Positions 1-64,000 of a stretch of DNA of 64,000 bases are shown here, piece by piece. The notes below the pieces were generated by a model. It saw only the letters and a list, made by a program, of their open reading frames with translations, searched no databases and was not told where the DNA came from. The stretch is from positions 1 to 64,000 of the forward strand of contig VGUH01000002.1 of NCBI GenBank assembly GCA_016874295.1, in the 5' to 3' direction. Position 1 is the stretch's first letter. Each line of letters begins with the position of its first letter. The translations under genes were made by a program, and so were the position numbers. The DNA is from Gammaproteobacteria bacterium. Lineage in GTDB: Bacteria; Pseudomonadota; Gammaproteobacteria; Steroidobacterales; Steroidobacteraceae.

Positions 1-2
1 CG

Positions 3-1898
3 CTCTTCGGCAAGAACGCGATCGCTGGCGCATTGAACATCGTGGCCGCAAAGCCGACCGACGACTTCGAGGCCAAGTTCTCTGCGTCGCACGAATTCGA
101 GCACGACGAGACGGGTCTCCTGGGTGTCATCTCGGGCCCGTTCGGTGACAGCGGCCTGAAGGGCCGGCTCGTCGCCTCGTACCGGGACCTCGAAGGATAC
201 GTCACAAACACGTACCTCAACCGGGTAGAGCCGCAGCGCCACGAAACCTATTTCCGCGGCCAGCTTGCCTGGGACAACGATGGCAGCGGCGACCTTAATC
301 TCAAGGTCGAGCACGCACAATTCGATACACTCGGATATCCGTCGGAACCTAACAGACCAGTTGGGACCTATTCAGCGCTTTTCGACGGCTCGCCTTTCCC
401 ATTGGTTGACACAGTCGAGGACTATCGTCGTGCAAGCGGTGAGGTTCACAGCTTCAACGACATCACGAATCTCGTGCTGACCGCCAACTTTGGCCTCGGC
501 GATGATACGCTTACGTCAGTCTCCGGCTTTGTCAAATACAGTACCGAGGAGGTGCTCGACGTCGACTTCACACAACTGCTCATTTTCGACGGCACGAATC
601 AGACGGAGCATTACGAGCAGATCAGCCAGGAATTTCGGCTGACCTCGCCCGGCGGCGAGCGGCTCGATTACATCGCTGGCGTTTACTTTCAATCCAGCGA
701 CATCGTCGTGACCGACGACGTGAGGATCGGTTCGTTCTTTGCGTCATTGCCGCCTCCCAATAGTTTCCTCGCGGACTCATTCTCGTTGCGCCACTTTACG
801 CAGAGTTCCGACCTCTACTCGGTGTTCGCTCAGGCGGATTTTCAAATTTCCGACATCGTGACGCTCACCGCCGGGGCGCGTTACAGCAACGAGAAGAAAG
901 ATGGCGCACGCAGTCTGGCGATCTTTGGCGGGCCGACGAATGTCGCCCAAAGGTTGCCAAGCCCGCATCCAGCCTACCCGAATCTGCTTCAATTTTTGTG
1001 GGGGTTTGGTCTCAACATGAAGGGGCACAGCATTTCCGGTGATCGCAGCGAAGACAGCCTCGATCCGCTGATCCGACTGCGGATTGCCCCGAATGACACC
1101 GTTTCGTTCCATGCATCCTATACGCAGGGATCGAAAGCGGGTGGCTTCGACATCCGCAGCAACTCGATTGCAGGACAGCCGGTTCCCAATCCAGGCACTT
1201 TTGAATTCGAAGACGAAACTGCGGAGAACTACGAAGTCGGTGTCAAGTTCCGTAATGATCGCGTCGAATTCAATGGAACGGTGTTCCGCACGGACTACGA
1301 AGATCTTCAGACCAGCCTTTTCGACGGCCGCGCTGGTTTCACCGTCCAGAACGCATCTGCTGCGACCACGCAGGGCATTGAGGTCGACGGGCGCGTCCTG
1401 GCGGCGGAAGGATTCGAGATTTACGGCGCCGCCGCCTATCTTGATTTCGAATTCACCGATTTCCCAAAGGGGCAGTGTCATTTCGGCGAGGCACCGAACA
1501 ATGGCATATATTGTAACCGCAGAGGCTTCGGCACTGTTTTTGCGCCAAAGTGGTCTGGGAATGTCGGCTTCGATTACCAGCGATCCCTGAGCAATTCGTT
1601 CACCGCTGATTTTGGCGTGAATGCCGAATACAGGTCGAAGTATTTCTGTAGTGGCAGCTACGATCCCCGTATGGTGGAGAACGGCTATACGCGGGTCTCA
1701 GCGCAGGTCGGCATCAGCGGTGGTGCCGGTAAGTGGCGCGTATCGCTGATCGGCAATAATCTGACCGATGAGCGCATCATGCTCGGCGGTGGGAGTCTCC
1801 CGCTCGCGACCTTGCTGACAAGCAACACAGGCGTCGCCTATGACAGCCTCTATTCGCGCCCGCGCAACGTCACTTTGAAGGTCGATTTTCGGTTCTAG
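3..1898 (+). CDS. TonB-dependent receptor, 3' part (5' end outside window)
   Basis: Outer-membrane beta-barrel for TonB/ExbBD-driven uptake of a siderophore, glycan or other large ligand. The frame is already open at the window edge and begins inside the plug domain: residues reading LFGKNAIAGALNIV match the end of the plug (the usual GTLFGKNA-G-IN motif). About 600 residues of barrel with alternating beta strands follow, ending in VDFRF; the terminal aromatic residue is typical for Bam-dependent insertion. The signal peptide and TonB box lie upstream of the window. The sequence resembles the large receptor group common in sphingomonads and oligotrophic gammaproteobacteria, which often sit beside catabolic genes. 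The stop codon abuts an IS remnant. Ligand unknown. Confidence 0.9.
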   Translation, partial: LFGKNAIAGALNIVAAKPTDDFEAKFSASHEFEHDETGLLGVISGPFGDSGLKGRLVASYRDLEGYVTNTYLNRVEPQRHETYFRGQLAWDNDGSGDLNLKVEHAQFDTLGYPSEPNRPVGTYSALFDGSPFPLVDTVEDYRRASGEVHSFNDITNLVLTANFGLGDDTLTSVSGFVKYSTEEVLDVDFTQLLIFDGTNQTEHYEQISQEFRLTSPGGERLDYIAGVYFQSSDIVVTDDVRIGSFFASLPPPNSFLADSFSLRHFTQSSDLYSVFAQADFQISDIVTLTAGARYSNEKKDGARSLAIFGGPTNVAQRLPSPHPAYPNLLQFLWGFGLNMKGHSISGDRSEDSLDPLIRLRIAPNDTVSFHASYTQGSKAGGFDIRSNSIAGQPVPNPGTFEFEDETAENYEVGVKFRNDRVEFNGTVFRTDYEDLQTSLFDGRAGFTVQNASAATTQGIEVDGRVLAAEGFEIYGAAAYLDFEFTDFPKGQCHFGEAPNNGIYCNRRGFGTVFAPKWSGNVGFDYQRSLSNSFTADFGVNAEYRSKYFCSGSYDPRMVENGYTRVSAQVGISGGAGKWRVSLIGNNLTDERIMLGGGSLPLATLLTSNTGVAYDSLYSRPRNVTLKVDFRF

Positions 1899-2078
1899 GG
1901 AAGCTCTGCACAAGTGAGTGTCATTGATCGATACTGCCATCTGTGGTCTGCGGCCAACTTGGGAGGCATCGATCGATGAAGCAAGGGACATTTGCCGAAG
2001 CGGCGTGGAGCGCCAAGGGCAAGGTGACGCGCCGCGAGCGCTTTCTGGCCGAGATGGACGCCGTGATTCCGTGGCCGC
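1899..2078 (+). mobile_element. IS5-family insertion sequence remnant (left end and transposase N-terminus)
   Basis: A terminal-repeat-like end (GGGAAGCTCTGCACAA) starts right after the receptor stop codon. An ATG at 1976 opens a frame beginning MKQGTFAEAAWSAKGK and continuing through FLAEMDAVIPW, the conserved start of IS5-family DDE transposases. Similarity ends after about 35 residues near 2078. The catalytic domain and right end are missing, so this is a dead 5' relic. The family call rests on recognising the N-terminal motif. Confidence 0.7.
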
Positions 2079-2123
2079 GGCGTCCGCACGCGGCTACGAG
2101 ATTTGGAGCAACGTCATCCGCCC

Positions 2124-2363
2124 TTACGTCCTGCGGGAGGTTGCGCGTGCGCGTCCGCCATGCGGCGCCCCAGAAGCGCGCACCACGATGCCCACGCGCG
2201 GGTCCTGCTCGACCTTCAGCGCGTCCAGCGTCACGCCAATACGCTCGGCCTCCTCGCGCACCACGCTCTCGACCTCCATCATGGTCAGAGCGGGCTTGAA
2301 GATCTTGCCCACCGCGGTCAGCGGCAAGTTCACCAGGACACGGATCGCCAAATTCTTGCGCGA
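2124..2363 (-). pseudogene. Acyl-CoA synthetase C-terminal fragment (left copy)
   Basis: On the minus strand the peptide LPLTAVGKIFKPAL matches the C-terminal catalytic-lysine region of AMP-forming acyl-CoA synthetases (the conserved PxTxxGKxxK motif). No N-terminal or nucleotide-binding domain is present. Most of the fragment lies inside the left arm of a 255-bp inverted repeat and is identical to the copy at 4903-5175. The two copies diverge after the residues DPRVG, where the repeat ends. It is not a functional gene. Confidence 0.7.
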
Positions 2364-2443
2364 TTAGCCGGTCGATCCCGCCAAGGTGAATGTCAGCGGC
2401 GGCCACCTAGCGAAGGGACATCCCCTCGGCGCCAGCGGCGCCA
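2189..2443. repeat. 255-bp inverted repeat, left arm
   Basis: Read base by base, this segment is the exact reverse complement of 4823-5077; no mismatch was found over 255 bases. It contains an acyl-CoA synthetase 3' fragment (minus strand) joined tail to tail to a thiolase fragment (plus strand). The arms enclose 2379 bp carrying the paaN-like and lipocalin-like genes. Perfect identity implies a recent duplication, ongoing gene conversion, or an assembly artefact. Confidence 0.9.
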
Positions 2444-2559
2444 TCCTTTCCTCGACCTTGCTCGACTGCCTCGACGAATGCGATGGCCAATTCGGTCTCG
2501 TGGTCGCGACCGGTGCGTCCGGCGTGGGCGCGGCAATGATTGTCGAACGCATTTCGTGA
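2371..2559 (+). pseudogene. Thiolase (acetyl-CoA acetyltransferase) 3' fragment
   Basis: The frame encodes DPAKVNVSGGHLAKGHPLGA, which matches the thiolase motif NVNGGAIALGHPxGASG carrying the active-site His. It runs on to GLVVATGASGVGAAMIVER, which resembles the C-terminal segment that normally holds the second catalytic Cys (CxGxG). Here that Cys appears replaced: the motif reads ATGASG. A TAG at 2365 closes the frame upstream, and everything N-terminal, including the first catalytic Cys, is missing. The first part lies in the inverted repeat and the rest is unique to this side. It sits 10 bases before the paaN-like gene, so it was probably its operon partner. Confidence 0.75.
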
Positions 2560-2569
2560 GTCACGCCCC

Positions 2570-4273
2570 ATGGCGGCAGATCTAACCGAACTCATTGCCC
2601 GTCATGCGGGCGTGCTGAACTCAGCGATTGATGCTGTTCAGACGCGGAAAGCGTGGAGCCCGTTCCAAGACTCCCCCAGCGCCAAACTCCATGCACCCGG
2701 ATGACCCGAAGCGGGGCGCGACGCGTTCATGGCCCTTCTCGGTCGCCGCTTTCCCTTGGAGCAGCCGGGTGTTCTCGATTACGCTGGGCGCGAAGTGTCT
2801 GTGTACACGGGCGACGCGCTTGGCATTGAATATCCGCGCTGTGACCCAAGAGCGCTTGCGCGTGCTGCAGAAACGGCGATGGAGCAATGGCGAACGATCG
2901 ATCCCGACGCGCGCATTGCCCTTTGTCTCGAGATGTCGATGCGACTTTACGCACGCAACTTCGAGATGGCCAACAGCGTGATGCATGTCACCGGCCAAAG
3001 TTACACACAAGCGTTCAGCGGCAGCGGCCCGAATGCGCTCGATCGCGGCGTCGAAGCGCTTGCCTACGCGGCCAAGGCGATGCGCGACGTGACCCCACGC
3101 GCGCAGTGGCGGCGCGCTTTCGGAAAAGAAGAAGTCGCGCTCGAGAAGGCCTATGCACTTGTGCCGCGCGGCGTTGGGCTGGTCATTTGTTGCGCATCGT
3201 TCCCCACCTGGAACGCCTATCCTGCGATGTTTGCGAGCATGGCGACAGGAAACCCCGTTATCGTCAAACCGCACCCCATCGCCATTCTTCCTATGGCAAT
3301 TGTTGTGCAAGAGTGCCGCGCCGTACTTTCCGAGCATGGCGTCGATCCCAATGTGGTGACGCTCTCCGTTGACACCCTGCAAGCGCCGATCGCTCAGGCC
3401 TATGTCGACGACCCCGCGGTGCAGATCATCGACTTCACAGGGAGCCCGCGCTACGGCGGCCACCTTGAACGCACGGTCACGGGCAAGCAGCTGTTCACCG
3501 AAACTGCCGGGCTCAACTCAGTTGTAATCGAGTCGTGCGATGAGTTGCCCGCCACCGCCCGCGCCATCGCGCGCGCCGCGTGCCTGTTTTCAGCGCAGAT
3601 GTGCACGAGTCCGCAAAACATCTACATCCCGCGCGATGGGGTATTGACCAAGAATGGGCGCAAAACATTCGACGATGTCACGAAAGCGATTGTCGCGGCG
3701 GTCGACGATATCGCCCACTCCCCCGCTTCGGCGGCTGGCATCATGGGTTGCATACAGGCTCGGGCAAGCGTCGATCTCGTGATGCGCCTGCAAGACGTGT
3801 GCGAGATAGAAGCATCCGTCCTGCGGCGCGCTACACCGTACGTGCACCCTGACTACCCCGCCGCCAGGACGCTGACACCGCTTGTTGTAGCCGTGGACGC
3901 AGGCCGTACGGACCTCTACGCCGAGGAGCAGTTCGGCCCGGTGCTGTTTCTCATCCGCGCGGAAAACGCCAAAGCTGCGGTTTCGGAAGCGACTATGCTC
4001 GCCCGCCAACACGGCGCCATCTCCTCCTACCTCTATTCCACAGACGACGCCTTTATAGATTGCTCAACGTCCTTGTATGAAGCCGCCGGCGCCAACCTCT
4101 CCATCAACCTTCACGGCGCCATGTGGGCCAATTTCGCCGCCGCCTACAGCGATTATCACGTCTCCGGACTCAATCCCGCCGGCAACGCCTGCCTCGCCGA
4201 TCTGGCGTTCGTGACTAGCCGCTTCCGCATCGTCCAACGCCGCCGTCCGGCGGCCGACAGAGCAACCTCATGA
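2570..4273 (+). pseudogene. PaaN-type aldehyde dehydrogenase family protein, interrupted by an in-frame TGA
   Basis: The full-length frame of about 567 codons starts at ATG 2570 (MAADLTELIARHAG) and has a TGA at 2702-2704, codon 45. The same frame then continues without a break (PEAGRDAFMALLGRRF) to 4273. It aligns end to end with the intact 563-residue paralogue at 19175-20866, which confirms the 5' part belongs to the gene. The aldehyde dehydrogenase core is complete after the TGA: VPRGVG, ASFPTWNAYP, VKPHP, the general-base Glu in FTETAGLNS and the nucleophile Cys in SAQMCTSPQN. Proteins of this family (TIGR02288-like) are linked to phenylacetate or other CoA-dependent aromatic degradation. 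Restart at ATG 2729 would lose about 53 residues. It is coupled to the next gene by an ATGA overlap. Pseudogene or sequencing error is more likely than recoding. Confidence 0.75.
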
Positions 4274-4695
4274 AGGCGGAAGATGTCATTGGCGCCTGGA
4301 CATTGATCGACTGGCGCATCGTCTACCCCGATGGCACAATCACCCATCCCTTCGGCAATAGTGCGACGGGCTACATCGTTTACGCCGCAAACGGCGTCAT
4401 GACTGCGAGCATCTGCGCCAACCCGCGCGGCCGATTCAACAAGTGTAATGCGCGCGACGCGAGTGCCGAACAGAAGTCCGCCGCATTCGACAGTTACTTC
4501 CACTATGCCGGCGCATGGCGGATTGAGGACGATGGCGTCGTGCATGAGGTGACGATGGCGCTTAATCCGGACATGACAGGCACGCAGCAACGCCGCCATG
4601 CTGCGCGGGACGGCGATATGCTGACGCTTTCCACAAAAGAGTTCGCCACCAGCGGCGTAGTCCGCCATCACATTCTGCGCTGGCGCCGCCACTGA
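4270..4695 (+). CDS. Lipocalin-like domain protein
   Basis: A 141-residue protein opening IGAWTLIDWRIVYPDG and continuing GYIVYAANGVMTA, the pattern of the lipocalin-like family PF13924 (GTWRLVS... GYLxYTxDGxMSA), a small beta-barrel thought to bind hydrophobic ligands. There is no signal peptide. The ATG overlaps the stop of the paaN-like gene (ATGA at 4270-4273), so translation is coupled. Proteins of this family are often encoded among CoA-dependent catabolic genes, where they may act as isomerases, hydratases or carriers. That role is not established, and function here is unknown. Confidence 0.75.
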   Translation: MKAEDVIGAWTLIDWRIVYPDGTITHPFGNSATGYIVYAANGVMTASICANPRGRFNKCNARDASAEQKSAAFDSYFHYAGAWRIEDDGVVHEVTMALNPDMTGTQQRRHAARDGDMLTLSTKEFATSGVVRHHILRWRRH

Positions 4696-4796
4696 TCACC
4701 GAAACACTGCGCTGGGCAGCCCGATGGCGGGCAATCAAATCCTGCTGTAGCCTCTGAACCGCGCAGACAACCGCTTGCGCAATGGAGGAACGGACC

Positions 4797-4859
4797 ATGA
4801 CGAGCGCACTCGCACTCATAACTGGCGCCGCTGGCGCCGAGGGGATGTCCCTTCGCTAG
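4797..4859 (+). pseudogene. SDR-family dehydrogenase 5' fragment
   Basis: After a good ribosome-binding site (GGAGGAACGG), ATG 4797 encodes MTSALALITGAAG, the start of a Rossmann-fold short-chain dehydrogenase (TGxxxGxG). The next residues, AEGMSLR and a stop, are nonsense contributed by the right repeat arm, which begins at 4823. The gene was therefore cut by the recombination that placed this arm. The junction lies in GGCGCCGCTGG, a string shared by the SDR glycine motif and the antisense thiolase GASGA motif, which suggests microhomology. Confidence 0.65.
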
Positions 4860-5077
4860 GTGGCCGCCGCTGACATTCACCTTGGCGGGATCGACCGGCT
4901 AATCGCGCAAGAATTTGGCGATCCGTGTCCTGGTGAACTTGCCGCTGACCGCGGTGGGCAAGATCTTCAAGCCCGCTCTGACCATGATGGAGGTCGAGAG
5001 CGTGGTGCGCGAGGAGGCCGAGCGTATTGGCGTGACGCTGGACGCGCTGAAGGTCGAGCAGGACCCGCGCGTGGGCA
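4823..5077. repeat. 255-bp inverted repeat, right arm
   Basis: Exact reverse complement of 2189-2443. In plus orientation it reads antisense thiolase then sense acyl-CoA synthetase 3' end. Its left boundary truncates an SDR gene. Beyond its right boundary the synthetase fragment continues with sequence different from the left copy. Confidence 0.9.
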
Positions 5078-5175
5078 CCGTCGCGCGCTGGCATGTTGCC
5101 GCCGGCGACGCTGTCGCCTTCGGCCGTGCACTGGGTGTGCATGTGTTCAGGAACCAGCCATTGAACAAGCCCTGA
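4903..5175 (+). pseudogene. Acyl-CoA synthetase C-terminal fragment (right copy)
   Basis: Encodes LPLTAVGKIFKPAL, MEVESVVREEAERIGV and onward to a stop at 5173-5175; a TAA at 4900 closes the frame upstream. It is the C-terminal subdomain of an AMP-forming synthetase without its ATP-binding part. The last 30 or so residues differ from the left copy, so at most one copy carries the original C-terminus. Non-functional remnant. Confidence 0.7.
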
Positions 5176-5472
5176 ACGTCTCGGCTGCCCGATGTCACGA
5201 CGTACCAGCACTTCGCGGGCGATGCTTTCGATCGTATCGGCCCGGTTCTGATCCGCGACCTGAACCTCCGCCACGTCGGCCAGCGCTTCTAGCGGGGCAA
5301 GCCGATGCGTGTTTTGCGTTAACCCTTCGCGCCGCTTCGCGCGAAGCGCTCAGCCTTGCGGCGCCCTGACTCGGGCGGCATGGCAAGAACTGACCATATC
5401 CAGACCGGTTGTCGCGACTCGCCGGGTCTTCTACCAGCGCGCGATTCAGGCCCCGCCTGGGTGGGAAAAATC
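5176..5472. other. Remnant-rich spacer, no convincing gene
   Basis: A plus-strand peptide ending DLNLRHVGQRF (stop near 5291) and a minus-strand peptide beginning MAEVQVADQNRADT occupy the same bases. Neither has a recognisable family or complete gene structure. A 16-bp perfect palindrome (CGCTTCGCGCGAAGCG, 5333-5348) could form a hairpin. I see no transcription unit. Confidence 0.4.
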
Positions 5473-5649
5473 ATGAAACTGGATGCCATCGACAGGGCGA
5501 TCCTGTCGGAGCTGCAGCGCAATGCGCGGGTCAAGAACACTGTACTGGCGGGGCGCGTCGGGCTTTCGGCGCCGGCCTGTCTGCAGCGCGGGCCACGCCC
5601 TCTGCGCCGGCCAGGACCGAGCGCATCGTGCAAGAATTCAAACGGGTGA
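5473..5649 (+). pseudogene. Lrp/AsnC-family regulator, truncated
   Basis: ATG 5473 encodes MKLDAIDRAILSELQRNARV followed by NTVLAGRVGLSAPACLQR, a clear Lrp/AsnC N-terminal helix-turn-helix (compare the intact Lrp gene at 63642). After LQR the frame degenerates into Arg/Pro-rich nonsense and stops. The C-terminal RAM ligand domain (about 90 residues) is absent, so a frameshift plus deletion has destroyed the gene. Any product would be an unstable HTH fragment. Confidence 0.75.
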
Positions 5650-5732
5650 GGTAGCCACCGCCTTGTGCAATCTCGTCGGAGCAGTGTACGATCAGAAGCG
5701 TCGGGAATGTGTCAGGGGAAGGCCCGCCCGCG

Positions 5733-7274
5733 ATGCGCATACACGGCGAACTGCTCATCCCGCTCGCACTGGCTCTTGCGCTTGCCCTCGCATCGCCTGA
5801 TGAGACCGCCGCGGCCGAGGTGCGCGAACGGGATGCCTGCGCCGATCTGCGGCCGCCGGCGCTCGTCACTCTGGAAACGGCGCCGGCGTGGGTCGATGCG
5901 CCGGGCCTGCCGAAATATTGCCGCGTGCGCGGTCGCTATGCCGAGCGCGTGCGCTTCGAGATGCGCCTGCCCGCCACCTGGAACGGGCGCTTCCTCATGG
6001 CGGGCTGCGGTGGCTTCTGCGGCGAGCTTCTGCCCGACAAGAGCGGGCACGGCAACAGCATCAACGAGCCGCTGAAACGCGGCTACGCGGGCATCAGCCA
6101 TGACGCCGGCCATCAGGCGCCAAGCTGGGAGGCGAGCTGGGCCCGCGATCCGGAGGCGCTCGAGATCTGGGCGCACAAGATTCTGCCTATGATGACCGAG
6201 CTTGGCACGCAGCTCATCGAGCAGCTTTATGGGCGACCGCCGCGCTATCGGTACTTCGCCGGCTGCTCGAACGGTGGTCGCCTCGGCCTGATGGCGGCGC
6301 AGCGCTACCCGCAATTGTTCGACGGCATCGCGGCAGGCGCGGGCATTTTCGATCTCAGCGGCAACGCCGGCTTGTGGGGCAACTGGCTGATCACGTCGAT
6401 CGAGCGTGACGGGGTGTCGATCGTGCCGCCGCGCAAAGCGCGGTTCCTCGAGAAGTTCGTCGTCGAGCAGTGCGACGCACGCGACGGCCTTGCCGATCAG
6501 ACTATCGACGATCCGACGCGTTGCAGCGTCGATTTTCGCGCGGCGCGCTGTGCACCGGGGGCCGCCCCGGCCGATGACTGCCTCACGGCGGCCGAAGCAG
6601 ACGCGTTGAACCGGCTCTACGGCGGCGTGCGCAACGCGGCCAACGAGCGGATATATCCTGCGCTGCAGCCCGGCTCGGAGCGCTACAGCGACATCTGGCT
6701 GTACGGCGCGGCAGACCGGCCGGCGTGGGGCATCCTGGCCGCGGCCGGATATCGTCAGTTGCTGGCGGCCAGCCTCGCCGTGCCAGACGTGCCCGCCGGG
6801 CTGCCGACCGAGCGGATGCTCGACTGGATTCGCCGCTCGCCGGTTCCGGCACTGACGGACGCGACGAACCCCGACCTGACCGCGTTGCGACGCCGCGGCG
6901 GCAAGCTCCTCATCTACCAGGGGCTTGCGGATCCGCTAATCATTCCGGAGCCGATCATGGACTACTACCGGCGAGCCGCCGTGCACGCCGGCGGCATGCG
7001 GCGCCTGCAGAAGAATGTGCGACTGTTCATGGTCCCGGGCTGGGGTCACTGCTGGGAACGGCCATCCGCGGCGCCCGATGACTTCGACCCGCTCGCGGCG
7101 CTCGAAAACTGGGTTGAACGCGGTCGTACGCCTCGGTCGATTGATGCAAGTCAGCGCGGCAAAGATGGCACGATCGTGCGCGCGCGACCCATCTGCAGTT
7201 ATCCGGCATCGGCACGCCACATCGCCGGCAAGGACCCCGCCAGGTTGGACGCGTATCGCTGCGTAGCCGAATAA
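5733..7274 (+). CDS. Tannase/feruloyl esterase family hydrolase
   Basis: Secreted alpha/beta hydrolase of the PF07519 family, which cleaves ester bonds of gallate, ferulate or related phenolic esters. ATG 5733 (MRIHGELLIPLALAL) gives a standard signal peptide ending near AAAE; an upstream GTG start at 5709 would put eight residues before it. Nucleophile motif GCSNGGR lies at about residue 180, and the acid-base region is near DPLIIPEP and PGWGHCWERP, the His in a GHC context as usual. Many Cys residues fit disulfides in the periplasm. Length (about 513) is normal for the family. It stands alone on the plus strand between remnants and may feed phenolic acids to the neighbouring CoA-dependent genes, an inference from context only. 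Confidence 0.88.
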   Translation: MRIHGELLIPLALALALALASPDETAAAEVRERDACADLRPPALVTLETAPAWVDAPGLPKYCRVRGRYAERVRFEMRLPATWNGRFLMAGCGGFCGELLPDKSGHGNSINEPLKRGYAGISHDAGHQAPSWEASWARDPEALEIWAHKILPMMTELGTQLIEQLYGRPPRYRYFAGCSNGGRLGLMAAQRYPQLFDGIAAGAGIFDLSGNAGLWGNWLITSIERDGVSIVPPRKARFLEKFVVEQCDARDGLADQTIDDPTRCSVDFRAARCAPGAAPADDCLTAAEADALNRLYGGVRNAANERIYPALQPGSERYSDIWLYGAADRPAWGILAAAGYRQLLAASLAVPDVPAGLPTERMLDWIRRSPVPALTDATNPDLTALRRRGGKLLIYQGLADPLIIPEPIMDYYRRAAVHAGGMRRLQKNVRLFMVPGWGHCWERPSAAPDDFDPLAALENWVERGRTPRSIDASQRGKDGTIVRARPICSYPASARHIAGKDPARLDAYRCVAE

Positions 7275-7320
7275 CAGTTGCCGGTGGGGGGTTGACCGTC
7301 ATTCGTCCGGACGACACAAG

Positions 7321-7419
7321 GTAGGTTCCAACTACGTGCGAGTTTACGACCCGGCGATCGGGCGGTACGTCGAAAGCGATCCGATAGGGCGGCAAGAAAC
7401 TCGTCCACCGCGAGCCTGA
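7321..7419 (+). pseudogene. RHS-repeat core fragment
   Basis: The frame reads NYVRVYDPAIGRYVESDPIG, the signature of the RHS-repeat-associated core (YYDPxxGRYxSxDPIGL) that precedes the variable C-terminal toxin in Rhs/YD proteins. After it come nine unrelated residues and a stop. No YD-repeat shell lies upstream. It is an orphan scrap, as left by rhs gene recombination. Confidence 0.75.
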
Positions 7420-7659
7420 CTGCATCGGGTGAATGGCGCGGGTATTTCGACCAGGCCGAATCAGGAATCGCTCTGACGAGCTTGCGGAAATGCTCGACGT
7501 CTACCAAGCCGCTGCTGACAAACGAGCGGGCATCCATCCGGCTAATGGCGATGAGGTCATTCACGACGTCAATACCCACGATTACATGGGCACGCCGACG
7601 CATGTTTTCGGCGGGCAGCTAACTGATATCGAGAGCTGACAAATCCGCGCGCATTTTTC
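7420..7659. other. Spacer with weak short frames
   Basis: Overlapping short frames exist on both strands (a plus-strand 68-codon frame at 7433-7639 and a minus-strand frame ending in an ATG at 7603). Neither shows a family, a good ribosome-binding site or an operon partner. Given the RHS scrap just upstream this may be the remains of an rhs tip or immunity gene, which cannot be shown. Confidence 0.3.
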
Positions 7660-9417
7660 TCAATCCATCACCCGCCCTTGATAGACCGTGCCCCAGATCG
7701 GGATGTCCTTGAGATTCATTGGCGCAACCTCGTAAGGATCTTGCTCGAGGACGGTGAAGTCCGCGCTCTTGCCGGCGACGATGCTGCCGATCTCATCCTC
7801 CATGCGCAACGCGAACGCGGCATCGATCGTGATCGCACGGAGCGCGTCCGTCACCGAAATGCGCTCCTCAGGCGCCATCAGCGTGCCCTCGGATGTCACG
7901 CGATTCACGGCGACCCACGCTAGCACCAGCGGCGCTTCCGGCGCCATGGTGAAATCGGAATGCAGCGAAGTGGGAATGCCGTTGCGGATCATCGCGCCGA
8001 TGCGCGCCATTTCCGCGGCACGATCGCCGCCCAGTCCGCGCAGTGCGTAGATGTCCGCGAGCGCCCAGAGATAGTACGGCTGCGCCGAGATCACGACACC
8101 TTGCCGCGACGCGCGCCGCAGCTGATCGTTGGTCGCGAAGCCGACATGATGCAAAGTAAAACGGTGATCCGCGCGCGGCTTCTGGTTCTGCAACCGCTCG
8201 AGGATGTCGAGCGTGGCTGCCACGCCCGCATCGCCGTTGACGTGCACATGGATCTGGAATCCGCGCTGCCAGAAATCCTGAGCTGCCGCCTCCAGTTGCT
8301 CGGGTGGCATCAGCCACTTGCCTTGATGTCCGTCGGTATAGCCAGGGGGGCGCATCATCATGTACTGCGCGAAGAACGCGCCGTCGGCTAACAACTTGAC
8401 ATGCCGAGCCGCCCGCAATCGTCCGTAGTCGGTAGCGACGAATCGCTCGACCTCCTCGACCGCCGCCGGAACGCCGCGACTCGCTAGGATCGACAGCGGT
8501 GCCGGAACCAAGACGACGCGGAATGGTGCCTCCGGGCGGTCGAAGGCCTTGCGCAACACCGCGGCGTCTTCATGGAGCCCGAAATAACCGCCGACGCCCA
8601 TATCGGCGATGGTCGTAACGCCACCCTGCCGCACTATCGATTCATAGCGCGCAATGCCTTTCGCAAGGTGCTCCGGGCTCAGAAGCCATGCCGACAACGG
8701 CTTCAAGACTGTTAGCAACCCACGCTCGGAAAATACACCTCTAGCGATGTCGGAGTCGGGCGGCGAGACTTTGGAATCCGGGTCCACACCGAGCCAGCGC
8801 AAGGCCGCGGTATTGGCAACGATTTCGTGAAACGACCGCTGCCAAAGAATGAGCGGCCTGCGCGGCGAGAGTCGATCGAGTTCGGCGCGCCGGATAACGC
8901 CATGCCAAGCCTCGAAATAGCCCCACGTGATAAACGGCGCCTCACGCGGGACGGACTCTCGAGCCAGCGCCTCGCGCAGCCGTGTTAGGTATGCTTCGCG
9001 GCCCCGAGTCGCAGGCACATCGAGCCCCGCACCCTCCCAAACGTGCGGCGATATCCAATAGGTATTCAACAGCATGGCTGCCAGCAGCGGATGCACGTGA
9101 TTGTCGATCAAGCCTGGAACGAGGATCTTTTCCGCAAACCCCCGGTCGATTTCGTAAGGTCTCGCTTCCATCCAGCCACGCATCGATGCGAGATCGCCGA
9201 CGGCGACAATGCGTCCATCGGCCACCGCGACAGCGGTCGCGAACGGCTGCGAGGCGTCCATGGTGATGATGCGCTTGGCGACATAGATGCGCATCGGCGT
9301 CGACGGCGTTTTGTTCTCGGCCGCGGTCGTGCGGACGCTCGCCGAAATTCCGACCAGCAGCACGACGAGCGCCAGACTCAAGCTGCGTGACAGGTGGTGG
9401 GGGCGAAGGTGTTTCAC
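7660..9417 (-). CDS. Secreted metal-dependent amidohydrolase (PF07969, YtcJ-like)
   Basis: 585 residues with a GTG start at 9417 overlapping the symporter stop (GTGA). An N-terminal signal peptide (SLALVVLLVGISA) is followed by a composite beta-sandwich and TIM barrel. Metal-binding residues are visible as DNHVHP after PGLI (HxH), with further His in VHVNGDAG, HHVGF and SLHSDF and the closing acidic residues in SLHSDFTM. The family hydrolyses amide, imide or lactone bonds and its substrates are mostly unknown. Coupling to a sodium/alanine-type symporter gene suggests release or use of an amino-acid-like substrate, but that symporter is broken. A second member of the same family sits at 21256-22938. 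Confidence 0.85.
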   Translation of the reverse strand: MKHLRPHHLSRSLSLALVVLLVGISASVRTTAAENKTPSTPMRIYVAKRIITMDASQPFATAVAVADGRIVAVGDLASMRGWMEARPYEIDRGFAEKILVPGLIDNHVHPLLAAMLLNTYWISPHVWEGAGLDVPATRGREAYLTRLREALARESVPREAPFITWGYFEAWHGVIRRAELDRLSPRRPLILWQRSFHEIVANTAALRWLGVDPDSKVSPPDSDIARGVFSERGLLTVLKPLSAWLLSPEHLAKGIARYESIVRQGGVTTIADMGVGGYFGLHEDAAVLRKAFDRPEAPFRVVLVPAPLSILASRGVPAAVEEVERFVATDYGRLRAARHVKLLADGAFFAQYMMMRPPGYTDGHQGKWLMPPEQLEAAAQDFWQRGFQIHVHVNGDAGVAATLDILERLQNQKPRADHRFTLHHVGFATNDQLRRASRQGVVISAQPYYLWALADIYALRGLGGDRAAEMARIGAMIRNGIPTSLHSDFTMAPEAPLVLAWVAVNRVTSEGTLMAPEERISVTDALRAITIDAAFALRMEDEIGSIVAGKSADFTVLEQDPYEVAPMNLKDIPIWGTVYQGRVMD

Positions 9418-10921
9418 GCGTTTCTCGAGAAGGCTGCATGACCACCGTTCGAGCGTGGCCCTGGGAACCGGCGCTTCCAGTACTCGTCGAGTTCTTTCTT
9501 CACGACCGGCGTCAACCTGTAAAGGCCGACGATGTTGGCGAATGCCATCGCGAAAACCATCGCATCAGAGAAGTCGAGAATCGAAGTCAGTTGCGCCGAA
9601 CAATCGATCACGATGGCAACGCAGAATACGACATTGAACGCGTGCTTGACGCTGCGGCTCGGGCCGAAGAGGTACACCGAGCCTGCCAAGCCATAGTAAG
9701 ACCACGAGATCATCGTGGAATAGGCAAACATGAAAATCACGACCGTCAGCACGATCGGAAACCACGAAACAACGCTCCCGACAACCTGTGAGGCATCTGC
9801 ACACCGGCGGCCACGCCCGTCCCCTGCACTGCCGGGTCGCCTCCAACGAAGATGACCAGCGCTGTTAGCATGCAGATCACCATCGTGTCGATGAAAGGTT
9901 CCAGCAGCGCGACGAGACCCTGGCTGACTGGCACGCCGGTCCTAACAGCCGAATGCGCAATGGCTGCCGAGCCGATCCCCGCCTCATTGGAGAATGCCGC
10001 CCGGCGAAACCCGAGCACGGCCACGCCGAAGGCGCCGCCCGCAACACCCGATGGTGAAAAAGCAGACTGCACGATCGTCGCGATGGCTCAAGGCAGCCGT
10101 TCTGCGTTAGCAATGATGACGACGAGAGCCATGGCGACATAGAGCAGCAGCATCAGCGGCACCAAAGCAGCCGTAACGCGCGCGATGCTGCGAATGCCGC
10201 CAATGATCACCATTGCCGTCAGCCCCGCCAGTCCAACACCGAACACCCAAGCATTGCCGGCCGCGAAACTCTGCTCACCGCCGGTCGCTACCATGAACTG
10301 CTCGTAGGCCTGATTGGCCTGAAACATGCAACCGACACCGAGGCAACCCAGGACGATGCAGGCGGCATAGAAATGCGCGAGCGTCTTGCCAAGTCGCGGC
10401 CAGCCGCGTTCCGCCAGACCGCGATCGAGATAGAACATGGGTCCGCCGGAAACCGTACCGTCGGGGTTAGTCTGCCGATATTTCACGCCCAGCGTGCATT
10501 CGACGAACTTGGACGACATGCCGAGAAAGCCTGCGACAAACATCCAGAAAGCGGCGCCAGGACCGCCGATCGAAACCGCTGTCGCAACATGAGCGACATT
10601 GCCTACGCCAACCGTACCGGATACGGCCGTCGTCAGGGCCTGAAAATGCGATACCTCACCTGGGCCACCTTCCTTGACCTGTTTGCCAAAAACGATGCGC
10701 CAACTCTCGGCGAACGCGCGCAAATTGATAAAGCGAAAACGCAACGTAAAAAACGTGGCTGCGACCATCAGCCATACGACGACCAACTGCACCGACGTGT
10801 CACCGATCTGTACCGAATAAAAGACCACCGAAGAAATCAGGTCCGCTATGGGTTTGATCGCCGCATCGATCGCGGCATCGATACCCGCAGTAGACGACTC
10901 GGTCTGCCCCAGTGCATTCAT
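9414..10921 (-). pseudogene. Sodium:alanine symporter (AGCS family), broken by a TGA and a frameshift
   Basis: The start (MNALGQTESSTAG, ATG 10921) and the signature VSGTVGVGNVAHVATA identify an AGCS Na+/alanine or glycine symporter of about 500 residues with many hydrophobic helices. After NAERLP an in-frame TGA (10088-10090) stops translation; the same frame resumes as [14 protein letters not shown] and [13 protein letters not shown], a core AGCS motif. A second lesion, a one-base loss near 9783-9795, shifts the frame so that [19 protein letters not shown] is read in another phase to the end at 9414. With two independent lesions the gene is almost certainly inactive. It lies directly upstream of, and overlaps, the amidohydrolase gene. 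Confidence 0.85.
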
Positions 10922-11023
10922 GCTTGCAACGCGCCTTGCATAGGAGCCAGATGATAGCGAGTTTCATTGCGCAAGCCACACGGATTGGTGCAAACAGCCG
11001 CATCGAGAGCGCGTAACACGATC

Positions 11024-11224
11024 ATGAGCACATCGACGCCGGAATCCAAAATCGAGCTAATCCGCCGTCTACAGCAGGCCGCAGAACAGCGGGACAAGGT
11101 GGCGCTTTTGGCATTCTCTGCGCCAGACATCGGGTATCACTATCACTTCGAACTGCCAAGTGCGTTAGCAATGGCAACGAGACACTTGCAGGCGGCTGCC
11201 GATCCCCAGCCGTTACTTGCATAA
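11024..11224 (+). CDS. Small hypothetical protein
   Basis: A 66-residue protein from ATG 11024 (MSTSTPESKIELIRRLQQ). It has a charged amphipathic first half and a hydrophobic, Ala-rich end, with no recognisable domain, signal peptide or membrane segment. It lies 100 bases after the divergent symporter start and 30 bases before the HCCA-isomerase-like gene on the same strand, so it may be the first gene of that short operon. It could also be a chance frame. Confidence 0.35.
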   Translation: MSTSTPESKIELIRRLQQAAEQRDKVALLAFSAPDIGYHYHFELPSALAMATRHLQAAADPQPLLA

Positions 11225-11254
11225 TTAGACCGTATAACTTATGCTGCATTGACT

Positions 11255-11863
11255 ATGTCTGGGACAAATAAGCCAACAGCGATCGACTTCTATTTCGATT
11301 TTTCGTCGAGCTACACCTATATCGGTTTGCCACGAATCGAGGCCATGGCTGCGCGCCACCGGCGCCCGCTCGTCTGGAAGCCTGTCTCATTGGGCGCAAT
11401 ATTCAAGGAGCGTGGTCACTCACCACCCGACCGGAACACTTCGAAGGGCCGCTATCTTTATCTCGACGTGTTGCGCTGCGCGGCCGAGCAACAATTGCCG
11501 TTCAATATTCCGAACCCGTTCCCATTCAACAGCATCGCCGCGGCGCGTGGCTTTCTATGGTTGCAGTCGCAGTCATCCGGGCAGGCACTGGACTTCGCCC
11601 ATCGTGTTTTCGATCACGCGTTCGCCACCGGTGGCGACGTGACCCAGGCGCAGACTCTTGCCGAGATCGCCGGCCGCTGCGGCGCCGACGCAGTCGCGTT
11701 CGCCGAGGGCATTCAGCTCCCCGCGATCAAGACGCAACTAATCGAGTTAACAACCGAAGCGAGTCAACGCGGAGTATTCGGTGCGCCGACGTTGATTTGC
11801 GATGGTGAAATGTTTTGGGGCGCCGACCGGATCGACCAAATGGATCGCTGGTTATCGCCATGA
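11255..11863 (+). CDS. 2-hydroxychromene-2-carboxylate isomerase-like (DsbA/kappa-GST fold) protein
   Basis: The sequence IDFYFDFSSSYTYIG at residues 8-22 is the active-site start of kappa-class GST/HCCA isomerases, where Ser at the helix N-terminus replaces the DsbA Cys. The C-terminal GVFGAPTLICDGEMFWGADR holds the cis-Pro loop and the FWGxDR motif typical of the family. Members isomerise 2-hydroxychromene-2-carboxylate in naphthalene degradation, or act as glutathione-dependent enzymes on other substrates. ATG 11255 is preferred over a TTG at 11249. Its stop overlaps the next ATG (ATGA at 11860), so it leads a catabolic operon. Confidence 0.85.
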   Translation: MSGTNKPTAIDFYFDFSSSYTYIGLPRIEAMAARHRRPLVWKPVSLGAIFKERGHSPPDRNTSKGRYLYLDVLRCAAEQQLPFNIPNPFPFNSIAAARGFLWLQSQSSGQALDFAHRVFDHAFATGGDVTQAQTLAEIAGRCGADAVAFAEGIQLPAIKTQLIELTTEASQRGVFGAPTLICDGEMFWGADRIDQMDRWLSP

Positions 11864-12147
11864 CGCACGCGGAACTCGTACGAGCCTATTACACCGCGTG
11901 GCTTGAGGACGATCTCGAGGCAGTGCTGGCCATGTGTACCGACGATAAGGAAAATTTTTTCTCGATCGGATCAAAGATACAATTCAACACCGCAGCGAGA
12001 ATATTCCATCGTTCGAAGTCGAAGCGACAGTGCGCGGCCACCGGGATATCGACGAGGTCGTTGCGACCGGTGTCGCGAGCAAGGGCTCGCGCCCGACACC
12101 TGGGACCGCGAACGCGCAGGTGTCAAACAGCTTCGTGAACGTCTGTG
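11860..12147 (+). pseudogene. NTF2/SnoaL-like protein, frameshifted
   Basis: ATG 11860 overlaps the upstream stop and encodes MTHAELVRAYYTAWLEDDLE and AVLAMCTDD, a classical start of a SnoaL/NTF2-fold protein. After about 45 residues the frame becomes Arg-rich nonsense. A plausible continuation (ENIPSFEVEATVRGHRDID) appears in a different frame, and another (REQGLAPDTWDRERAG) in the third, so two or more frameshifts, or a fusion of two remnants, are present. The native length would be about 130 residues. Inactive. Confidence 0.6.
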
Positions 12148-12160
12148 AGCACTGCTGATC

Positions 12161-12658
12161 ATGCCCGCCACCATGCCCAGCTTGAATCAGGTCTGAGAAT
12201 TGCCGGCGTTGCTAACACTGACCATTCCGACCGACTGGCAGGACATCAACGGTCATGTCAATGTGCAGTACTACCTCAGGATCTACGACCTAACGGGCGA
12301 GCCGTTTCTGCGCCTTTTCGGTATGGACGTTCGGCAATATGGCGCGGACCAAGTCGGTTGTTTCGATCTCGAACACCATCTGTGGTATTTGGCGGAATTG
12401 CACGTGGGCGACATTGTCACCGCCCATTTTCGTTTCCTAAGCTCGGGCGACAAGCGATTTCACGGGGTGATGTTCATCGTCAATCAGACGCGCGACCGTC
12501 TTGCGGCGGCGTTGGAATTCGTGACCACCGGCGCCGATCTGCGCACGCGGCGCACCGCCAAATTGACAAATACGCTGGCGCAAACGATAGCGGGCTTCGT
12601 CGAACAACATTCCAGGCTCGCCTGGACCGCGCCAACGTGCGGGGCGATATCTCCATGA
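12161..12658 (+). pseudogene. Hotdog-fold acyl-CoA thioesterase with an in-frame TGA
   Basis: ATG 12161 encodes MPATMPSLNQV, then TGA at 12194-12196, then in the same frame ELPALLTLTIPTDWQDINGH and on to 12658. The peptide DWQDINGHVNVQYYL carries the catalytic Asp/Asn-His region of the 4-hydroxybenzoyl-CoA thioesterase-type hotdog family. The peptide before the TGA looks native for this family (MPSL...V-LP), so the stop probably replaced a sense codon such as CGA. A TTG at 12200 could serve as restart and would give a 152-residue, nearly complete domain, so activity is possible. It ends 12 bases before the oxygenase gene, same operon. Confidence 0.65.
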
Positions 12659-12670
12659 ACGCAGACAACC

Positions 12671-14185
12671 ATGCGTAAGTACACCGACCTGAATCCGAAC
12701 GATCCGGCCGATCGCCCGACCTGGGTCGACGAAGTCGACAACCCCTACCTGCATGGACCGTATGCGCCAGTTGTATCCGAGATCACCGCCGTCGATCTCA
12801 AGACGACGGCTGGCGAAATTCCACCGGATTTGTACGGCGCGTATCTGCGCAACGGCCCGAATCCGATTTTGAAGCCGCGTGGCCCCTACCACTGGTTCGA
12901 CGGCGACGGCATGGTCCACGGCGTCTACTTTCGGGACGGTGGCGCCAGCTACATTCGCAAGTGGATACAGACGCGGGCGCTGCATGAGGAAATCGCCAGC
13001 GGCCGAGTCGAAAAATCCGGCATGATGGGACCTTTCAATCTCGACATGATTCGCGGCCGCGAATCCGTGGCGATCAATCCGGATTACTGCAAAGATACAT
13101 CTAACACCACGCTCAACTTGTTTAACGGCAAGATCCTGACCGCCTGGTACAACGCCGGGCGCATCCATCGCCTCGACCCGCTAACGCTCGAAACCGAGGG
13201 GGAGGAAACCTTTGGCGGCGCGTTGCGCACGACAATGAATGCGCATGGCAAGACCGATCCGCGCACTGGGGAGTTCATCAATTACGACTACGGCGATTTC
13301 CAGCCGTACCTCACTTATTACGTCATCGGTGCCGACGGCAAGATGCGGCACCAGACACGTATCGACCTGCCCGGCCCACGTCTACCGCACGACACGACGA
13401 TCACGCCGAACTACACCATCCTGCACGATTTCCCGTTGTTCCACGATCCAGAGCTGCTGAAACGCTCGGGTTATCGCATGGTGACCTTCCACCGCGATCT
13501 GCCGACGCGCTTCGGCGTGATTGCGCGCTACGGCACGCAGGAGCAAGTGCGCTGGTTCGAATTCCAGCCGGGCTATGTGTTGCACATGGTCAACGCCTGG
13601 GAAGATGGCGACTGGATCACGATGGATGGCTGCTTCCAGCCCGACCCGACCATCCGTCGCAATCCGGAAGAGGGCCCGTTAGCTTCGATGTTAGCTTATT
13701 TGCGTTATACGGGGCATTTGCGGCGCTGGCGCATGAACCTCAAGACCGGCGAAAAACAAGAACAGCAGCTCGATGACTTGAATGTCGAGTTCTGCCTGCC
13801 CGATGCGTACATGTACGGTGTGAAGACGCGTTACTCCTACCACCAGCTCATTCCGACAGATCTGCAGACGTTAGCTTTCGAAGGGCTGGTCAAATACGAC
13901 CACAGCAACGGATCGCGCGAGGTCTATCGATATCCGCAGGGCTGGTATGGGAGTGAATCGCCATTCGGCAAGGGAAGCCCGGGCGATGACGAAGACGACG
14001 GCTATGCGATCACGCTGGCCACCAACGTTGCAGACTACCGTTCCGAGGCATGGATTTTCGATGCGAGGCGTATTACCGCGGGGCCCATCGCACGCATCGC
14101 ACTGCCCGGCCGTGTGCCCTCGGGATTCCATGCCATGTGGGTCGCCGGCCATGAGCTATGGCCCGGCGCCGCTCTGGCCGCGTAG
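12671..14185 (+). CDS. Carotenoid/stilbene cleavage oxygenase (CCO/RPE65 family)
   Basis: A 504-residue non-haem Fe(II) dioxygenase with a seven-bladed propeller. The N-terminus has the family hallmark GAYLRNGPNPILKPRGPYHWFDGDGM region (residues about 56-81). The four iron-binding His are visible: H192 in NAHGK, H252 in LHDFP, H305 in VLHMVNAW and H487 in SGFHAMW. Members cleave conjugated C=C bonds in carotenoids, apocarotenals or stilbenoids such as lignostilbene, giving two aldehydes. There is no signal peptide, so it is cytoplasmic. Placed among PaaN-like aldehyde dehydrogenase and CoA ligase genes, its aldehyde products could be oxidised and activated to CoA esters (inference). The stop codon abuts the stop of the convergent ligase gene. 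Confidence 0.9.
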   Translation: MRKYTDLNPNDPADRPTWVDEVDNPYLHGPYAPVVSEITAVDLKTTAGEIPPDLYGAYLRNGPNPILKPRGPYHWFDGDGMVHGVYFRDGGASYIRKWIQTRALHEEIASGRVEKSGMMGPFNLDMIRGRESVAINPDYCKDTSNTTLNLFNGKILTAWYNAGRIHRLDPLTLETEGEETFGGALRTTMNAHGKTDPRTGEFINYDYGDFQPYLTYYVIGADGKMRHQTRIDLPGPRLPHDTTITPNYTILHDFPLFHDPELLKRSGYRMVTFHRDLPTRFGVIARYGTQEQVRWFEFQPGYVLHMVNAWEDGDWITMDGCFQPDPTIRRNPEEGPLASMLAYLRYTGHLRRWRMNLKTGEKQEQQLDDLNVEFCLPDAYMYGVKTRYSYHQLIPTDLQTLAFEGLVKYDHSNGSREVYRYPQGWYGSESPFGKGSPGDDEDDGYAITLATNVADYRSEAWIFDARRITAGPIARIALPGRVPSGFHAMWVAGHELWPGAALAA

Positions 14186-15907
14186 CTAACTTTCCGCAAC
14201 ATTGTCAGGCACCGCGGCCAGTGGCGCCAACTCGGCGCGGACCACTTTTCCAAGGGGGTTACGCGGCAGCGCGGAGGCAATGCGAACGCGCTCCGGCCAC
14301 TTGAAAACTGTCACGCCTTGTTCGCGAAACAGGGCTTGGATCGCTCCCAACGTGGGCGGCGCTGCACCGGGTCGCGGAACCAGCACGGCGCAGATACGTT
14401 GACCCAAAATTGGGTCGGGATAAGCGATCGCCGCGGCTTCGAGCACAGCCGGATGCTGTGCTAACAAGACTTCGACTTCCTCCGGTGCGATCTTGACACC
14501 ACCCCGAACGATCAATTGTTTCAACCGGCTGACAAACCGATAAAAGCGGGGCCCTAAACTATCTGTGACGATTTCGAAAAGATCGCCGGTCCGAAAAAAA
14601 CCATCGCTGGTAAATGCCGCGGCCGTCAGTTTCGGGGCACGAAAATAGCCGTCGAACACCGTCGGGCCGCGAATCTGCATCTCACCGGTTTGACCGGGCG
14701 TTAGGATCTCGGCACCGGACTCCGGATCGATGAGTCGCGTTTCGATCGATTGCGCGATGCGCTGGGGCCAGACCACATCGCGGCGCCCGAAGCGTGGAAA
14801 CAGGCTGGCGCGTTGTTCTGCAGTCGGCGCTTCGGCCGCACTGCTAACGAGCGAAACGCCTTCGTTAGACCCGAATAAATTGACAATGTCGATATTGAAA
14901 CGCTCTTTGAAGCCGCGAATCATCGCCGGATCGAGCGGCGCGGAACCCGAACCGATGCAGCGCAACGATGACAGATCGACTTGCGCCAGCAGCTGTTCGT
15001 TTTTCAGTAGCATGTTGAGTATTGCGGGCGGTGCGATCGCATAACTCGGACGATCGCGTGCGATCTGCTGAAGGTAAACGCTGGCATCGAAGGGATGGTG
15101 CAAGACCAGAGTTCCCGCGCCATGCAGCCAACTCATGAAGCAACCACCCAGTGCCGCCATATTGACCAGCGGAAACGGATTCAGCAGCACATCGCCACGT
15201 CGCAAACCGGCACCATCGAAGTGCGCCTGCGATATCGCGAGCCAATGGTTGTGCGAACGGGGCACGCCCTTGGGTAGACCTTCAGTACCCGATGTCCAGC
15301 AGATCGTGGCGATGTCATCGGCGGACACACCAGCAGCTAACGCCAACTGTTCGGCTTGTTGCACAGCCGGCGCGTTGGCCGCGCGGTTCGGCAAAGTGAC
15401 TGCACCCGGAGTGACCTGCTCACCTAACACCATGAGCAGCAGCTCCCTGCCCTCTGCAGCTACCCGTACTTCGCGAGTCGGTTCTTCGCCCTTGAAATGG
15501 GCCAGCGTCAGTAGTCCGCGCGCCGCCGTCAATTGCATGATCTGCTGCAATTCACGATGCCGGAACTGCATCGGTACGGGGCTAACAACGATACCCAGCT
15601 TGAGCGCCGCAATGTAAACTGCAACATACTCGGCGATGTTAGGTAGCTGGGTGATCAATATATGATCGCGCCGCAAGCCCAATTCGTGGAATTGCCGCAT
15701 ATAGCTCGCGACGAAATCCTGGACGTCGGCAAAACTCAGCCGCAGCGCCGGCATGCCGGTCAGCTGCTCCCGATTTGGCGCATCTACAACTGCGCTGCCG
15801 TGCGGATTCGAGCGCACCGCATCGTCGAATAGATCCGGAATCCGGGTGTCGGACCACCACCCCCTTGCGCGGTACTCGGCGATTAGTTCCAGTTTAGTTG
15901 TTCGCAT
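14186..15907 (-). CDS. AMP-forming acyl-CoA synthetase/ligase
   Basis: A 573-residue ANL-family enzyme that activates a carboxylic acid with ATP and CoA. Motifs: the P-loop-like CWTSGTEGLPKGVPRSH, NLFGSNEGV, TGDLFEI, RLKQLIVRGGVKIAPEEVE and the C-terminal NPLGKVVR with the catalytic Lys. ATG 15907 (MRTTKLELIAEYRARGW) is preferred over upstream starts because it resembles other cyclohexanecarboxylate/2,3-dihydroxybenzoate-type ligases. The start lies inside the end of the upstream SDR gene (14-base overlap), so it is the last gene of the seven-gene operon. Substrate unknown. Confidence 0.88.
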   Translation of the reverse strand: MRTTKLELIAEYRARGWWSDTRIPDLFDDAVRSNPHGSAVVDAPNREQLTGMPALRLSFADVQDFVASYMRQFHELGLRRDHILITQLPNIAEYVAVYIAALKLGIVVSPVPMQFRHRELQQIMQLTAARGLLTLAHFKGEEPTREVRVAAEGRELLLMVLGEQVTPGAVTLPNRAANAPAVQQAEQLALAAGVSADDIATICWTSGTEGLPKGVPRSHNHWLAISQAHFDGAGLRRGDVLLNPFPLVNMAALGGCFMSWLHGAGTLVLHHPFDASVYLQQIARDRPSYAIAPPAILNMLLKNEQLLAQVDLSSLRCIGSGSAPLDPAMIRGFKERFNIDIVNLFGSNEGVSLVSSAAEAPTAEQRASLFPRFGRRDVVWPQRIAQSIETRLIDPESGAEILTPGQTGEMQIRGPTVFDGYFRAPKLTAAAFTSDGFFRTGDLFEIVTDSLGPRFYRFVSRLKQLIVRGGVKIAPEEVEVLLAQHPAVLEAAAIAYPDPILGQRICAVLVPRPGAAPPTLGAIQALFREQGVTVFKWPERVRIASALPRNPLGKVVRAELAPLAAVPDNVAES

Positions 15908-16835
15908 GGCGCATCCGCTTGAGATTTTTTTGATAATCGCCAAAAGCAATCAAAGCATCGGGAAATGTCGATGCACGGGCCGGCGCGAAGGGCTGAAGCA
16001 ATCGTGCCTGCAACTGCTCCTGCGTAGATTCGCACGAATGCATTTCGATCGACTCCACGGCCGCGGCTCGGCGAAACGCGCCGCCGCCTGTCACGATAAC
16101 CTCGCCGCTTACCCGGCAATGCTCGTTCACGAGCACCGCGACCAGGGGCGCGACGCGCTCCGGTGACATACGAGCTGTGAACGCGGCGTCGCCATGTGCA
16201 GCGGTCATGCGAGTCGCCGCATACGGCGCAATGGCGTTGCACAATACGTTGTATGCACTCCCTTCCGCAGCCACGCTACGCATCAAGCCGATCAACGCCG
16301 CTTTCGACGCTGCGTAAGCCGTCAATCCATGGAGACCATGCAGTCCTGCCGAGGACGTTGAGACGACGATGCGACCGTGTTTGTTAGCACGCATATGCGG
16401 ATATGCGGCATGCACCAAATACAGACTGCCGAAGAAATTCACCTCAACGATCGATCGGATGCCGTCGACGCTAATCTTATGAAACGCCTGGTGCTGATCC
16501 ACGCCAGCATTCGCCACCACCGCATCCAAGCGCCCCCAGGTACTCAGAGCACGCTGCACCATCGCCGCTCCCGAGCCAAGGTCGGAAACATCGGATTCAT
16601 CGGCGATGGCATCGCCCCCGCGCGCATGAATTTCATCGACCACACGCTGCGCGCTACTTTGGCCGGCGGCGTCTATTTCCCGGCGACGATTGTTGACGAC
16701 CACACGCATGCCACGTGCCGCGAGATCCAAGGCATACGCCCGGCCCAGTCCCGTTCCAGCTCCCGATACGATAACGACGCGTGCATCGCTACTGGTTTTT
16801 TGCTTGCTGGGCCTGTCTTTGGGCTTGACCGGCAT
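15894..16835 (-). CDS. Short-chain dehydrogenase/reductase
   Basis: A 313-residue SDR. The Rossmann motif is VVIVSGAGTGLGRAYALDLA near residue 20, followed by NNRR, DVSD, NAGVD (the NAG motif), and the catalytic Ser...YAASK (STSSAGLHGLHGLTAYAASK). The NN-R pattern after beta-2 resembles the peroxisomal multifunctional enzyme type 2/hydroxyacyl-CoA dehydrogenase branch, which fits a 3-hydroxyacyl-CoA oxidation step. The C-terminal 60 residues extend beyond the usual SDR core. The gap to the upstream thiolase gene is 116 bases, the largest in this operon, so an internal promoter is possible. Confidence 0.85.
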   Translation of the reverse strand: MPVKPKDRPSKQKTSSDARVVIVSGAGTGLGRAYALDLAARGMRVVVNNRRREIDAAGQSSAQRVVDEIHARGGDAIADESDVSDLGSGAAMVQRALSTWGRLDAVVANAGVDQHQAFHKISVDGIRSIVEVNFFGSLYLVHAAYPHMRANKHGRIVVSTSSAGLHGLHGLTAYAASKAALIGLMRSVAAEGSAYNVLCNAIAPYAATRMTAAHGDAAFTARMSPERVAPLVAVLVNEHCRVSGEVIVTGGGAFRRAAAVESIEMHSCESTQEQLQARLLQPFAPARASTFPDALIAFGDYQKNLKRMRHANN

Positions 16836-16951
16836 GCTCTTTGCTTTCAGTCTTGTAGTGCAAGTATTTCATACCTTAGCACGGGGCTTCGCCGAAATCA
16901 TGCCAACCGCCGTCGAGGAACACGGCGACCCCGCCAGCGCATAGCGCAGCA

Positions 16952-18157
16952 TCAGCCGGACGTGACGCGTTCGATCACGAGCGCCATCGCCAGTCCCGCG
17001 GCACCGCACAGTGCGACCACCGCTCTGCGGGCCGCACGCAATTCCAGCTCATCGAGGACCGTGCCGAGTAGCGCGCTGCCGGTCGAACCCATCGCATGAC
17101 CTAACGCAATAGCGCCGCCATTGACATTCAGTCTATCGTGGCCGATGCCGAGTTCACGCTGGTAGTGCAGCATCAGGGCCGCAAACGACTCATTGACTTC
17201 GTAGAGGTCGATGTCCGCCGTGCGCAGCGCGGCGCGCGACAGCGCCAGGCGCGTGGCATCCACGGCACCGGTGAGCGCCAAGGTGCGATCGATGGACACA
17301 TCGGCCATCGCCAAGATACGCGCACGCGGCTTGCGTCCATGCCGCCGCAACGCGGTCTCGCTGCCTAACAATATCGCGGAGGCACCGTCGGCCATGGCGG
17401 GCGAATTGCCCGCATGGTGTACATGCTCGATTCGCTCCAGGCAATACCGCTTGCACAGCAGCGCGTCGATCCCGTACTTCGCGCCCATCTCGGCAAAGGC
17501 CGCCGGCAATGCGGCGAGCGACTGCGCCGACGTCGCGCGCCGCGGCGTTTCATCGGCCGCCAACAACGGCCCGCCGTTCTCAGCTATGACCGGCACGATC
17601 GAGCGAAAACGCTGCCCATCCTGCGCGGCCGCAGCGCGCTGCTGCGAGGCCAGCGCATAGTCATCGCAGGCAGACCGGGAAAATCCCAGTTGTGTTGCCA
17701 CCAAATCCGCGGCAATACCGATCGGTATCAGCCGGGCGGATTTTTGAAACGCGAAATCATGAGTCAGCGGCCCCTGGTCGGCGCTCATCGGGACACGCGA
17801 CATCATTTCCACGCCGCCACCCACCGCCAGACTGTCATCGTTCGCGGCCTTCAGTGCCGCGTAGCACACGGCCGACAATCCCGATGCACAATAGCGATTG
17901 ATCGTCATCGCCGGCGTCGCATCGCTCCATCCCGCCGCGATCAGCGCCAGCTTGCCGATGTTAGTCCCTTGATCGGCCGTCTGCGTGACGCATCCTATAA
18001 TCGCATCGCTGACGCGTGACTCGTCGATCTCCGTTCGAGCCTTGAGTGCACGCAGCGTCTGGGCTAACAATTCAACCGGTTTCAGAACCTTGAGCGTGCC
18101 CTTGTCATTGCCGCGCCCGCGCGGCGTGCGCACGGCGTCCACCACATACATATTCAT
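16952..18157 (-). CDS. Thiolase (acetyl-CoA C-acyltransferase)
   Basis: A 401-residue FadA-type thiolase. It begins VVDAVRTPRGRG. The acyl-accepting Cys is in NRYCASGLSAV near residue 90, His in LNVNGGAIALGHAMGSTGS and the second catalytic Cys in VALCGAAGLA. It would perform CoA-dependent cleavage of a 3-oxoacyl-CoA at the end of a beta-oxidation-like cycle. The ATG overlaps the nitronate monooxygenase stop (ATGA at 18154-18157), so the two are coupled. Confidence 0.92.
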   Translation of the reverse strand: MNMYVVDAVRTPRGRGNDKGTLKVLKPVELLAQTLRALKARTEIDESRVSDAIIGCVTQTADQGTNIGKLALIAAGWSDATPAMTINRYCASGLSAVCYAALKAANDDSLAVGGGVEMMSRVPMSADQGPLTHDFAFQKSARLIPIGIAADLVATQLGFSRSACDDYALASQQRAAAAQDGQRFRSIVPVIAENGGPLLAADETPRRATSAQSLAALPAAFAEMGAKYGIDALLCKRYCLERIEHVHHAGNSPAMADGASAILLGSETALRRHGRKPRARILAMADVSIDRTLALTGAVDATRLALSRAALRTADIDLYEVNESFAALMLHYQRELGIGHDRLNVNGGAIALGHAMGSTGSALLGTVLDELELRAARRAVVALCGAAGLAMALVIERVTSG

Positions 18158-19140
18158 GATTTCGTCCCCTGATCCCTGGAATCCAGCCGTGCCGCCATCT
18201 GGCGTAAAGCCACACGATATTCGCGCTCGAGCTGCGCAACAATATCGGCGACCGGTTCAATGGCGTGCGACGCGCCCACGCCCTGCCCGGCCGCCCAAAT
18301 ATCTTTCCACCGTTTGGGCGCGTCATCGCTCGCATCGTAGTTGCGCTTGGGTGCGCCAGTAGGTGCGTCCGGGTCCATGCCCGCCGCGCGCATGCTCGGC
18401 TTGAGCCAGGACGCCGGCGTGCCGCTGACCGCGGAGCTAACAATCAAATCGTCGATATTGCAGTCCACGATCATCTGCTTGTAAGCGGGCACCGCCATAC
18501 TCTCACTGCTCGGAATAAAGCGTGTGCCCATGTAAACAAAATCCGCACCGGCCGCAATCGCACCCGCGACACCGAATCCATCGGAGATGCCGCCGCCTAC
18601 GACAATGAGTCCATCGAATCGCTCTCGCACGGCGGCAATGAACGCGAAGGGCGAGAGAAATCCGGTATGGCCGCCGGCGCCCGCCGCAATGCAGGCAAGA
18701 CCATCGACGCCGGCGGCGATTGCTTTGCGGGCCAGCGTCATATTGATGACATCGGCGATGACCAAGCCACCGTAGCCATGCACTATGTCCATGACGGGCT
18801 TGGGTCCACCTAACGCCGTCACCACGATGGGCGGGCGATATTTTGCGACCACTTTGAGATCGTCCGCCAAACGCGCATTGGTCGAATGGGTCACGAGGTT
18901 CACGCACCACGGCGCGACGATGACATCCGGTTGCTCACGACGAGCCACCTCGTGCGACGCAATGATTGCTTGCATCCAACGCTCGAAATCTTCGATGGTG
19001 CGCGCGTTGTGCGAAGGAAAAGCGCCGACAATACCGGCGCGACAGGCCGCGTTGACCAGCTCGACACCCGACACCAGCAGCATCGGTGCGGCAAATACCG
19101 GCAAACGGGCCGGAATCCTGCGATGGCTGCGCTCGGTCAC
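18154..19140 (-). CDS. Nitronate monooxygenase-family flavoprotein (2-nitropropane dioxygenase-like)
   Basis: A 328-residue FMN-binding TIM barrel. Visible motifs are PVFAAPMLLVSG at the N-terminus, PPIVVTALGGP, AAGVDGLACIAAGAGGHTG (phosphate-binding and catalytic-His region), VGGGISDGFGVAGAIAAGADFVYMGTRF. Class members oxidise alkyl nitronates, and many homologues in CoA-linked clusters have unknown activities, for example as enoyl-CoA or 2-nitroalkane oxidoreductases. Here it sits between PaaN-like and thiolase genes, and a role in acyl-CoA metabolism is more likely than nitroalkane removal (inference). Confidence 0.85.
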   Translation of the reverse strand: MTERSHRRIPARLPVFAAPMLLVSGVELVNAACRAGIVGAFPSHNARTIEDFERWMQAIIASHEVARREQPDVIVAPWCVNLVTHSTNARLADDLKVVAKYRPPIVVTALGGPKPVMDIVHGYGGLVIADVINMTLARKAIAAGVDGLACIAAGAGGHTGFLSPFAFIAAVRERFDGLIVVGGGISDGFGVAGAIAAGADFVYMGTRFIPSSESMAVPAYKQMIVDCNIDDLIVSSAVSGTPASWLKPSMRAAGMDPDAPTGAPKRNYDASDDAPKRWKDIWAAGQGVGASHAIEPVADIVAQLEREYRVALRQMAARLDSRDQGTKS

Positions 19141-19174
19141 TATGTTAGATTACCTTTGCTGGGCCGCGTTCGCT

Positions 19175-20866
19175 TCAAGCCGCTGGCCTGCGCACTTGCG
19201 CAATCCGGAACCGGCTGGCGACGAACGCAGCATCGGTCAGTGACGCGTTGCCGGCCGGATTTAAACCGGTCACGTGATAGCCGCTATAGGCCGCCGCGAA
19301 GTTGAGCGGCATAGGGCCTGTTAGATTGACCGTCAATTGCGAACCCGCAAGCGCAAACGCATTCTCCGCATCGGCGATGAATCGCTCATCGGTGGAATAC
19401 ACGAACGCCGTCAACCCGCCTGCCTCTTTGACGTCGGCCGCCGCCTGCGACAAGGCATCTTTGGAATTCCCGCAGTGTATGGCAAACGAAATAGGGCCGA
19501 AGCGCTCCGTGGTGTAGAGCGCGCGCTGCTGCGGTGACGCAGCCAGCAACAATGGCGTGGCGGTGCGCGCCGCAGGGAAATCCGGGTGTGCGTAGGATTT
19601 CGATGCTAACAAAACCTGGTTGGCCGGACTCGACTGCAGCGAGACGATCAGCTCGAGCGTCGCGGGCGATTGAATGGCCGCCAAGATCGCAGCCGCCTTT
19701 TTCGGATCGCGACCGATCGCCGACAGCGCGTCCGCGAGCTTGTGCGACACGTCCTGCACTGACACGCGGGTTGCGCCCGAACCCGTTCCGACCCGCACGC
19801 CATCGCCCGGCAAATAAATGTTCTGCGGGCTGGTGCACATTTGTGCCGAGAATAGACAGAGCGTCGTCGCCAGGCTGCGTATCACCGCATCCAAGTCTTC
19901 GCAGGAGTCCAGCACCACGGCATTGCAGCCCGCAGTTTCCGTGTAGCACAGGGCCGGATGCGCATGCTGCTCGACCCACTGACCAAAGCTCGCGCTGCCC
20001 GTAAAATCGACGATCGCGCAATCCGGATGCTTGATGATGTGTTTGCCGATCGGATCGCGCGTCGTGTCGACGACCAGTGACACGAGATTGTGATTGAAAC
20101 CGCACTCTGCTAACACCTCGCGAAAAACTTGGATCGAGATCGCCATCGGCAGCACCGTGGCCGGATGCGGTTTGACGATGACCGCGTTACCGGTCGCGAG
20201 ATTGGCGATCATCGATGGATAGGCGTTCCAAGTCGGAAAGCTCGCGCAGGTGAAACAGACAGCAACCCCGCGCGGCACCAGCCGATAGCGCTTCTCGAGT
20301 TGTATCTGGGTGGAACCGAACGACCGTTGCCAGCGCACCTGCGGCGTCACGGCGTCCATGGCGTCGCAGGCATACACCAACGCTTCGATGCCGCGATCCA
20401 GCGCATTGACGCCCGAACCGGCATACGACATGTTGAAACTCTGCCCGGCGGTATGCATGACAGCGTATGCCAGCTCGAAAAGATGTCGTCGATAGATTCG
20501 ATCGATCACTTCGAGCAGCGCGCCCGCGCGTTGCTGCGGCGTCGTGGCGCTCCAGGCCGCCACGCCGGTATTTGCCGCTTTGAAACTCGCATCGAGATCG
20601 CAGCGCGGATACTCGATGCCTAACGGCTGCTGCGTGTATGGCGAAACTTCTTCACCGACCCAGTCCTGAACCGACAGCAAAGCCAATTCGTGTCGCCGGC
20701 CGAGCCGCGCCCGAAAGGCCTCCTCGCCGGCGGCACGTGCGGCGGGAAAATCCGGGTAGCTCGCCGGCTGATCCGCGAAGGCGCTCCAGGCTGCGCGGGT
20801 CCGACAGACAGCGCGCGCGTTTGCGAATCGCTCACGATGCTGCTCAAAAAGATCGTCCGCGGTCAC
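19175..20866 (-). CDS. paaN: PaaN-type aldehyde dehydrogenase family protein (intact paralogue)
   Basis: A 563-residue aldehyde dehydrogenase-fold enzyme of the PaaN_2 type, linked to phenylacetate and related degradation. Features: LVPRGVAVCFTCASFPTWNA near residue 197, VKPHP at about 231, general-base E310 in CYTETAGCN, and nucleophile C344 in SAQMCTSPQN. It probably oxidises an aldehyde or semialdehyde, possibly the product of the nearby cleavage oxygenase (inference). Its ATG overlaps the stop of the truncated SDR gene. It serves as the intact reference for the TGA-interrupted copy at 2570-4273, with which it shares gene length and all motifs while differing widely in sequence, so the pair is an old paralogy or separate acquisition. 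Confidence 0.85.
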   Translation of the reverse strand: MTADDLFEQHRERFANARAVCRTRAAWSAFADQPASYPDFPAARAAGEEAFRARLGRRHELALLSVQDWVGEEVSPYTQQPLGIEYPRCDLDASFKAANTGVAAWSATTPQQRAGALLEVIDRIYRRHLFELAYAVMHTAGQSFNMSYAGSGVNALDRGIEALVYACDAMDAVTPQVRWQRSFGSTQIQLEKRYRLVPRGVAVCFTCASFPTWNAYPSMIANLATGNAVIVKPHPATVLPMAISIQVFREVLAECGFNHNLVSLVVDTTRDPIGKHIIKHPDCAIVDFTGSASFGQWVEQHAHPALCYTETAGCNAVVLDSCEDLDAVIRSLATTLCLFSAQMCTSPQNIYLPGDGVRVGTGSGATRVSVQDVSHKLADALSAIGRDPKKAAAILAAIQSPATLELIVSLQSSPANQVLLASKSYAHPDFPAARTATPLLLAASPQQRALYTTERFGPISFAIHCGNSKDALSQAAADVKEAGGLTAFVYSTDERFIADAENAFALAGSQLTVNLTGPMPLNFAAAYSGYHVTGLNPAGNASLTDAAFVASRFRIAQVRRPAA

Positions 20867-21246
20867 GGCGCGCTGTCCGGAAACTTGGCGAGCTCCGCAT
20901 CGAGATAGGCGACCAGGGATTCCGGCGTGTCTTTGCTAACACGGGTACGCTCATGAACATGCGCGGGCCGCAGTTTGTGATCGAACCACACGGACTCCAT
21001 CTCCGCCTGAGCGAGCCGCTGCTCGTTCCGCGCCGCAATGGTGACATGAGCGCCGTGGCGCGCCGCCTCGCGCGCGATAAAGAGCCCCAAGCCGTCCAAT
21101 CCGCCTGTCACCAGCCAATGCTGGCCGGCGAAATCGGCCTTGAAGGCCGGCCATGTCAAGCGGCGAACTCGATAGCCTACCTGCGTAAAACTGAGCGTGA
21201 AACGCGTATAGAACGCCACGATTTTTTTGAGTTGCTGCCAGTTCAT
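20863..21246 (-). pseudogene. SDR (DHRS12-like) with a large in-frame internal deletion
   Basis: 127 residues only. The N-terminus (MNWQQLKKIVAFYTRFTLSF, then ADFAGQHWLVTGGLDGLGL) is that of DHRS12-like short-chain dehydrogenases of about 310 residues. After HVTIAARNEQRLAQAEME it jumps directly to VWFDHKLRPAHVHERT and DTPESLVAYLDAEL, which looks like the normal C-terminal tail. The NAG motif and the catalytic Ser-Tyr-Lys are missing, about 180 residues. The frame is kept, so downstream translational coupling to paaN (ATGA) survives. The protein cannot be an active dehydrogenase. Confidence 0.7.
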
Positions 21247-21255
21247 GGCGTTAGC

Positions 21256-22938
21256 TCAGTGCGTCCATTGGCGCTTGCGGTAAACGGACTGACCACGCGA
21301 AACGGTCTCTTCGATGACCAGGTCGCGTAGCTGCTCGCCGGTCAACGACAAGGGATCCTGCGACAGGATTACGAAATCGGCCTGCTTTCCGACCTCGATG
21401 GTCCCCTTGCGATCTTGCTCGCTGTATTGCATGGCGCCGTTGACTGTTAGGCCTTGCAGCGCTTCCAAAGCAGTCAAGCGCTGCTGCGGACCCAAGATAT
21501 CGCCGCTGCGCGTGCGGCGCGTGGTTGCAGACCAGAGTGTCAGCGGCATGTTCGCCGGGACTACTGGTGTATCGGTATGCAGCGTGTACGGCACGCCGCG
21601 CTCGATTCCCGACCGGGTCGGATTAATACGCTCGGCCCGGCCCGTTCCCAGCGTTTCATCGCGATGCCAGTCGCCCCAGTAATAAGTATGTCCCACGAAA
21701 AACGACGGCATGATGTTCAACTTTGCCATGCGATCGAGCTGATCGTCACGAACGGTCTGCGCGTGAATCATGACCACCCGGGTATCCGTATTGCCGGTTT
21801 CGCGCCGCGCTGCCGCCACTGACTCGACGAGTATTTCGGCCGCGACGTCGCCATTGGCATGCGCAAGCACCGGTACGCGCACCGCAAATGCTTCCCGCAG
21901 TCCCTTGGACACCGCAGTGGCAGGCAGCGAGGGATAGCCGCGATAGTCGGGCGCCTGCCCCGGCGGAGGCACCCGATAGGGTGCCGACAAATAGGCTGTC
22001 TTGCCCTGCGGCGAACCATCCAACACCAACTTGACGCCACCGACTTTCAAGCGATTGGAGTACTGCCCGTAAGGCAGATCGGATGGTAGCGCCGCGCCGA
22101 CCGGAGACCAGAACCGGTAGGCAACCACGTCCAGTGTTAGCAATTTGCGGCGCGCTGCCTCTGTTAGCAACTTTAGATTGTCGGGCGAGGCGCCCCCGCC
22201 CTGCACGGTCGTGACGCCGCGCGCGGCATAGTACTCCAGCGGTTGCGCCAGATTGCGCAGCGACTGCTCGAAATCCGGTATCGGCGCTTTGGCCTTCAGC
22301 GCCACGTTGGCCAATTCCTCGAGCACGCCATCCGGATCGGGCGTCGCCGCCGTGATTTCCGCCAGCGCCAGCAAATTCGAATTTGCCGCGCTCAAGTGTC
22401 CCGATACGTGGATGACATGAATCGGATGTCTTGTGGACACGGCATCGAGGTCGAATCGGGTCGGGTGCCGTTTCTCTGCAAGTAGTGAATCGTCGTAACC
22501 GATACCAACGACCCATTGCCCCTCAGGCACGGCCCGCTCGCGAATGAAACGCCGGAGCGTCTCCTGTAAATCGGTCATGTTGCGCACCTCGCCCACGGGT
22601 AGCGACGACAAGTTCGCCAACTGAATATAGGACCCGGTCGCTGTGAGGTGTCCGTGCGAATCGATAAAGCCGGGCACCAAGGTGCGCGAACCGATTTCGC
22701 TCAGCACGGTTTTGCGACCGCGCAATTTCAGCACCGCCTCGCGAGTTCCGACGGCCACGATCGTTTCGCCCCGCACGGCGAGAGCTTGCGCGTCGGGCGC
22801 CGCTGGATTGAGTGTGCGTATCTGACCCAGATATATGGTGTCAGCCGGCGCCGATTGTCTAGCCTGCGCCGCGGCGGCGGCCAACACGACGGCGGCCGAC
22901 CACGACAACACGACCCGGCGTACGTGCGTCCGACTCAT
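21256..22938 (-). CDS. Secreted metal-dependent amidohydrolase (PF07969, YtcJ-like), second copy
   Basis: A 560-residue protein from ATG 22938 (MSRTHVRRVVLSWSAAVVLA, a clear signal peptide) with ADTIYLGQIRTLNP, the metal motif DSHGHL after PGFI, LDGSPQGKTAYLS, HANGDVAAE, IHAQTVR and LHTDTPV. These are the ordered metal ligands of this amidohydrolase subfamily. It is the first gene of the operon that runs to 14186 and is divergent from the HxlR-type regulator with 115 bases between the starts, so that regulator probably controls it. It is related to, but clearly different from, the protein at 7660-9417. Confidence 0.87.
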   Translation of the reverse strand: MSRTHVRRVVLSWSAAVVLAAAAAQARQSAPADTIYLGQIRTLNPAAPDAQALAVRGETIVAVGTREAVLKLRGRKTVLSEIGSRTLVPGFIDSHGHLTATGSYIQLANLSSLPVGEVRNMTDLQETLRRFIRERAVPEGQWVVGIGYDDSLLAEKRHPTRFDLDAVSTRHPIHVIHVSGHLSAANSNLLALAEITAATPDPDGVLEELANVALKAKAPIPDFEQSLRNLAQPLEYYAARGVTTVQGGGASPDNLKLLTEAARRKLLTLDVVAYRFWSPVGAALPSDLPYGQYSNRLKVGGVKLVLDGSPQGKTAYLSAPYRVPPPGQAPDYRGYPSLPATAVSKGLREAFAVRVPVLAHANGDVAAEILVESVAAARRETGNTDTRVVMIHAQTVRDDQLDRMAKLNIMPSFFVGHTYYWGDWHRDETLGTGRAERINPTRSGIERGVPYTLHTDTPVVPANMPLTLWSATTRRTRSGDILGPQQRLTALEALQGLTVNGAMQYSEQDRKGTIEVGKQADFVILSQDPLSLTGEQLRDLVIEETVSRGQSVYRKRQWTH

Positions 22939-23053
22939 GGGAGTCCTTCCTCTGCAAAGACCAGTCACTTTCACAATCGAACCATTGTGCAATAGCTATC
23001 GCTCGGATGCCAAACGCCCTAGACTGGCTCGGCGAGCATCCTGCGATACCGAC
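22939..23053. promoter_or_regulatory. Divergent promoter region with palindromic operator candidate
   Basis: The spacer between two divergent starts contains CACAAT-cgaacc-ATTGTG (22972-22989), a perfect 6+6 inverted repeat, as expected for binding by a dimeric winged-helix regulator. It would serve both the minus-strand catabolic operon and autoregulation of the HxlR-type gene. Promoter boxes could not be assigned with confidence. Confidence 0.5.
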
Positions 23054-24070
23054 ATGGTTAGTGCAAAGAAAATAGCGGCCAAAGCACCACCCGACCGCAT
23101 CGAACAAGTCAAATATCTGCTGCGCAGCGGCGAAGGCGCACGCGCGCTGCCGCTGGTGTGCGACCGCTGGGTACTGCTCATCTTACGAGACGCATTTTTG
23201 GGCGCGCGACGGTTCGAAGACTTTCGGCGTTTGACAGGCGCCGCGCGTGGCACCTTAGCCGATCGCTTGACGACGCTGATCGATGCAGGCGTCTTGTACC
23301 GCGGATCAACCACCGACACGCCAACGCGATTCGAATACCGCCTGACCGACAAAGGCATGGGGTTCTACCCCATTGCGCTCGCTCTCTGGAACTGGGAGTC
23401 GCGCTGGGCGGGCGAATTCGGATTGCCGCCGCGTCTTGTACACAGGGAGTGCGGCAAAATATTACGCCCCATACTCGTCTGCGCGCACTGCAACCGGCCG
23501 GTCGACCCGCGCGAGATGTCATTCGAACCGGGTCCTGGCGCGAGAATTTACGCAGCCAAGTATAACCAAGAGCGGCGGCGGCGCGACAACCCCGATACCG
23601 GTAGCGGCGTCGACACGACAATGTTCCATTCGGTCGACATACTGGGCGACCGTTGGTCGGCGCTCGTGCTAACAACTTTGTTTTTCGGTCTGCATCGCTA
23701 CGACAGCATTGGCGAGGCGATGGGTATAGCGACGAACATCCTGGCCGACCGGCTGCGCCGATTGTTGGCGGCCGGTGTGATCGAGCAGCGCCTTTACCAG
23801 GAGCGCCCGCCGCGCTTCGAATATTACCTAACACCCAAAGGTTGGGACCTTTACCCGGCGACCATTGCGATTCACGACTGGGCCGCAACCTGGATTCCAT
23901 CGCCGGCGGGACCCGGCTTGAAATTGCGGCACAAGCCCTGCGGCCACGGCTGGCGCGGCCGCATGATTTGCGATAAGTGCGGCACCGCGGTCGATCCGCA
24001 CTGCGTGGGCTTGAAACCGTCGGCGAACTGGCTGGCGACGCGCAAGGGGCGCAAATCAAGGCAAGCATAG
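23054..24070 (+). CDS. Tandem HxlR-type transcriptional regulator (two winged-helix domains)
   Basis: A 338-residue protein with two successive HxlR winged-helix domains. Domain 1 runs over CDRWVLLILRDAFLGARRFE and TGAARGTLADRLTTLIDAGV. Domain 2 runs over LGDRWSALVLTTLFFGLHRY and GIATNILADRLRRLLAAGVI. Each is followed by a Cys-bearing tail (CGKILRPILVCAHCNRPVDP; CGHGWRGRMICDKCGTAVDP) that could bind a metal. The usual HxlR protein is a homodimer of about 110-150 residues with one domain, so this looks like an internally duplicated, single-chain dimer. ATG 23054 is chosen because it precedes the domain closely and leaves a spacer with an operator candidate; a longer upstream frame overlaps the divergent gene. 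Confidence 0.85.
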   Translation: MVSAKKIAAKAPPDRIEQVKYLLRSGEGARALPLVCDRWVLLILRDAFLGARRFEDFRRLTGAARGTLADRLTTLIDAGVLYRGSTTDTPTRFEYRLTDKGMGFYPIALALWNWESRWAGEFGLPPRLVHRECGKILRPILVCAHCNRPVDPREMSFEPGPGARIYAAKYNQERRRRDNPDTGSGVDTTMFHSVDILGDRWSALVLTTLFFGLHRYDSIGEAMGIATNILADRLRRLLAAGVIEQRLYQERPPRFEYYLTPKGWDLYPATIAIHDWAATWIPSPAGPGLKLRHKPCGHGWRGRMICDKCGTAVDPHCVGLKPSANWLATRKGRKSRQA

Positions 24071-24133
24071 CATAGTCGCTTGCGCTAAAGATCCATTGCC
24101 CCTAGGCTGAGCCAACTTCCTACGGAGAATGCC

Positions 24134-25372
24134 ATGGCATCGCAGGTTTACGTTCTCGGCGGCTACCAGACGGATTTCGCGCAAAACTGGGCGCGCAACG
24201 GCTTGGAAATTTTCGATGCCTTTCGCGACACCGTGCAGGCGGGCCTCGATGCCGCGGCGCTGGAACCAAAGGACATCGAAGTCGCCCATGTCGGCAACTT
24301 TGCGGCCGAGATCTTCTGCGGCCAAGGGCATCTCGGCGGCCTCTTTGCGGCGAGCGATCCGCATTTCGCCGGCATCCCGGCGAGCCGCCACGAAGCGGCC
24401 TGCGCTTCCGGCAGCATCGCCGCGTTGAGCGCCATGGCGGACATCGAAGCGGGCCGCTATCAACTCGCCGCGGTCGTTGGTGTCGAGCAAATGCGAAACG
24501 TGCCGGGCGATCAGGCCGCAGCTAACATCGGCGGCAGCGCGATGTGGAACGGTCACGAGTGCGTCGGCGTGCAGTTTCCCTGGCCGCACACCTTCAGTTT
24601 GTTAGGCGACGAATACGAGCGGCGCTACGGGCTGCGGCAGGAACATCTGGCGCAGATCGCGCAGATCAACTTCGCCAACGCGCGCCGCAACCCCAATGCG
24701 CAGACGCGAAAATGGTCCTTCACCGCGGAGAGTTTCGCCGCGGACGACGAGAAAAATCCGGTCATCGATGGACGTATTCGCAAACAGGATTGCGGCCAGA
24801 TCTCAGACGGCGCAGCCATCGTCTTCCTGGCATCGCGAGCACGCGCCGAACGTTACGCTCGAGCGCATGGCATCGCGGTCGATTTGCTGCCGCGCATCAG
24901 CGGCTGGGGTCACCGTACCGCGCCGATCACCTACTCAGCGAAGATCGAAGCCAGCCGTGGTGCCGCCTACGTTTTCCCGCATGTGCGCGGCACGATCATG
25001 GATGCCTTCAAGCGTGCAGGCGTCGCGTTGGTCGAGCAAATCGACGCCATCGAGACGCACGACTGCTTTACCACCACCGAATACATGGCCATCGATCACT
25101 TCGGCATCACCCCGCCGGGCGCGAGCTGGCAGGCGATCGAAAATGGCGACATTGCAATGGGCGGCCGGATTCCTATCAATCCGAGCGGCGGGCTCATTGG
25201 GCTCGGCCATCCGGTGGGCGCCACGGGCGTACGCATGCTGCTCGATTCGTTCAAACAATGCGCCGGCGCCGCCGGCGCCTATCAAGTGCCCGATGCGAAA
25301 ACCGTCGCCACGCTCAACGTTGGCGGCAGCGCCACCACGACTGTTAGCTTCGTGGTGACGCGGGGTTCTTAG
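24134..25372 (+). CDS. Thiolase-like protein (SCP-x/acetyl-CoA acetyltransferase type)
   Basis: A 412-residue condensing-enzyme fold. The Cys motif is EAACASGSIAAL near residue 96, His in ETHDCFTTTEY and the glycine-rich INPSGGLIGLGHPVGATG. The sterol-carrier type thiolase branch has these features and acts on branched or ring-derived 3-oxoacyl-CoA, for example in steroid side-chain breakdown. A ribosome-binding site (ACGGAGAA) precedes ATG 24134. It follows the regulator gene by 63 bases and overlaps the convergent DUF1295 gene by 29 bases. The DUF35 OB-fold partner usual for this type is not seen nearby. Confidence 0.87.
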   Translation: MASQVYVLGGYQTDFAQNWARNGLEIFDAFRDTVQAGLDAAALEPKDIEVAHVGNFAAEIFCGQGHLGGLFAASDPHFAGIPASRHEAACASGSIAALSAMADIEAGRYQLAAVVGVEQMRNVPGDQAAANIGGSAMWNGHECVGVQFPWPHTFSLLGDEYERRYGLRQEHLAQIAQINFANARRNPNAQTRKWSFTAESFAADDEKNPVIDGRIRKQDCGQISDGAAIVFLASRARAERYARAHGIAVDLLPRISGWGHRTAPITYSAKIEASRGAAYVFPHVRGTIMDAFKRAGVALVEQIDAIETHDCFTTTEYMAIDHFGITPPGASWQAIENGDIAMGGRIPINPSGGLIGLGHPVGATGVRMLLDSFKQCAGAAGAYQVPDAKTVATLNVGGSATTTVSFVVTRGS

Positions 25373-26156
25373 GCAACCACGGAAAAAACCCGCTGGTCCG
25401 GGCGATATATTCTTGGTAGCCCTGGCGCTTTTCCAGCATACGCCGCTCTACCAGTTCCTTGCCCATCATGCCGAGGATCGACCAGGTCAGAAACGTTGGT
25501 GAAAACACCGTGATGAAACCCCAAGGCACTTCGCAGGCGATGAGCCAGAAACCCCACCATACGCAGGCTTCGCCGAAATAATTCGGGTGCCGCGAGTAAC
25601 GCCACAACCCGGTTTCCAGCACCTTACCGGCGTTGTTAGCATCGGCCTTGAATCGCGCCAATTGCCAGTCGGCGACCGCCTGGAAAAATACGCCTACGAG
25701 CCATAGCGCCGTGCCGGCGTAGGCTAACAAACCTAGCCACCGCGGCTCCGGCGCCGTCTGCGCGACATAGAACGGCGCCAGGGCAAAAAACACAATCAGA
25801 CCCTGATACAAATTGATGCGCGTAAGGCTGTGCCAGGCAAAGTTCTTGCCTTGATCCTTGAGCGTCTTGCGAAATCTCGCGTAGCGCGGATCCTCACGGC
25901 CCCAGTTGCGCCACAGCAAATAGCCGCCGAGCCGGGCTGCCCAAACAACCGCGAGTAATGTTAGCAGCCCGCGCCGGGCCTCGGCGCCGCCGCCGATGCA
26001 GTAACCCAGTACCGCCCCCAGCGCAATGCAAGGCGCGAACCAGATATCGACCAAACTGGAATCCTTCATGATGAGCCCGATGGCCCACAGGGCAACGAAC
26101 GATCCGAAGACCAGCAATGCACAGAGTGCGATCAGCTGCAGCACATCTGGACTCAT
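25344..26156 (-). CDS. DUF1295 membrane protein (steroid 5-alpha-reductase-like)
   Basis: A 270-residue polytopic membrane protein with about seven hydrophobic segments. The C-terminal GLWRYSRHPNYFGEACVWWG is the NADPH-binding signature shared by DUF1295, isoprenylcysteine methyltransferase and steroid 5-alpha-reductase families. Members are thought to reduce an enone in a lipid-like substrate. ATG 26156 (MSPDVLQLIALCALL) is chosen, since the residues before it are charged and atypical. Its presence next to SCP-type thiolase is the main hint that the cluster handles a steroid or isoprenoid (inference). Confidence 0.85.
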   Translation of the reverse strand: MSPDVLQLIALCALLVFGSFVALWAIGLIMKDSSLVDIWFAPCIALGAVLGYCIGGGAEARRGLLTLLAVVWAARLGGYLLWRNWGREDPRYARFRKTLKDQGKNFAWHSLTRINLYQGLIVFFALAPFYVAQTAPEPRWLGLLAYAGTALWLVGVFFQAVADWQLARFKADANNAGKVLETGLWRYSRHPNYFGEACVWWGFWLIACEVPWGFITVFSPTFLTWSILGMMGKELVERRMLEKRQGYQEYIARTSGFFPWLPKNPASPRS

Positions 26157-26269
26157 CGAGGGCTCCCGCCGGGTTTTCGAATCCAAGAGAGACTACTCCG
26201 GCGGCTCATCGGCTTGCAATAAAAGACTGATGTGTGGAAGCATCAGGCGAATTTCAACAGGAGCTTCGC

Positions 26270-26494
26270 ATGCAGCGACGTCAGTTCTTTCAGGCCACGA
26301 CCGCCACGGCGCTGGCCGCAGCGCTCGCCGCGGCGAGTTCGGTCTTCGCGGCCGGACTGGACCTAGTGCCGCGAACGCTGCTGATCGGCGGCATCCTGCT
26401 CTGCTCGCTCGTGCTGTTCGGTGCGATGCGCACGCACGACCTGCGCTTCCTGCTGCAGATCCTGCGCGGCGACCGCGCGCCAAACGCGCGCTGA
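26270..26494 (+). pseudogene. Chimeric fragment: Tat-type signal fused to a membrane-protein tail
   Basis: A good ribosome-binding site (AGGAG) and ATG 26270 start MQRRQFFQATTATALAAALA, a Tat-like signal peptide with an RR motif. At about residue 28 the character changes to LVPRTLLIGGILLCSLVLFG and MRTHDLRFLLQILRG, which resembles the last transmembrane helix and cytoplasmic tail of a polysaccharide flippase (weak call). The 74-residue whole makes no sense as one protein. It marks a breakpoint near 26350 between two unrelated genes. Confidence 0.5.
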
Positions 26495-26502
26495 CGCCAC
26501 CG

Positions 26503-26614
26503 TCAGGCGTTCATACGCTCCGCGAAGTACCGGCCGTAGCGCCAGAACGTCATCTTCCAGCCCGTCGGGCGCAGCATCCAGCGTGCGGCCTGGGCGAGCA
26601 GCGGGTATAGCCGG
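26503..26614 (-). pseudogene. 3' fragment of an unidentified minus-strand gene
   Basis: The minus frame ending at TGA 26503-26505 reads LYPLLAQAARWMLRPTGWKM and TFWRYGRYFAERMNA. It has aromatic and basic residues typical of a membrane-associated enzyme tail. It is cut at about 26614, exactly where the arginase fragment begins on the other strand. I do not recognise the family. Confidence 0.4.
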
Positions 26615-27119
26615 CGCCGGCATGCCGGTCGCCATCCTGCTCAGCCACGGGCCGCAGGAATTGGTCGGCCTCAACGGCGGCGCGCCCGCGATCCGCCCTG
26701 ACGACCTCCGCCAGGTCGGCATCCGCAGCGTCGACCTCGGCGAGAAGAAGTTCGTGCACGAGCTCGGCTTCGAGGTCTACGACATGCGCTACATCGACGA
26801 GACCGGCATGCGCCAGACCATGAACGAGGCGCTCGCAGGTCTCGGCTGCGACACGCACCTGCATGTCAGCTTCGATGTCGACTTCCTCGACCCTGAGATC
26901 GCGCCGGGCGTCGGCACGACAGTGCCCGGCGGGCCCTCGTACCGCGAGGCGCAGCTGTGCATGGAGATGGTGGCCGATACCGGCCTGCTCGCCTCGCTCG
27001 ACGTCATGGAGCTGAACCCCGCCCTCGACAACCACAACCGGACCGCCGAGGTCGCCGTGGACCTCGTCGCTTCACTGTTCGGCAAGAGCACGCTGATGCG
27101 AAGGGCCGACGATGCTTGA
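26606..27119 (+). pseudogene. Arginase, C-terminal fragment
   Basis: The frame reads GMPVAILLSHGPQELVGLNG, then VSFDVDFLDPEIAPGVGTTVPGG (the Mn-binding DxD region) and ELNPALDNHNRTAEVAVDL, the C-terminal half of bacterial arginases (RocF/ureohydrolase fold). The N-terminal half with the first metal motifs (GGDHS, DAHxD) is missing. No start codon with a ribosome-binding site is placed to restore it. Arginase splits arginine to ornithine and urea; this copy cannot, since two of the metal-binding motifs are lost. The 5' cut coincides with the end of the preceding minus-strand fragment. Confidence 0.8.
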
Positions 27120-27137
27120 CCCGGAGATGCCGGCCGA

Positions 27138-27326
27138 CTAGCGGCGCTTGCGCGGCTTCGCGGCCTTCGCGTCGTACTTCTTCAGCAGCATGTCGACGGC
27201 TTCGCGCAGGTAGGCCGCAAGCGGCACGCGTGTTGCGCCGCTCAGCGCGCGCAGCGCGTCGTGCTGCGCGCGATCGAAGTACACGCCGGTGAATACCCGC
27301 TTCTCGCGGTCTTTCTTCTGGGGCAC
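27138..27326 (-). CDS. Ribbon-helix-helix domain protein
   Basis: 62 residues, strongly basic ends. VFTGVYFDRAQHDALRALSG and VPLAAYLREAVDMLLKKY form a beta strand plus two helices, the ribbon-helix-helix DNA-binding fold found in antitoxins and small repressors. No toxin gene is adjacent. It lies 10 bases after the start-proximal limit of no gene on its own strand but directly downstream of the glycosyltransferase operon, so it may be cotranscribed with it. Confidence 0.7.
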   Translation of the reverse strand: MPQKKDREKRVFTGVYFDRAQHDALRALSGATRVPLAAYLREAVDMLLKKYDAKAAKPRKRR

Positions 27327-27335
27327 CCGGCGATG

Positions 27336-28832
27336 CTAATGGGCGCGCGGCGACGGCGCCAGCGCCTGGCTGAGGTGCGGGCCTGCGTAGTACAGGTCGT
27401 ATTCCCCGCCGCGTACGACCGGCTGCAGCGCGTCGAGCACATGCGCAGGCAGCCGCTCGAGGTGCCGGTCCTTGACCGCCACCCAGGCGGGCCCCTCGGC
27501 GAGGCTCGCCTGCAGCTCAGCGGCCGTCATGACCTCTCCGGCCTGCCCGTCGCTGTAGAAGGCGCCGGATGGCGGGCGCTTGCCGAAAAAGACCAGCGGC
27601 TCGCCGTCGCCGCGCCGCGATTCGTAATCGTGCACCAGCGCGCGGGTCGAGGTCTCGCGCTCCCAGTGCCCGGCATCGTAGGCGATGACGAGCGCGAGAC
27701 CGACCGCCGCCGTCAGCGCAACGCCGCCTGCCAGCAGCCGGCGTTCGACGCGCTCGGTCGGCAGGCGCGCCAGCCAGATCGCCGCTGCCATCGCGGCTGC
27801 CGGGATGCCCGGCAAAACATAGGTCCAGAGAACATTGCCGCTCAGCGTGAAGACGACGCAGGGCGCGAGTGCCCAGGCGCCGAGATACACCAGCAGGGAA
27901 CGATCCTCCGGCGGCGCCGGCTGCGCCAGACTCCGCCAGCGCCAGGCGGCAACCGGCACGAGCACCGACCACGGCAACAGGGCGAGAACCGCAAACAGCC
28001 AGATCGTGCCGCGCGGGAATGCATGCGCGTGTCCGTACAGGTCCCCGGTCCAGCCGGAAACCAGGAAACGGTCCCAGTGCTCACCGACGATGAAGTAATC
28101 GAGGAAGCCGGGCGTGCGCGCTTCCGCCAGCAGGTACCAGGGCACGGAAAGCGCGAGGATCGCGAGCAAGGCGCATTTCCAGTGCAGTGTCGCGAACATG
28201 CGCCGGAAGTTGCCGGTCGCAATCGCCCAAACCGCTATCGGCAGCCCGGCCAGCACGAGCGCAAGCGGCCCCTTGGCGAGCAGGCCGATCGCCATGCCGA
28301 GGATCAGTATCCATTCCTCGCGCCCGCGCGCCGGTACCGGCGCGTGCATCGCGAGCCAGAAACCGCGCATCGCCATCATCATCCCGAGCGCGAGCGCTAT
28401 GTCGGTCGTCACCGCGCCGGTTTCCGCAAAGAAGAGCGCCGAGCCCGCAGCCAGCGCGACGGCGATGGCGGCCTCGCGCCGCGAGCGGCGCGCTGCCCAG
28501 TCCCACAGGACCCCGAGCAGGAGGCCGCCGCAGATCCAGTGCGGCAGCCGCGCGCTGAACTCGCCGATGCCGAACAGCTTGAAGCTTCCGGCCGTCAGCC
28601 AGAACGAGAACGGCGGCTTGCCCCAGAACGGCACGCTGTCGCCGATCCAGGGCGTGATCCAGTCGCCGAGTTCGGCCATGCGCCGGCCGATCTCCGCGTA
28701 GCGCGATTCGGTCGGGTCGACCAGCGGGTACATGCCGAGCGTCGCAAGCCGCGCCAGGACGGCGACGGCGACGACGATCAGCAGCGGGCGTAGCTCAGAC
28801 GACCGGCGGTCGGGCGGGGGCGTGCTCGACAC
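27336..28832 (-). CDS. GT-C glycosyltransferase, family 39/ArnT-like
   Basis: A 498-residue inner-membrane protein with about 11 hydrophobic helices and a soluble C-terminal domain. The first periplasmic loop has DPTESRYAEIGRRM, the catalytic acidic motif of PMT/ArnT enzymes, and GKPPFSFW. These use polyprenyl-phosphate-linked sugars as donors and modify lipid A, O-antigen or proteins on the periplasmic face. It overlaps the upstream GT2 gene by 38 bases. With GtrA-like and GtrB-like genes upstream it completes a three-part Gtr-like system: GT2 makes the lipid-linked sugar, GtrA flips it, and this enzyme transfers it. Confidence 0.87.
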   Translation of the reverse strand: MSSTPPPDRRSSELRPLLIVVAVAVLARLATLGMYPLVDPTESRYAEIGRRMAELGDWITPWIGDSVPFWGKPPFSFWLTAGSFKLFGIGEFSARLPHWICGGLLLGVLWDWAARRSRREAAIAVALAAGSALFFAETGAVTTDIALALGMMMAMRGFWLAMHAPVPARGREEWILILGMAIGLLAKGPLALVLAGLPIAVWAIATGNFRRMFATLHWKCALLAILALSVPWYLLAEARTPGFLDYFIVGEHWDRFLVSGWTGDLYGHAHAFPRGTIWLFAVLALLPWSVLVPVAAWRWRSLAQPAPPEDRSLLVYLGAWALAPCVVFTLSGNVLWTYVLPGIPAAAMAAAIWLARLPTERVERRLLAGGVALTAAVGLALVIAYDAGHWERETSTRALVHDYESRRGDGEPLVFFGKRPPSGAFYSDGQAGEVMTAAELQASLAEGPAWVAVKDRHLERLPAHVLDALQPVVRGGEYDLYYAGPHLSQALAPSPRAH

Positions 28833-29799
28833 GCGCCCGGCTCCACGGCGGCTGCGCGGCCTGCGACGGGGCGCGCAACTCGTCGACCAGGTACAACGGG
28901 CGGCCCTTCGACTCGACGAACAGGCGAGCGAGGTACTCCCCCAGCACGCCGATCGCCATGAGCTGCAGGCCGCCCAGGAAGGAGATCACCACGATCAGGG
29001 TCGGGAACCCGCGCGCCGGATCGCCGAATGCCAGCGTCTTGACGAACATGAAGGCCGCAAAGGCGAAGGCCGAGAGCGCGGTCGCGAATCCGACGTAGGT
29101 CGCCACCTTGAGCGGCGCGACCGAGAAACCGGTGATGCCCTCGAGCGCCAGGTTCCACAGCTTCCAGTAGCGCCACTTGCTGTGTCCGGCCGCGCGCGGC
29201 TCGCGGTCGTAGTCGATCGTGGCCTGGCTGAAGCCAATCCAGGCGAACAGGCCCTTCATCATGCGGCTGCGCTCCGGCAGCGCGTTGATCGCATCCACCG
29301 CGCGCCGGCTCAGCAGCCGGTAGTCGCCGGTGTCCACGGGTATGGGCACGTCGCTCAGCCGGTTCATGACGCGGTAGAAGGCGTAGGCGGTCACGCGCTT
29401 GAGCCAGGATTCACCGGCGCGCGCGCGCCGGCGCATGTTCACGACGTCGGCGCCGCCGCGCCAGGCGGCGAGCATGGAAGGGATCAGCTCGGGCGGGTCC
29501 TGCAGGTCGCCGTCGATCACGACCGTCGCCGCGCCGCGCGCCTCGGCGAGGCCAGCGCTGACAGCCGCCTCCTTGCCGAAATTGCGGCTCAGCCGTATGT
29601 AGCCGACACGCGCGTCGCGCTCGCTTTCGAGTTCCAGCAGTTGCCGCGTACCGTCCGTGCTGCCATCGTCCACGTAGAGGACCTCGAAGCCGCCGGAGGT
29701 CGCAGCGATCGAATGCATGAGGCGCCGATGCAGCGCGGGCAACACCGCTTCCTCGTTGCGGACCGGCACCACGACGCTGAGCGTGGGACGCCGGCTCAT
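28795..29799 (-). CDS. Polyprenyl-phosphate glycosyltransferase (GT2, GtrB/DPM-like)
   Basis: A 334-residue GT2 enzyme. LSVVVPVRNEEAVLPALHRR, VDDGSTDGT, DGDLQDPPELI (DxD region) and YKLSRNFGKE-type IRLSRNFGKEAAVSAG are diagnostic for GtrB/YfdH, dolichyl-phosphate mannose synthase-like enzymes that load a sugar onto undecaprenyl phosphate. Two C-terminal transmembrane helices (near VGFATALSAFAFAAFMFV and LIVVISFLGGLQLMAIG) anchor it. ATG 29799 overlaps the GtrA stop (ATGA); longer in-frame extensions run antisense-like through gtrA and are rejected. Confidence 0.9.
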   Translation of the reverse strand: MSRRPTLSVVVPVRNEEAVLPALHRRLMHSIAATSGGFEVLYVDDGSTDGTRQLLELESERDARVGYIRLSRNFGKEAAVSAGLAEARGAATVVIDGDLQDPPELIPSMLAAWRGGADVVNMRRRARAGESWLKRVTAYAFYRVMNRLSDVPIPVDTGDYRLLSRRAVDAINALPERSRMMKGLFAWIGFSQATIDYDREPRAAGHSKWRYWKLWNLALEGITGFSVAPLKVATYVGFATALSAFAFAAFMFVKTLAFGDPARGFPTLIVVISFLGGLQLMAIGVLGEYLARLFVESKGRPLYLVDELRAPSQAAQPPWSRARVEHAPARPPVV

Positions 29800-30152
29800 G
29801 CAAACGTCCAGCGGCGGTTGAGCGCGTACCCGAAGACGAGGACGATCAGGGTCGCGACGGCTTGCGGCAGCAGGTAGTGCAGGCCCAGCCACTCGGTCCC
29901 GGCAAGAACGACCGCGGCGCTGGTCACAGCGCCGAGCGCGGCGACCGCCAGGAAGCGCGGCAGCGCGCGGGTGTGTGCGGCGCGCGAGGCAAAGGTGAAG
30001 CGGCGGTTGCCGGCATAGGCCGCGAGCGCGCCCGCGAGCGCGCCCGTTGCAGCCGCGACCCCGGCCGGGACACCGGCCAGCTCCACCAGCATCACGAGCA
30101 CGAGGTAATGGACGGCCGTCGCAAGGGCGCCGACCAGCGCGTAAAGCGGCAT
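29796..30152 (-). CDS. GtrA-family flippase-like membrane protein
   Basis: 118 residues with four hydrophobic helices: PLYALVGALATAVHYLVLVM, AAATGALAGALAAYAGNRRF, FLAVAALGAVTSAAVVLAG and LLPQAVATLIVLVFGYALNR. The NRRFTF and NRRWTF motifs after helices 2 and 4 are characteristic of GtrA (PF04138), which moves undecaprenyl-phosphate-linked sugars across the inner membrane. It is first in the three-gene glycosylation operon, with ATGA coupling to the GT2 gene. Confidence 0.88.
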   Translation of the reverse strand: MPLYALVGALATAVHYLVLVMLVELAGVPAGVAAATGALAGALAAYAGNRRFTFASRAAHTRALPRFLAVAALGAVTSAAVVLAGTEWLGLHYLLPQAVATLIVLVFGYALNRRWTFA

Positions 30153-30213
30153 GCGCGGTTCCCACAACTCATATGTCCCCTTGGACGTCAGCCGCGGGAA
30201 AATCAGTCGCGAC

Positions 30214-30244
30214 CTGCCGGCAGTGGCAAACGGCCACGCGGCAG
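30214..30244. promoter_or_regulatory. Imperfect inverted repeat upstream of the STN receptor
   Basis: CTGCC (30214) and GGCAG (30240-30244) flank an inner stem GTGGC-aaacg-GCCAC, giving an interrupted hairpin that ends 14 bases before the receptor ATG. It lies between divergent gtrA and receptor genes and could be an operator or an mRNA leader hairpin. Confidence 0.35.
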
Positions 30245-30258
30245 ACTTAAATAGCCGG

Positions 30259-32580
30259 ATGCTGACCGTGCGCTGCCGCCATGCACTTGGCGTCTGGCTC
30301 CTCCTGGCGGCGGCGGCCGCGGCCGCCGCCGAGGGAGCGCCGCCGACCGGCCCCTGGGTCGGTCGCGGAGTGGCCGAAGCGCTCGGCGAGCTGCGCGAGC
30401 CGGGACTCGACTTCATCTTCAGCTCGGAACTGGTGCCCGATGACCTGCGCGTGCGCGAGGAGCCACGCGGGGGGAGCCGCCTGCTGATCGCGCGCGACAT
30501 CCTGGCGCAGCACGGGCTTGGGCTACAGGTGGTCCGCCCCGGCATCTATGCCGTGGTGCGCGACGCGCACCGGCCGGAAGTGCAGGCTGCCGGGGATGCC
30601 GCCGGCAGCGCCGCCACGGGCCCGGCCCGTCCCACGCCGTTGTCCGAGATCGTGGTTTCGACCAGCCGTTATGCGCTCGACGGCTCGCGCTCGATCGGCG
30701 CCGTGGCGGTCCATGCCAGCGAGCTCGCGGTGCAACCGGTGCTCGGCGAGGATGCCATCCGCGCGATGGGGCGCCTGCCCGGTCTCGCGCAGAACGGTTT
30801 CTCGGCGCAGTCGAACATCCGCGGCGGAGAAGCGGGCGAGACGCTGATCCTGCTGGACGGGTTCCCGATCCGCCAGGCGTTCCACCATCCCGCCTACAAC
30901 AACGCGTTCGGCGTGCTCGACCCGGGCCTGATCGCCGGCGCCGAGGCCTACACCGGCGGATTCCCGGTGCGTTACGGAAACCGCATGGCCGGCGTGTTCG
31001 ACTACGCGAGTGCGGACCCGCGCGGCGATTTCACACGCGCGCTCGGCGCCTCGGTGTTCAACGCGACCGCCCGGCTCGGCGATGTCATCGAACCGGCCGC
31101 CATTGACTGGCTCGCGACCGGGCGCGTCGGCACGCTGCAGCCGTTCCTCGATGCCTTCGCGGAAGCGGATGCCAAGCCGTTCAATTCCGACCTATATGCG
31201 CGCGTCGGCTGGGGCGAACCGGACCGCCTGCGCCTCACCGCGAACCTGCTGTGGACATACGATGAGCTCGACATCGGCCGTGCTGCGCTCGGCGAGGATG
31301 CCGAGTTCAACAGCCGGCTCCATTACGCCTGGCTGCGCGCCGACCATGCCTGGAACGAGCAGCTCGAGGGCAGCGCCTGGCTCGGTTACAGCGAGGTGAA
31401 CAGCAACCGCTTGGGCACGATGGACAAGTCCGGCATCGCGACCGGATCGGTGCGCGACCGGCGCTCGTCCCGTTACCTCGACCTGCGCGCGCGCATGTCC
31501 TGGCAGCCGGCGGAGCGCCACTGGCTCGAAAGCGGCTTCGAGCTCACGGAAGAAGACGCCACTTACCGTTACGAGGCGGCCGCGGCGTACAGCCCGGCCG
31601 TGGCCGAGCTGTTTGCGCGCGAACCTTCGCTCGTGCGCACGGCGGACCTGACCCCGAGCCGCGAACGCATGGCGGCTTTCGCAAGTCACCGCTGGCAGCT
31701 CACGGATGACCTGGTGTCCGAGCTCGGGCTGCGTGCCCAACGCACCGCGACCCACGACACGACCTCGAAGGAGTGGATTTACGATCCGCGCTTCAGCATC
31801 CGCTGGCAGTTCCGGCCGTCAACGGCGCTGCGCGCGCACTGGGGGCGCTTCCACCAGACCGACGAGGTCCACGAGCTGAAGGTCGAGGACGGGCTGAGTG
31901 AATTCCCGGAGGCACAGCGCTCCGATCACTTCATCCTCGGCGTCGACCACGCGCTGTCGAACGGGCTCGGGCTGCGGCTCGAGTGGTTCCGCAAGTCGCA
32001 GGGCGACCCGCGCCCGCGCTTCGAGAACCTGCTCGACCCGCTGGCAGTCCTGCCGGAGATCGCCCTGGACCGCGTCGGCGTGGCGCCGAGCTCCGCCGTG
32101 ATCCGCGGCAGCGAGCTGTCCGTGCGGCGTGCCGGCGAATCCCTCACCTGGTGGGGCGCGGTGGCATGGTCGGAAGCCCGCGACGGCATCGGCGGCCGGA
32201 ACGTCCCGCGCAGCTGGGACCAGGAGTGGGCGGTGACCGCCGGCGTCGACTGGGTGCACGGCTACTGGCGCCTCGGTGCGGTGGCGTCCCTGCACCAGGG
32301 CTGGCCGACCACGCCGCTGGATGAGACCGGTCTCGGCGAGCGCAATGCCGATCGCTTTGCGACGCGCGGCGCGCTCGACCTGCGCGCGGAGTACCGCAGG
32401 CCGCTCGCGATCGGCAGCCTCGCGGTCAGCGTCGAGGTGACGAACGCGGTCAATATCGGCAACACCTGCTGCACCGAGCTGATCGCCGTCGAGGACGGGG
32501 CCGGGAACACGGCCTTCACGACCGAAGCCAGCGACTGGCTGCCGGTCGTGCCCTCGATCGGCGTGCTCTGGGAATTCTGA
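30259..32580 (+). CDS. TonB-dependent receptor with N-terminal STN signalling domain
   Basis: A 773-residue outer-membrane receptor. The signal peptide (VWLLLAAAAAAAA) is followed by a secretin/TonB N-terminal (STN) domain, with GVAEALGELREPGLDFIFSS through the ILAQHGLGLQVVRPGIYAVV strand (about residues 30-95). Then a TonB-box-like SEIVVSTSR, the plug (RLPGLAQNGFSAQSNIRGGE and ILLDGFPIRQ) and the barrel, ending in LWEF. STN domains relay ligand binding to a FecR-like anti-sigma factor, and here such a factor and an ECF sigma follow directly, so this is a transducer receptor. The ligand is not evident; the plug motif FPVRYGNRMAGV resembles that of carbohydrate-type receptors. Confidence 0.9.
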   Translation: MLTVRCRHALGVWLLLAAAAAAAAEGAPPTGPWVGRGVAEALGELREPGLDFIFSSELVPDDLRVREEPRGGSRLLIARDILAQHGLGLQVVRPGIYAVVRDAHRPEVQAAGDAAGSAATGPARPTPLSEIVVSTSRYALDGSRSIGAVAVHASELAVQPVLGEDAIRAMGRLPGLAQNGFSAQSNIRGGEAGETLILLDGFPIRQAFHHPAYNNAFGVLDPGLIAGAEAYTGGFPVRYGNRMAGVFDYASADPRGDFTRALGASVFNATARLGDVIEPAAIDWLATGRVGTLQPFLDAFAEADAKPFNSDLYARVGWGEPDRLRLTANLLWTYDELDIGRAALGEDAEFNSRLHYAWLRADHAWNEQLEGSAWLGYSEVNSNRLGTMDKSGIATGSVRDRRSSRYLDLRARMSWQPAERHWLESGFELTEEDATYRYEAAAAYSPAVAELFAREPSLVRTADLTPSRERMAAFASHRWQLTDDLVSELGLRAQRTATHDTTSKEWIYDPRFSIRWQFRPSTALRAHWGRFHQTDEVHELKVEDGLSEFPEAQRSDHFILGVDHALSNGLGLRLEWFRKSQGDPRPRFENLLDPLAVLPEIALDRVGVAPSSAVIRGSELSVRRAGESLTWWGAVAWSEARDGIGGRNVPRSWDQEWAVTAGVDWVHGYWRLGAVASLHQGWPTTPLDETGLGERNADRFATRGALDLRAEYRRPLAIGSLAVSVEVTNAVNIGNTCCTELIAVEDGAGNTAFTTEASDWLPVVPSIGVLWEF

Positions 32581-32624
32581 GGCGTGGGCGATTGATCGTG
32601 CCGGGTACGGGCGTCCAATACGGG

Positions 32625-33233
32625 ATGACAGGCGACCAGCAGCTGATCCGGGGCATGCTCGCCGGCGACGAGCGGGCATTCGAGGCCTTTTTCAACGCCT
32701 ACTTCGCCCGCGTGTACCGGTTTGCGCTGCCCCGGCTGAACGGCGACGTGGAGGCGGCGAAAGACGTGGTCCAGGCCACCCTCGGCAAGGCGATGCGTGG
32801 CCTCGCCGGATTCCGCGGCGACTCCGGGCTGTTCACCTGGATCTGCCGCATCTGCCGCAACGAGGTCGTCGAGTACCTGCGCGCACGCAATCGCGGCGCA
32901 CACGTCGTGCTGATGGACGACCACGCGGGCCTGCGCGCCGCGGTGGAATCGATCGAGGCGCCCGAGGAGTTCGACCTCGTGAAGTCCTGCGGGCGCGAGG
33001 AAGCGGCCCGCCTGGTGCGCGCGGTACTCGACCGCCTGCCCGCGAATTACGGCGACGCGCTCGAGTGGAAATACCTCGAGGGCCATTCGGTCGAGGCGAT
33101 CGGGCAGCGCCTCGGAATCGGCACGATCGCAGCGCAATCGCTGCTCGCACGCGCGCGCGTCGCCTTCCGCGAGGGGCTCGAATCGGTATTCGGCGCGGAG
33201 GCCGCGGACATCGCGTCGGGTCTCGGCGCCTAG
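32625..33233 (+). CDS. ECF-type RNA polymerase sigma factor
   Basis: A 202-residue sigma-70 family protein. Region 2 is AFFNAYFARVYRFALPRLNG and AAKDVVQATLGKAMRGLAGF; region 4 is DRLPANYGDALEWKYLEGHS followed by VEAIGQRLGIGTIAAQSLLARARVAF, the helix-turn-helix that binds the -35 box. It begins 45 bases after the receptor stop and ends 10 bases before fecR. By analogy with FecI it should be held inactive by the FecR-like protein until the STN receptor signals, then transcribe the receptor gene. Confidence 0.9.
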   Translation: MTGDQQLIRGMLAGDERAFEAFFNAYFARVYRFALPRLNGDVEAAKDVVQATLGKAMRGLAGFRGDSGLFTWICRICRNEVVEYLRARNRGAHVVLMDDHAGLRAAVESIEAPEEFDLVKSCGREEAARLVRAVLDRLPANYGDALEWKYLEGHSVEAIGQRLGIGTIAAQSLLARARVAFREGLESVFGAEAADIASGLGA

Positions 33234-33242
33234 GAACGGACC

Positions 33243-34229
33243 ATGAACGACCAGGATCTCGAGAGACTGCTGAAATCCGCGGGCCTGCGCGAGCGCCCGC
33301 CCGCCGAGGTCGAGCATGCCGTGCGCGCGCGGCTGCACGCGGAGTGGACCGCGATGCTGCAGTCGAATCGCGAGCGCCGCTACCGGCGCGGCGGGTTCGC
33401 GCTCGCGGCGGGTCTCCTCGCGGCCGCCGTCGGCCTCTGGATCGCGGGTTCCGGGACTAGCGCGCCGCCGGCCGCGGTCGGCACGCTCGCGGTCGCGAGC
33501 GGCGAAGTGCGCGAAAAGGCAGGCTGGCTGTCCGGCTGGCGCGCGATGGACGGCGGCGACGTGGTGCTGGCCGGCCGGACGCTCGAGACCGGCCCCGACG
33601 GCCGCGCGGCCCTTGCTTTGCCGGGCGGCGTATCGGTGCGTGTCGATCGCGGCACGCGGGTGGCTCTGGTCGAGCCGGGAGTGCTCACGCTCGTGCGCGG
33701 CGCTCTCTACGTGGATTCGGGTGCGGGCCAGGCGCGCCTCGCGCGGCTGCGCATCGAGACGCCGGCGGGCTCGGTACGGCACGTCGGCACGCAGTACGAG
33801 CTGCGCCTGCTCGATTCAGGCGTGCGACTGCGCGTGCGCGAGGGCCGCGTCGAATTCCGCTCGCCCGACGGCGCCATGGAACAGGGCGCTGGCGGCGAGC
33901 AGCTCATGATCCTCGGGGACGGCCGCGTGCAGCGCGAGGCGACAACGCGCCACGGGCCGTCCTGGGACTGGGTCGCGGATGCCGCGCCCGCGATCGACCT
34001 CGAAGGCATGACCCTCAGCCGGTTCCTCGCCTGGGCCGGGCGCGAACTGGGCCGCGAAGTCGCCTATGCGCCGGAGCTCGCGGAAACGGACCTTGCCGCC
34101 GTCGTCCTGCACGGCTCGACGCAGGGCCTGACGCCGGGCGAGGCCCTGCAGGCCGTGCTGGCCACGACCAGCTTCAGCGCCGCGATCGCGGGCGAGGAAA
34201 TCCGCATCGCGCGCCGCGATCCGTCCTAG
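33243..34229 (+). CDS. FecR-family anti-sigma regulator with C-terminal STN-like domain
   Basis: 328 residues: cytoplasmic N-terminal segment, one transmembrane helix (GGFALAAGLLAAAVGLWIAG, about residues 46-65), a periplasmic FecR domain (GEVREKAGW, AALALPGGVSVRVDRGTRVAL, LRIETPAGSVRHVGTQYELR) and a C-terminal DUF4974/STN-like part (IDLEGMTLSRFLAWAGRELG and LTPGEALQAVLATTSF). It would sense the receptor and control the sigma factor in front of it. Its stop codon overlaps that of the convergent serine hydrolase (CTAG). Confidence 0.9.
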   Translation: MNDQDLERLLKSAGLRERPPAEVEHAVRARLHAEWTAMLQSNRERRYRRGGFALAAGLLAAAVGLWIAGSGTSAPPAAVGTLAVASGEVREKAGWLSGWRAMDGGDVVLAGRTLETGPDGRAALALPGGVSVRVDRGTRVALVEPGVLTLVRGALYVDSGAGQARLARLRIETPAGSVRHVGTQYELRLLDSGVRLRVREGRVEFRSPDGAMEQGAGGEQLMILGDGRVQREATTRHGPSWDWVADAAPAIDLEGMTLSRFLAWAGRELGREVAYAPELAETDLAAVVLHGSTQGLTPGEALQAVLATTSFSAAIAGEEIRIARRDPS

Positions 34230-35935
34230 CCTGCTGCCACGCGCCAGAGGTCGTTGCCGGAGATCCGGATCCGCATGCAGCGGCCGTTCACGACCGCGCC
34301 GAAGCGGATCCACTCCGTGTTGTACGGGTCGTCGCGCAGGCGGAACAGCTTGCCATCGGCCTCGAGCGGCGTCGTGCCATCGAGCCAGAGCCTGCCCTTG
34401 CGGATGACGATCCGCTGGCTGCCGACCCAGGGGTTCTCGTTGCGGTAATGGCCCACGTAGGCATCCCACTCCGCGGGATGGCTGAACGATTCCGGCCCCT
34501 CATACTTCGTGTTGCGATACCAGTCGCCGCCCCAGGCGGCCTCGACGACCTCGCTCTGCACGACGGCCGGGTCCTTGCGCCCGAACAGCAGCACGAAGCG
34601 GTCGAAGGCCGGGTGGCGCACGAGAAACCGGTCCGCCTCGCCCTGCCGCTCGAGCGGAATGCGCTCGCCTTCCTGCAGCAGGTACAGCCGGTCGCCGTCG
34701 GCGGCGACTTCGAGCGTGCCGGCCTCGCCCCGGTACCTACCGGCGTAGTCGGCCGCGTTCGCGACGACCGCTGGCGGGTCCGGTTCCGGCATCTCGGGCA
34801 GTGGCACGGATTCGCGCTGCGCGCGCATCAGCTGGATCGCGTAGCGCACGACCGGGTTCGGCCGATAGCCTTGCTGCGCGTTGACCGACGCGAAGGCGCC
34901 GACGCCTGCATCGATGTCGACCATCAGTGCAGACATGAAGGAGACCATGCCGCCCGTGTGGCGCAGCAGTCGGTTGCCGTCGAGCCGGTCCACGGCGATG
35001 CCGTAGCCGTACTGCGCGCCGGGTCCGAAGGCAGGGGCCTCGATGTGCGAATTCGAGAAGCGGTTGAAGGCGTCCTCCGACAGGAGCCGGCTCTCGTCCA
35101 GCCTGCCATGGTTCGCGATCATCCGGACGTAGCGGCCCATGTCGGCGGCAGTCGCGGCGACGCAGCCCGCGCCGCCGGTCGCGAACACGAATGGCGCCTC
35201 GGCGAGCCTTCCGTCGCGCGGGTACGGCCGGTCGGCGAGGAACGGCGTGTAGTTCTTCGCGAGACGCCCACGGATGTCCGCGGTGATCACCGGTTCGCTC
35301 GAGTGCATGCCGACGGGGCGCAGGATGCGCTCGCGCAGGAGCTCCGGCAGCTCGCGGCCATCCAGCGTCCAGGCGAGGATGCCGAGCAGGTCCCACATCG
35401 CGTTGTTGTAGTGGAAGTGCTCGCCGGGCGCGTATGCGGCGAGATACGCAAGCTCCGGGTCCCACTGGAAGATATCGCCGGCGCCCGGCAAGCCCGTGGT
35501 GTGGGTCAGCAGGTTATGGACCGTGATCGGCGCGAACTTCGTGTCAATGCGCATCCACGGCAGGTAGTCGACGATCGGCCGCTGCAGGTCGAGCTTGCCC
35601 TCGTCATGGAGCTGCAGGAGTGCGAGCGCGACGAACGACTTGGAAATCGAGCCGATCTGGAACAGCTCGTCCTCGCGCACGCGCTGGCGCGCCCCCAGAT
35701 CGCCGTAGCCGTAGGTCACGACGCGGCGCACGGCGTCGCGGTCCGCGAGCACCAGCGTCATGCCCGGCGCATTCATCTCGCGCAGGTATTGCTCCACGAA
35801 CCGGTCGAGAGCCGGGTAGAAGGCCGTGTATGGCCCGGCCTCCGCCACCGCCTCGCGGGCGCTGAACACGCCGAGCCCGGCGGCCGCCGCGCCGAATACG
35901 CCCGTCTGAATCAGGTTCCGGCGCGTGATCTGCAT
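34226..35935 (-). CDS. Tat-exported serine hydrolase of the beta-lactamase/class C family
   Basis: A 569-residue protein. The N-terminal Tat signal (MQITRRNLIQTGVFGAAAAG) is followed by a penicillin-binding-fold hydrolase: SxxK in IGSISKSFVALALLQ, a Tyr-x-Asn-type YNNAMWDLLG, and HTGGMVSFMSAL in place of KTG. A C-terminal beta-rich domain of about 200 residues follows, typical of PF00144 proteins with esterase or D-amino peptidase activity rather than beta-lactamases. It shares no promoter with the Fec-like genes but converges on them. Confidence 0.85.
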   Translation of the reverse strand: MQITRRNLIQTGVFGAAAAGLGVFSAREAVAEAGPYTAFYPALDRFVEQYLREMNAPGMTLVLADRDAVRRVVTYGYGDLGARQRVREDELFQIGSISKSFVALALLQLHDEGKLDLQRPIVDYLPWMRIDTKFAPITVHNLLTHTTGLPGAGDIFQWDPELAYLAAYAPGEHFHYNNAMWDLLGILAWTLDGRELPELLRERILRPVGMHSSEPVITADIRGRLAKNYTPFLADRPYPRDGRLAEAPFVFATGGAGCVAATAADMGRYVRMIANHGRLDESRLLSEDAFNRFSNSHIEAPAFGPGAQYGYGIAVDRLDGNRLLRHTGGMVSFMSALMVDIDAGVGAFASVNAQQGYRPNPVVRYAIQLMRAQRESVPLPEMPEPDPPAVVANAADYAGRYRGEAGTLEVAADGDRLYLLQEGERIPLERQGEADRFLVRHPAFDRFVLLFGRKDPAVVQSEVVEAAWGGDWYRNTKYEGPESFSHPAEWDAYVGHYRNENPWVGSQRIVIRKGRLWLDGTTPLEADGKLFRLRDDPYNTEWIRFGAVVNGRCMRIRISGNDLWRVAAG

Positions 35936-36043
35936 GGTGTTCGTCCCCCTGAAAGGCCGCTGAAGCCTGGCGCCACGATACCGATTCTAGGTTTGATGCC
36001 GTAAGTCATTGGCAAGGAAAGCATTTGTCTGTAGCATACTGCC

Positions 36044-36730
36044 ATGCTCCGGATCGTCGTGCTCAACCCCAAGGGCGGGTCGGGCAAGTCGACCATCGCG
36101 ACGGGTATCGCCGCCATGTACGCGGCGCGGGGTTACCGCCCGGTCCTCATGGACTTCGATCCCCAGGGTTCCAGCTCACGCTGGCTCGAGAAACGCTCCG
36201 CGAACCAGCCGCCGATCCACGGCGTCGCGGCCTATGCCCGCTCGCTCGCCGTCACCCGCAGGTTCCAGCTGCGCGTACCGCCTGGCACCGACCGCGTCAT
36301 CGTCGACACGCCGGCGGCGCTGCATCCCCACGAATTCAACGAGCACGTGCGCGATGCCGATGCCGTGCTGGTGCCGGTGATGCCGTCGGACGCGGACATC
36401 CACGCCTGCTCGCGCACGATCGGCCACCTGCTCATTTCGGGCAAGATCAAGCGCCGCGAGAACCGCCTCGCGGTGATCGCGAACCGGGTCAAGCCAAACA
36501 CGATCATCTTCCGCACGCTCATGCGCTTCCTCGACCAGATGCAGATCCCGGTCGTGACGACGCTGCGCGATTCCCAGCATTACGTCTACGCGAATGAGCA
36601 GGGTCTCGGCCTGCACGACTTGAACCCGGCACGCGTGCACCCGGAGCTGCAGCAGTGGGACGCGCTCTGGGCCTGGCTCGAGTCCCGCAAGCCCTTCGCC
36701 CAGCCGGCGGTCGCGGTCGGGCTGACTTGA
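36044..36730 (+). CDS. ParA/MinD-family ATPase (orphan)
   Basis: A 228-residue P-loop ATPase. The deviant Walker A is LNPKGGSGKSTIATG at residues about 7-21, with DFDPQGSSSRW (Walker A') and VIVDTPAALHP (Walker B). Such proteins place cargo by nucleotide-dependent dimerisation on the nucleoid or membrane. No parB-like gene or parS-like repeat is visible next to it, so this is not an ordinary chromosome or plasmid partition pair. It precedes an Omp85-type gene by 39 bases on the same strand and is divergent from the serine hydrolase. Confidence 0.87.
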   Translation: MLRIVVLNPKGGSGKSTIATGIAAMYAARGYRPVLMDFDPQGSSSRWLEKRSANQPPIHGVAAYARSLAVTRRFQLRVPPGTDRVIVDTPAALHPHEFNEHVRDADAVLVPVMPSDADIHACSRTIGHLLISGKIKRRENRLAVIANRVKPNTIIFRTLMRFLDQMQIPVVTTLRDSQHYVYANEQGLGLHDLNPARVHPELQQWDALWAWLESRKPFAQPAVAVGLT

Positions 36731-36769
36731 CACGGCGATTGGCCGGCGCCCCGGGCGCCGTCCAACGGC

Positions 36770-38410
36770 GTGGCCCCGCGAATTGCCCGCCCGTTGCGCC
36801 CGTATTGGCTTGCCGCGGCCTGCCTCGCCGTCCTGCCGGGTGCCGCGCTGGCAGCGCCCTGTGCCGCCCTGGAGCAGCTGGAGGCCGAGGACTACCGCGT
36901 CGGCAAGGTCAAGGTCCACCAGCGCGAGATCTTCGAGGACGCAACCGGCGAAGGGCTGTCGCCGGTTTACCGGCTCGCCAACAACCTGCACGTCGATACC
37001 CGCAGCGAGGTGATCAGGCCCCAGCTGCTGTTCGCCGAGGGTGAGCCGCTCTCGGTGCAGCGCATCGAGGAGACCGAGCGCAACCTCCGCGACCTGCGCT
37101 ACATCCGTGAGCCCGACGTGCGCGCGCTCGACTGCCACGACGGGATCGTGGACCTCGAGGTCGTGTCGCGCGAAGTCTGGACCACGAATCCGGGCGTTAC
37201 GTTCGAGCGCAGCGGCGGTGCGAACGCGGGCGGCATCAAGCTCGAGGAACTGAACCTGCTCGGCCGAGGCAAGCAGCTCACCTTCGAGCTCGCGAGCGAT
37301 GCCGACCGGACGTCCTACACCGTGCACTGGCGCGACCCGGGCGTGCGCGGCAGCCGCTGGATCCATGACGTCGCGTTCCGCGACAGCAATGACGGCCACG
37401 GCTGGCGCATCGAGGCCCAGCGGCCGTTCTACTCGCTCGACACGCGCTGGAGCTTTGGCACGGCGCTGCAGCAGGACCAGTCGGTCGAGCCCGTATACCG
37501 GCTCGGCGAGCGCGTTGCGGCCTATGGGCGCGAGACGGAATTCGGCGAGCTGCAATACGGCTGGTCGGAAGGCCTCATGAACGGCTGGTCGCGCCGCGTC
37601 AGCACGGGCCTGCGCCGCGAGCACGCCGACTTCAGCATCGCGCCCGACGACCCGCTGCCGGACGTGATGCCCGCGGATCGGCACCTCGACTACCCGTTCC
37701 TGAGCTACGAGGCCGTGCAGGACGACTTCGAGACGATCCAGAACCGCGACCAGATCTCGCGCACCGAGGACCAGCAGTTCGGCCTGCGCTATGCGCTGGA
37801 AGTCGGCTGGTCGCTGCCGGCGCTCGGCGCCGACCGCAACGCCCTGCTCGCGCACGCGGAGGCGAGCCGCGGCTGGCGCATCGGCGAGGGCGACTCGCTG
37901 TTCGCGGATCTCAAGCTGACGACGCGCGTCGAAGGCGGCTCGATCGCCGACGGCCTCCTCACCGCCGGGATGCGCTACTACCGGCCGACCGGCCAGCGCG
38001 GCGTGTTCTTCGCCGGCATCTCCGGGGCGGCCGGCCGCGCGCTGGATGCCGACCACGAGCTCACGATCGGCGGCGACACGGGCCTGCGCGGCTATCCGCT
38101 GCGCTTCCAGGCCGGCAGCGGCACGGCGCTCATGACCCTCGAGCAGCGCTTCTTCACCAGGTACTCGCTGTTCAAACTCGCCGACGTCGGCGCCGCCGTA
38201 TTCTTCGACATGGGCAAGGCCTTCGGCGACCCGGTGCTTGGCCCGAGCGAGGACTATGGGCTGCTCAAGGACGTCGGCTTCGGCCTCAGGCTCGGCAGCA
38301 CCCGTTCGGCGCTCGGCAACGTCCTGCACCTCGACGTCGCCTTCCCGCTCGACGGGCCGAAGAGCGTCGACCAGGTACAGTTCCTGGTGCAGACGAAGCA
38401 CAGCTTTTGA
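36770..38410 (+). CDS. Omp85/BamA-TamA-like outer membrane protein
   Basis: A 546-residue protein with a signal peptide (AACLAVLPGAALA). The periplasmic part has one or two POTRA-like units: VRPQLLFAEGEPLSVQRIEE and RNLRDLRYIREPDV, then the short DGIVDLEVVSREVWTTNPG. The barrel ends in a bacterial surface antigen domain with GDTGLRGYPLRF (the RGY/VRGF-type lid-lock motif) and terminal Phe (KHSF). Omp85 proteins insert or export proteins or lipids at the outer membrane. With about 540 residues it is much shorter than BamA and lacks five POTRAs, so it is an accessory member. The start codon is GTG 36770. Confidence 0.87.
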   Translation: MAPRIARPLRPYWLAAACLAVLPGAALAAPCAALEQLEAEDYRVGKVKVHQREIFEDATGEGLSPVYRLANNLHVDTRSEVIRPQLLFAEGEPLSVQRIEETERNLRDLRYIREPDVRALDCHDGIVDLEVVSREVWTTNPGVTFERSGGANAGGIKLEELNLLGRGKQLTFELASDADRTSYTVHWRDPGVRGSRWIHDVAFRDSNDGHGWRIEAQRPFYSLDTRWSFGTALQQDQSVEPVYRLGERVAAYGRETEFGELQYGWSEGLMNGWSRRVSTGLRREHADFSIAPDDPLPDVMPADRHLDYPFLSYEAVQDDFETIQNRDQISRTEDQQFGLRYALEVGWSLPALGADRNALLAHAEASRGWRIGEGDSLFADLKLTTRVEGGSIADGLLTAGMRYYRPTGQRGVFFAGISGAAGRALDADHELTIGGDTGLRGYPLRFQAGSGTALMTLEQRFFTRYSLFKLADVGAAVFFDMGKAFGDPVLGPSEDYGLLKDVGFGLRLGSTRSALGNVLHLDVAFPLDGPKSVDQVQFLVQTKHSF

Positions 38411-38425
38411 ACGGATAATGGCGGG

Positions 38426-39286
38426 GTGACACCGGACGGCCCCCGCATCGCCGCGATCGAATCCCTGCTCGCCTGCCCGGAATGCCGCGACCCGCTCTCG
38501 GTCGGCCCCGACTGGATCCGCTGCGAGAGCTGCGACGCGCGCTACCCGATCGATGACGGCGTCGCGCTGCTTGCGCTGCGCGGCGGCTCCGAGACCTGGG
38601 GCGTGGCGCAGGACGCCCTGCAGGGCACGGAATACCAGGCCGAGTTCCAGGACATCGCGCAGGCCGCCGAGTACAACCTCCAGTTCCGCCGCCGCCCGCT
38701 CAAGCTCGGTGTGACACCGCGCGAGTCGCGGCTGATCCGCCGGTGCATCCGGCAGGTCGGCCGCTCGCATGCCATCCTCGAGATCCCCTGCGGCGGCGGG
38801 CGGCTGACGCCCGCCTTCGCGGATGCGACGGACCTCGTGATCGAGGCCGACATCGCGATCGGCCAGGTCCTCTATGGCAGGAAGGCCTCGCAGGCAACGG
38901 TGCCACGCGTGTGGATGACCGCCTCCGCCTTCCACATCCCGCTTCGCGACCGGAGCGTCGACGGCGTCATCTGCGTGCGCCTTTCGCACCACCTGCCGAC
39001 GGCAGCGGAGCGCGAGCGGCTCTTTGCCGAGGTGATGCGCGTATCCAGCCGCTTCGCGATCGTCACGTACTTCGACAGGCACTCGCTCAAGCACCTGACC
39101 TGGCGGCTGCGCCACCCGTTCAGCCGCAAGGCGAGGAAACCCGCGCTCTCGAAGTCGGAAGTCGCCAGCCTGGCCGAGGCCAATGGCGCGCGGCTCGTTT
39201 CAAACGAGCCGCTGTCGCGCTTTGGCTCGGGGCATCGCTACGCGCTGCTCGTCAGGGACCCGGGCTCCAGCCCAGCACGAGGATGA
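38426..39286 (+). CDS. SAM-dependent methyltransferase with Trm112-like zinc ribbon
   Basis: 286 residues with GTG start. The N-terminal zinc ribbon (LACPECRDPLSVGPDWIRCE SC...RYPID, two CxxC pairs) is followed by a class I methyltransferase core: motif I ILEIPCGGGRLTPAFAD and VICVRLSHHLP. The Trm112-like ribbon plus methyltransferase layout occurs in ubiquinone/menaquinone-type and rRNA-modifying enzymes. Substrate unknown. It overlaps the convergent transporter gene by 35 bases, and lies 15 bases downstream of the Omp85-type gene, probably in one transcription unit. Confidence 0.82.
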   Translation: MTPDGPRIAAIESLLACPECRDPLSVGPDWIRCESCDARYPIDDGVALLALRGGSETWGVAQDALQGTEYQAEFQDIAQAAEYNLQFRRRPLKLGVTPRESRLIRRCIRQVGRSHAILEIPCGGGRLTPAFADATDLVIEADIAIGQVLYGRKASQATVPRVWMTASAFHIPLRDRSVDGVICVRLSHHLPTAAERERLFAEVMRVSSRFAIVTYFDRHSLKHLTWRLRHPFSRKARKPALSKSEVASLAEANGARLVSNEPLSRFGSGHRYALLVRDPGSSPARG

Positions 39287-40415
39287 GCGCCGCGAATCCC
39301 GCGACGTAGGCGACGGCGACCGGCCAGCCCTCGCGCAGCCAGCGCCCGGTCGAGCGCGCCTCGGGATACATGCTGGAGATCGCGACGCCGGCCGACGAGC
39401 CGAACCAGAGCATCGAGCCGCCGTAACCGACGGCATAGGCGAGCACGCCCCAGTCGTAGCCGCCCTGCCTGAGTGCGAGCGCCGTGAGCGGGATGTTGTC
39501 GAAGAACGCCGAGACGAAGCCGAGCGCGAGCGCGCTCTGCCAGGACGGATCCGGCAGCGACTGCACGGGCATCAACGAGGCGGTGGCGACCAGGCACAGC
39601 AGGAACAACGAGCCCTTCATCGCGCCCGGCAGGATGCGCCAGTCCGGCCGGCGCCACGCGGCGGTCACGACGATGGCGAGCGCGACCGCGCTGCCGATGA
39701 ACGGGAAGCGCCCGGCTTGATCGGGGTGCGTGGCGTTCACGCCGACATTCACCGACACGGCGCTCGCGAGTATGAGGCCGACGATCGCGACCCGCGCCCA
39801 GTCGACGTGCAGCGACGGCTCCGTGTCCTTGATGATCGGCGCGAAGCGCTGCTGCGCGCGCGCCGCCGGCACCCCGAAGACCACGAGCGCGACGGCAGCA
39901 GCAATGTAGGCGTGCAGTACGGCGAGCGGCGACACGCCGCTGATCCACATCATGGTGGTCGTGGTATCGCCGATCACGCTGCCCGCGCCGCCCGCATTGG
40001 CGGCCGCGACGATGGCTGCGAGGTAGCCGACCCGCACGCGCCCTCGGAACAGGGTGTGCGCCATCGCGCCGCCGATCAGCGCGGCCGCGATGTTGTCGAG
40101 GAAGCCGGAGACGACGAACACGATCGCGAGCAGCGCGAGCGCCCCGGTCCAGTCGTCCGGCAGGTAGTTCGGCATCGCCTTTGGCAGGCCGCTTTCCTCG
40201 AAGTGCGCCGCAAGCAGCGCGAAGCCGACCAGCAGCAGGAAGAGATTCACCAGGATCACCCACTCGTGGGCGACGTGGGCGGCGAAGTCGACGACGGGCC
40301 ACTGCCAGGCCATGACGGCGGCGAGCCCCGTCGCGGCGATCGGCAGCGCGCGGCGATGGAAGATCGCGACGCCCGCGAGCGTCGCACCGAAGATCAGGAA
40401 TTCGACCGGAGGCAA
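39252..40415 (-). CDS. CitMHS/NhaD-type ion or dicarboxylate transporter
   Basis: A 387-residue inner-membrane protein with about 11 transmembrane helices and the inverted-repeat pattern of the IT superfamily. SGFLDNIAAALIGGAMAH and SAFFDNIPLTALAL are the two matching DN-containing re-entrant motifs, and AANAGGAGSVIGDTTTTMMW is the NhaD/CitM signature. Likely a Na+/H+ antiporter or Na+-coupled carboxylate carrier. It follows the amidohydrolase gene without a gap (stop at 40416, start at 40415), so it is cotranscribed with it and could export or import that enzyme's substrate. Confidence 0.82.
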   Translation of the reverse strand: MPPVEFLIFGATLAGVAIFHRRALPIAATGLAAVMAWQWPVVDFAAHVAHEWVILVNLFLLLVGFALLAAHFEESGLPKAMPNYLPDDWTGALALLAIVFVVSGFLDNIAAALIGGAMAHTLFRGRVRVGYLAAIVAAANAGGAGSVIGDTTTTMMWISGVSPLAVLHAYIAAAVALVVFGVPAARAQQRFAPIIKDTEPSLHVDWARVAIVGLILASAVSVNVGVNATHPDQAGRFPFIGSAVALAIVVTAAWRRPDWRILPGAMKGSLFLLCLVATASLMPVQSLPDPSWQSALALGFVSAFFDNIPLTALALRQGGYDWGVLAYAVGYGGSMLWFGSSAGVAISSMYPEARSTGRWLREGWPVAVAYVAGFAALILVLGWSPGP

Positions 40416-42146
40416 TCAGCGGACCTGCGGCCAGTCCCAGTCCGCGGCCGTCGCGCGGCAGCCGCCGTCCGGCCAGCCGGTCCAGGCGCGGCCGCGCACG
40501 AATCGGCCCGGGCGCGCCGCGGTCGGCTCGCCGTTCTCGAGCGTGAGCACGCCGTTCAAGATCACGTGCGAGACGCCGGTGGAGTACTGGTGGGGCTTTT
40601 CGAAGGTCGCGTGATCCTGGATCGTCGCGGGGTCGAAGACGACGACGTCGGCAAAGAGGCCTTCCCGGAGGCTACCGCGCTCGCGCAGGTTGAGGACCAT
40701 GGCCGGGTGGGAGGTCAGGCGTCGGATCGCATCCTCCAGGGTGGTCAGCTTCTCGTCGCGGACGTACCGGCCGAGCACGCGGGCGAAGTTGCCGTAGGCG
40801 CGCGGGTGGGCGCCGCTCTTCAGGAACACGCCCTCCGCCGACATTGCCGCCCCGTCGGAGCCGAAGTTCATGTACGGCAGCGCGACCTTGCGGCGCACTT
40901 CGTCCTCCGACATCAGGAAATACACCGTGCCGACCCGCGTTTCGTCGGCCGCGACGAGATCCATGGCCGCCTCTTCGGGGCCGGTGCCTCGGAGCTTCGC
41001 GACCTCGGCCAGCGTCCTGCCCTGGTACTGCGCCTTGAGTTCCGGGTTGCGCAGTTCGACGATCAGCATGTTCTCGGCGCCGCCCGCCGCGCGCATGAGG
41101 TTCTCCCAGCCGACGGGTTCGGCCCGCATGTCCGCGATGACGCGCTTGCGGGTGGCCGGATCGCGCAGGCGCGCGAACCAGGCCTCGTTGCCGCCCGCCT
41201 GCACCCAGGGCGGCATCGCGGCGTCGAGCCCCGTGGCACCCGCCGGATACGCGTACATGTCGGTGGTGATGGCGAGCCCCTCGCGCCGCGCCGCTTCGAT
41301 GCGCTCCAGCGCGCCGTCCATCTTCGGCCAGTGCTCGCGGCCGCCCGCCTTCAGGTGGTAGATCTCGGCCGGCGCGCCGGAGCGGCGGGAGATGTCGATG
41401 GTCTCGTCCACCGCCTCGAGAAGGCCCGCGCCTTCGCTGCGCATGTGCGTCATGTGAATGCCACCGCAGCGCGCCGCGGTCGTGGCAAGCGCGACGAGTT
41501 CGTCGGTCTCGGCGAAGGTGGCCGGGACGTAAATGAGCGAGGTGCCGATGCCGAGCGCGCCTTCCTCCATCGCCTGGCGGACGATGTCCTGCATCGCCGC
41601 GAGCTGCTCCGGCGTCGGGTCCACGTCGTCCTCGCCGAGCTGCAGGATGCGCGGGTTCACCGCGCCGATCAGCGAGGCGACATTCATCGACACGCCCTTC
41701 TTCTCGAGCGTCTCGAGGTACTCCCCCAGCGTCGTCCACTCGACCGGGAACTTCAGGTCGCCCTGGCGCGCGATCATTTCCGCCTTCATCGCCGGGTTGA
41801 GCGGGCCCATGGAGAAGCCCTCGCCCATCACCTGCAGCGTCACGCCCTGGCGCAGGTCGCTCTGGCCGCGGCCGTCGACGAGCAGCGACTCGGTGGACCA
41901 CGACAGCATGTTGATGAAGCCCGGCGCGACAGCCTTGCCGGTCGCGTCGATCTCCCGGCGCGCCGTACCGGGCGCGTCAGGCCCGACGTAGGCGATGCGG
42001 TCGCCGCGGATGGCAACCTCGCCGGCGACTCCGGGGGACCCGCTGCCGTCGTACACCGTGCCGCCGCGCACGAGCAGGTCGTAGTCCGGCTCGCGGTCGC
42101 AGGCGGCCAGCAGCGGAATCAGCAGCAGCAGTCCGCACAAATGCAT
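40416..42146 (-). CDS. Lipoprotein amidohydrolase, N-acyl-D-amino-acid deacylase family
   Basis: 576 residues with a lipobox (LLLLIPLLAAC) giving a lipid-anchored mature protein, followed by LLVRGGTVYDGSGSPGVAGE, the N-terminal beta-sandwich of D-aminoacylases. The usual metal-binding HxH after PGFID is absent: here it reads APGFINMLSWSTESLLVDGR, as in one known subgroup of the family. Later metal ligands are visible (IHMTHMRSEG, EIYHLKAGG, GSDGAAMSA). It may hydrolyse N-acyl-D-amino acids or related amides in the periplasm with a single metal ion. The transporter gene follows immediately. Confidence 0.85.
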   Translation of the reverse strand: MHLCGLLLLIPLLAACDREPDYDLLVRGGTVYDGSGSPGVAGEVAIRGDRIAYVGPDAPGTARREIDATGKAVAPGFINMLSWSTESLLVDGRGQSDLRQGVTLQVMGEGFSMGPLNPAMKAEMIARQGDLKFPVEWTTLGEYLETLEKKGVSMNVASLIGAVNPRILQLGEDDVDPTPEQLAAMQDIVRQAMEEGALGIGTSLIYVPATFAETDELVALATTAARCGGIHMTHMRSEGAGLLEAVDETIDISRRSGAPAEIYHLKAGGREHWPKMDGALERIEAARREGLAITTDMYAYPAGATGLDAAMPPWVQAGGNEAWFARLRDPATRKRVIADMRAEPVGWENLMRAAGGAENMLIVELRNPELKAQYQGRTLAEVAKLRGTGPEEAAMDLVAADETRVGTVYFLMSEDEVRRKVALPYMNFGSDGAAMSAEGVFLKSGAHPRAYGNFARVLGRYVRDEKLTTLEDAIRRLTSHPAMVLNLRERGSLREGLFADVVVFDPATIQDHATFEKPHQYSTGVSHVILNGVLTLENGEPTAARPGRFVRGRAWTGWPDGGCRATAADWDWPQVR

Positions 42147-42202
42147 CGGGCGCCGTCCGGGCCGGGGATTTTCGTCGCCGGCTATTATGCTAGGGTCGCG
42201 TC

Positions 42203-43636
42203 GTGGGAAGCAATCGCATCGAAACCGCCGAGTTTTCCGGGCGCGTGCTGTTGGTCGGCTGCGGCAGCATCGGCCAGGCCATGCTGCCGCTGCTGCGCCG
42301 TCATCTCGCGCTGCCCGAGGACGGGCTCACCGTGCTGGAGGCGGGCGAGCAGGGCCGCGCGCTCGCCGCCGCGAACCAGGCGAAGTTCGTCCATTGCCAC
42401 CTGAAGCCCTCGACCTACCAGCGCGAGTTGCGCCGCCGGCTCAGGTCCGGCGATCTGCTGCTCAATCTCTCCGTGGATGTTTCGAGCCTCGATCTCGTGG
42501 AGTGGTGCTCCGCGCACGGCGTGCTGTACGTCGATACCTCGATCGAGCCCTGGCCCGGCGTGTTCGACAACCCGATGCTGACCATGCGCGAGCGCACCAA
42601 TTACCGTACGCGCGAGGACATGCTGAAGCTCGGCCGCCGGCTCCCGCCCGGCGCGCCCACCGCGGTCGTCGATCACGGCGCGAACCCTGGCCTGGTCTCG
42701 CACTTCGTGAAGCAGGCCCTGCTCGACCTCGCGACCGGGCTCGGCAAGGCGACGGATACGCCGCCCGACCAGCCCGGCTGGGCGGCGCTCGCGCGCAACC
42801 TGGGAGTGACGCTGATCCAGATCTCGGAGCGCGACACGCAGGCAACCGACCGGCCGAAGCGCCCGAACGAGTTCGTCAACACCTGGTCGATCGACGGCTT
42901 CGTGGACGAGCTGATGCAGCCGTCCGAGCTCTCGCTCGGCACCTCGGAACCCCGCAAGCCCTCGGGCTCGCACTGGCACCGGCCGCGCTGCGGCTCCATC
43001 TACCTGCACCGCCCCGGCGGCGCCACCTATGCGCGCAGCTGGCTGCCGTCATCCGGCGGCTTCCAGGGCCTGCTGATGACGCACGACGAGGTGTTCTCGA
43101 TCGCCGACTACCTGTCGCTGCGTCAGGGCGCGAAGTTCGAGTACCGCCCGACCGTGATGTTCGTGTATCACCCCTGCGACGACGCGATGCTGTCGACGCT
43201 CGAACTCGAGGGCCGCGGCTGGTCGCTGCAGCCGACGCGGCGCATCATCCGCGCCGAGATCGTGACCGGCATGGACGAGCTCGGCGTGCTGCTCGCCGGC
43301 CACGGGAAGAACGCCTACTGGTTCGGCTCGCAGCTCTCGATCACCGAAGCGCGCCGCCACGTGCCGTACACCAACGCCACCTGCCTGCAGGTCGCGGCCG
43401 GCGCGCTCGGCGCGGCGATTTGGGCGATCCGCAATCCTCGGGAGGGTCTCCGCGAAGCGGACCAGCTCGATTTCCGTGCGGTGCTCGAGATTGCGCGGCC
43501 CTACCTCGGATCGCTGGTCGGCGCCTACACGGACTGGACGCCGCTGCAGGGCCGCGGGGAGCTGTTCAGCGAGAACCTGGTGCCCGACCAGCCCTGGCTG
43601 CTGCAGAACGTCTGCGCGCGCCAGTGGCATTCCTGA
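42203..43636 (+). CDS. hss: Homospermidine synthase
   Basis: A 477-residue saccharopine dehydrogenase-fold enzyme: VLLVGCGSIGQAMLPLLRRH (NAD Rossmann motif), DTSIEPWPG, VDHGANPGLVSHFVK, and SGGFQGLLMTHDEVFS. It condenses putrescine (and spermidine's or another putrescine's aminobutyl part) to homospermidine with NAD as prosthetic group. GTG start at 42203. The window also has agmatine deiminase (52955-54037), which supplies N-carbamoylputrescine on the route to putrescine, so homospermidine is likely a main polyamine here (inference). Confidence 0.9.
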   Translation: MGSNRIETAEFSGRVLLVGCGSIGQAMLPLLRRHLALPEDGLTVLEAGEQGRALAAANQAKFVHCHLKPSTYQRELRRRLRSGDLLLNLSVDVSSLDLVEWCSAHGVLYVDTSIEPWPGVFDNPMLTMRERTNYRTREDMLKLGRRLPPGAPTAVVDHGANPGLVSHFVKQALLDLATGLGKATDTPPDQPGWAALARNLGVTLIQISERDTQATDRPKRPNEFVNTWSIDGFVDELMQPSELSLGTSEPRKPSGSHWHRPRCGSIYLHRPGGATYARSWLPSSGGFQGLLMTHDEVFSIADYLSLRQGAKFEYRPTVMFVYHPCDDAMLSTLELEGRGWSLQPTRRIIRAEIVTGMDELGVLLAGHGKNAYWFGSQLSITEARRHVPYTNATCLQVAAGALGAAIWAIRNPREGLREADQLDFRAVLEIARPYLGSLVGAYTDWTPLQGRGELFSENLVPDQPWLLQNVCARQWHS

Positions 43637-43640
43637 CCGG

Positions 43641-43655
43641 AGGGGTCTGACCCCT
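43641..43655. terminator. Palindrome between convergent genes
   Basis: AGGGGTCTGACCCCT forms a 7-bp stem with a single-base centre, four bases after the homospermidine synthase stop and 10 bases before the convergent gene end. No U-run follows, so it is at most a weak or bidirectional terminator; it also resembles a short repeat motif scattered in related genomes. Confidence 0.4.
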
Positions 43656-43664
43656 GCGGTAACT

Positions 43665-44057
43665 CTACGGCAGCTGGATGCCGCCCTTCCCGCCCATGCT
43701 CTTGAGGCCGGCGGCCGTGCCCGCATCCGGAATCACGATCGACGACGCCGCCTGGCGGCGCAGTTCCTGCAGCTCGCGCGCTGCTTCATCGATCGCCTGC
43801 TGGGCCGCCGGGCCGAATTGCGCGACCGCCTCGGCCAGCGTGCTCGCCGGCAATTCGAACGAGAGCGGCAGCGAGCCCATGGGCGTCATGATCGTCGCCT
43901 GGCCGATGAACAGGACCGCGCGCGACGGATCGTCGCTGCCGTCGGACTTCACGGGCGTCATGCGCCGGACCGTGCCGACGCGCTGGTCGGTGAACACGTC
44001 CTCGCGGTACAGCGCGTCCGCGCTCATCCGCGCATCCATGGGCTTCTCGGTGCTCAT
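43665..44057 (-). CDS. Conserved-looking hypothetical cytoplasmic protein
   Basis: 130 residues from ATG 44057 (MSTEKPMDARMSADALYRED). Beta-rich centre with VFTDQRVGTVRRMTPV and VLFIGQATIMTPMGSLPLSF, then an amphipathic helix STLAEAVAQFGPAAQQAIDE and a Gly/Lys tail. No signal peptide or membrane segment. I do not recognise the family. Its start is 20 bases downstream of the LOG gene end on the same strand, so it is probably the last gene of the ppc-LOG unit. Confidence 0.65.
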   Translation of the reverse strand: MSTEKPMDARMSADALYREDVFTDQRVGTVRRMTPVKSDGSDDPSRAVLFIGQATIMTPMGSLPLSFELPASTLAEAVAQFGPAAQQAIDEAARELQELRRQAASSIVIPDAGTAAGLKSMGGKGGIQLP

Positions 44058-44076
44058 AAGGGCGATTTTATCCGAA

Positions 44077-44637
44077 TCAGCGTATCGCCGCGAAATCGAT
44101 CGCCGGCAGCACGCCCTCGGGACCCGCCACGACCGTCCACACCGCCACGGGGCCCGCGTCCATAAACCGCTGGTCGATCGCCGCCCGAAGCTGCGCGAGC
44201 AGCGCATCGTAGTAGCCGCGCGTGTTGACGATCACGATCGGTCCGCTGAACAGCCCGAGGCGCTTCAGCGTCACCGCCTCGAACAGCTCCTCGAGCGTCC
44301 CGGTGCCGCCCGGCAGCGCGACCACCGCCGAGGCGCGCGTCAGCATCTCGTGCTTGCGCGTGCGCATGTCCTCGACCACGTGCAGCTCCGTCAGGTCGTC
44401 ATGGCCCCACTCGAGGTCGACCATGAAGCGCGGGATCACGCCGACGATGCGCCCGCCCGCGGCGAGCGCACCCTCGGCGAGCGCGCCCATCAAGCCTGCG
44501 CGCCCGCCGCCGTAGACGACCGTGCACCCTGCAGATGCGAGCAGCCGGCCGAGTGCGCGGGCAGTCTCGCGATAGGCGTCGTCGCTGGCCTCGCTGGAGC
44601 CGCAGTACACGCAGACGCTGCGCGGCTCCGCAGCCAT
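44077..44637 (-). CDS. LOG-family nucleoside monophosphate phosphoribohydrolase
   Basis: A 186-residue protein. SVCVYCGSSEASDDAYRETA, VVYGGGRAGLMGALAEGALA and the signature PGGTGTLEELFEAVT with the MRTRKHEM motif define the LOG (formerly lysine decarboxylase-like) family. These cleave the N-glycosidic bond of nucleoside 5'-monophosphates and, in cytokinin-making species, activate cytokinin ribotides. The ATG overlaps the stop of ppc (ATGA at 44637), an unusual coupling. Most bacterial members act in nucleotide salvage or clean-up; the true substrate is not clear here. Confidence 0.88.
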   Translation of the reverse strand: MAAEPRSVCVYCGSSEASDDAYRETARALGRLLASAGCTVVYGGGRAGLMGALAEGALAAGGRIVGVIPRFMVDLEWGHDDLTELHVVEDMRTRKHEMLTRASAVVALPGGTGTLEELFEAVTLKRLGLFSGPIVIVNTRGYYDALLAQLRAAIDQRFMDAGPVAVWTVVAGPEGVLPAIDFAAIR

Positions 44638-47357
44638 CAGCCGGTCGCCTGCAGCGCGAGCGCGATCCCGGATACGCTCGCGAGCAGCGCCTCGAAGATC
44701 GCCGTGTCCTCGCGCCCGCCGGCGCGCCAGCGGCGCAGCAGGTCCACTTGCATCAGGTGCATCGGGTCGCCATAGGGAGCACGCAGTACCGTCGAGCGCT
44801 GCAGTGCCGGGCGGCGATCGAGCAGCTCCTGGCCGCCCTGGATCTCGGTGAGCCAGCGCTTCGCGAGCGCGTGCTCGCGCCGGATCTCGGCGCCGATGCC
44901 GGCTGCGCCGTCGCCCGCGAGCGCCTCGTAGTGCGCGGCGATGTCGAGGTCCGCGCGCACCAGGTCGAGCTCCACGTCGTCGAGCAGCTTCGCGAGAAAG
45001 GCCCAGTCGGCCGCTGCGCCCCGGATCGCCTCGATGCCATGCTCGCGCGCGGCGGCCTCGAGCCCGGTGCCGATGCCGTACCAGCCGGGGAGCACGTGGC
45101 GGCTCTGCATCCAGGCGTAGACCCACGGCACGGGCCGCATCGCGGCGACGCCCTCGCGGGCACGTCCGGCGACGCGCCCGCCGATGTGCATCCGCTCGAT
45201 CACGTCGATCGGCGTCACGTCGCGAAAGAAGCACGGGAACTCCGGGCGCTCGTGCATCAGCGCGCGATAACGCGCGGCGCTCGCCGCGGCGATGCTGCCC
45301 ATCAGCGCGTGCAGCTCCCGCTCGCGTGCCGCCGCGCGCGGCTGCTCGATGCGGTCCATCGCGACCGCGAACACCGCCTTCTCGAAGCTGCGCAACGCGA
45401 TGCGCCTGAGGCCGTAGCCGTTGCCGATGCCCTCGCCCTGCTCGGTCGCTCGCAGCCGCCCGCGCGTCGCGCCGTCCGGCGCGTCCTCGACCAGCTGCTC
45501 GATCGGCCCGCCGCCGCGGCTCGAAGGCCCGCCGCGGCCGTAGAACAGCGCGAGGTCGACGCCGGCCCCGGCCGCGGCCGCGACCAGCTCGACCTGGGCC
45601 TGGTAGATCGCGTGCCGCGAGGCCGCGATGCCGGCCTCCTGGTTGCTCTCGGAATAGCCGAGCAGCACGGACTGCCGGCCCCCGCGGGCGGCGAGGTGCC
45701 GCCGGTAGCTCGGCTCGGCGAGCAGCGACTTCAGCACGCCGCCCGCGCCCTCGAGCGCCGCCATGGACTCGAGCGCGGGCACGATGTCGATCGGCACCTC
45801 GCCGACTGCGCGATCGGTGATGTCGGCCCAGCGCGCGAGCAGCAGCACGGACAGCACGTCGTCCGCGGACTCCGTGCCGCTCACCACGTAGTCGCCGACC
45901 GCCCGCTCGCCGAACTTGCTGCGGCCCTGGATCATCGCCTCGAACACCGCGAGCGTGCGCCGGCCGGTCGCATCGAAGCCGGCGGCAGGGCCGCGGTCGC
46001 GCGTGATCGAGTCGCACAGCGCGCGGCTGCGCGCCTCCGGGGCGAGACCTTCCCAGTCCGGCCGGCCGAGGCCCTGCGCCACGACCTCGCGGTGCACCGA
46101 GGCGTGCTGGCGCACGTCGAGCGTCGCGAGATGGAAGCCGAAGGTGAGCGCCCGGCACAGCAGGCGCTCGACCGGAAACAGGCCCGCGTGCCGCCCGTGA
46201 TTGGCCGCGAGGCTCGCCGCGACCAGCTGGATGTCGCGCACGAACTGGTCCGCGGACTCGTAGTGGTTCGGCCGGCCCTCGTAGGTGATGCGCAGCCGCT
46301 CCGCCACTTGGCCGAGGAAAATCCGGTAAGGCATGCGGTCGTGGCGGGTCGAAGCGGCCTCGCGCGCCTTGGGCAGCAGGATGTCGTACTCGGCGATGCG
46401 CGCCTCAAGCTCGCGGCTCGCGCCGACCCGCCCCGCGCTCTGCGAGAGCTTCTCTGCGAGCGCCTGGCACTCCTGGAAGTAGGCCGAGATCACGCGCTGC
46501 TGCTGGCGCAGCAGCGTTTCGCGGATCGACTTCGCGTGCACCTCGTCGTTGCCGTCCATGTCGCCGCCCACCCAGCTGCCGAAGCGCAGCACGAGCGGCA
46601 TGCGCCCGAGCTCGGGCGGCGTCCCGAACACGGCCTGCATCCAGAGCGCGATCTCCTCGTACAGAGCCGGCACCACGCGGTAGACGACCTCGGCGAGATA
46701 GAAGAGCGCGTGCTCACGCTCGTCCGCGACGGTGAGGCGCTCGCGCGGGTGCGCCTCGGTCTGCCACCCCGAGGTGACCTCCATGCGGATGCGCTCCCAG
46801 ACCGAGCGGCGCTCGAACGGCGTCAGCGTCGGGTCGAGGCGCTCGAGCATCATGTCGGCGATCTGCTGGTGCTTGCGCAGGATCGTGCGCCGCGCGGACT
46901 CGGTGGGGTGCGCGGTAAAGACCGGATGGATCGTGACGCCGGAAAGCAGTTCGAGCACCTTCTGCGCGTCGTAGCCGGCGCGCTTCAGCTTGTGCATGCA
47001 GTCGCCAATGCCGCCCGGCTGCGGCCGCTCGCTGTGCAGGAGGTATTCGCGCCGGCGGCGGACGCGATGCACGCGCTCGGCGAGATTCACCACCTCGAAC
47101 CACGTGCTGAAGGCCCGGATCAGGTCGCGCGCCTCGCCGGGCCCGCGTCCCGCGGTACGCGCCACCAGTTCGACCGCGCTCTCCGCCCGGCCTTCGCGCC
47201 GGCCGATCGCGGCCAGCCGGTCCCCCTCGACCAGGCTGAAGAGCCGTTCGCCGCCCTGGTCGCGCAGCACTTCGCCGACCAAGCCGCCGAGCGCGTGCAC
47301 GTCTTCGCGGAGCGCCGCGTCCTTTTCCGGGAACTGCAGGTTCTGGCGCTGAATCAA
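44637..47357 (-). CDS. ppc: Phosphoenolpyruvate carboxylase, with unusual active-site substitutions
   Basis: A 906-residue PEPC: TAHPTESARR (catalytic H150), RFGSWVGGDMDGN, LATLDVRQHAS, LLGYSESNQEAGIAAS, LFYGRGGPSSRGGGP and a final LALQATG. It carboxylates PEP to oxaloacetate, refilling the TCA cycle. Three positions differ from canonical enzymes: the Lys of GYSDSxKDAG (E. coli K546) is Q573, the His of FHGRGG (H579) is Y606, and the C-terminal NTG reads ATG. The arginines (R608, R614) that bind PEP are kept. Length is normal. The enzyme may therefore be kinetically altered or have another role. It is upstream of, and coupled to, the LOG gene. Confidence 0.88.
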   Translation of the reverse strand: MIQRQNLQFPEKDAALREDVHALGGLVGEVLRDQGGERLFSLVEGDRLAAIGRREGRAESAVELVARTAGRGPGEARDLIRAFSTWFEVVNLAERVHRVRRRREYLLHSERPQPGGIGDCMHKLKRAGYDAQKVLELLSGVTIHPVFTAHPTESARRTILRKHQQIADMMLERLDPTLTPFERRSVWERIRMEVTSGWQTEAHPRERLTVADEREHALFYLAEVVYRVVPALYEEIALWMQAVFGTPPELGRMPLVLRFGSWVGGDMDGNDEVHAKSIRETLLRQQQRVISAYFQECQALAEKLSQSAGRVGASRELEARIAEYDILLPKAREAASTRHDRMPYRIFLGQVAERLRITYEGRPNHYESADQFVRDIQLVAASLAANHGRHAGLFPVERLLCRALTFGFHLATLDVRQHASVHREVVAQGLGRPDWEGLAPEARSRALCDSITRDRGPAAGFDATGRRTLAVFEAMIQGRSKFGERAVGDYVVSGTESADDVLSVLLLARWADITDRAVGEVPIDIVPALESMAALEGAGGVLKSLLAEPSYRRHLAARGGRQSVLLGYSESNQEAGIAASRHAIYQAQVELVAAAAGAGVDLALFYGRGGPSSRGGGPIEQLVEDAPDGATRGRLRATEQGEGIGNGYGLRRIALRSFEKAVFAVAMDRIEQPRAAARERELHALMGSIAAASAARYRALMHERPEFPCFFRDVTPIDVIERMHIGGRVAGRAREGVAAMRPVPWVYAWMQSRHVLPGWYGIGTGLEAAAREHGIEAIRGAAADWAFLAKLLDDVELDLVRADLDIAAHYEALAGDGAAGIGAEIRREHALAKRWLTEIQGGQELLDRRPALQRSTVLRAPYGDPMHLMQVDLLRRWRAGGREDTAIFEALLASVSGIALALQATG

Positions 47358-47378
47358 GCATTCACCCGCGAGCAGCGC

Positions 47379-47861
47379 TCAGTGATGATGGCCGCCCGGC
47401 CCGTGCACGTGCCCGTGCGAGACTTCCTCGTGAGTCGCACGGCGCACATCGGCCACTTCGACCGAAAAACGCAGCGTGCGACCGGCCAGCGGATGGTTGC
47501 CGTCCAGCGTGACGAAGTCCCGCTCGACCTTCACCACCGACACGATTCGCGCGCCGCGCGCGCCGCTGGTCCGCAGCTGCATCCCGGGAGCGAGCTCGGT
47601 TCCCGCGGGAAAGCGGCTGCGCGGCACGATCTCCACGAGTCGCTCGTCGCGCAGCCCGTAGCCCTGCTCCGGCGCCACGGTGACGTCCAGCTTGTCGCCG
47701 GCACCGCGGCCGTCGAGCGCGCGCTCGAGGCCCGGGACGATGTTGCCCTTGCCGTGCAGGTAGGCGAGCGGACCGCGACCGCTCGAGGAATCGATCACGG
47801 CACCCTGTTCGTCGCGCAGCGTGTAGTGGATGGTCACGACCTTGTTCCTGGCAATCTGCAC
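47379..47861 (-). CDS. slyD: FKBP-type peptidyl-prolyl isomerase (SlyD-like)
   Basis: 160 residues: VVTIHYTLRDEQGAVIDSSS, GPLAYLHGKGNIVPGLERAL and an insert-in-flap chaperone domain, then a tail ending GHVHGPGGHHH. The His-rich tail is the nickel-binding feature of SlyD, shortened here. It acts as a cytoplasmic prolyl isomerase and chaperone for maturation of metalloenzymes. ATG 47861, a monocistron 21 bases upstream of ppc on the same strand. Confidence 0.87.
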   Translation of the reverse strand: MQIARNKVVTIHYTLRDEQGAVIDSSSGRGPLAYLHGKGNIVPGLERALDGRGAGDKLDVTVAPEQGYGLRDERLVEIVPRSRFPAGTELAPGMQLRTSGARGARIVSVVKVERDFVTLDGNHPLAGRTLRFSVEVADVRRATHEEVSHGHVHGPGGHHH

Positions 47862-47945
47862 GGTGCCTCCGGCGCGGCTGGCGGACGCGCATGTTAGCGC
47901 CTTGGTGCCGTGCGCGGAACCGCGAGACCCCGTAATTGAATGCGG

Positions 47946-48239
47946 TCATGCATTCACGCTCCGGGAGGCCCTGGTCGCTTTCGACCCGGCCGGCTCGCCG
48001 CGTCGCGGTTGACCTCGGACAGGCGGCTTTCCGGCCTGTAGACCGACATGAGCGCGTCGATCCGTCGCATCTCCGCCATCACGGCGTCGATCGCGGCGCT
48101 GGCCGCGACGGAATCCTCGTGCCAGAGCTCGACCGCGATGCGCGTGCCCATGATCGCCTCTTCCCGCGCGAACCACTCGGCGCGGACAGCGGTATTGCCG
48201 GCGAGGAACAGCGTGACCGCGAGCAAAAAACGGCGCATC
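47946..48239 (-). pseudogene. ApbE (FAD:protein FMN transferase), N-terminal fragment
   Basis: ATG 48239 starts MMRRFLLAVTLFLAGNTAVR (signal peptide), then IMGTRIAVELWHED, IDAVMAEMRRIDALMSVYRP and SRLSEVNRDAASRPG. These are the start of ApbE, which attaches FMN to periplasmic redox proteins. After about 85 residues the sequence becomes Arg/Pro-rich and stops at 47946. The remaining 230 residues with the FAD and Mg sites are gone. Divergent from the SYLF gene with 74 bases between starts. Confidence 0.75.
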
Positions 48240-48313
48240 ATGGCGCCCCAGTGTGGACGATGAATCAGTCGTCGCACAACAGCGACAGTGCACAACACGA
48301 CAGGAAAGACCTC

Positions 48314-49138
48314 ATGAAGCGGATTGCGAACCTCTTCGGCGCGCTGGCCGCCGCCAGCCTGCTGACCCTGCCTGCGGCAGCCGAAACGAGCGATGCGGCG
48401 GCCACGGGCTCCGGCGAGGCGGCAACCATCACCAACGCGATGACCGTGCTGCGCGATCTGCGGGCCATCCCGGACCAGTGGATCCCGGATCTACTCCTCT
48501 CCAGAGCTGAAGGCATCATCATCCTGCCGTCCAATGTGAAGGTTGCGGCGTTCTGGTTCGGAGCCCGGTTCGGCGACGGCGTCATGCTGGTGCGCAACAA
48601 GGACCGGAGCTGGAGCAATCCCGTATTCGTGAGGATGCGCGGTGGCAGTTTCGGAGCGCAGTTCGGCGGGCAGGTGTCCGACATCGTTCTCGTGCTGACG
48701 ACCCGCGACAGCATCGAAGGCATCACCGACGGCAAGCTGACGCTCGGTGCTGACGCGTCTGCCGTCGCGGGCCCGGTGGGGCGCACGGCATCCGCAGCGA
48801 CGAGCGTCAGTTTCGATGCCGAAGTGTATTCGTACGCCAAGTCCCAGGGACTTTTCCTCGGTGTCTCGCTGGAGAACAACGGGATCTTCATCGGCAAGAA
48901 GGCGAACCGCCGCTTCCACGGCACCGAAAGCGCGGCAGACATCCTGGCGAACCGCACGCCCGCGCCGGCGCCGGCGCCGGAACTCGTGGCCGAGGTGACC
49001 AGGCTGACGTCGGATGCCCAGGCCGCGGTTGCCACCCAGGAAGCGGCGAAGCCGGCGGAACCCGCGGCGGCACCGAGCGAGGCGAAAACCTACCCGCTGC
49101 CGGATCCCGAGCCGGGCGCTGAGCCGAACGGCAACTAG
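48314..49138 (+). CDS. SYLF/YSC84-type lipid-binding protein
   Basis: 274 residues with a signal peptide ([17 protein letters not shown]). The SYLF domain follows: [40 protein letters not shown] and [24 protein letters not shown]. The family (eukaryotic SH3YL1/Ysc84 and bacterial relatives) binds phosphoinositide-like or other lipids; the bacterial role is unclear. A Pro/Ala/Glu-rich C-terminal tail follows. It is placed beside a broken apbE and convergent with msrA, with stop codons overlapping (CTAG). Confidence 0.85.
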
Positions 49139-49788
49139 CCGAGCGCAAGCCCGGCGGGACAGGCGATGCCCGTTCCGCCGAGCCCGCAGTCGCCGCCGGG
49201 ATTCTTCGCCAGGTACTGCTGGTGGTAGTCCTCGGCGTAGAAGAACTCCAGTGCCGGGCCGACCTCGGTCGTGATCCCGGCGCCGTGTCCCGCCGCCGCG
49301 AACGCGCGCTGGTAGGCGACTTTCGACGCGCGGGCAGCGTTCAACTGAGCGTCGTTTACCGCGTAGATCGCCGACCGGTACTGCGTGCCGACGTCATCGC
49401 CCTGGCGCATGCCCTGGGTCGGGTCGTGGCTCTCCCAGAACGCTTTCAGAAGCGCTGCGTAGGAGATCCGCTTCGGATCGAACACCACGCGCACGACTTC
49501 CGTGTGCCCGGTGTCACCGGTGCAGACCTCGCGATAGGTCGGATTCGGCGTCGAGCCGCCCGCGTAGCCGGCCGCGGTCGACCACACGCCCGGCAGCTCC
49601 CAGAACAGGCGCTCCGCGCCCCAGAAGCAACCCATGCCGAACAGCGCGAGCTCGAGGCCGTCGGGGAACGGCGGCGCGAGCCGATGGCCGTTCACGAAAT
49701 GCTGCCCGGTAACCGCCATGGCCTGCGCCCTGCCCGGCAGGACCTCGGCCGGCGTCGGCATCGTCGTCTTGCGCTGCGGGTCGGCCAC
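49135..49788 (-). CDS. msrA: Peptide-methionine (S)-S-oxide reductase MsrA
   Basis: 217 residues. [20 protein letters not shown] holds the catalytic Cys, with [29 protein letters not shown] and QYRSAIY; the C-terminal Cys-bearing tail ([16 protein letters not shown]) supplies resolving cysteines. It reduces methionine-S-sulfoxide in oxidised proteins. The N-terminal 40 residues extend beyond the minimal domain without a signal peptide. ATG 49788 or an internal ATG at 49761 may be used. Confidence 0.92.
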
Positions 49789-49813
49789 GCGCGCATCTTA
49801 CAATGTGCCCGCC

Positions 49814-50071
49814 ATGCACAGGCTCAAGTCCGACCTGTTCGGCACGGTGTGGCGCGGCGAGGCCGGCGGCCACGAGAACATCCGCCACCTGCTGGAGCAC
49901 AAGCGCAGCAACTGCCCCGCCCGGCTGACCGCGCGCGAGCGACGCATCCTCGCGACTCCGTCCGCGGCATCGCGCACCTGGGCGGCGACCGGCAAGCGCG
50001 CGTACACTTTCCTGACGCGCCGCGTCATCGGCTGGTCCGACCGCGAGGGCGCGGGCGACCGCCAGCACTAG
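49814..50071 (+). CDS. Small basic hypothetical protein
   Basis: 85 residues from ATG 49814: MHRLKSDLFGTVWRGEAGG then HENIRHLLEHKRSNCPARLT and AYTFLTRRVIGWSDREGAGD. The first residues resemble the start of lipopolysaccharide-kinase-like proteins (LKxDxFGxVWR), but nothing after that fits. It is divergent from msrA with 25 bases between the starts and may be a truncated kinase relic or a genuine small basic protein. Confidence 0.4.
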   Translation: MHRLKSDLFGTVWRGEAGGHENIRHLLEHKRSNCPARLTARERRILATPSAASRTWAATGKRAYTFLTRRVIGWSDREGAGDRQH

Positions 50072-50100
50072 GCCGCCGCGCGGCGATCCGCTATCGTGGC

Positions 50101-50358
50101 GTGGTGGCGATCTCGAACGAGCACAACCTGAACGCGCCGCTGCCGGCCGCGAAGCCGTTCGGCATCCGCGCGCGGCTGCGCCCGGGCGACCCCTTCACGC
50201 GGCTGGTCGGCGGCGACTGGCAGAAGCTGCACTGGTTCGCGACCGAGCGCGAGCGCGACCAGGCGCTCGCCGACATGGCGGCCTGCCACGTCTACTCGCG
50301 CCGTGGCGACGAGCCGACGGTCGTCTACGAGAAGGTCTCCGCAGCCGCCGCGCGCTGA
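50101..50358 (+). CDS. Small hypothetical protein
   Basis: 85 residues with a GTG start (50101 or 50104), reading AISNEHNLNAPLPAAKPFGIRARL and PFTRLVGGDWQKLHWFATERE with YSRRGDEPTVVYEKVS at the end. Small, charged, no signal peptide. The pattern (WFATERERDQALADM near the middle) fits small conserved proteins of unknown function in proteobacteria. It follows the preceding small gene by 29 bases. Confidence 0.5.
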   Translation: MVAISNEHNLNAPLPAAKPFGIRARLRPGDPFTRLVGGDWQKLHWFATERERDQALADMAACHVYSRRGDEPTVVYEKVSAAAAR

Positions 50359-50416
50359 GACCGCCCGGCGGATCCGGCCGCCCGGCCGGCGATTCACAAC
50401 TGCCTATAATGACGCC

Positions 50417-52477
50417 ATGACTTCGTCTCCGCGCGCGCGCGTGAACTTCGCCCTGGGGGCCATACTGCTCGCATCGGGCGCGCGGGCCGGGGCGCTCGAA
50501 GAAATCATCGTGACGGCGACGCGCAATCCGGTCGCGCTCGAACGCTACGCCGGCAGCGCGACGCGCATCGGTCCGGATACGGTCGAGCTCACGGACGCGA
50601 CGCACGCGGCGGAGCTCGTCAACCGCGCGGCGGGCGCGATGATCCAGCGCGGCAGCGGCCAGGAGTCGCTCACCGCGCTGCGCTCGCCGGTGCTGACCGG
50701 TGCCGGCGCCTGCGGCGCGGTGCTGGTGCTCGAGGACTCCATCCCGATCCGGCCGGTCGGCACCTGCAATGTGAACGAGCTGTTCGAGGTCAACTTCGAA
50801 CAGGCGGTGGCCATCGAAGTGCTGCGCGGTCCGGGCAGCGTGCTGTACGGTTCGAGCGCGGTGCACGGCATCATCAACGTGATCCCGCCCCGCCCTGACC
50901 AGTTGCCGGAGTTCGGCGTCGCGGCCGAATACGGCAGCGACGCCTGGCGCCGCCTGCGGCTCGCGGGTTCGCGCCAGGATGACGGCCGCGGCATCGGGCT
51001 CGCGATGATCGCGACCGACGACGGTGGCTGGCGCGACGCGTCGGGGTTCGAGGAGCGGAAGCTGTACGCCGCGTGGGCGACGGCGCTCGGGCAGGGCTCG
51101 CTCAAGCTCTCGGTGTCAGGCTCGAACCTCGACCAAGAGACGGCAGGCTTCATCCAGGGCGAGGACGCTTACCGCGATCCCGCCGTCGCCCGTTCGAACC
51201 CCGTTCCCGAGGCTTACCGCGACGCAAACTCGCTACGCGTCGCCGCGCAGTATGCCGACGCCTCCGGTCACGCGCTGCGCTTCGTCCTGCGCCGCTCGCG
51301 CATGGATTTCCTGCAGCACTTCCTGCTCGGCCAGCCGGTGGAGGACAACGGCCAGGACAGCGCCGGTTTCCTGTTCACGGCGCGCCCGCTTGCACTCGCG
51401 GGCGGGGAACTCATCGCCGGTGCCGACGCGGAACTCGCGAACAGCAGCCTGCTGCAATTCCAGGCCGGCCCGACCACGGGCGGCCCGCCTGCAGCCAACG
51501 AGATCCGGCCGGCCGGCAAGCACTACGACTACACGGTGGACTCCGGAGTGCTGGCAGGCTACGCGAACTGGCGCCGGGCGCTTGCTGCCGAGTGGTCCCT
51601 AGAGGCGGGTCTGCGCCTCGAGCACGCCCGATACGACTACGACAACCGCATGATCGACGGCAACACCGACGAGGACGGCGTCCCCTGCCCCGGCGGCTGC
51701 CTGTACGCCCGGCCCGCAGACCGCACCGACGAGTTCACGAACCTCGCGCCGCGAATCGCCCTGCTCTGGAGCGCGAGCGACGCGACGACGGCGTACCTGT
51801 CGCTGGCGCGCGGTTTCCGTGCGCCGGAAGCCACGGAGCTGTATCGCCTGCAGCGCCAGCAGACCGTCGCCAATCTCGACTCGGAGACCATCGACGCGGC
51901 GGAGCTGGGCCTGCGCTGGCGCGCCGACGCGGCCTCGCTCGACCTGGCGCTGTTCACGATGGACAAGGACGACGTGATCCTGCGCGACTCGGCGGGCTTC
52001 AACGTGAGCGGCGGCCGGACGCGGCACCGGGGCCTCGAGTACCAGGGAGACTGGGCGTTTGCCGGGGACTGGCTGCTCTCGGCGGCTGGAACCTTCGCGA
52101 ATCACGAGTATCGCTTCACGGCGCTGGTGGAACAGGGCGAGCAGATCACCTCGGGCAACGACATCGACACCGCGCCACGCGACATCCATGCGCTGCGCCT
52201 GCGCTACGGCGGCGCGCGGCTGGAGGCCGAACTGGAGTGGCTTTGGGTGGGCGCGTACTGGGCGAACGCGGCCAACACCGCGCGCTACGGCGGGCACGAC
52301 GTCGGAAACCTCCGGGTCGCGGTCGAGCCGGCGCGAAACTGGACGGCGACCCTGCGCATCACCAACCTGCTGGATACCGCGTACGCGGACCGCGCGGATT
52401 TCGCCTTCGGCAGTTTCCGCTATTTCCCGGGTCGCGGCCGCGCATACTTCCTCGAGCTCGGCTGGCGAAAGGACTGA
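50417..52477 (+). CDS. TonB-dependent outer membrane receptor
   Basis: 686 residues with signal peptide and TonB box (EEIIVTATRN). Plug domain: VNRAAGAMIQRGSGQESLTA, CGAVLVLEDSIPIRP, VLRGPGSVLYGSSAVHGIIN; the barrel runs to PGRGRAYFLELGWRKD. ATG 50417 is used because the signal peptide begins there. The YFPGRGR end resembles vitamin B12 or catecholate-siderophore receptors. The downstream gene encodes a small DMT membrane protein four bases later, possibly a linked transport step. Confidence 0.9.
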   Translation: MTSSPRARVNFALGAILLASGARAGALEEIIVTATRNPVALERYAGSATRIGPDTVELTDATHAAELVNRAAGAMIQRGSGQESLTALRSPVLTGAGACGAVLVLEDSIPIRPVGTCNVNELFEVNFEQAVAIEVLRGPGSVLYGSSAVHGIINVIPPRPDQLPEFGVAAEYGSDAWRRLRLAGSRQDDGRGIGLAMIATDDGGWRDASGFEERKLYAAWATALGQGSLKLSVSGSNLDQETAGFIQGEDAYRDPAVARSNPVPEAYRDANSLRVAAQYADASGHALRFVLRRSRMDFLQHFLLGQPVEDNGQDSAGFLFTARPLALAGGELIAGADAELANSSLLQFQAGPTTGGPPAANEIRPAGKHYDYTVDSGVLAGYANWRRALAAEWSLEAGLRLEHARYDYDNRMIDGNTDEDGVPCPGGCLYARPADRTDEFTNLAPRIALLWSASDATTAYLSLARGFRAPEATELYRLQRQQTVANLDSETIDAAELGLRWRADAASLDLALFTMDKDDVILRDSAGFNVSGGRTRHRGLEYQGDWAFAGDWLLSAAGTFANHEYRFTALVEQGEQITSGNDIDTAPRDIHALRLRYGGARLEAELEWLWVGAYWANAANTARYGGHDVGNLRVAVEPARNWTATLRITNLLDTAYADRADFAFGSFRYFPGRGRAYFLELGWRKD

Positions 52478-52480
52478 TCC

Positions 52481-52921
52481 ATGCAATTTGATGCCATGAC
52501 TGCCACGGCGCTTGTGGGCGCGACGCTCGCCCTGCAGGTCGGCATGGCCGCGACCATGCGCAATCATGCGGGCTCGCCGATGGCTGCGGCGCTCGTCAAC
52601 TTCGCGGTCGGAACCATGTTCCTGTTCGTCGCCGTCGCGCTGGGGCGCGGTTCGCTGTCCGGACTCGCGCAAGTCGGGTCCGCCCCCTGGTGGGCCTGGG
52701 GCGCCGGAATCCTAGGCGGCCTCTATATCACTGCCTCGGCGGCCTTCGGGCCATCGCTCGGTGGCGCGACGTTCCTCGCCCTGGTGGTCGCCGGCCAGAT
52801 GACCGCAGCGCTTGCGCTCGATCACTACGGGCTGGTCGGTTTCCCGGTGCGCCCGCTCGATGCCGCCCGCACGGCCGGCGCCGTGCTCGTCGTCGCCGGC
52901 ATGTTCCTGCTCGCGCGTTAG
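52481..52921 (+). CDS. DMT-superfamily transporter, YdcZ/DUF606-like
   Basis: 146 residues with five hydrophobic segments, starting MQFDAMTATALVGATLALQV. WWAWGAGILGGLYITASAAF and LGGATFLALVVAGQMTAALALDH match the YdcZ (DUF606) family, small EamA-like inner membrane proteins. Substrate unknown. It begins four bases after the receptor stop, so it is cotranscribed with it. Confidence 0.78.
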   Translation: MQFDAMTATALVGATLALQVGMAATMRNHAGSPMAAALVNFAVGTMFLFVAVALGRGSLSGLAQVGSAPWWAWGAGILGGLYITASAAFGPSLGGATFLALVVAGQMTAALALDHYGLVGFPVRPLDAARTAGAVLVVAGMFLLAR

Positions 52922-52956
52922 TTAACGGTGCCGTTAAGAAGGGGCGCGTCCCCTTC
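52922..52956. terminator. Two adjacent perfect hairpins between convergent genes
   Basis: TTAACGG-tg-CCGTTAA (52922-52937) is followed directly by GAAGGGG-cgcgt-CCCCTTC (52938-52956), each with a perfect 7-bp stem. They sit right after the DMT gene stop; the second overlaps the last codons of agmatine deiminase. A bidirectional transcription terminator fits best; there is no clear U-tract. Confidence 0.55.
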
Positions 52957-54037
52957 AAATTCCCCTCGGTTGCTGCTGCGTGATGCAGTGGATGCTGCCG
53001 CCGCCGAGCAGGATCTCGCGCGCGGGCACGCCGATGACCGTGCGGCGCGGGAAGAGCTTCGCGAGTGCCGCCTTCGCGGCGCGGTCGGTGCGCGCATCGA
53101 GCAGCGGCATCACGACTTGCCGGTTCGCGATGTAGAAGTTGACGTACGAGGCAGCGAGCCGCTCACCTGCCGGGCGCGGCCTGCAACCGGGCGAGCGCTC
53201 GATGCCTGCGGCCTCGGCCTCGCTCATGTACAGAGGGCCCGGCTGCGGAAGCTTGTGGATCTTGAGGCGCCGCCTGCGCGCGTCCTTCGCCTTCACGAGC
53301 ACCTCCCAGGCCGCCCGCGAGATGTCGTACTGCGGATCCTCCGGGTCGTCGCACCAGGTGAGCACGACCTCGCCCGGCCGCACGAAACAGCAGAGGTTGT
53401 CCACGTGGCCGTCGGTCTCGTCGTTGAACACCCCGCGACCGAGCCACACGATCTCGCGCACGCCGAGATAGCGCTCGAGCAGCGACTCGATCTGGCCGCG
53501 GCGCAGCGCGGGATTCCGGTTCGGATTCAGCAGGCATTCCTCGGTCGTGAGCAGCGTGCCCTGCCCGTCCACGTGGATCGAGCCGCCCTCGAGGACGAAC
53601 TGCGCACGGTAGCGCGGCGTCGACTCGATCTCGAGCACCTTGGCGGCCACCTGGTCGTCAAGGCTCCAATCAGCGTAGACGCCGCCGTCCTTGCCGCCCC
53701 AGGCGTTGAACATCCAGTCGACGCCGCGCACGCGCCGGCGGCGATCGATCATGAATGTCGGGCCGACGTCCCGCATCCAGGCGTCGTTCGAGGAGATCTC
53801 CACCACGCGCACGCCGGGCGGGAGCAGCGCCCGCGCGCGCTCGAACTGCGCGGCCGACACGCCCATCGTCACCGGCTCGCTCCTCGCGATCGCAGCGGCG
53901 ACGGCCGCGTAAGCGCGCTGCGCGGGCGCGGCGTTGTCACGCCAGTTGTCCGGCCGCTCCGGCCAGAGCATCCAGGTTCCCGCGTGCGGCTCCCACTCCG
54001 CGGGCATCCGGAATCCGTCACTCGCGGGCATCGGCAT
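52955..54037 (-). CDS. aguA: Agmatine deiminase
   Basis: 360 residues of the peptidylarginine-deiminase-like family: [20 protein letters not shown] near the start, [50 protein letters not shown] (the catalytic His/Asp region) and [13 protein letters not shown] with the catalytic Cys. It converts agmatine to N-carbamoylputrescine. No carbamoylputrescine amidase gene is next to it in the window. Confidence 0.93.
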
Positions 54038-54075
54038 GCAGGCGATTCTACGCGACGGGGTGATATCATTCGCGC

Positions 54076-55343
<1,268 letters not shown>

Positions 55344-55347
<4 letters not shown>

Positions 55348-57068
55348 GCGACCCGCGCGCCGCCGACTGCGCCGCCGCCATCGTCGCGGCCTTTGCCCGT
55401 TACAACGCCCGTTTCCGGGCCATCACCCGTCGCGCGCCCGAGCACTTCGAGAATTTCGACTGGAAAAGCGGCCAGGCTGACGTGGTCGAGCGCCTCGAGC
55501 TCTATTCGACCATGGTCGACGAGGCGGTCGCGGAGCTGCGCGCCCGGCTCGGCGACTCGGCCCGGGATCCCGCGTTGTGGGCCGCGATCAAGACGGTCTA
55601 CGCGCGGCGCATCGCGTCGCTCGCCGACCCGGAGTTCCTGAAGACCTACTTCAGCTCCATCACCCGGCGCCTGTTCGACACGGTAGGCGTCAACACCGGT
55701 GTCGAGTTCTTCGCGCTCGAGCTCGACCCGCTGCGCGGCTCCGACGCCGCGCGCGTGACCAAGCGCTACGTCAATCGCGGCTCGCTCGACCTGCTGTTCG
55801 AAGAACTGCTCTCCGACTACCGCTTTCGCACGCCGTGGCGCGATTTCGAAGGCAGCGTCGGGCACGTGACCACCGACGTCGAGCTGAAGCTGAAGGGTCT
55901 CGGCGAGGCGCGCCCGCTGCGCGAGGTCGAGGTGATCCGCCCGGTCTTCCACCAGCTGAGCCGCGCCTACGTCGTCGGCTGCCTGCGCGGCGACGGCTGG
56001 ACGCTGCCGCTCGCGATCGCGTTTCGCAACTCGCCGCTCGGCGTGCTGGTGGACACGGTGATGCTCTCGGTCGCTGACGTCTCGATCCTGTTCAGCTTCA
56101 CGCGTTCCTATTTCCACGTGGACCTCGAGCGGGTCAGCGACGCCGTGCAGTTCCTGCACGGCATCGTGCCGGCCAAGCCCGTTTCCGAGCTGTTCACCGT
56201 GCTCGGGCGCGCCAAGCAGGGCAAGACCGAGCGTTTCCGCGAGATCTTCCGCCACCTCGGCGCCACGGCCGACCGCTTCGTGCGCGCACCGGGCGAGCGC
56301 GGGCTGGTGATGGCCTGCTTTGTGCTCGAAAATACCGACGTCCTCTTCAAGGTGATCCGCGACCGATTCCCGGCCGTCAAGAACCTGCGCCGCGAGGAGG
56401 TCATGGCGAAGTACGACATGGTGTTCCAGCATGATCGCGCCGGCCGGCTCGTGGACGCCCAGGAGTTCCGCCGCATCCGCCTGCCGAAATCGCGGTTCGA
56501 GCCGGGCATTCTGGAAGAGCTGCTCGCCGAATGCGCGGAGAACGTGCAGGTCGACGGCGACGACCTCATCGTCAACCACGTGTATATCGAGCGGCAGATG
56601 ACGCCGCTCAACCTGTACGTCCGCAGCGCGCCGCCCGAACAGGCGGAATTCGCCGTGATCGACTACGGGCAGTGCATCCGCGACCTCGCCTACACGAACA
56701 TCTTCGCGGGCGACCTGCTGCTCAAGAACTTCGGCGTCACGCGCCATAACCGCGTGATCTTCTACGACTACGACGAGCTGTGCCGCGTCACCGACTGCCG
56801 CTTCCGCGACCTGCCGCAGGCGACCTCCGACGAGGACGAGATGCGCGCCGAGAGCTGGTTCTTCGTCGGCGAACACGACGTGTTCCCGGAGACCTTCCTC
56901 AGGTTCCTCGGCTTCGAAGGACGGCTGCAGGAGGCCTTCCTCGCCAAGCACGGCGAGATCCTGGACGCCGGCTGGTGGCGCGCGCTGCAGGAGCGGCTCG
57001 CCGCCGGCGAGCTCGTGGAGGTGCTGCCCTATCACCCGCACCGCGTGCGGGTGGCGAACAGCACTTAG
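55344..57068 (+). CDS. aceK: Isocitrate dehydrogenase kinase/phosphatase AceK
   Basis: 574 residues with N-terminal regulatory part ([40 protein letters not shown]) and C-terminal kinase-like domain ([38 protein letters not shown], and [17 protein letters not shown] with the catalytic region). It phosphorylates and dephosphorylates isocitrate dehydrogenase. The start is most likely TTG 55344, where TTGA overlaps the icd stop. AceK genes usually follow aceBA; coupling to icd is less common and would keep kinase and target at a fixed ratio. Confidence 0.93.
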
Positions 57069-57778
57069 CGGACGCGGGCGTCGAACGTCGCGCGCTGGTT
57101 CCTGAACCGCGCCAGCACCTCGTCGAAGGCCGACTGCTGTTCCTTCATCCAGCACGCGAGCTCAGCGTCGCGTGTGGCGGCGGCTTCGGCAGTCGCGGCA
57201 TTGGCGGCAATGCCCCGGGTCGTGCTCGACCACGGCGTACCGTCGACCGACTCGGCACCGATGCAGATCGCGCGCACGTTGGCGAGCGGCGCCGGCAGCT
57301 GCGGGTTGTAGTTGAGCGCCTCGTCGTAGTAGCCGGCGGCGGCGCCGGTGCTGGTGACCACGCAGCCGAACAGCACGCCGAGGTTGCGCGAGCCGCCGCC
57401 ATCGCTGCACTCGCAACTCGCGGCGATCGCGACGCGCCCGGACGGGCACTGCGCGCCCGCGACCGCGTTCCCGCTGGCGCTGATCCGCGCGAACGAGATG
57501 TCGGCGATGGCGCCATCGATGCTGTCGCGCAGCGCCGTCGCGAGGTCGGCCCTGGCGATCGTGCCGTTGCGGATCTTGTCGCTCGTGACGGCGCCCGACG
57601 CGATGTCGGCGTTCAGGATGGTGCCATTCGCGATCTTGCCGCTGGTGACGGCCTGGGCCGCGATGTCGGTCGCGCCGACGCAGCCCGTGCACTCGAGATC
57701 GGTCGCGGTCTGCGCCCGTGCCGCGCCGCCGGACAGGCAGACCAGCGCGACGACGGTAACTATCAGCGATTGCTTCAT
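57065..57778 (-). CDS. Secreted protein with degenerate nonapeptide-type repeats
   Basis: 237 residues from ATG 57778, signal peptide LIVTVVALVCLSGGAARAQ. A repeat region follows: ATDLECTGCVGATDIAAQAV, then TSGKIANGTILNADIASGAV and TSDKIRNGTIARADLA, a run of xxGxIxNGTIxxADIxxG motifs seen in bacterial surface and tail-fibre-like proteins that fold as beta-helices. The C-terminal part has six Cys residues (CPSGRVAIAASCECSDGG, CVVTSTG) and a helical end. Function unknown. Its stop overlaps that of aceK. Confidence 0.65.
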   Translation of the reverse strand: MKQSLIVTVVALVCLSGGAARAQTATDLECTGCVGATDIAAQAVTSGKIANGTILNADIASGAVTSDKIRNGTIARADLATALRDSIDGAIADISFARISASGNAVAGAQCPSGRVAIAASCECSDGGGSRNLGVLFGCVVTSTGAAAGYYDEALNYNPQLPAPLANVRAICIGAESVDGTPWSSTTRGIAANAATAEAAATRDAELACWMKEQQSAFDEVLARFRNQRATFDARVR

Positions 57779-57801
57779 GGGGACCTCCGCCGGAAACTGT
57801 A

Positions 57802-58971
57802 TCACCGGCCGCCGCCGAGCGCCGCGTCGAGGTCCTCGATCAGCTCGTCGGTATCCTCGATGCCGATCGACAGCCGGACCGTGCCCTCGCCGATTCCGGA
57901 CACCGCCTGCGTCTCGGCGCTGAGCCCGCGCACCTTGAGGAGCTGTGACGGCATCGCGAGCGACTCGACCGAGCCGAGGCTCGGCGTCACCGCGAAGAAC
58001 TCGAGCGCGTCGATGAAGGGCCTGACCGCCTCCGCGCCGCGGGCGAGGTCGAAGGTGACGATCGAGCCGAACTCGAGCATCTGCGCCCGCGCGAGCGCGT
58101 GCCGCGGATGATCGGGCAGGCCAGGATAGTGCACGCGCGCGACCGCCGGGTGCTCCGCGAGGAATCGCGCGACCTTGAGCGCCGAAGCTGCCTGCGCCTC
58201 GTAGCGCAGGTAGTAGGTCTTCATGCCGCGCATGACCAGGAACGCGGCGTGCGGGTCGAGCAGCGGGCCGAGCAATACGCTTTCACGGCGCACGACCTGG
58301 GCCAGTTCCTTGCGTGCGATGACCGCGCCGCCCATCACGTCGCCGTGCCCGGAGGCGTACTTGGTCAGGCTGTGCACGAAGAGGTCGACGCCGTACTGGC
58401 CGTGGTTGTGAAACCCGGCGAAGGTGTTGTCCATCACGCTCAGCGCGCCCGCCGCGTGCGCCGCCTTCGTGAGGCGCGCGATGTCCGCGATGCGCGTGAC
58501 CGGGTTGGTCGGCGACTCGAAATAGACCAGCTTCGTCTTGCGCTCCGCGAGCGCACGCTCGATGCCGGCGTCGTCTTCGACCGACAGCATCGCGTGCGTG
58601 ACGCCGAGTCGCGCGAGCGTGCCGCGGATCAGACCGAGCGTCGGGCCGTAGGTCTCGACGAAGCACAGCACGTGATCGCCCGCGCGCAGCTGCGAGATCA
58701 GCGCGGTCGCGACCGCCGCAGCGCCGGAGCCGGTCGCGACGCAGTCGTCGCGCTGCTGCAGCTCGGCGAGCAGGAGCTCGAGCTGGCGCGTGGTCGGGTT
58801 GGACCGGCGCGTGTAGAAATAGCCCTCGCGCTCGCCGCGGTTGAAGCGCAGCGTCTCCTCGAGGCTCTCGAACGCGAACTTGACCGACTGGTACACTGGC
58901 GCCACCAGCGGACGGTTGTCCGCCGGCAGCGGCGCTTCCGGGGGATGGTTGACGCGCGTGCGGCCCTTCAC
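57802..58971 (-). CDS. Trans-sulfuration-type PLP enzyme (gamma-lyase/gamma-synthase)
   Basis: 389 residues of the Cys/Met metabolism PLP family: YTRRSNPTTRQLELLLAEL, TGSGAAAVATALISQLRAGD, ESPTNPVTRIADI, DNTFAGFHNHGQYGVDLFVH and HSLTKYASGHGDVMGG with the PLP-binding Lys; C-terminal LSIGIEDTDELIEDL. GTG 58971 is the most likely start. In operon with ilvE and the branched-chain dehydrogenase genes, methionine gamma-lyase (methionine to 2-oxobutyrate, methanethiol, ammonia) fits best: 2-oxobutyrate is a substrate of that complex. Cystathionine gamma-synthase or beta-lyase cannot be excluded. Confidence 0.83.
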   Translation of the reverse strand: MKGRTRVNHPPEAPLPADNRPLVAPVYQSVKFAFESLEETLRFNRGEREGYFYTRRSNPTTRQLELLLAELQQRDDCVATGSGAAAVATALISQLRAGDHVLCFVETYGPTLGLIRGTLARLGVTHAMLSVEDDAGIERALAERKTKLVYFESPTNPVTRIADIARLTKAAHAAGALSVMDNTFAGFHNHGQYGVDLFVHSLTKYASGHGDVMGGAVIARKELAQVVRRESVLLGPLLDPHAAFLVMRGMKTYYLRYEAQAASALKVARFLAEHPAVARVHYPGLPDHPRHALARAQMLEFGSIVTFDLARGAEAVRPFIDALEFFAVTPSLGSVESLAMPSQLLKVRGLSAETQAVSGIGEGTVRLSIGIEDTDELIEDLDAALGGGR

Positions 58972-58991
58972 GGGGATCGGCCGCGCCCGCT

Positions 58992-60032
58992 TCAGGCCTG
59001 CGTGATCCAGCCGGCGGGCGTCGGGATCTCGCCGAGCTGCATGGAGACGAGCGCCTTGCGCAGCCGCCGGGTGTGCGGACCGACGTCGCCGCCGCCGACC
59101 GGGATCGCCTGGCCGCCCTCGCGCACCAGCGTGCCGACGCCCGAGAGCACCGCCGCCGTGCCGCACAGCGCCGCCTCGCCGTCCTTCACCCAGGCCAGCA
59201 TCTCGTCCACCGCGAACTGCCGCTCCTCGACCGCGAAGCCGAGCTGCGGGGCGATCGCGAGCAGGGAGTCGCGCGTGATGCCGTGCAGGAAGGTGGTGTC
59301 GAGGCTGCGCGTGAGGATCTTTCCTTCGCGGATCAGCAGGAAGTTCGCGGCACCGGTCTCCTGGACCGAGCCGCCCGGGCAGAACAGGACCTGGTCGGAC
59401 TGGTACTGATCGCGCGCGGCAAGCGTCGGGCCGAGCGCGGCCGCGTAGTTGCCGGCCGCCTTCACCTGGCCCATGAGCGTCGAGGTGCGCGTCAGCTTCT
59501 CCTCCACGAAGATCCGCAGCGGCTTCTCGCCGCCGGCAAAGTAATCCCACACCGGGCTCGCCAGCACGATCAGCATGGCCTCGGTCGCGGGCAGGGTCGC
59601 GCCGCCGATCGAGGCGCCGGTGCCGAACAGCGTCGGCCGCAGGTACAGCGCGCCCGGCGACTCGGGCACCTCGCCGCGCACGCGGTCGATGACACCGGTG
59701 ACCATCGCCGCGAGCTGCGTCGTATCCGGCCTCGGCAGGCGCAGGCAGTCGGCGCTGTTCTGCAGGCGCGCGATGTGCCGGTCCATGCGGAACACATTCA
59801 CGCTCCCGTCCACCCAGCGGTAGGCCTTGAACCCCTCGAAGCAGGCGCTGCCGTAGTGGATCGCGTGGATCGCCGGCGACAACTCGATCGGACCGTACCT
59901 GCGGAACTCATGCGGCGACCACCGGCCGTCCTTCCAAGACGTCACTGCCATCTGGCTCGCGAGTACCGTGCCGAAGGCCGGCCGGGCCGTCATGTCGGGA
60001 GCGTTCGTCTGCGGCATGACCTGTGCGTTCAT
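58992..60032 (-). CDS. ilvE: Branched-chain amino acid aminotransferase
   Basis: 346 residues, fold type IV: HYGSACFEGFKAYRWVDGSV, RMDRHIARLQNSADCLRL, GQVKAAGNYAAALGPTLAAR with the PLP Lys, and ETGAANFLLIREGKI. It interconverts Leu, Ile and Val with their 2-oxoacids. Starts four bases after the E2 gene stop, thus cotranscribed with the oxoacid dehydrogenase. In this setting it feeds catabolism of branched-chain amino acids. A 30-residue Met-rich extension precedes the core. Confidence 0.92.
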   Translation of the reverse strand: MNAQVMPQTNAPDMTARPAFGTVLASQMAVTSWKDGRWSPHEFRRYGPIELSPAIHAIHYGSACFEGFKAYRWVDGSVNVFRMDRHIARLQNSADCLRLPRPDTTQLAAMVTGVIDRVRGEVPESPGALYLRPTLFGTGASIGGATLPATEAMLIVLASPVWDYFAGGEKPLRIFVEEKLTRTSTLMGQVKAAGNYAAALGPTLAARDQYQSDQVLFCPGGSVQETGAANFLLIREGKILTRSLDTTFLHGITRDSLLAIAPQLGFAVEERQFAVDEMLAWVKDGEAALCGTAAVLSGVGTLVREGGQAIPVGGGDVGPHTRRLRKALVSMQLGEIPTPAGWITQA

Positions 60033-60036
60033 CGTT

Positions 60037-61239
60037 TCAGTCCTGAATGGAGATGGTGGCGGGATGCTCGAGCTTTTGCTTGAGCGCCTGGATCATCGCG
60101 GCCGCGTCGAAGCCGTCGACGAACCGGTGATCGAACGAGGACGAGAGATTCATGATACGGCGGATCGCGATCGCCCCGTCCCGGACGACCGGCCGCTCCG
60201 CCGCCTTGTTGACGCCGACGATCGCGACTTCCGGCGCGTTGATGACCGGCGTCGAGGCGATGCCGCCGAGCTTGCCGAGGCTCGTCACCGTGATCGTCGA
60301 GCCCGTGAGCTCGTCCCGGGTCGCCTTGTTGCTGCGCGCGGCCTCGGACACGCGCCGGATCTCGGCGGCGAGATCGGCGAACGCGCGCGCGTCGGCGTTC
60401 TTCACGACCGGCACCTTGAGCCCGTCCGGCGTCTGCGTCGCGATGCCGACGTGCACCGCCGCGTGCCGCAGGATGAGGTTCCGCTCGGCATCGTGGACCG
60501 CGTTGCACTGCGGGAACTTCTCCAGCACCCGCACCAGCGCCGCGACCAGGAACGGCAGGTAGGTCAGCGAGGCCGCGCCCTTCGGCTGGCACGCATTCAG
60601 GTACTGGCGCAGTTCCTCGAGCTCGGTGACGTCGACTTCCTCGACGTAGGCGAAGTGCGGAATGTTGCGCTTCGCGGCCTGCATGCGCTCGGCAATCACG
60701 CGCCGGAGGCCGATGACCTTGATTTCCTCAACGCCCTGACGCGCGACCCGGGCCGCGGGCCGGGCGGCGCCGGTGCCGCGCCCGGATATGACGGCCTCGA
60801 GGTCGGATGCCGAAATGCGCCCGCCCGGCCCGCTGCCGGCGACGGTGGCGAGGTCGACGCCGGCGACCTGTGCCTTGCGGCGCGTGGCCGGGGACGCCAT
60901 CACTCGCGTCGCAGCCGCAAGGGCCGCGGCTGGCCCGGCCGCCGGGACGTTCGCCGCAGCGGCGGGCGCCGTGGCGGGCGCCGCGGCCGGCGCGCCGCCC
61001 TCGGTCTCGAAGGCGATCAGCTCGGAGCCGACCGCGACCATGTCGCCCGGCTGGCCGGTGATCGCGAGGACGCGCCCGCTGACCGGCGCCGGGATCTCGA
61101 CCGCGGCCTTGTCGGTCATGACCTCGGCGATGACCTGATCCTCCTGGACCAGGTCGCCGACCTTGACCTTCCACTCGACGACCTCGGCGGACACCGTGCC
61201 TTCGCCCAGGTCCGGCATCTTGAAGACGAAGCGGCTCAT
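60037..61239 (-). CDS. Branched-chain 2-oxoacid dehydrogenase E2 (dihydrolipoyl acyltransferase)
   Basis: 400 residues: lipoyl domain FVFKMPDLGEGTVSAEVVEW with the lipoylated Lys in EVMTDKAAVEIP, an Ala/Pro-rich linker, a peripheral subunit-binding domain (ATRVMASPATRRKAQVAGVD, ATVAGSGPGGRISASDLEA) and the catalytic CoA-acyltransferase domain with SSFDHRFVDGFDAAAMIQA (HxxxDG). Core of the complex; transfers the acyl group to CoA. ATG 61239 overlaps the E1beta stop. Confidence 0.92.
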   Translation of the reverse strand: MSRFVFKMPDLGEGTVSAEVVEWKVKVGDLVQEDQVIAEVMTDKAAVEIPAPVSGRVLAITGQPGDMVAVGSELIAFETEGGAPAAAPATAPAAAANVPAAGPAAALAAATRVMASPATRRKAQVAGVDLATVAGSGPGGRISASDLEAVISGRGTGAARPAARVARQGVEEIKVIGLRRVIAERMQAAKRNIPHFAYVEEVDVTELEELRQYLNACQPKGAASLTYLPFLVAALVRVLEKFPQCNAVHDAERNLILRHAAVHVGIATQTPDGLKVPVVKNADARAFADLAAEIRRVSEAARSNKATRDELTGSTITVTSLGKLGGIASTPVINAPEVAIVGVNKAAERPVVRDGAIAIRRIMNLSSSFDHRFVDGFDAAAMIQALKQKLEHPATISIQD

Positions 61240-62252
61240 GAGGCCTCCATGACGGCCTTCAGGGCTTTTGCGACGCGCGCCTGACCGGGGAAGTACTCCC
61301 ACTCGAATGCATGCGGATACGGCGTGTCCCAGCCGGCGACGCGCAGGATCGGCGCCTCGAGATTCCAGAAGCAGTTCTCCTGCAGGGTCGCCGAGAGCTC
61401 GGCGCCGAAACCGGCGAAACGAGTCGCCTCGTGCACGATGACGCAGCGGCCGGTGCGCGCGACCGAGGCGCAAATCGTGTCCGCGTCGAGCGGCACCATG
61501 GTTCGCACGTCGATGATCTCCGCATCCAGGCCGAGGCCCTTCGCCGCGGCGTCGCTGACGTGCACCATGGTCCCGTAAGTCACGATGGTCAAGTCGTTGC
61601 CGCTGCGCGCAATCTCCGCCTTGCCGATCGGCACGGTGAAGTGACCCTCCGGCACCTCGCCCTTCGGGTGCGTGCTCCAAGGCACGGCAGGCTTTGCCGG
61701 GTCGCCGTCGAAGGGTCCGTTGTAGATCCGCTTCGGCTCGAAGTAGATGACCGGGTCGTCGTCCTCGATCGCGGCGATCAGGAGCCCTTTCGCGTCGTGG
61801 GGATTCGAGGGCATCACGACCCTGAGACCGGCGACGTGCGCGAACAGCGCCTCGGGACTCTGAGAGTGCGTCTGGCCGCCGCGGATTCCGCCGCCGCAGG
61901 GCGTGCGCACCGTGACCGGCGCCTTGAACTCGCCGGCGCTCCGGTAGCGGATGCGCGCGAGCTCGCTCACGATCTGGTCGTAGCCCGGGTAGATGTAGTC
62001 GGCGAACTGGATCTCGGCGACGGGCCTCAAGCCGTTGACCGCCATGCCGATCGCCGCGGCGATGATGCCGCCCTCCGCGATCGGCGTGTCCATCACCCGG
62101 CTCTCGCCGTACTTGCGCTGCAGGCCGTCGGTCACGCGGAACACGCCGCCGAAGAAACCGACGTCCTCGCCCAGCACGACGACCGAGGGATCCTGGCCGA
62201 GCTTGATGTCCATGGCCGAATTCAGGGCCTGGATCATGTTCATCTGCGCCAT
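61236..62252 (-). CDS. Branched-chain 2-oxoacid dehydrogenase E1 beta subunit
   Basis: 338 residues: MNMIQALNSAMDIKLGQDPS, VLGEDVGFFGGVFRVTDGLQ, DTPIAEGGIIAAAIGMAVNG, QFADYIYPGYDQIVSELAR and TVRTPCGGGIRGGQTHSQSP. Typical TPP-dependent transketolase-like beta chain that pairs with E1alpha to decarboxylate branched 2-oxoacids. Ends with an ATGA overlap with E2. Confidence 0.93.
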   Translation of the reverse strand: MAQMNMIQALNSAMDIKLGQDPSVVVLGEDVGFFGGVFRVTDGLQRKYGESRVMDTPIAEGGIIAAAIGMAVNGLRPVAEIQFADYIYPGYDQIVSELARIRYRSAGEFKAPVTVRTPCGGGIRGGQTHSQSPEALFAHVAGLRVVMPSNPHDAKGLLIAAIEDDDPVIYFEPKRIYNGPFDGDPAKPAVPWSTHPKGEVPEGHFTVPIGKAEIARSGNDLTIVTYGTMVHVSDAAAKGLGLDAEIIDVRTMVPLDADTICASVARTGRCVIVHEATRFAGFGAELSATLQENCFWNLEAPILRVAGWDTPYPHAFEWEYFPGQARVAKALKAVMEAS

Positions 62253-62256
62253 GGCG

Positions 62257-63498
62257 CTATTTCCCGGCCAGTTCCGCGCGCATCTCGGCTTCCTGCCGGC
62301 GCAAGTGCTCCGGCATCTCGGCGAACACGTCCTGGAACATCAGGCCCGGGTCGAGGCTCGGCCCTCCGGTCAGCGTGCCGAAGCTGACCGCTTCCTTCCA
62401 TGAGCCTGCGACGTGCTCGTCAAGTTCAGCGACCAGCGCCTGGTGGCGCGCGTCCGACCATTCGCCGAGCGCGATCAGGTGGTTCTTGAGCCGCTCTACG
62501 GGATCGCCGAGCGGGAATTTCTGGTAGTCGTCCTTGGGCCGGTAGCGCGCGGCGTCGTCGCTGGTCGAATGCGCGGCGGCGCGGTAGGTGACGTGCTCGA
62601 TCAGGGTCGGGCCGGCGCCGGTGCGCGCGCGCTCGGCGGCCCACTGCGTGACCGCGTGCACGGCGAGGAAGTCGTTGCCGTCGACGCGCACGCCTGCAAT
62701 GCCGTAGCCGGGCCCGCGCGCCGCGAAGGTTTCGCGCTCGCCGCCCGCGTGGCCCTGAAAGGTCGAGATCGCCCACTGGTTGTTGACCACGCACAGGATC
62801 ACGGGCGCCCGGTACACCGATGCGAATAGCAGCGCGTGGTGGAAATCCGCCGCGGCGCTCGAGCCCTCCCCGATCCAGCTCACCGCGAGGTTGTCCTCGC
62901 CCTTGATCGCCGCCGCCATCGCCCAGCCCACGGCCTGCGGGAACTGGGTCGCGAGGTTGCCGGAGATGGAGAAGATGTTGCCCTCGCGCCAGTGGTACAT
63001 CACGGGCAACTGGCGGCCCTTGCACATGTCGCGCGTGTTCGAGAGGCACTGGCACATCAGGTCGAGGATCGGCCGGCCGCGCACGACGTGCAGGCCCTGG
63101 TTGCGGTACGAGGGAAACAGCATGTCCGTGGGCCGCAGCGCCATCGCCATCGCGACCGACACCGCCTCCTCGCCGTAGGAGCGTATGTAGAAGGAGATCT
63201 TCCCGGAGCGCTGGATGCGCTGCATGCGGTCGTCGAAGGCGCGCGTCAGCAGCATGTGGCGCAGCCCGATCTGCAGCTCTCCGGGATCGAGGTGCGGGTG
63301 CCAGGGGCCGACCGCGCGATGCTGGTCGTCGAGCACGCGCACGAGGCCTTCGGCTAGAAAGCGGATCCCGCTCCACGGACTGCCGGCATCGGGGCGCGCG
63401 ATCTCGCCCGCGGGCGAGAGCTTCAGGTAGCTGAAATCAGGCGCATCGCCGGGCCGCGCGGGCGTCTTCGGCACGTGCAGGCGTGACTTCTTGACCAT
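62257..63498 (-). CDS. Branched-chain 2-oxoacid dehydrogenase E1 alpha subunit
   Basis: 413 residues with TPP motif: GEGSSAAADFHHALLFASVY, GDxxxx-N region continuing VNNQWAISTF, and the E1alpha start DRMQRIQRSGKISFYIRSYG. ATG 63498. The first structural gene of the operon; four bases separate it from E1beta. An lpd (E3) gene is absent from the window, so dihydrolipoamide dehydrogenase must come from elsewhere in the genome. Confidence 0.92.
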   Translation of the reverse strand: MVKKSRLHVPKTPARPGDAPDFSYLKLSPAGEIARPDAGSPWSGIRFLAEGLVRVLDDQHRAVGPWHPHLDPGELQIGLRHMLLTRAFDDRMQRIQRSGKISFYIRSYGEEAVSVAMAMALRPTDMLFPSYRNQGLHVVRGRPILDLMCQCLSNTRDMCKGRQLPVMYHWREGNIFSISGNLATQFPQAVGWAMAAAIKGEDNLAVSWIGEGSSAAADFHHALLFASVYRAPVILCVVNNQWAISTFQGHAGGERETFAARGPGYGIAGVRVDGNDFLAVHAVTQWAAERARTGAGPTLIEHVTYRAAAHSTSDDAARYRPKDDYQKFPLGDPVERLKNHLIALGEWSDARHQALVAELDEHVAGSWKEAVSFGTLTGGPSLDPGLMFQDVFAEMPEHLRRQEAEMRAELAGK

Positions 63499-63583
63499 CG
63501 GTTCCCTTGCGGCGCGGCAGGCCCGGGCCTAGCCGCGCATCGTACCCGCAGGCAACGGCGTTTCGGGGTTTTCTTGTACTGTC

Positions 63584-63613
63584 CTGCAAAATAGTGAAAT
63601 AATAATTTCGCAG
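63584..63613. promoter_or_regulatory. Lrp-type operator candidate in the divergent bkd promoter region
   Basis: CTGCAAAAT (63584-63592) and ATTTCGCAG (63605-63613) form an inverted repeat with one mismatch and an AT-rich 12-base centre, between the divergent Lrp-type regulator and the E1alpha gene. The AT-rich stretch stands out in an otherwise GC-rich region and fits a binding site for the adjacent Lrp/AsnC protein, as with BkdR in pseudomonads. Confidence 0.6.
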
Positions 63614-63641
63614 ATCCGACTGTCGTGAAAGGAATATCCCA

Positions 63642-64000
63642 GTGACGATCGATGCGACCGACCGGCGCATCCTGGACGAGCTGCAGCGCGATGGCGCCCT
63701 GTCGGCGGCCGACGTCGCGACCAGACTCGGCCTCTCGAACACGACCTGCTGGCGGCGCATCCAGCAGCTCGAGAAGGACGGCGTGATCCGCCGCCGCGTC
63801 GCGCTGCTCGACCGCACCGCACTCGGGCTCGACGTGATGGTGTACGTGCACGTGAAACTCCGCAGCCAAGGCCGCGATGCGCTTGCGCAGTTCGAACGCG
63901 CGATCCGCGACCGCCCCGAAGTGCTCGACTGCTGCACACTGACCGGCGAATGGGACTTCCACCTGCGCATCGTCACGCACGACATGAAGGAATACGAGGC
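63642..64000 (+). CDS. Lrp/AsnC-family regulator (BkdR-like), 3' end outside window
   Basis: GTG 63642 preceded by AAAGGAAT. TIDATDRRILDELQRDGALS then AADVATRLGLSNTTCWRRIQ is the N-terminal winged helix; YVHVKLRSQGRDALAQFERA and CTLTGEWDFHLRIVTHDM belong to the RAM effector domain, still in frame at the window end. About 119 of the usual 150 residues are present. Divergent from the branched-chain oxoacid dehydrogenase operon and so most likely its ligand-responsive activator. Confidence 0.9.
   Translation, partial: MTIDATDRRILDELQRDGALSAADVATRLGLSNTTCWRRIQQLEKDGVIRRRVALLDRTALGLDVMVYVHVKLRSQGRDALAQFERAIRDRPEVLDCCTLTGEWDFHLRIVTHDMKEYE

Follow-up and report, generated by a model that had tools for sequence, protein, structure and literature searches.

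A phosphoenolpyruvate carboxylase of the Steroidobacteraceae with replaced catalytic residues, possibly retained for a non-catalytic role

Phosphoenolpyruvate carboxylase (PEPC) belongs to the textbook enzymes of central metabolism. A match to the profile PF00311 is easily taken as a sign of anaplerotic CO2 fixation. A gene in the window, the stretch of 64,000 nucleotides of Steroidobacteraceae DNA analysed here (contig VGUH01000002.1), encodes a PEPC homologue with replaced active-site residues and raises the question of whether such a protein still carboxylates PEP or is kept for another purpose. The best explanation, in which we place about as much belief as doubt, is that this PEPC is losing or has lost its carboxylase function together with aspartate control and would be retained for a non-catalytic role. 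Erosion of this kind would make readings of PF00311 matches as carboxylases unreliable.

The gene and its replaced residues

The gene and its neighbours are as follows.

44,637–47,357, minus strand: PEPC homologue of 906 amino acids with a TTG start (ORF list, PF00311, PRK00009)
47,379–47,861, minus strand: FKBP-type peptidyl-prolyl isomerase, upstream of the PEPC gene with a gap of 21 bp
44,077–44,706, minus strand: LOG/lysine-decarboxylase-like gene, downstream (translated stretch); the open frame, with a candidate start, runs into the 3' end of the PEPC gene

The PEPC frame is intact, with 906 codons and its stop at 44,637–44,639 of the minus strand, and its third-position GC is 0.94 in a surrounding window of 66% GC. 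The protein is a PEPC by homology, since PF00311 matches it over the whole profile (1–919 of 919) with 715.2 bits against a gathering score of 22.4; NCBIfam NF000584 (PRK00009) gives 717.3 bits, below the curated equivalog cut-off of 815, which was the sole yardstick for this score. An AlphaFold2 model built on a 4-row alignment was set aside because of its low scores (pLDDT 41.7, pTM 0.30). The window gene is the vertically inherited PEPC of the Steroidobacteraceae, here called type A. Of 20 further Steroidobacteraceae loci that were compared, 6 have a gene of the LOG/lysine-decarboxylase-like family near type A, as part of a loose synteny with a TonB/ExbD/ExbB block and an EamA transporter, and several loci of other families have trpE-like, phosphoribosyltransferase-like, 2-hydroxyacid dehydrogenase and FtsX genes in common; the neighbourhoods compared in both sets gave no pointer to a role.

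Residues were numbered by alignment with E. coli K-12 Ppc, with the following result (all on the minus strand).

46,896–46,916: TAHPTES motif with H150 (codon 46,908–46,910), equivalent to E. coli H138, kept
45,768–45,770: E530, equivalent to E. coli E506, kept
45,648–45,650: E570 in place of D543
45,639–45,641: Q573 (CAG) in place of K546
45,540–45,542: Y606 (TAC) in place of H579
45,507–45,542: loop YGRGGPSSRGGG (E. coli: HGRGGSIGRGGA) with R608 and R614 kept
45,417–45,419: G647 in place of K620
44,955–44,957: R801 in place of K773
44,646–44,648: A904 (GCG) in place of N881 of the C-terminal NTG

The alignment confirms the replacements at K546, H579 and N881 that the first-pass annotation had named, and also the survival of H150, R608 and R614, the last two being E. 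coli R581 and R587. Overlooked at that stage were E570, G647, R801 and a change of GSIG to GPSS within the GRGG loop. The catalytic histidine of TAHPTE is in place, the motif GYSDSxKDxG (D543, K546) reads GYSESNQEAG, and FHGRGGxxGRGG reads FYGRGGPSSRGG, in which both arginines are kept and the histidine is lost. Seven of the ten scored catalytic residues remain (H138, R396, E506, R581, R587, R699 and R713). Of E506 and D543, which we take to be metal ligands, the former is kept as E530 and E570 stands in place of the latter. Two of the four residues that presumably mediate aspartate inhibition (K773, R832, N881 and R587) are changed, the window protein having R801, R859, A904 and R614. Glutamine at K546 or tyrosine at H579 was found neither in 16 second-type (type B) PEPCs of the Steroidobacteraceae (L035–L050) nor in E. 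coli and 12 PEPCs from different families within the class (L140–L151). Among the six members of the window's genus that have the region, the window's included, Q573 is unique to the window copy and could conceivably be a sequencing error; Y606 also occurs in L003, the closest relative, which argues against such an error at that position.

Catalytic-residue loss within and beyond the family

Type A PEPC is present in 92 of the 100 sampled Steroidobacteraceae genomes (partial matches of G024 and G025 lie outside the sampled sequences). After 7 gapped rows of 90 were left out, at least one of the ten catalytic residues is lost in 61 of the 83 scorable copies, or in 47 when D/E and K/R swaps are forgiven. 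All ten are kept in the other 22 (36 with these swaps), including L006 and L007 of the window's own genus, an observation that counts against the best explanation. Among rows that have the position, N881 is lost in all 86 and H138 is histidine in all 86, D543 is kept in 42 of 89 and K546 in 67 of 89; W248 is kept in no fewer than 98% of the sequences from the family. In other genera D543 is replaced by A, H, S, T, G, Y or R. The substitution E506D occurs in 16 tree rows, in all of which D543 is also changed (to E in 13), and this coupling can mean a maintained metal site. Within the window's genus the number of residues kept falls from ten in L006 and L007 through nine in L004 and L005 and eight in L003 to seven in the window copy, a natural graded series for testing which residues matter and what other jobs the protein may have.

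The first-pass annotation had listed the right candidates in changed kinetics, aspartate insensitivity and lost activity, and its framing of them as a peculiarity of one protein does not hold: the window copy is one stage of a recurrent erosion on the scale of the family. To its question of whether the variant is lineage-wide, the answer is that the erosion is and that the exact pair of Q and Y is rare. The refuting case that it named, proven activity across a large clade carrying these residues, was not found; a large clade does exist, but none of the papers listed in searches of an open-licence library contained biochemistry of it.

In neighbouring families the orthologue is often a canonical enzyme, and further lineages are eroded as well, with H138 itself lost in five of the fetched f15 and f6 copies. 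Three genomes (G129, G183 and G209) carry an eroded copy beside an intact-looking PEPC. The sequences from outside the family are a non-random sample, low-scoring and duplicate copies having been fetched on purpose, and the "canonical" set of 24 PEPCs was chosen by its residues. A single eroded clade was rejected (p-AU 1.6e-14) on a quick LG+G4 tree that used 39 rows out of 160, with tested groups named after an earlier tree had been seen; short rows and L190 were left out of the larger PEPC tree.

Constraint on the eroded copies and the competing explanations

Eroded copies are full length, and their dN/dS is similar to that of active PEPCs. Maximum-likelihood values are 0.028–0.124 for eight pairs of eroded copies from beyond the window's genus and 0.077 for the window copy and L003, compared with 0.044 for one type A pair in which the ten residues are complete, 0.055–0.056 for two type B pairs and 0.067 for one canonical pair. 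NG86 estimates are higher: the close pairs listed reach at most 0.20, and the window copy with L003 gives 0.35 (0.181/0.518). The maximum-likelihood values are preferred because codon usage is extreme, as the third-position GC attests. By its loss of catalytic residues under purifying selection the family clade would qualify as a pseudoenzyme, to a degree that varies widely among copies. In a relative-rate check the window copy did not evolve consistently faster than its genus-mates, with more changes against L007, fewer against L009 and about equal numbers against L119.

Changes were counted at 112 sites conserved in active PEPCs, comprising 27 catalytic-motif sites (positions named before the variation was seen plus three signature motifs chosen later) and 85 others. 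Steroidobacteraceae type A averages 6.74 changes at the former and 4.47 at the latter (p=0.0013, about 1.5 times), the f15/f12 clade 3.41 and 2.06 (p=0.00045), and type B 0.00 and 0.09. For the pre-named positions alone the excess in type A is small and not significant (5.85 vs 4.91, p=0.09), and an earlier contrast of 10.06 vs 3.00 was biased and inflated because its active-site list had been drawn up after the variable sites were known. The ratio of changes in the C-terminal half to those in the N-terminal half, divided at 475/476, a point picked after the constraint profile had been seen, is 1.24 (CI 1.11–1.38) and 1.10 (0.99–1.23) in two eroded clades and 0.80–0.88 in three active sets; constraint profiles correlate significantly in three of four pairings (p=0.11 in the fourth). 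Judged from these alignments, eroded copies conserve the N-terminal half relatively more than active enzymes do.

The window's genome has only this one PEPC and no match to the pyruvate carboxylase domain PYC_OADA, which settles the two checks suggested at first pass, for a second ppc and for a pyruvate carboxylase. It has isocitrate lyase (C4:60280-61533) with malate synthase adjoining, and a gene for GTP-PEPCK. Displacement by pyruvate carboxylase was rejected as a sufficient cause of the erosion, because copies without full-length PYC or type B in the genome are no more often intact than the rest (3 of 24, against 19 of 59 where one is present), a pattern opposite to simple displacement, and because PYC is also found in families with canonical PEPC. 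Of the f15 genomes searched, only 3 of 18 have PYC.

That the window protein is still an active PEPC with altered kinetics, E570 serving as metal ligand, Q573 and Y606 being tolerated and the loss of K620, K773 and N881 conferring insensitivity to aspartate and malate, is a serious possibility, though one we lean against. The seven residues kept, the complete sets of L006 and L007, the strong purifying selection and the position of this protein as sole PEPC in a genome with no pyruvate carboxylase match all agree with it, as does a passage of PMC12104201 in which E. coli K620S serves as a malate-insensitive yet active enzyme. Three of the ten catalytic positions are changed together, however, His579 is called important for E. 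coli catalysis in a passage of PMC11832675, and D543 gives way in other genera to residues as diverse as alanine and arginine. A different reaction on a PEP-like substrate, needing H138, W248 and the arginines but with the ligands for bicarbonate and metal retuned, would account for the constancy of H138 and W248 while D543 drifts and for the restriction of E506D to copies with changed D543; it appears unlikely, as H138 is gone from the f15 and f6 copies mentioned above and the replacements vary between genera, so that no single new active site emerges. Decay to a pseudogene, or an assembly error, could explain why Q573 occurs only in the window's genome within the genus, but it is very improbable and is disfavoured by the intact frame and the dN/dS against L003; Y606 recurs in L003, and Steroidobacteraceae matches have no internal stops, bar one short fragment match in G016.

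The favoured explanation, loss of carboxylation with retention of the protein, may be pictured as follows. Selection on type A of the Steroidobacteraceae would no longer strictly protect the PEP, metal and bicarbonate site, nor the aspartate-control residues, while still protecting the fold. With E570, Q573, Y606, G647, R801 and A904, the window copy most likely carboxylates PEP very poorly or not at all and escapes aspartate control. Its retained role would be non-catalytic, such as that of a protein scaffold or ligand-binding regulator, perhaps seated in the N-terminal half, and oxaloacetate would probably be replenished by the glyoxylate shunt or by GTP-PEPCK in reverse, for both of which the genes were found. 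The repeated loss of catalytic residues with the rest under strong selection suggests that PEPC may serve a job other than the textbook one. To our knowledge no second function of a bacterial PEPC is known, and none appeared among the papers listed in searches of an open-licence library. We propose only tentatively, and with more doubt than conviction, that an old and overlooked second function resides in the N-terminal half of PEPC in this group of Gammaproteobacteria, and that in three or more lineages (Steroidobacteraceae, whether or not f4 is included; f15/f12; f6) the protein became a conserved pseudoenzyme, retaining this function but without carboxylation or allosteric control.

Comparison with known systems

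E. coli Ppc (PDB 1fiy, 1jqn, 1qb4) belongs to the same family as the window protein (E 4.3e-92, query residues 11–906) and shares with it H138, R396, E506, R581, R587, R699, R713 and R832; the window protein differs by D543E, K546Q, H579Y, K620G, K773R and N881A. Canonical orthologues from other families of the order (L119–L124, L208–L211) fall in the same larger clade, L119–L124 having 47–49% identity to the window protein over the best tblastn stretch, but they have the ten scored residues and N881 intact. Type B, the second PEPC of some Steroidobacteraceae, is of the same protein family as type A; unlike it, type B forms a separate clade at 32–34% identity, is canonical at the ten residues and N881 in 16 of 16 sequences and is absent from the window's genome. 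According to the abstract of PMC8097288, the Dis3/RNase II pseudonucleases evolved repeatedly and retained a role in RNA binding. They resemble type A PEPC in that catalysis was lost repeatedly and the protein retained, and they differ in being eukaryotic nucleases with a stated RNA-binding role.

The window gene and its active-site residues

The PEP carboxylase (PEPC) homologue of the window is encoded by the following reading frame:

44637-47357, - strand: PEPC open reading frame, 906 aa, TTG start

PF00311 (Pfam) spans the protein end to end (715 bits), and the NCBIfam PEPC equivalog model gives 717 bits, below its cut-off of 815. The closest named relative is a Steroidobacteraceae MAG sequence (L032, 75% identical). 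Alignment with E. coli K-12 Ppc, the reference for residue numbering, bears out the replacements read by the first-pass annotation (K546 to Q573, H579 to Y606 and N881 to A904) as well as its retained H150, R608 and R614, the equivalents of E. coli H138, R581 and R587. The alignment further reveals D543 to E570, K620 to G647 and K773 to R801 and a GRGG loop reading GRGGPSSRGG, all absent from that annotation, while R396, E506, R699, R713 and R832 are retained together with H138, R581 and R587. In the E. coli enzyme we take K546 to have a role with bicarbonate, E506 and D543 with the metal, and K773 and N881 with aspartate. His138, His579 and Arg587 are important in E. coli PEPC catalysis, according to PMC11832675, and the K620S variant is malate-insensitive and in use as a working enzyme, according to PMC12104201.

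Antisense to the whole gene lies a 1120-codon open frame (window 44535-47897, + strand), most likely a by-product of 94% GC at third positions. Two open frames near the gene (window 43665-44207 and 39252-40415, both - strand) have no Pfam match at E 0.001.

Residue loss within and outside the Steroidobacteraceae

A PEPC match is present in 93 of 100 surveyed Steroidobacteraceae genomes, the window's own included, and two kinds can be told apart. Type A, the vertically inherited PEPC to which the window copy belongs, shares 48-75% identity with the window protein and occurs in 92 genomes; 90 rows were fetched, one per genome, with the partial matches of G024 and G025 left out. Other PEPCs, 32-37% identical, occur in 21 genomes; 16 complete ones constitute type B (L035-L050), a separate canonical second PEPC, and four (L051-L054) look different. 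One genome (G081) has type B without type A.

To the question whether the window protein is a lineage-wide variant, the answer is that erosion, the loss of catalytic residues, spans type A: all ten scored residues (H138, R396, E506, D543, K546, H579, R581, R587, R699 and R713) are found in 22 of 83 ungapped rows, or in 36 of 83 when D/E and K/R exchanges are tolerated. D543 is retained in 42 of 89 rows, being otherwise E (27), A (10), H (5) or S, G, Y, R or T (one each). Among rows having the position, K546 is retained in 67 of 89, H579 in 78 of 89, R699 in 75 of 89, R713 in 76 of 88 and H138 in all 86, and N881 is N in none of 86. E506D occurs in 16 rows, and D543 is changed in every one of them (to E in 13), as if the two carboxylates had been swapped. 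Within the window's genus, L006 and L007 have all ten residues, L004 and L005 nine (D543E), L003 eight (D543E and H579Y) and the window copy seven (also K546Q). The ten positions and N881 are canonical in all 16 type B proteins and in L119-L124, which come from other families of the order; L118 has R581Q. In L073 of G003, a full-length type A copy with an open frame, the GRGG loop is six residues shorter in the alignment.

Outside the Steroidobacteraceae, 53 further orthologues and relatives, with low-scoring and duplicate copies picked on purpose, included eroded copies in families f15 and f12 (20 rows), f6 (2) and f4 (2). In a tree for which the active-site stretches had been removed, type A of the Steroidobacteraceae makes up a single starred clade of 91 rows that sits among canonical PEPCs; a second clade consists of the f15/f12 rows. 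In a test on 39 rows picked from 160, with the groups defined once the first tree was known, monophyly of the 24 eroded rows was rejected (p-AU 1.6e-14), as was that of Steroidobacteraceae and f15 alone (p-AU 0.0006). PEPC erosion arose more than once. In each of three genomes (G129, G183, G209), an eroded copy is accompanied by one that looks intact.

A very divergent PEPC-like protein in family f14 (L190 of G125, 24% identical in its best stretch) has Asp at H579; relatives occur in G112 and G136 of the same family, the residues having been read in the G125 copy. At five canonical loci from other families of the order (L213-L216 and L223) the nearest shared upstream gene is DUF520, which was not found beside eroded copies among the loci compared for neighbourhood.

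Purifying selection and the distribution of change

That the eroded copies are pseudogenes is argued against by open frames and low dN/dS. Family matches are free of internal stops, except one short fragment match in G016. Maximum-likelihood dN/dS is 0.077 between the window copy and L003. Two further pairs within the genus give 0.090 and 0.103, and eight eroded pairs from outside it range over 0.028-0.124. These values overlap those of a type A pair that retains every scored residue (0.044), two type B pairs (0.055-0.056) and one canonical pair (0.067), and type A is thus constrained about as tightly as active PEPC.

The canonical set, type B and E. coli share 112 conserved sites. A first count (10.06 versus 3.00 changes) was inflated, since its longer site list was compiled after variation was seen; a fairer set of 27 comprises positions named before variation was seen plus three signature motifs. 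Mean changes at these 27 and at the other 85 sites are 6.74 versus 4.47 in Steroidobacteraceae (p=0.0013), 3.41 versus 2.06 in f15/f12 (p=0.00045) and 0.00 versus 0.09 in type B. The 13 pre-named positions alone give 5.85 versus 4.91 (p=0.09) and 3.46 versus 2.24 (p=0.04) in the two eroded clades, respectively. Catalytic sites, immobile in type B, are therefore no less prone to change here than the remaining conserved sites.

Scaled to the protein mean, both eroded clades show faster evolution than canonical PEPCs at residues 526-575, 601-650 and 726-750, and slower evolution in stretches such as 1-25 and 276-300. The ratio of C-half to N-half change is 1.24 (CI 1.11-1.38) in Steroidobacteraceae and 1.10 (0.99-1.23) in f15/f12, versus 0.88, 0.80 and 0.86 in three active-enzyme sets. 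The two eroded clades have correlated constraint profiles under three reference scalings (rho 0.42, 0.56 and 0.49; p 0.011, 0.0004 and 0.003) and not significantly so under a fourth (rho 0.27, p 0.11); the correlations of two controls are 0.31 (p 0.06) and 0.23 (p 0.18). The profiles support, rather than prove, a shared non-catalytic constraint on both clades.

Metabolic setting and proposed role

The genome to which the window belongs (2.37 Mb, 98.8% complete) has one PEPC and no PYC_OADA match, which answers the suggested check for a second ppc or a pyruvate carboxylase (PYC). It encodes GTP-PEPCK and the following two genes:

C4:60280-61533: isocitrate lyase
C4:59134-59868: malate synthase, adjoining isocitrate lyase

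The sole malic enzyme match consists of short pieces outside the window (G000:C21:15592-16113) with an in-frame TAG, which suggests that this link may also be disappearing from the organism. Across the 100 Steroidobacteraceae genomes, PYC_OADA is matched over the whole profile in 58 and in any form in 72, and the isocitrate lyase model in 85; some of these 85 are weak matches that may instead stem from relatives, for example methylisocitrate lyase. Which copies eroded is not accounted for by a substitute enzyme: 19 of 59 type A copies are intact where the genome has type B or full PYC, versus 3 of 24 where it has neither.

From its residues, the window protein would carboxylate PEP poorly or not at all and would lack aspartate control. 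The strongest evidence against loss of the carboxylase is that many copies, two in the window's genus among them, still have the full set of ten, and that the 506 and 543 carboxylates change together in 16 of 16 E506D rows. We propose a non-catalytic job for the protein, with oxaloacetate presumably supplied by PEPCK or the glyoxylate shunt. Neither a pseudoenzyme PEPC clade nor a Steroidobacteraceae PEPC was described among the matches listed from the open-licence literature. The eroded PEPCs combine loss of catalytic and allosteric residues with purifying selection, relaxed constraint on catalytic motifs and repeated origin.
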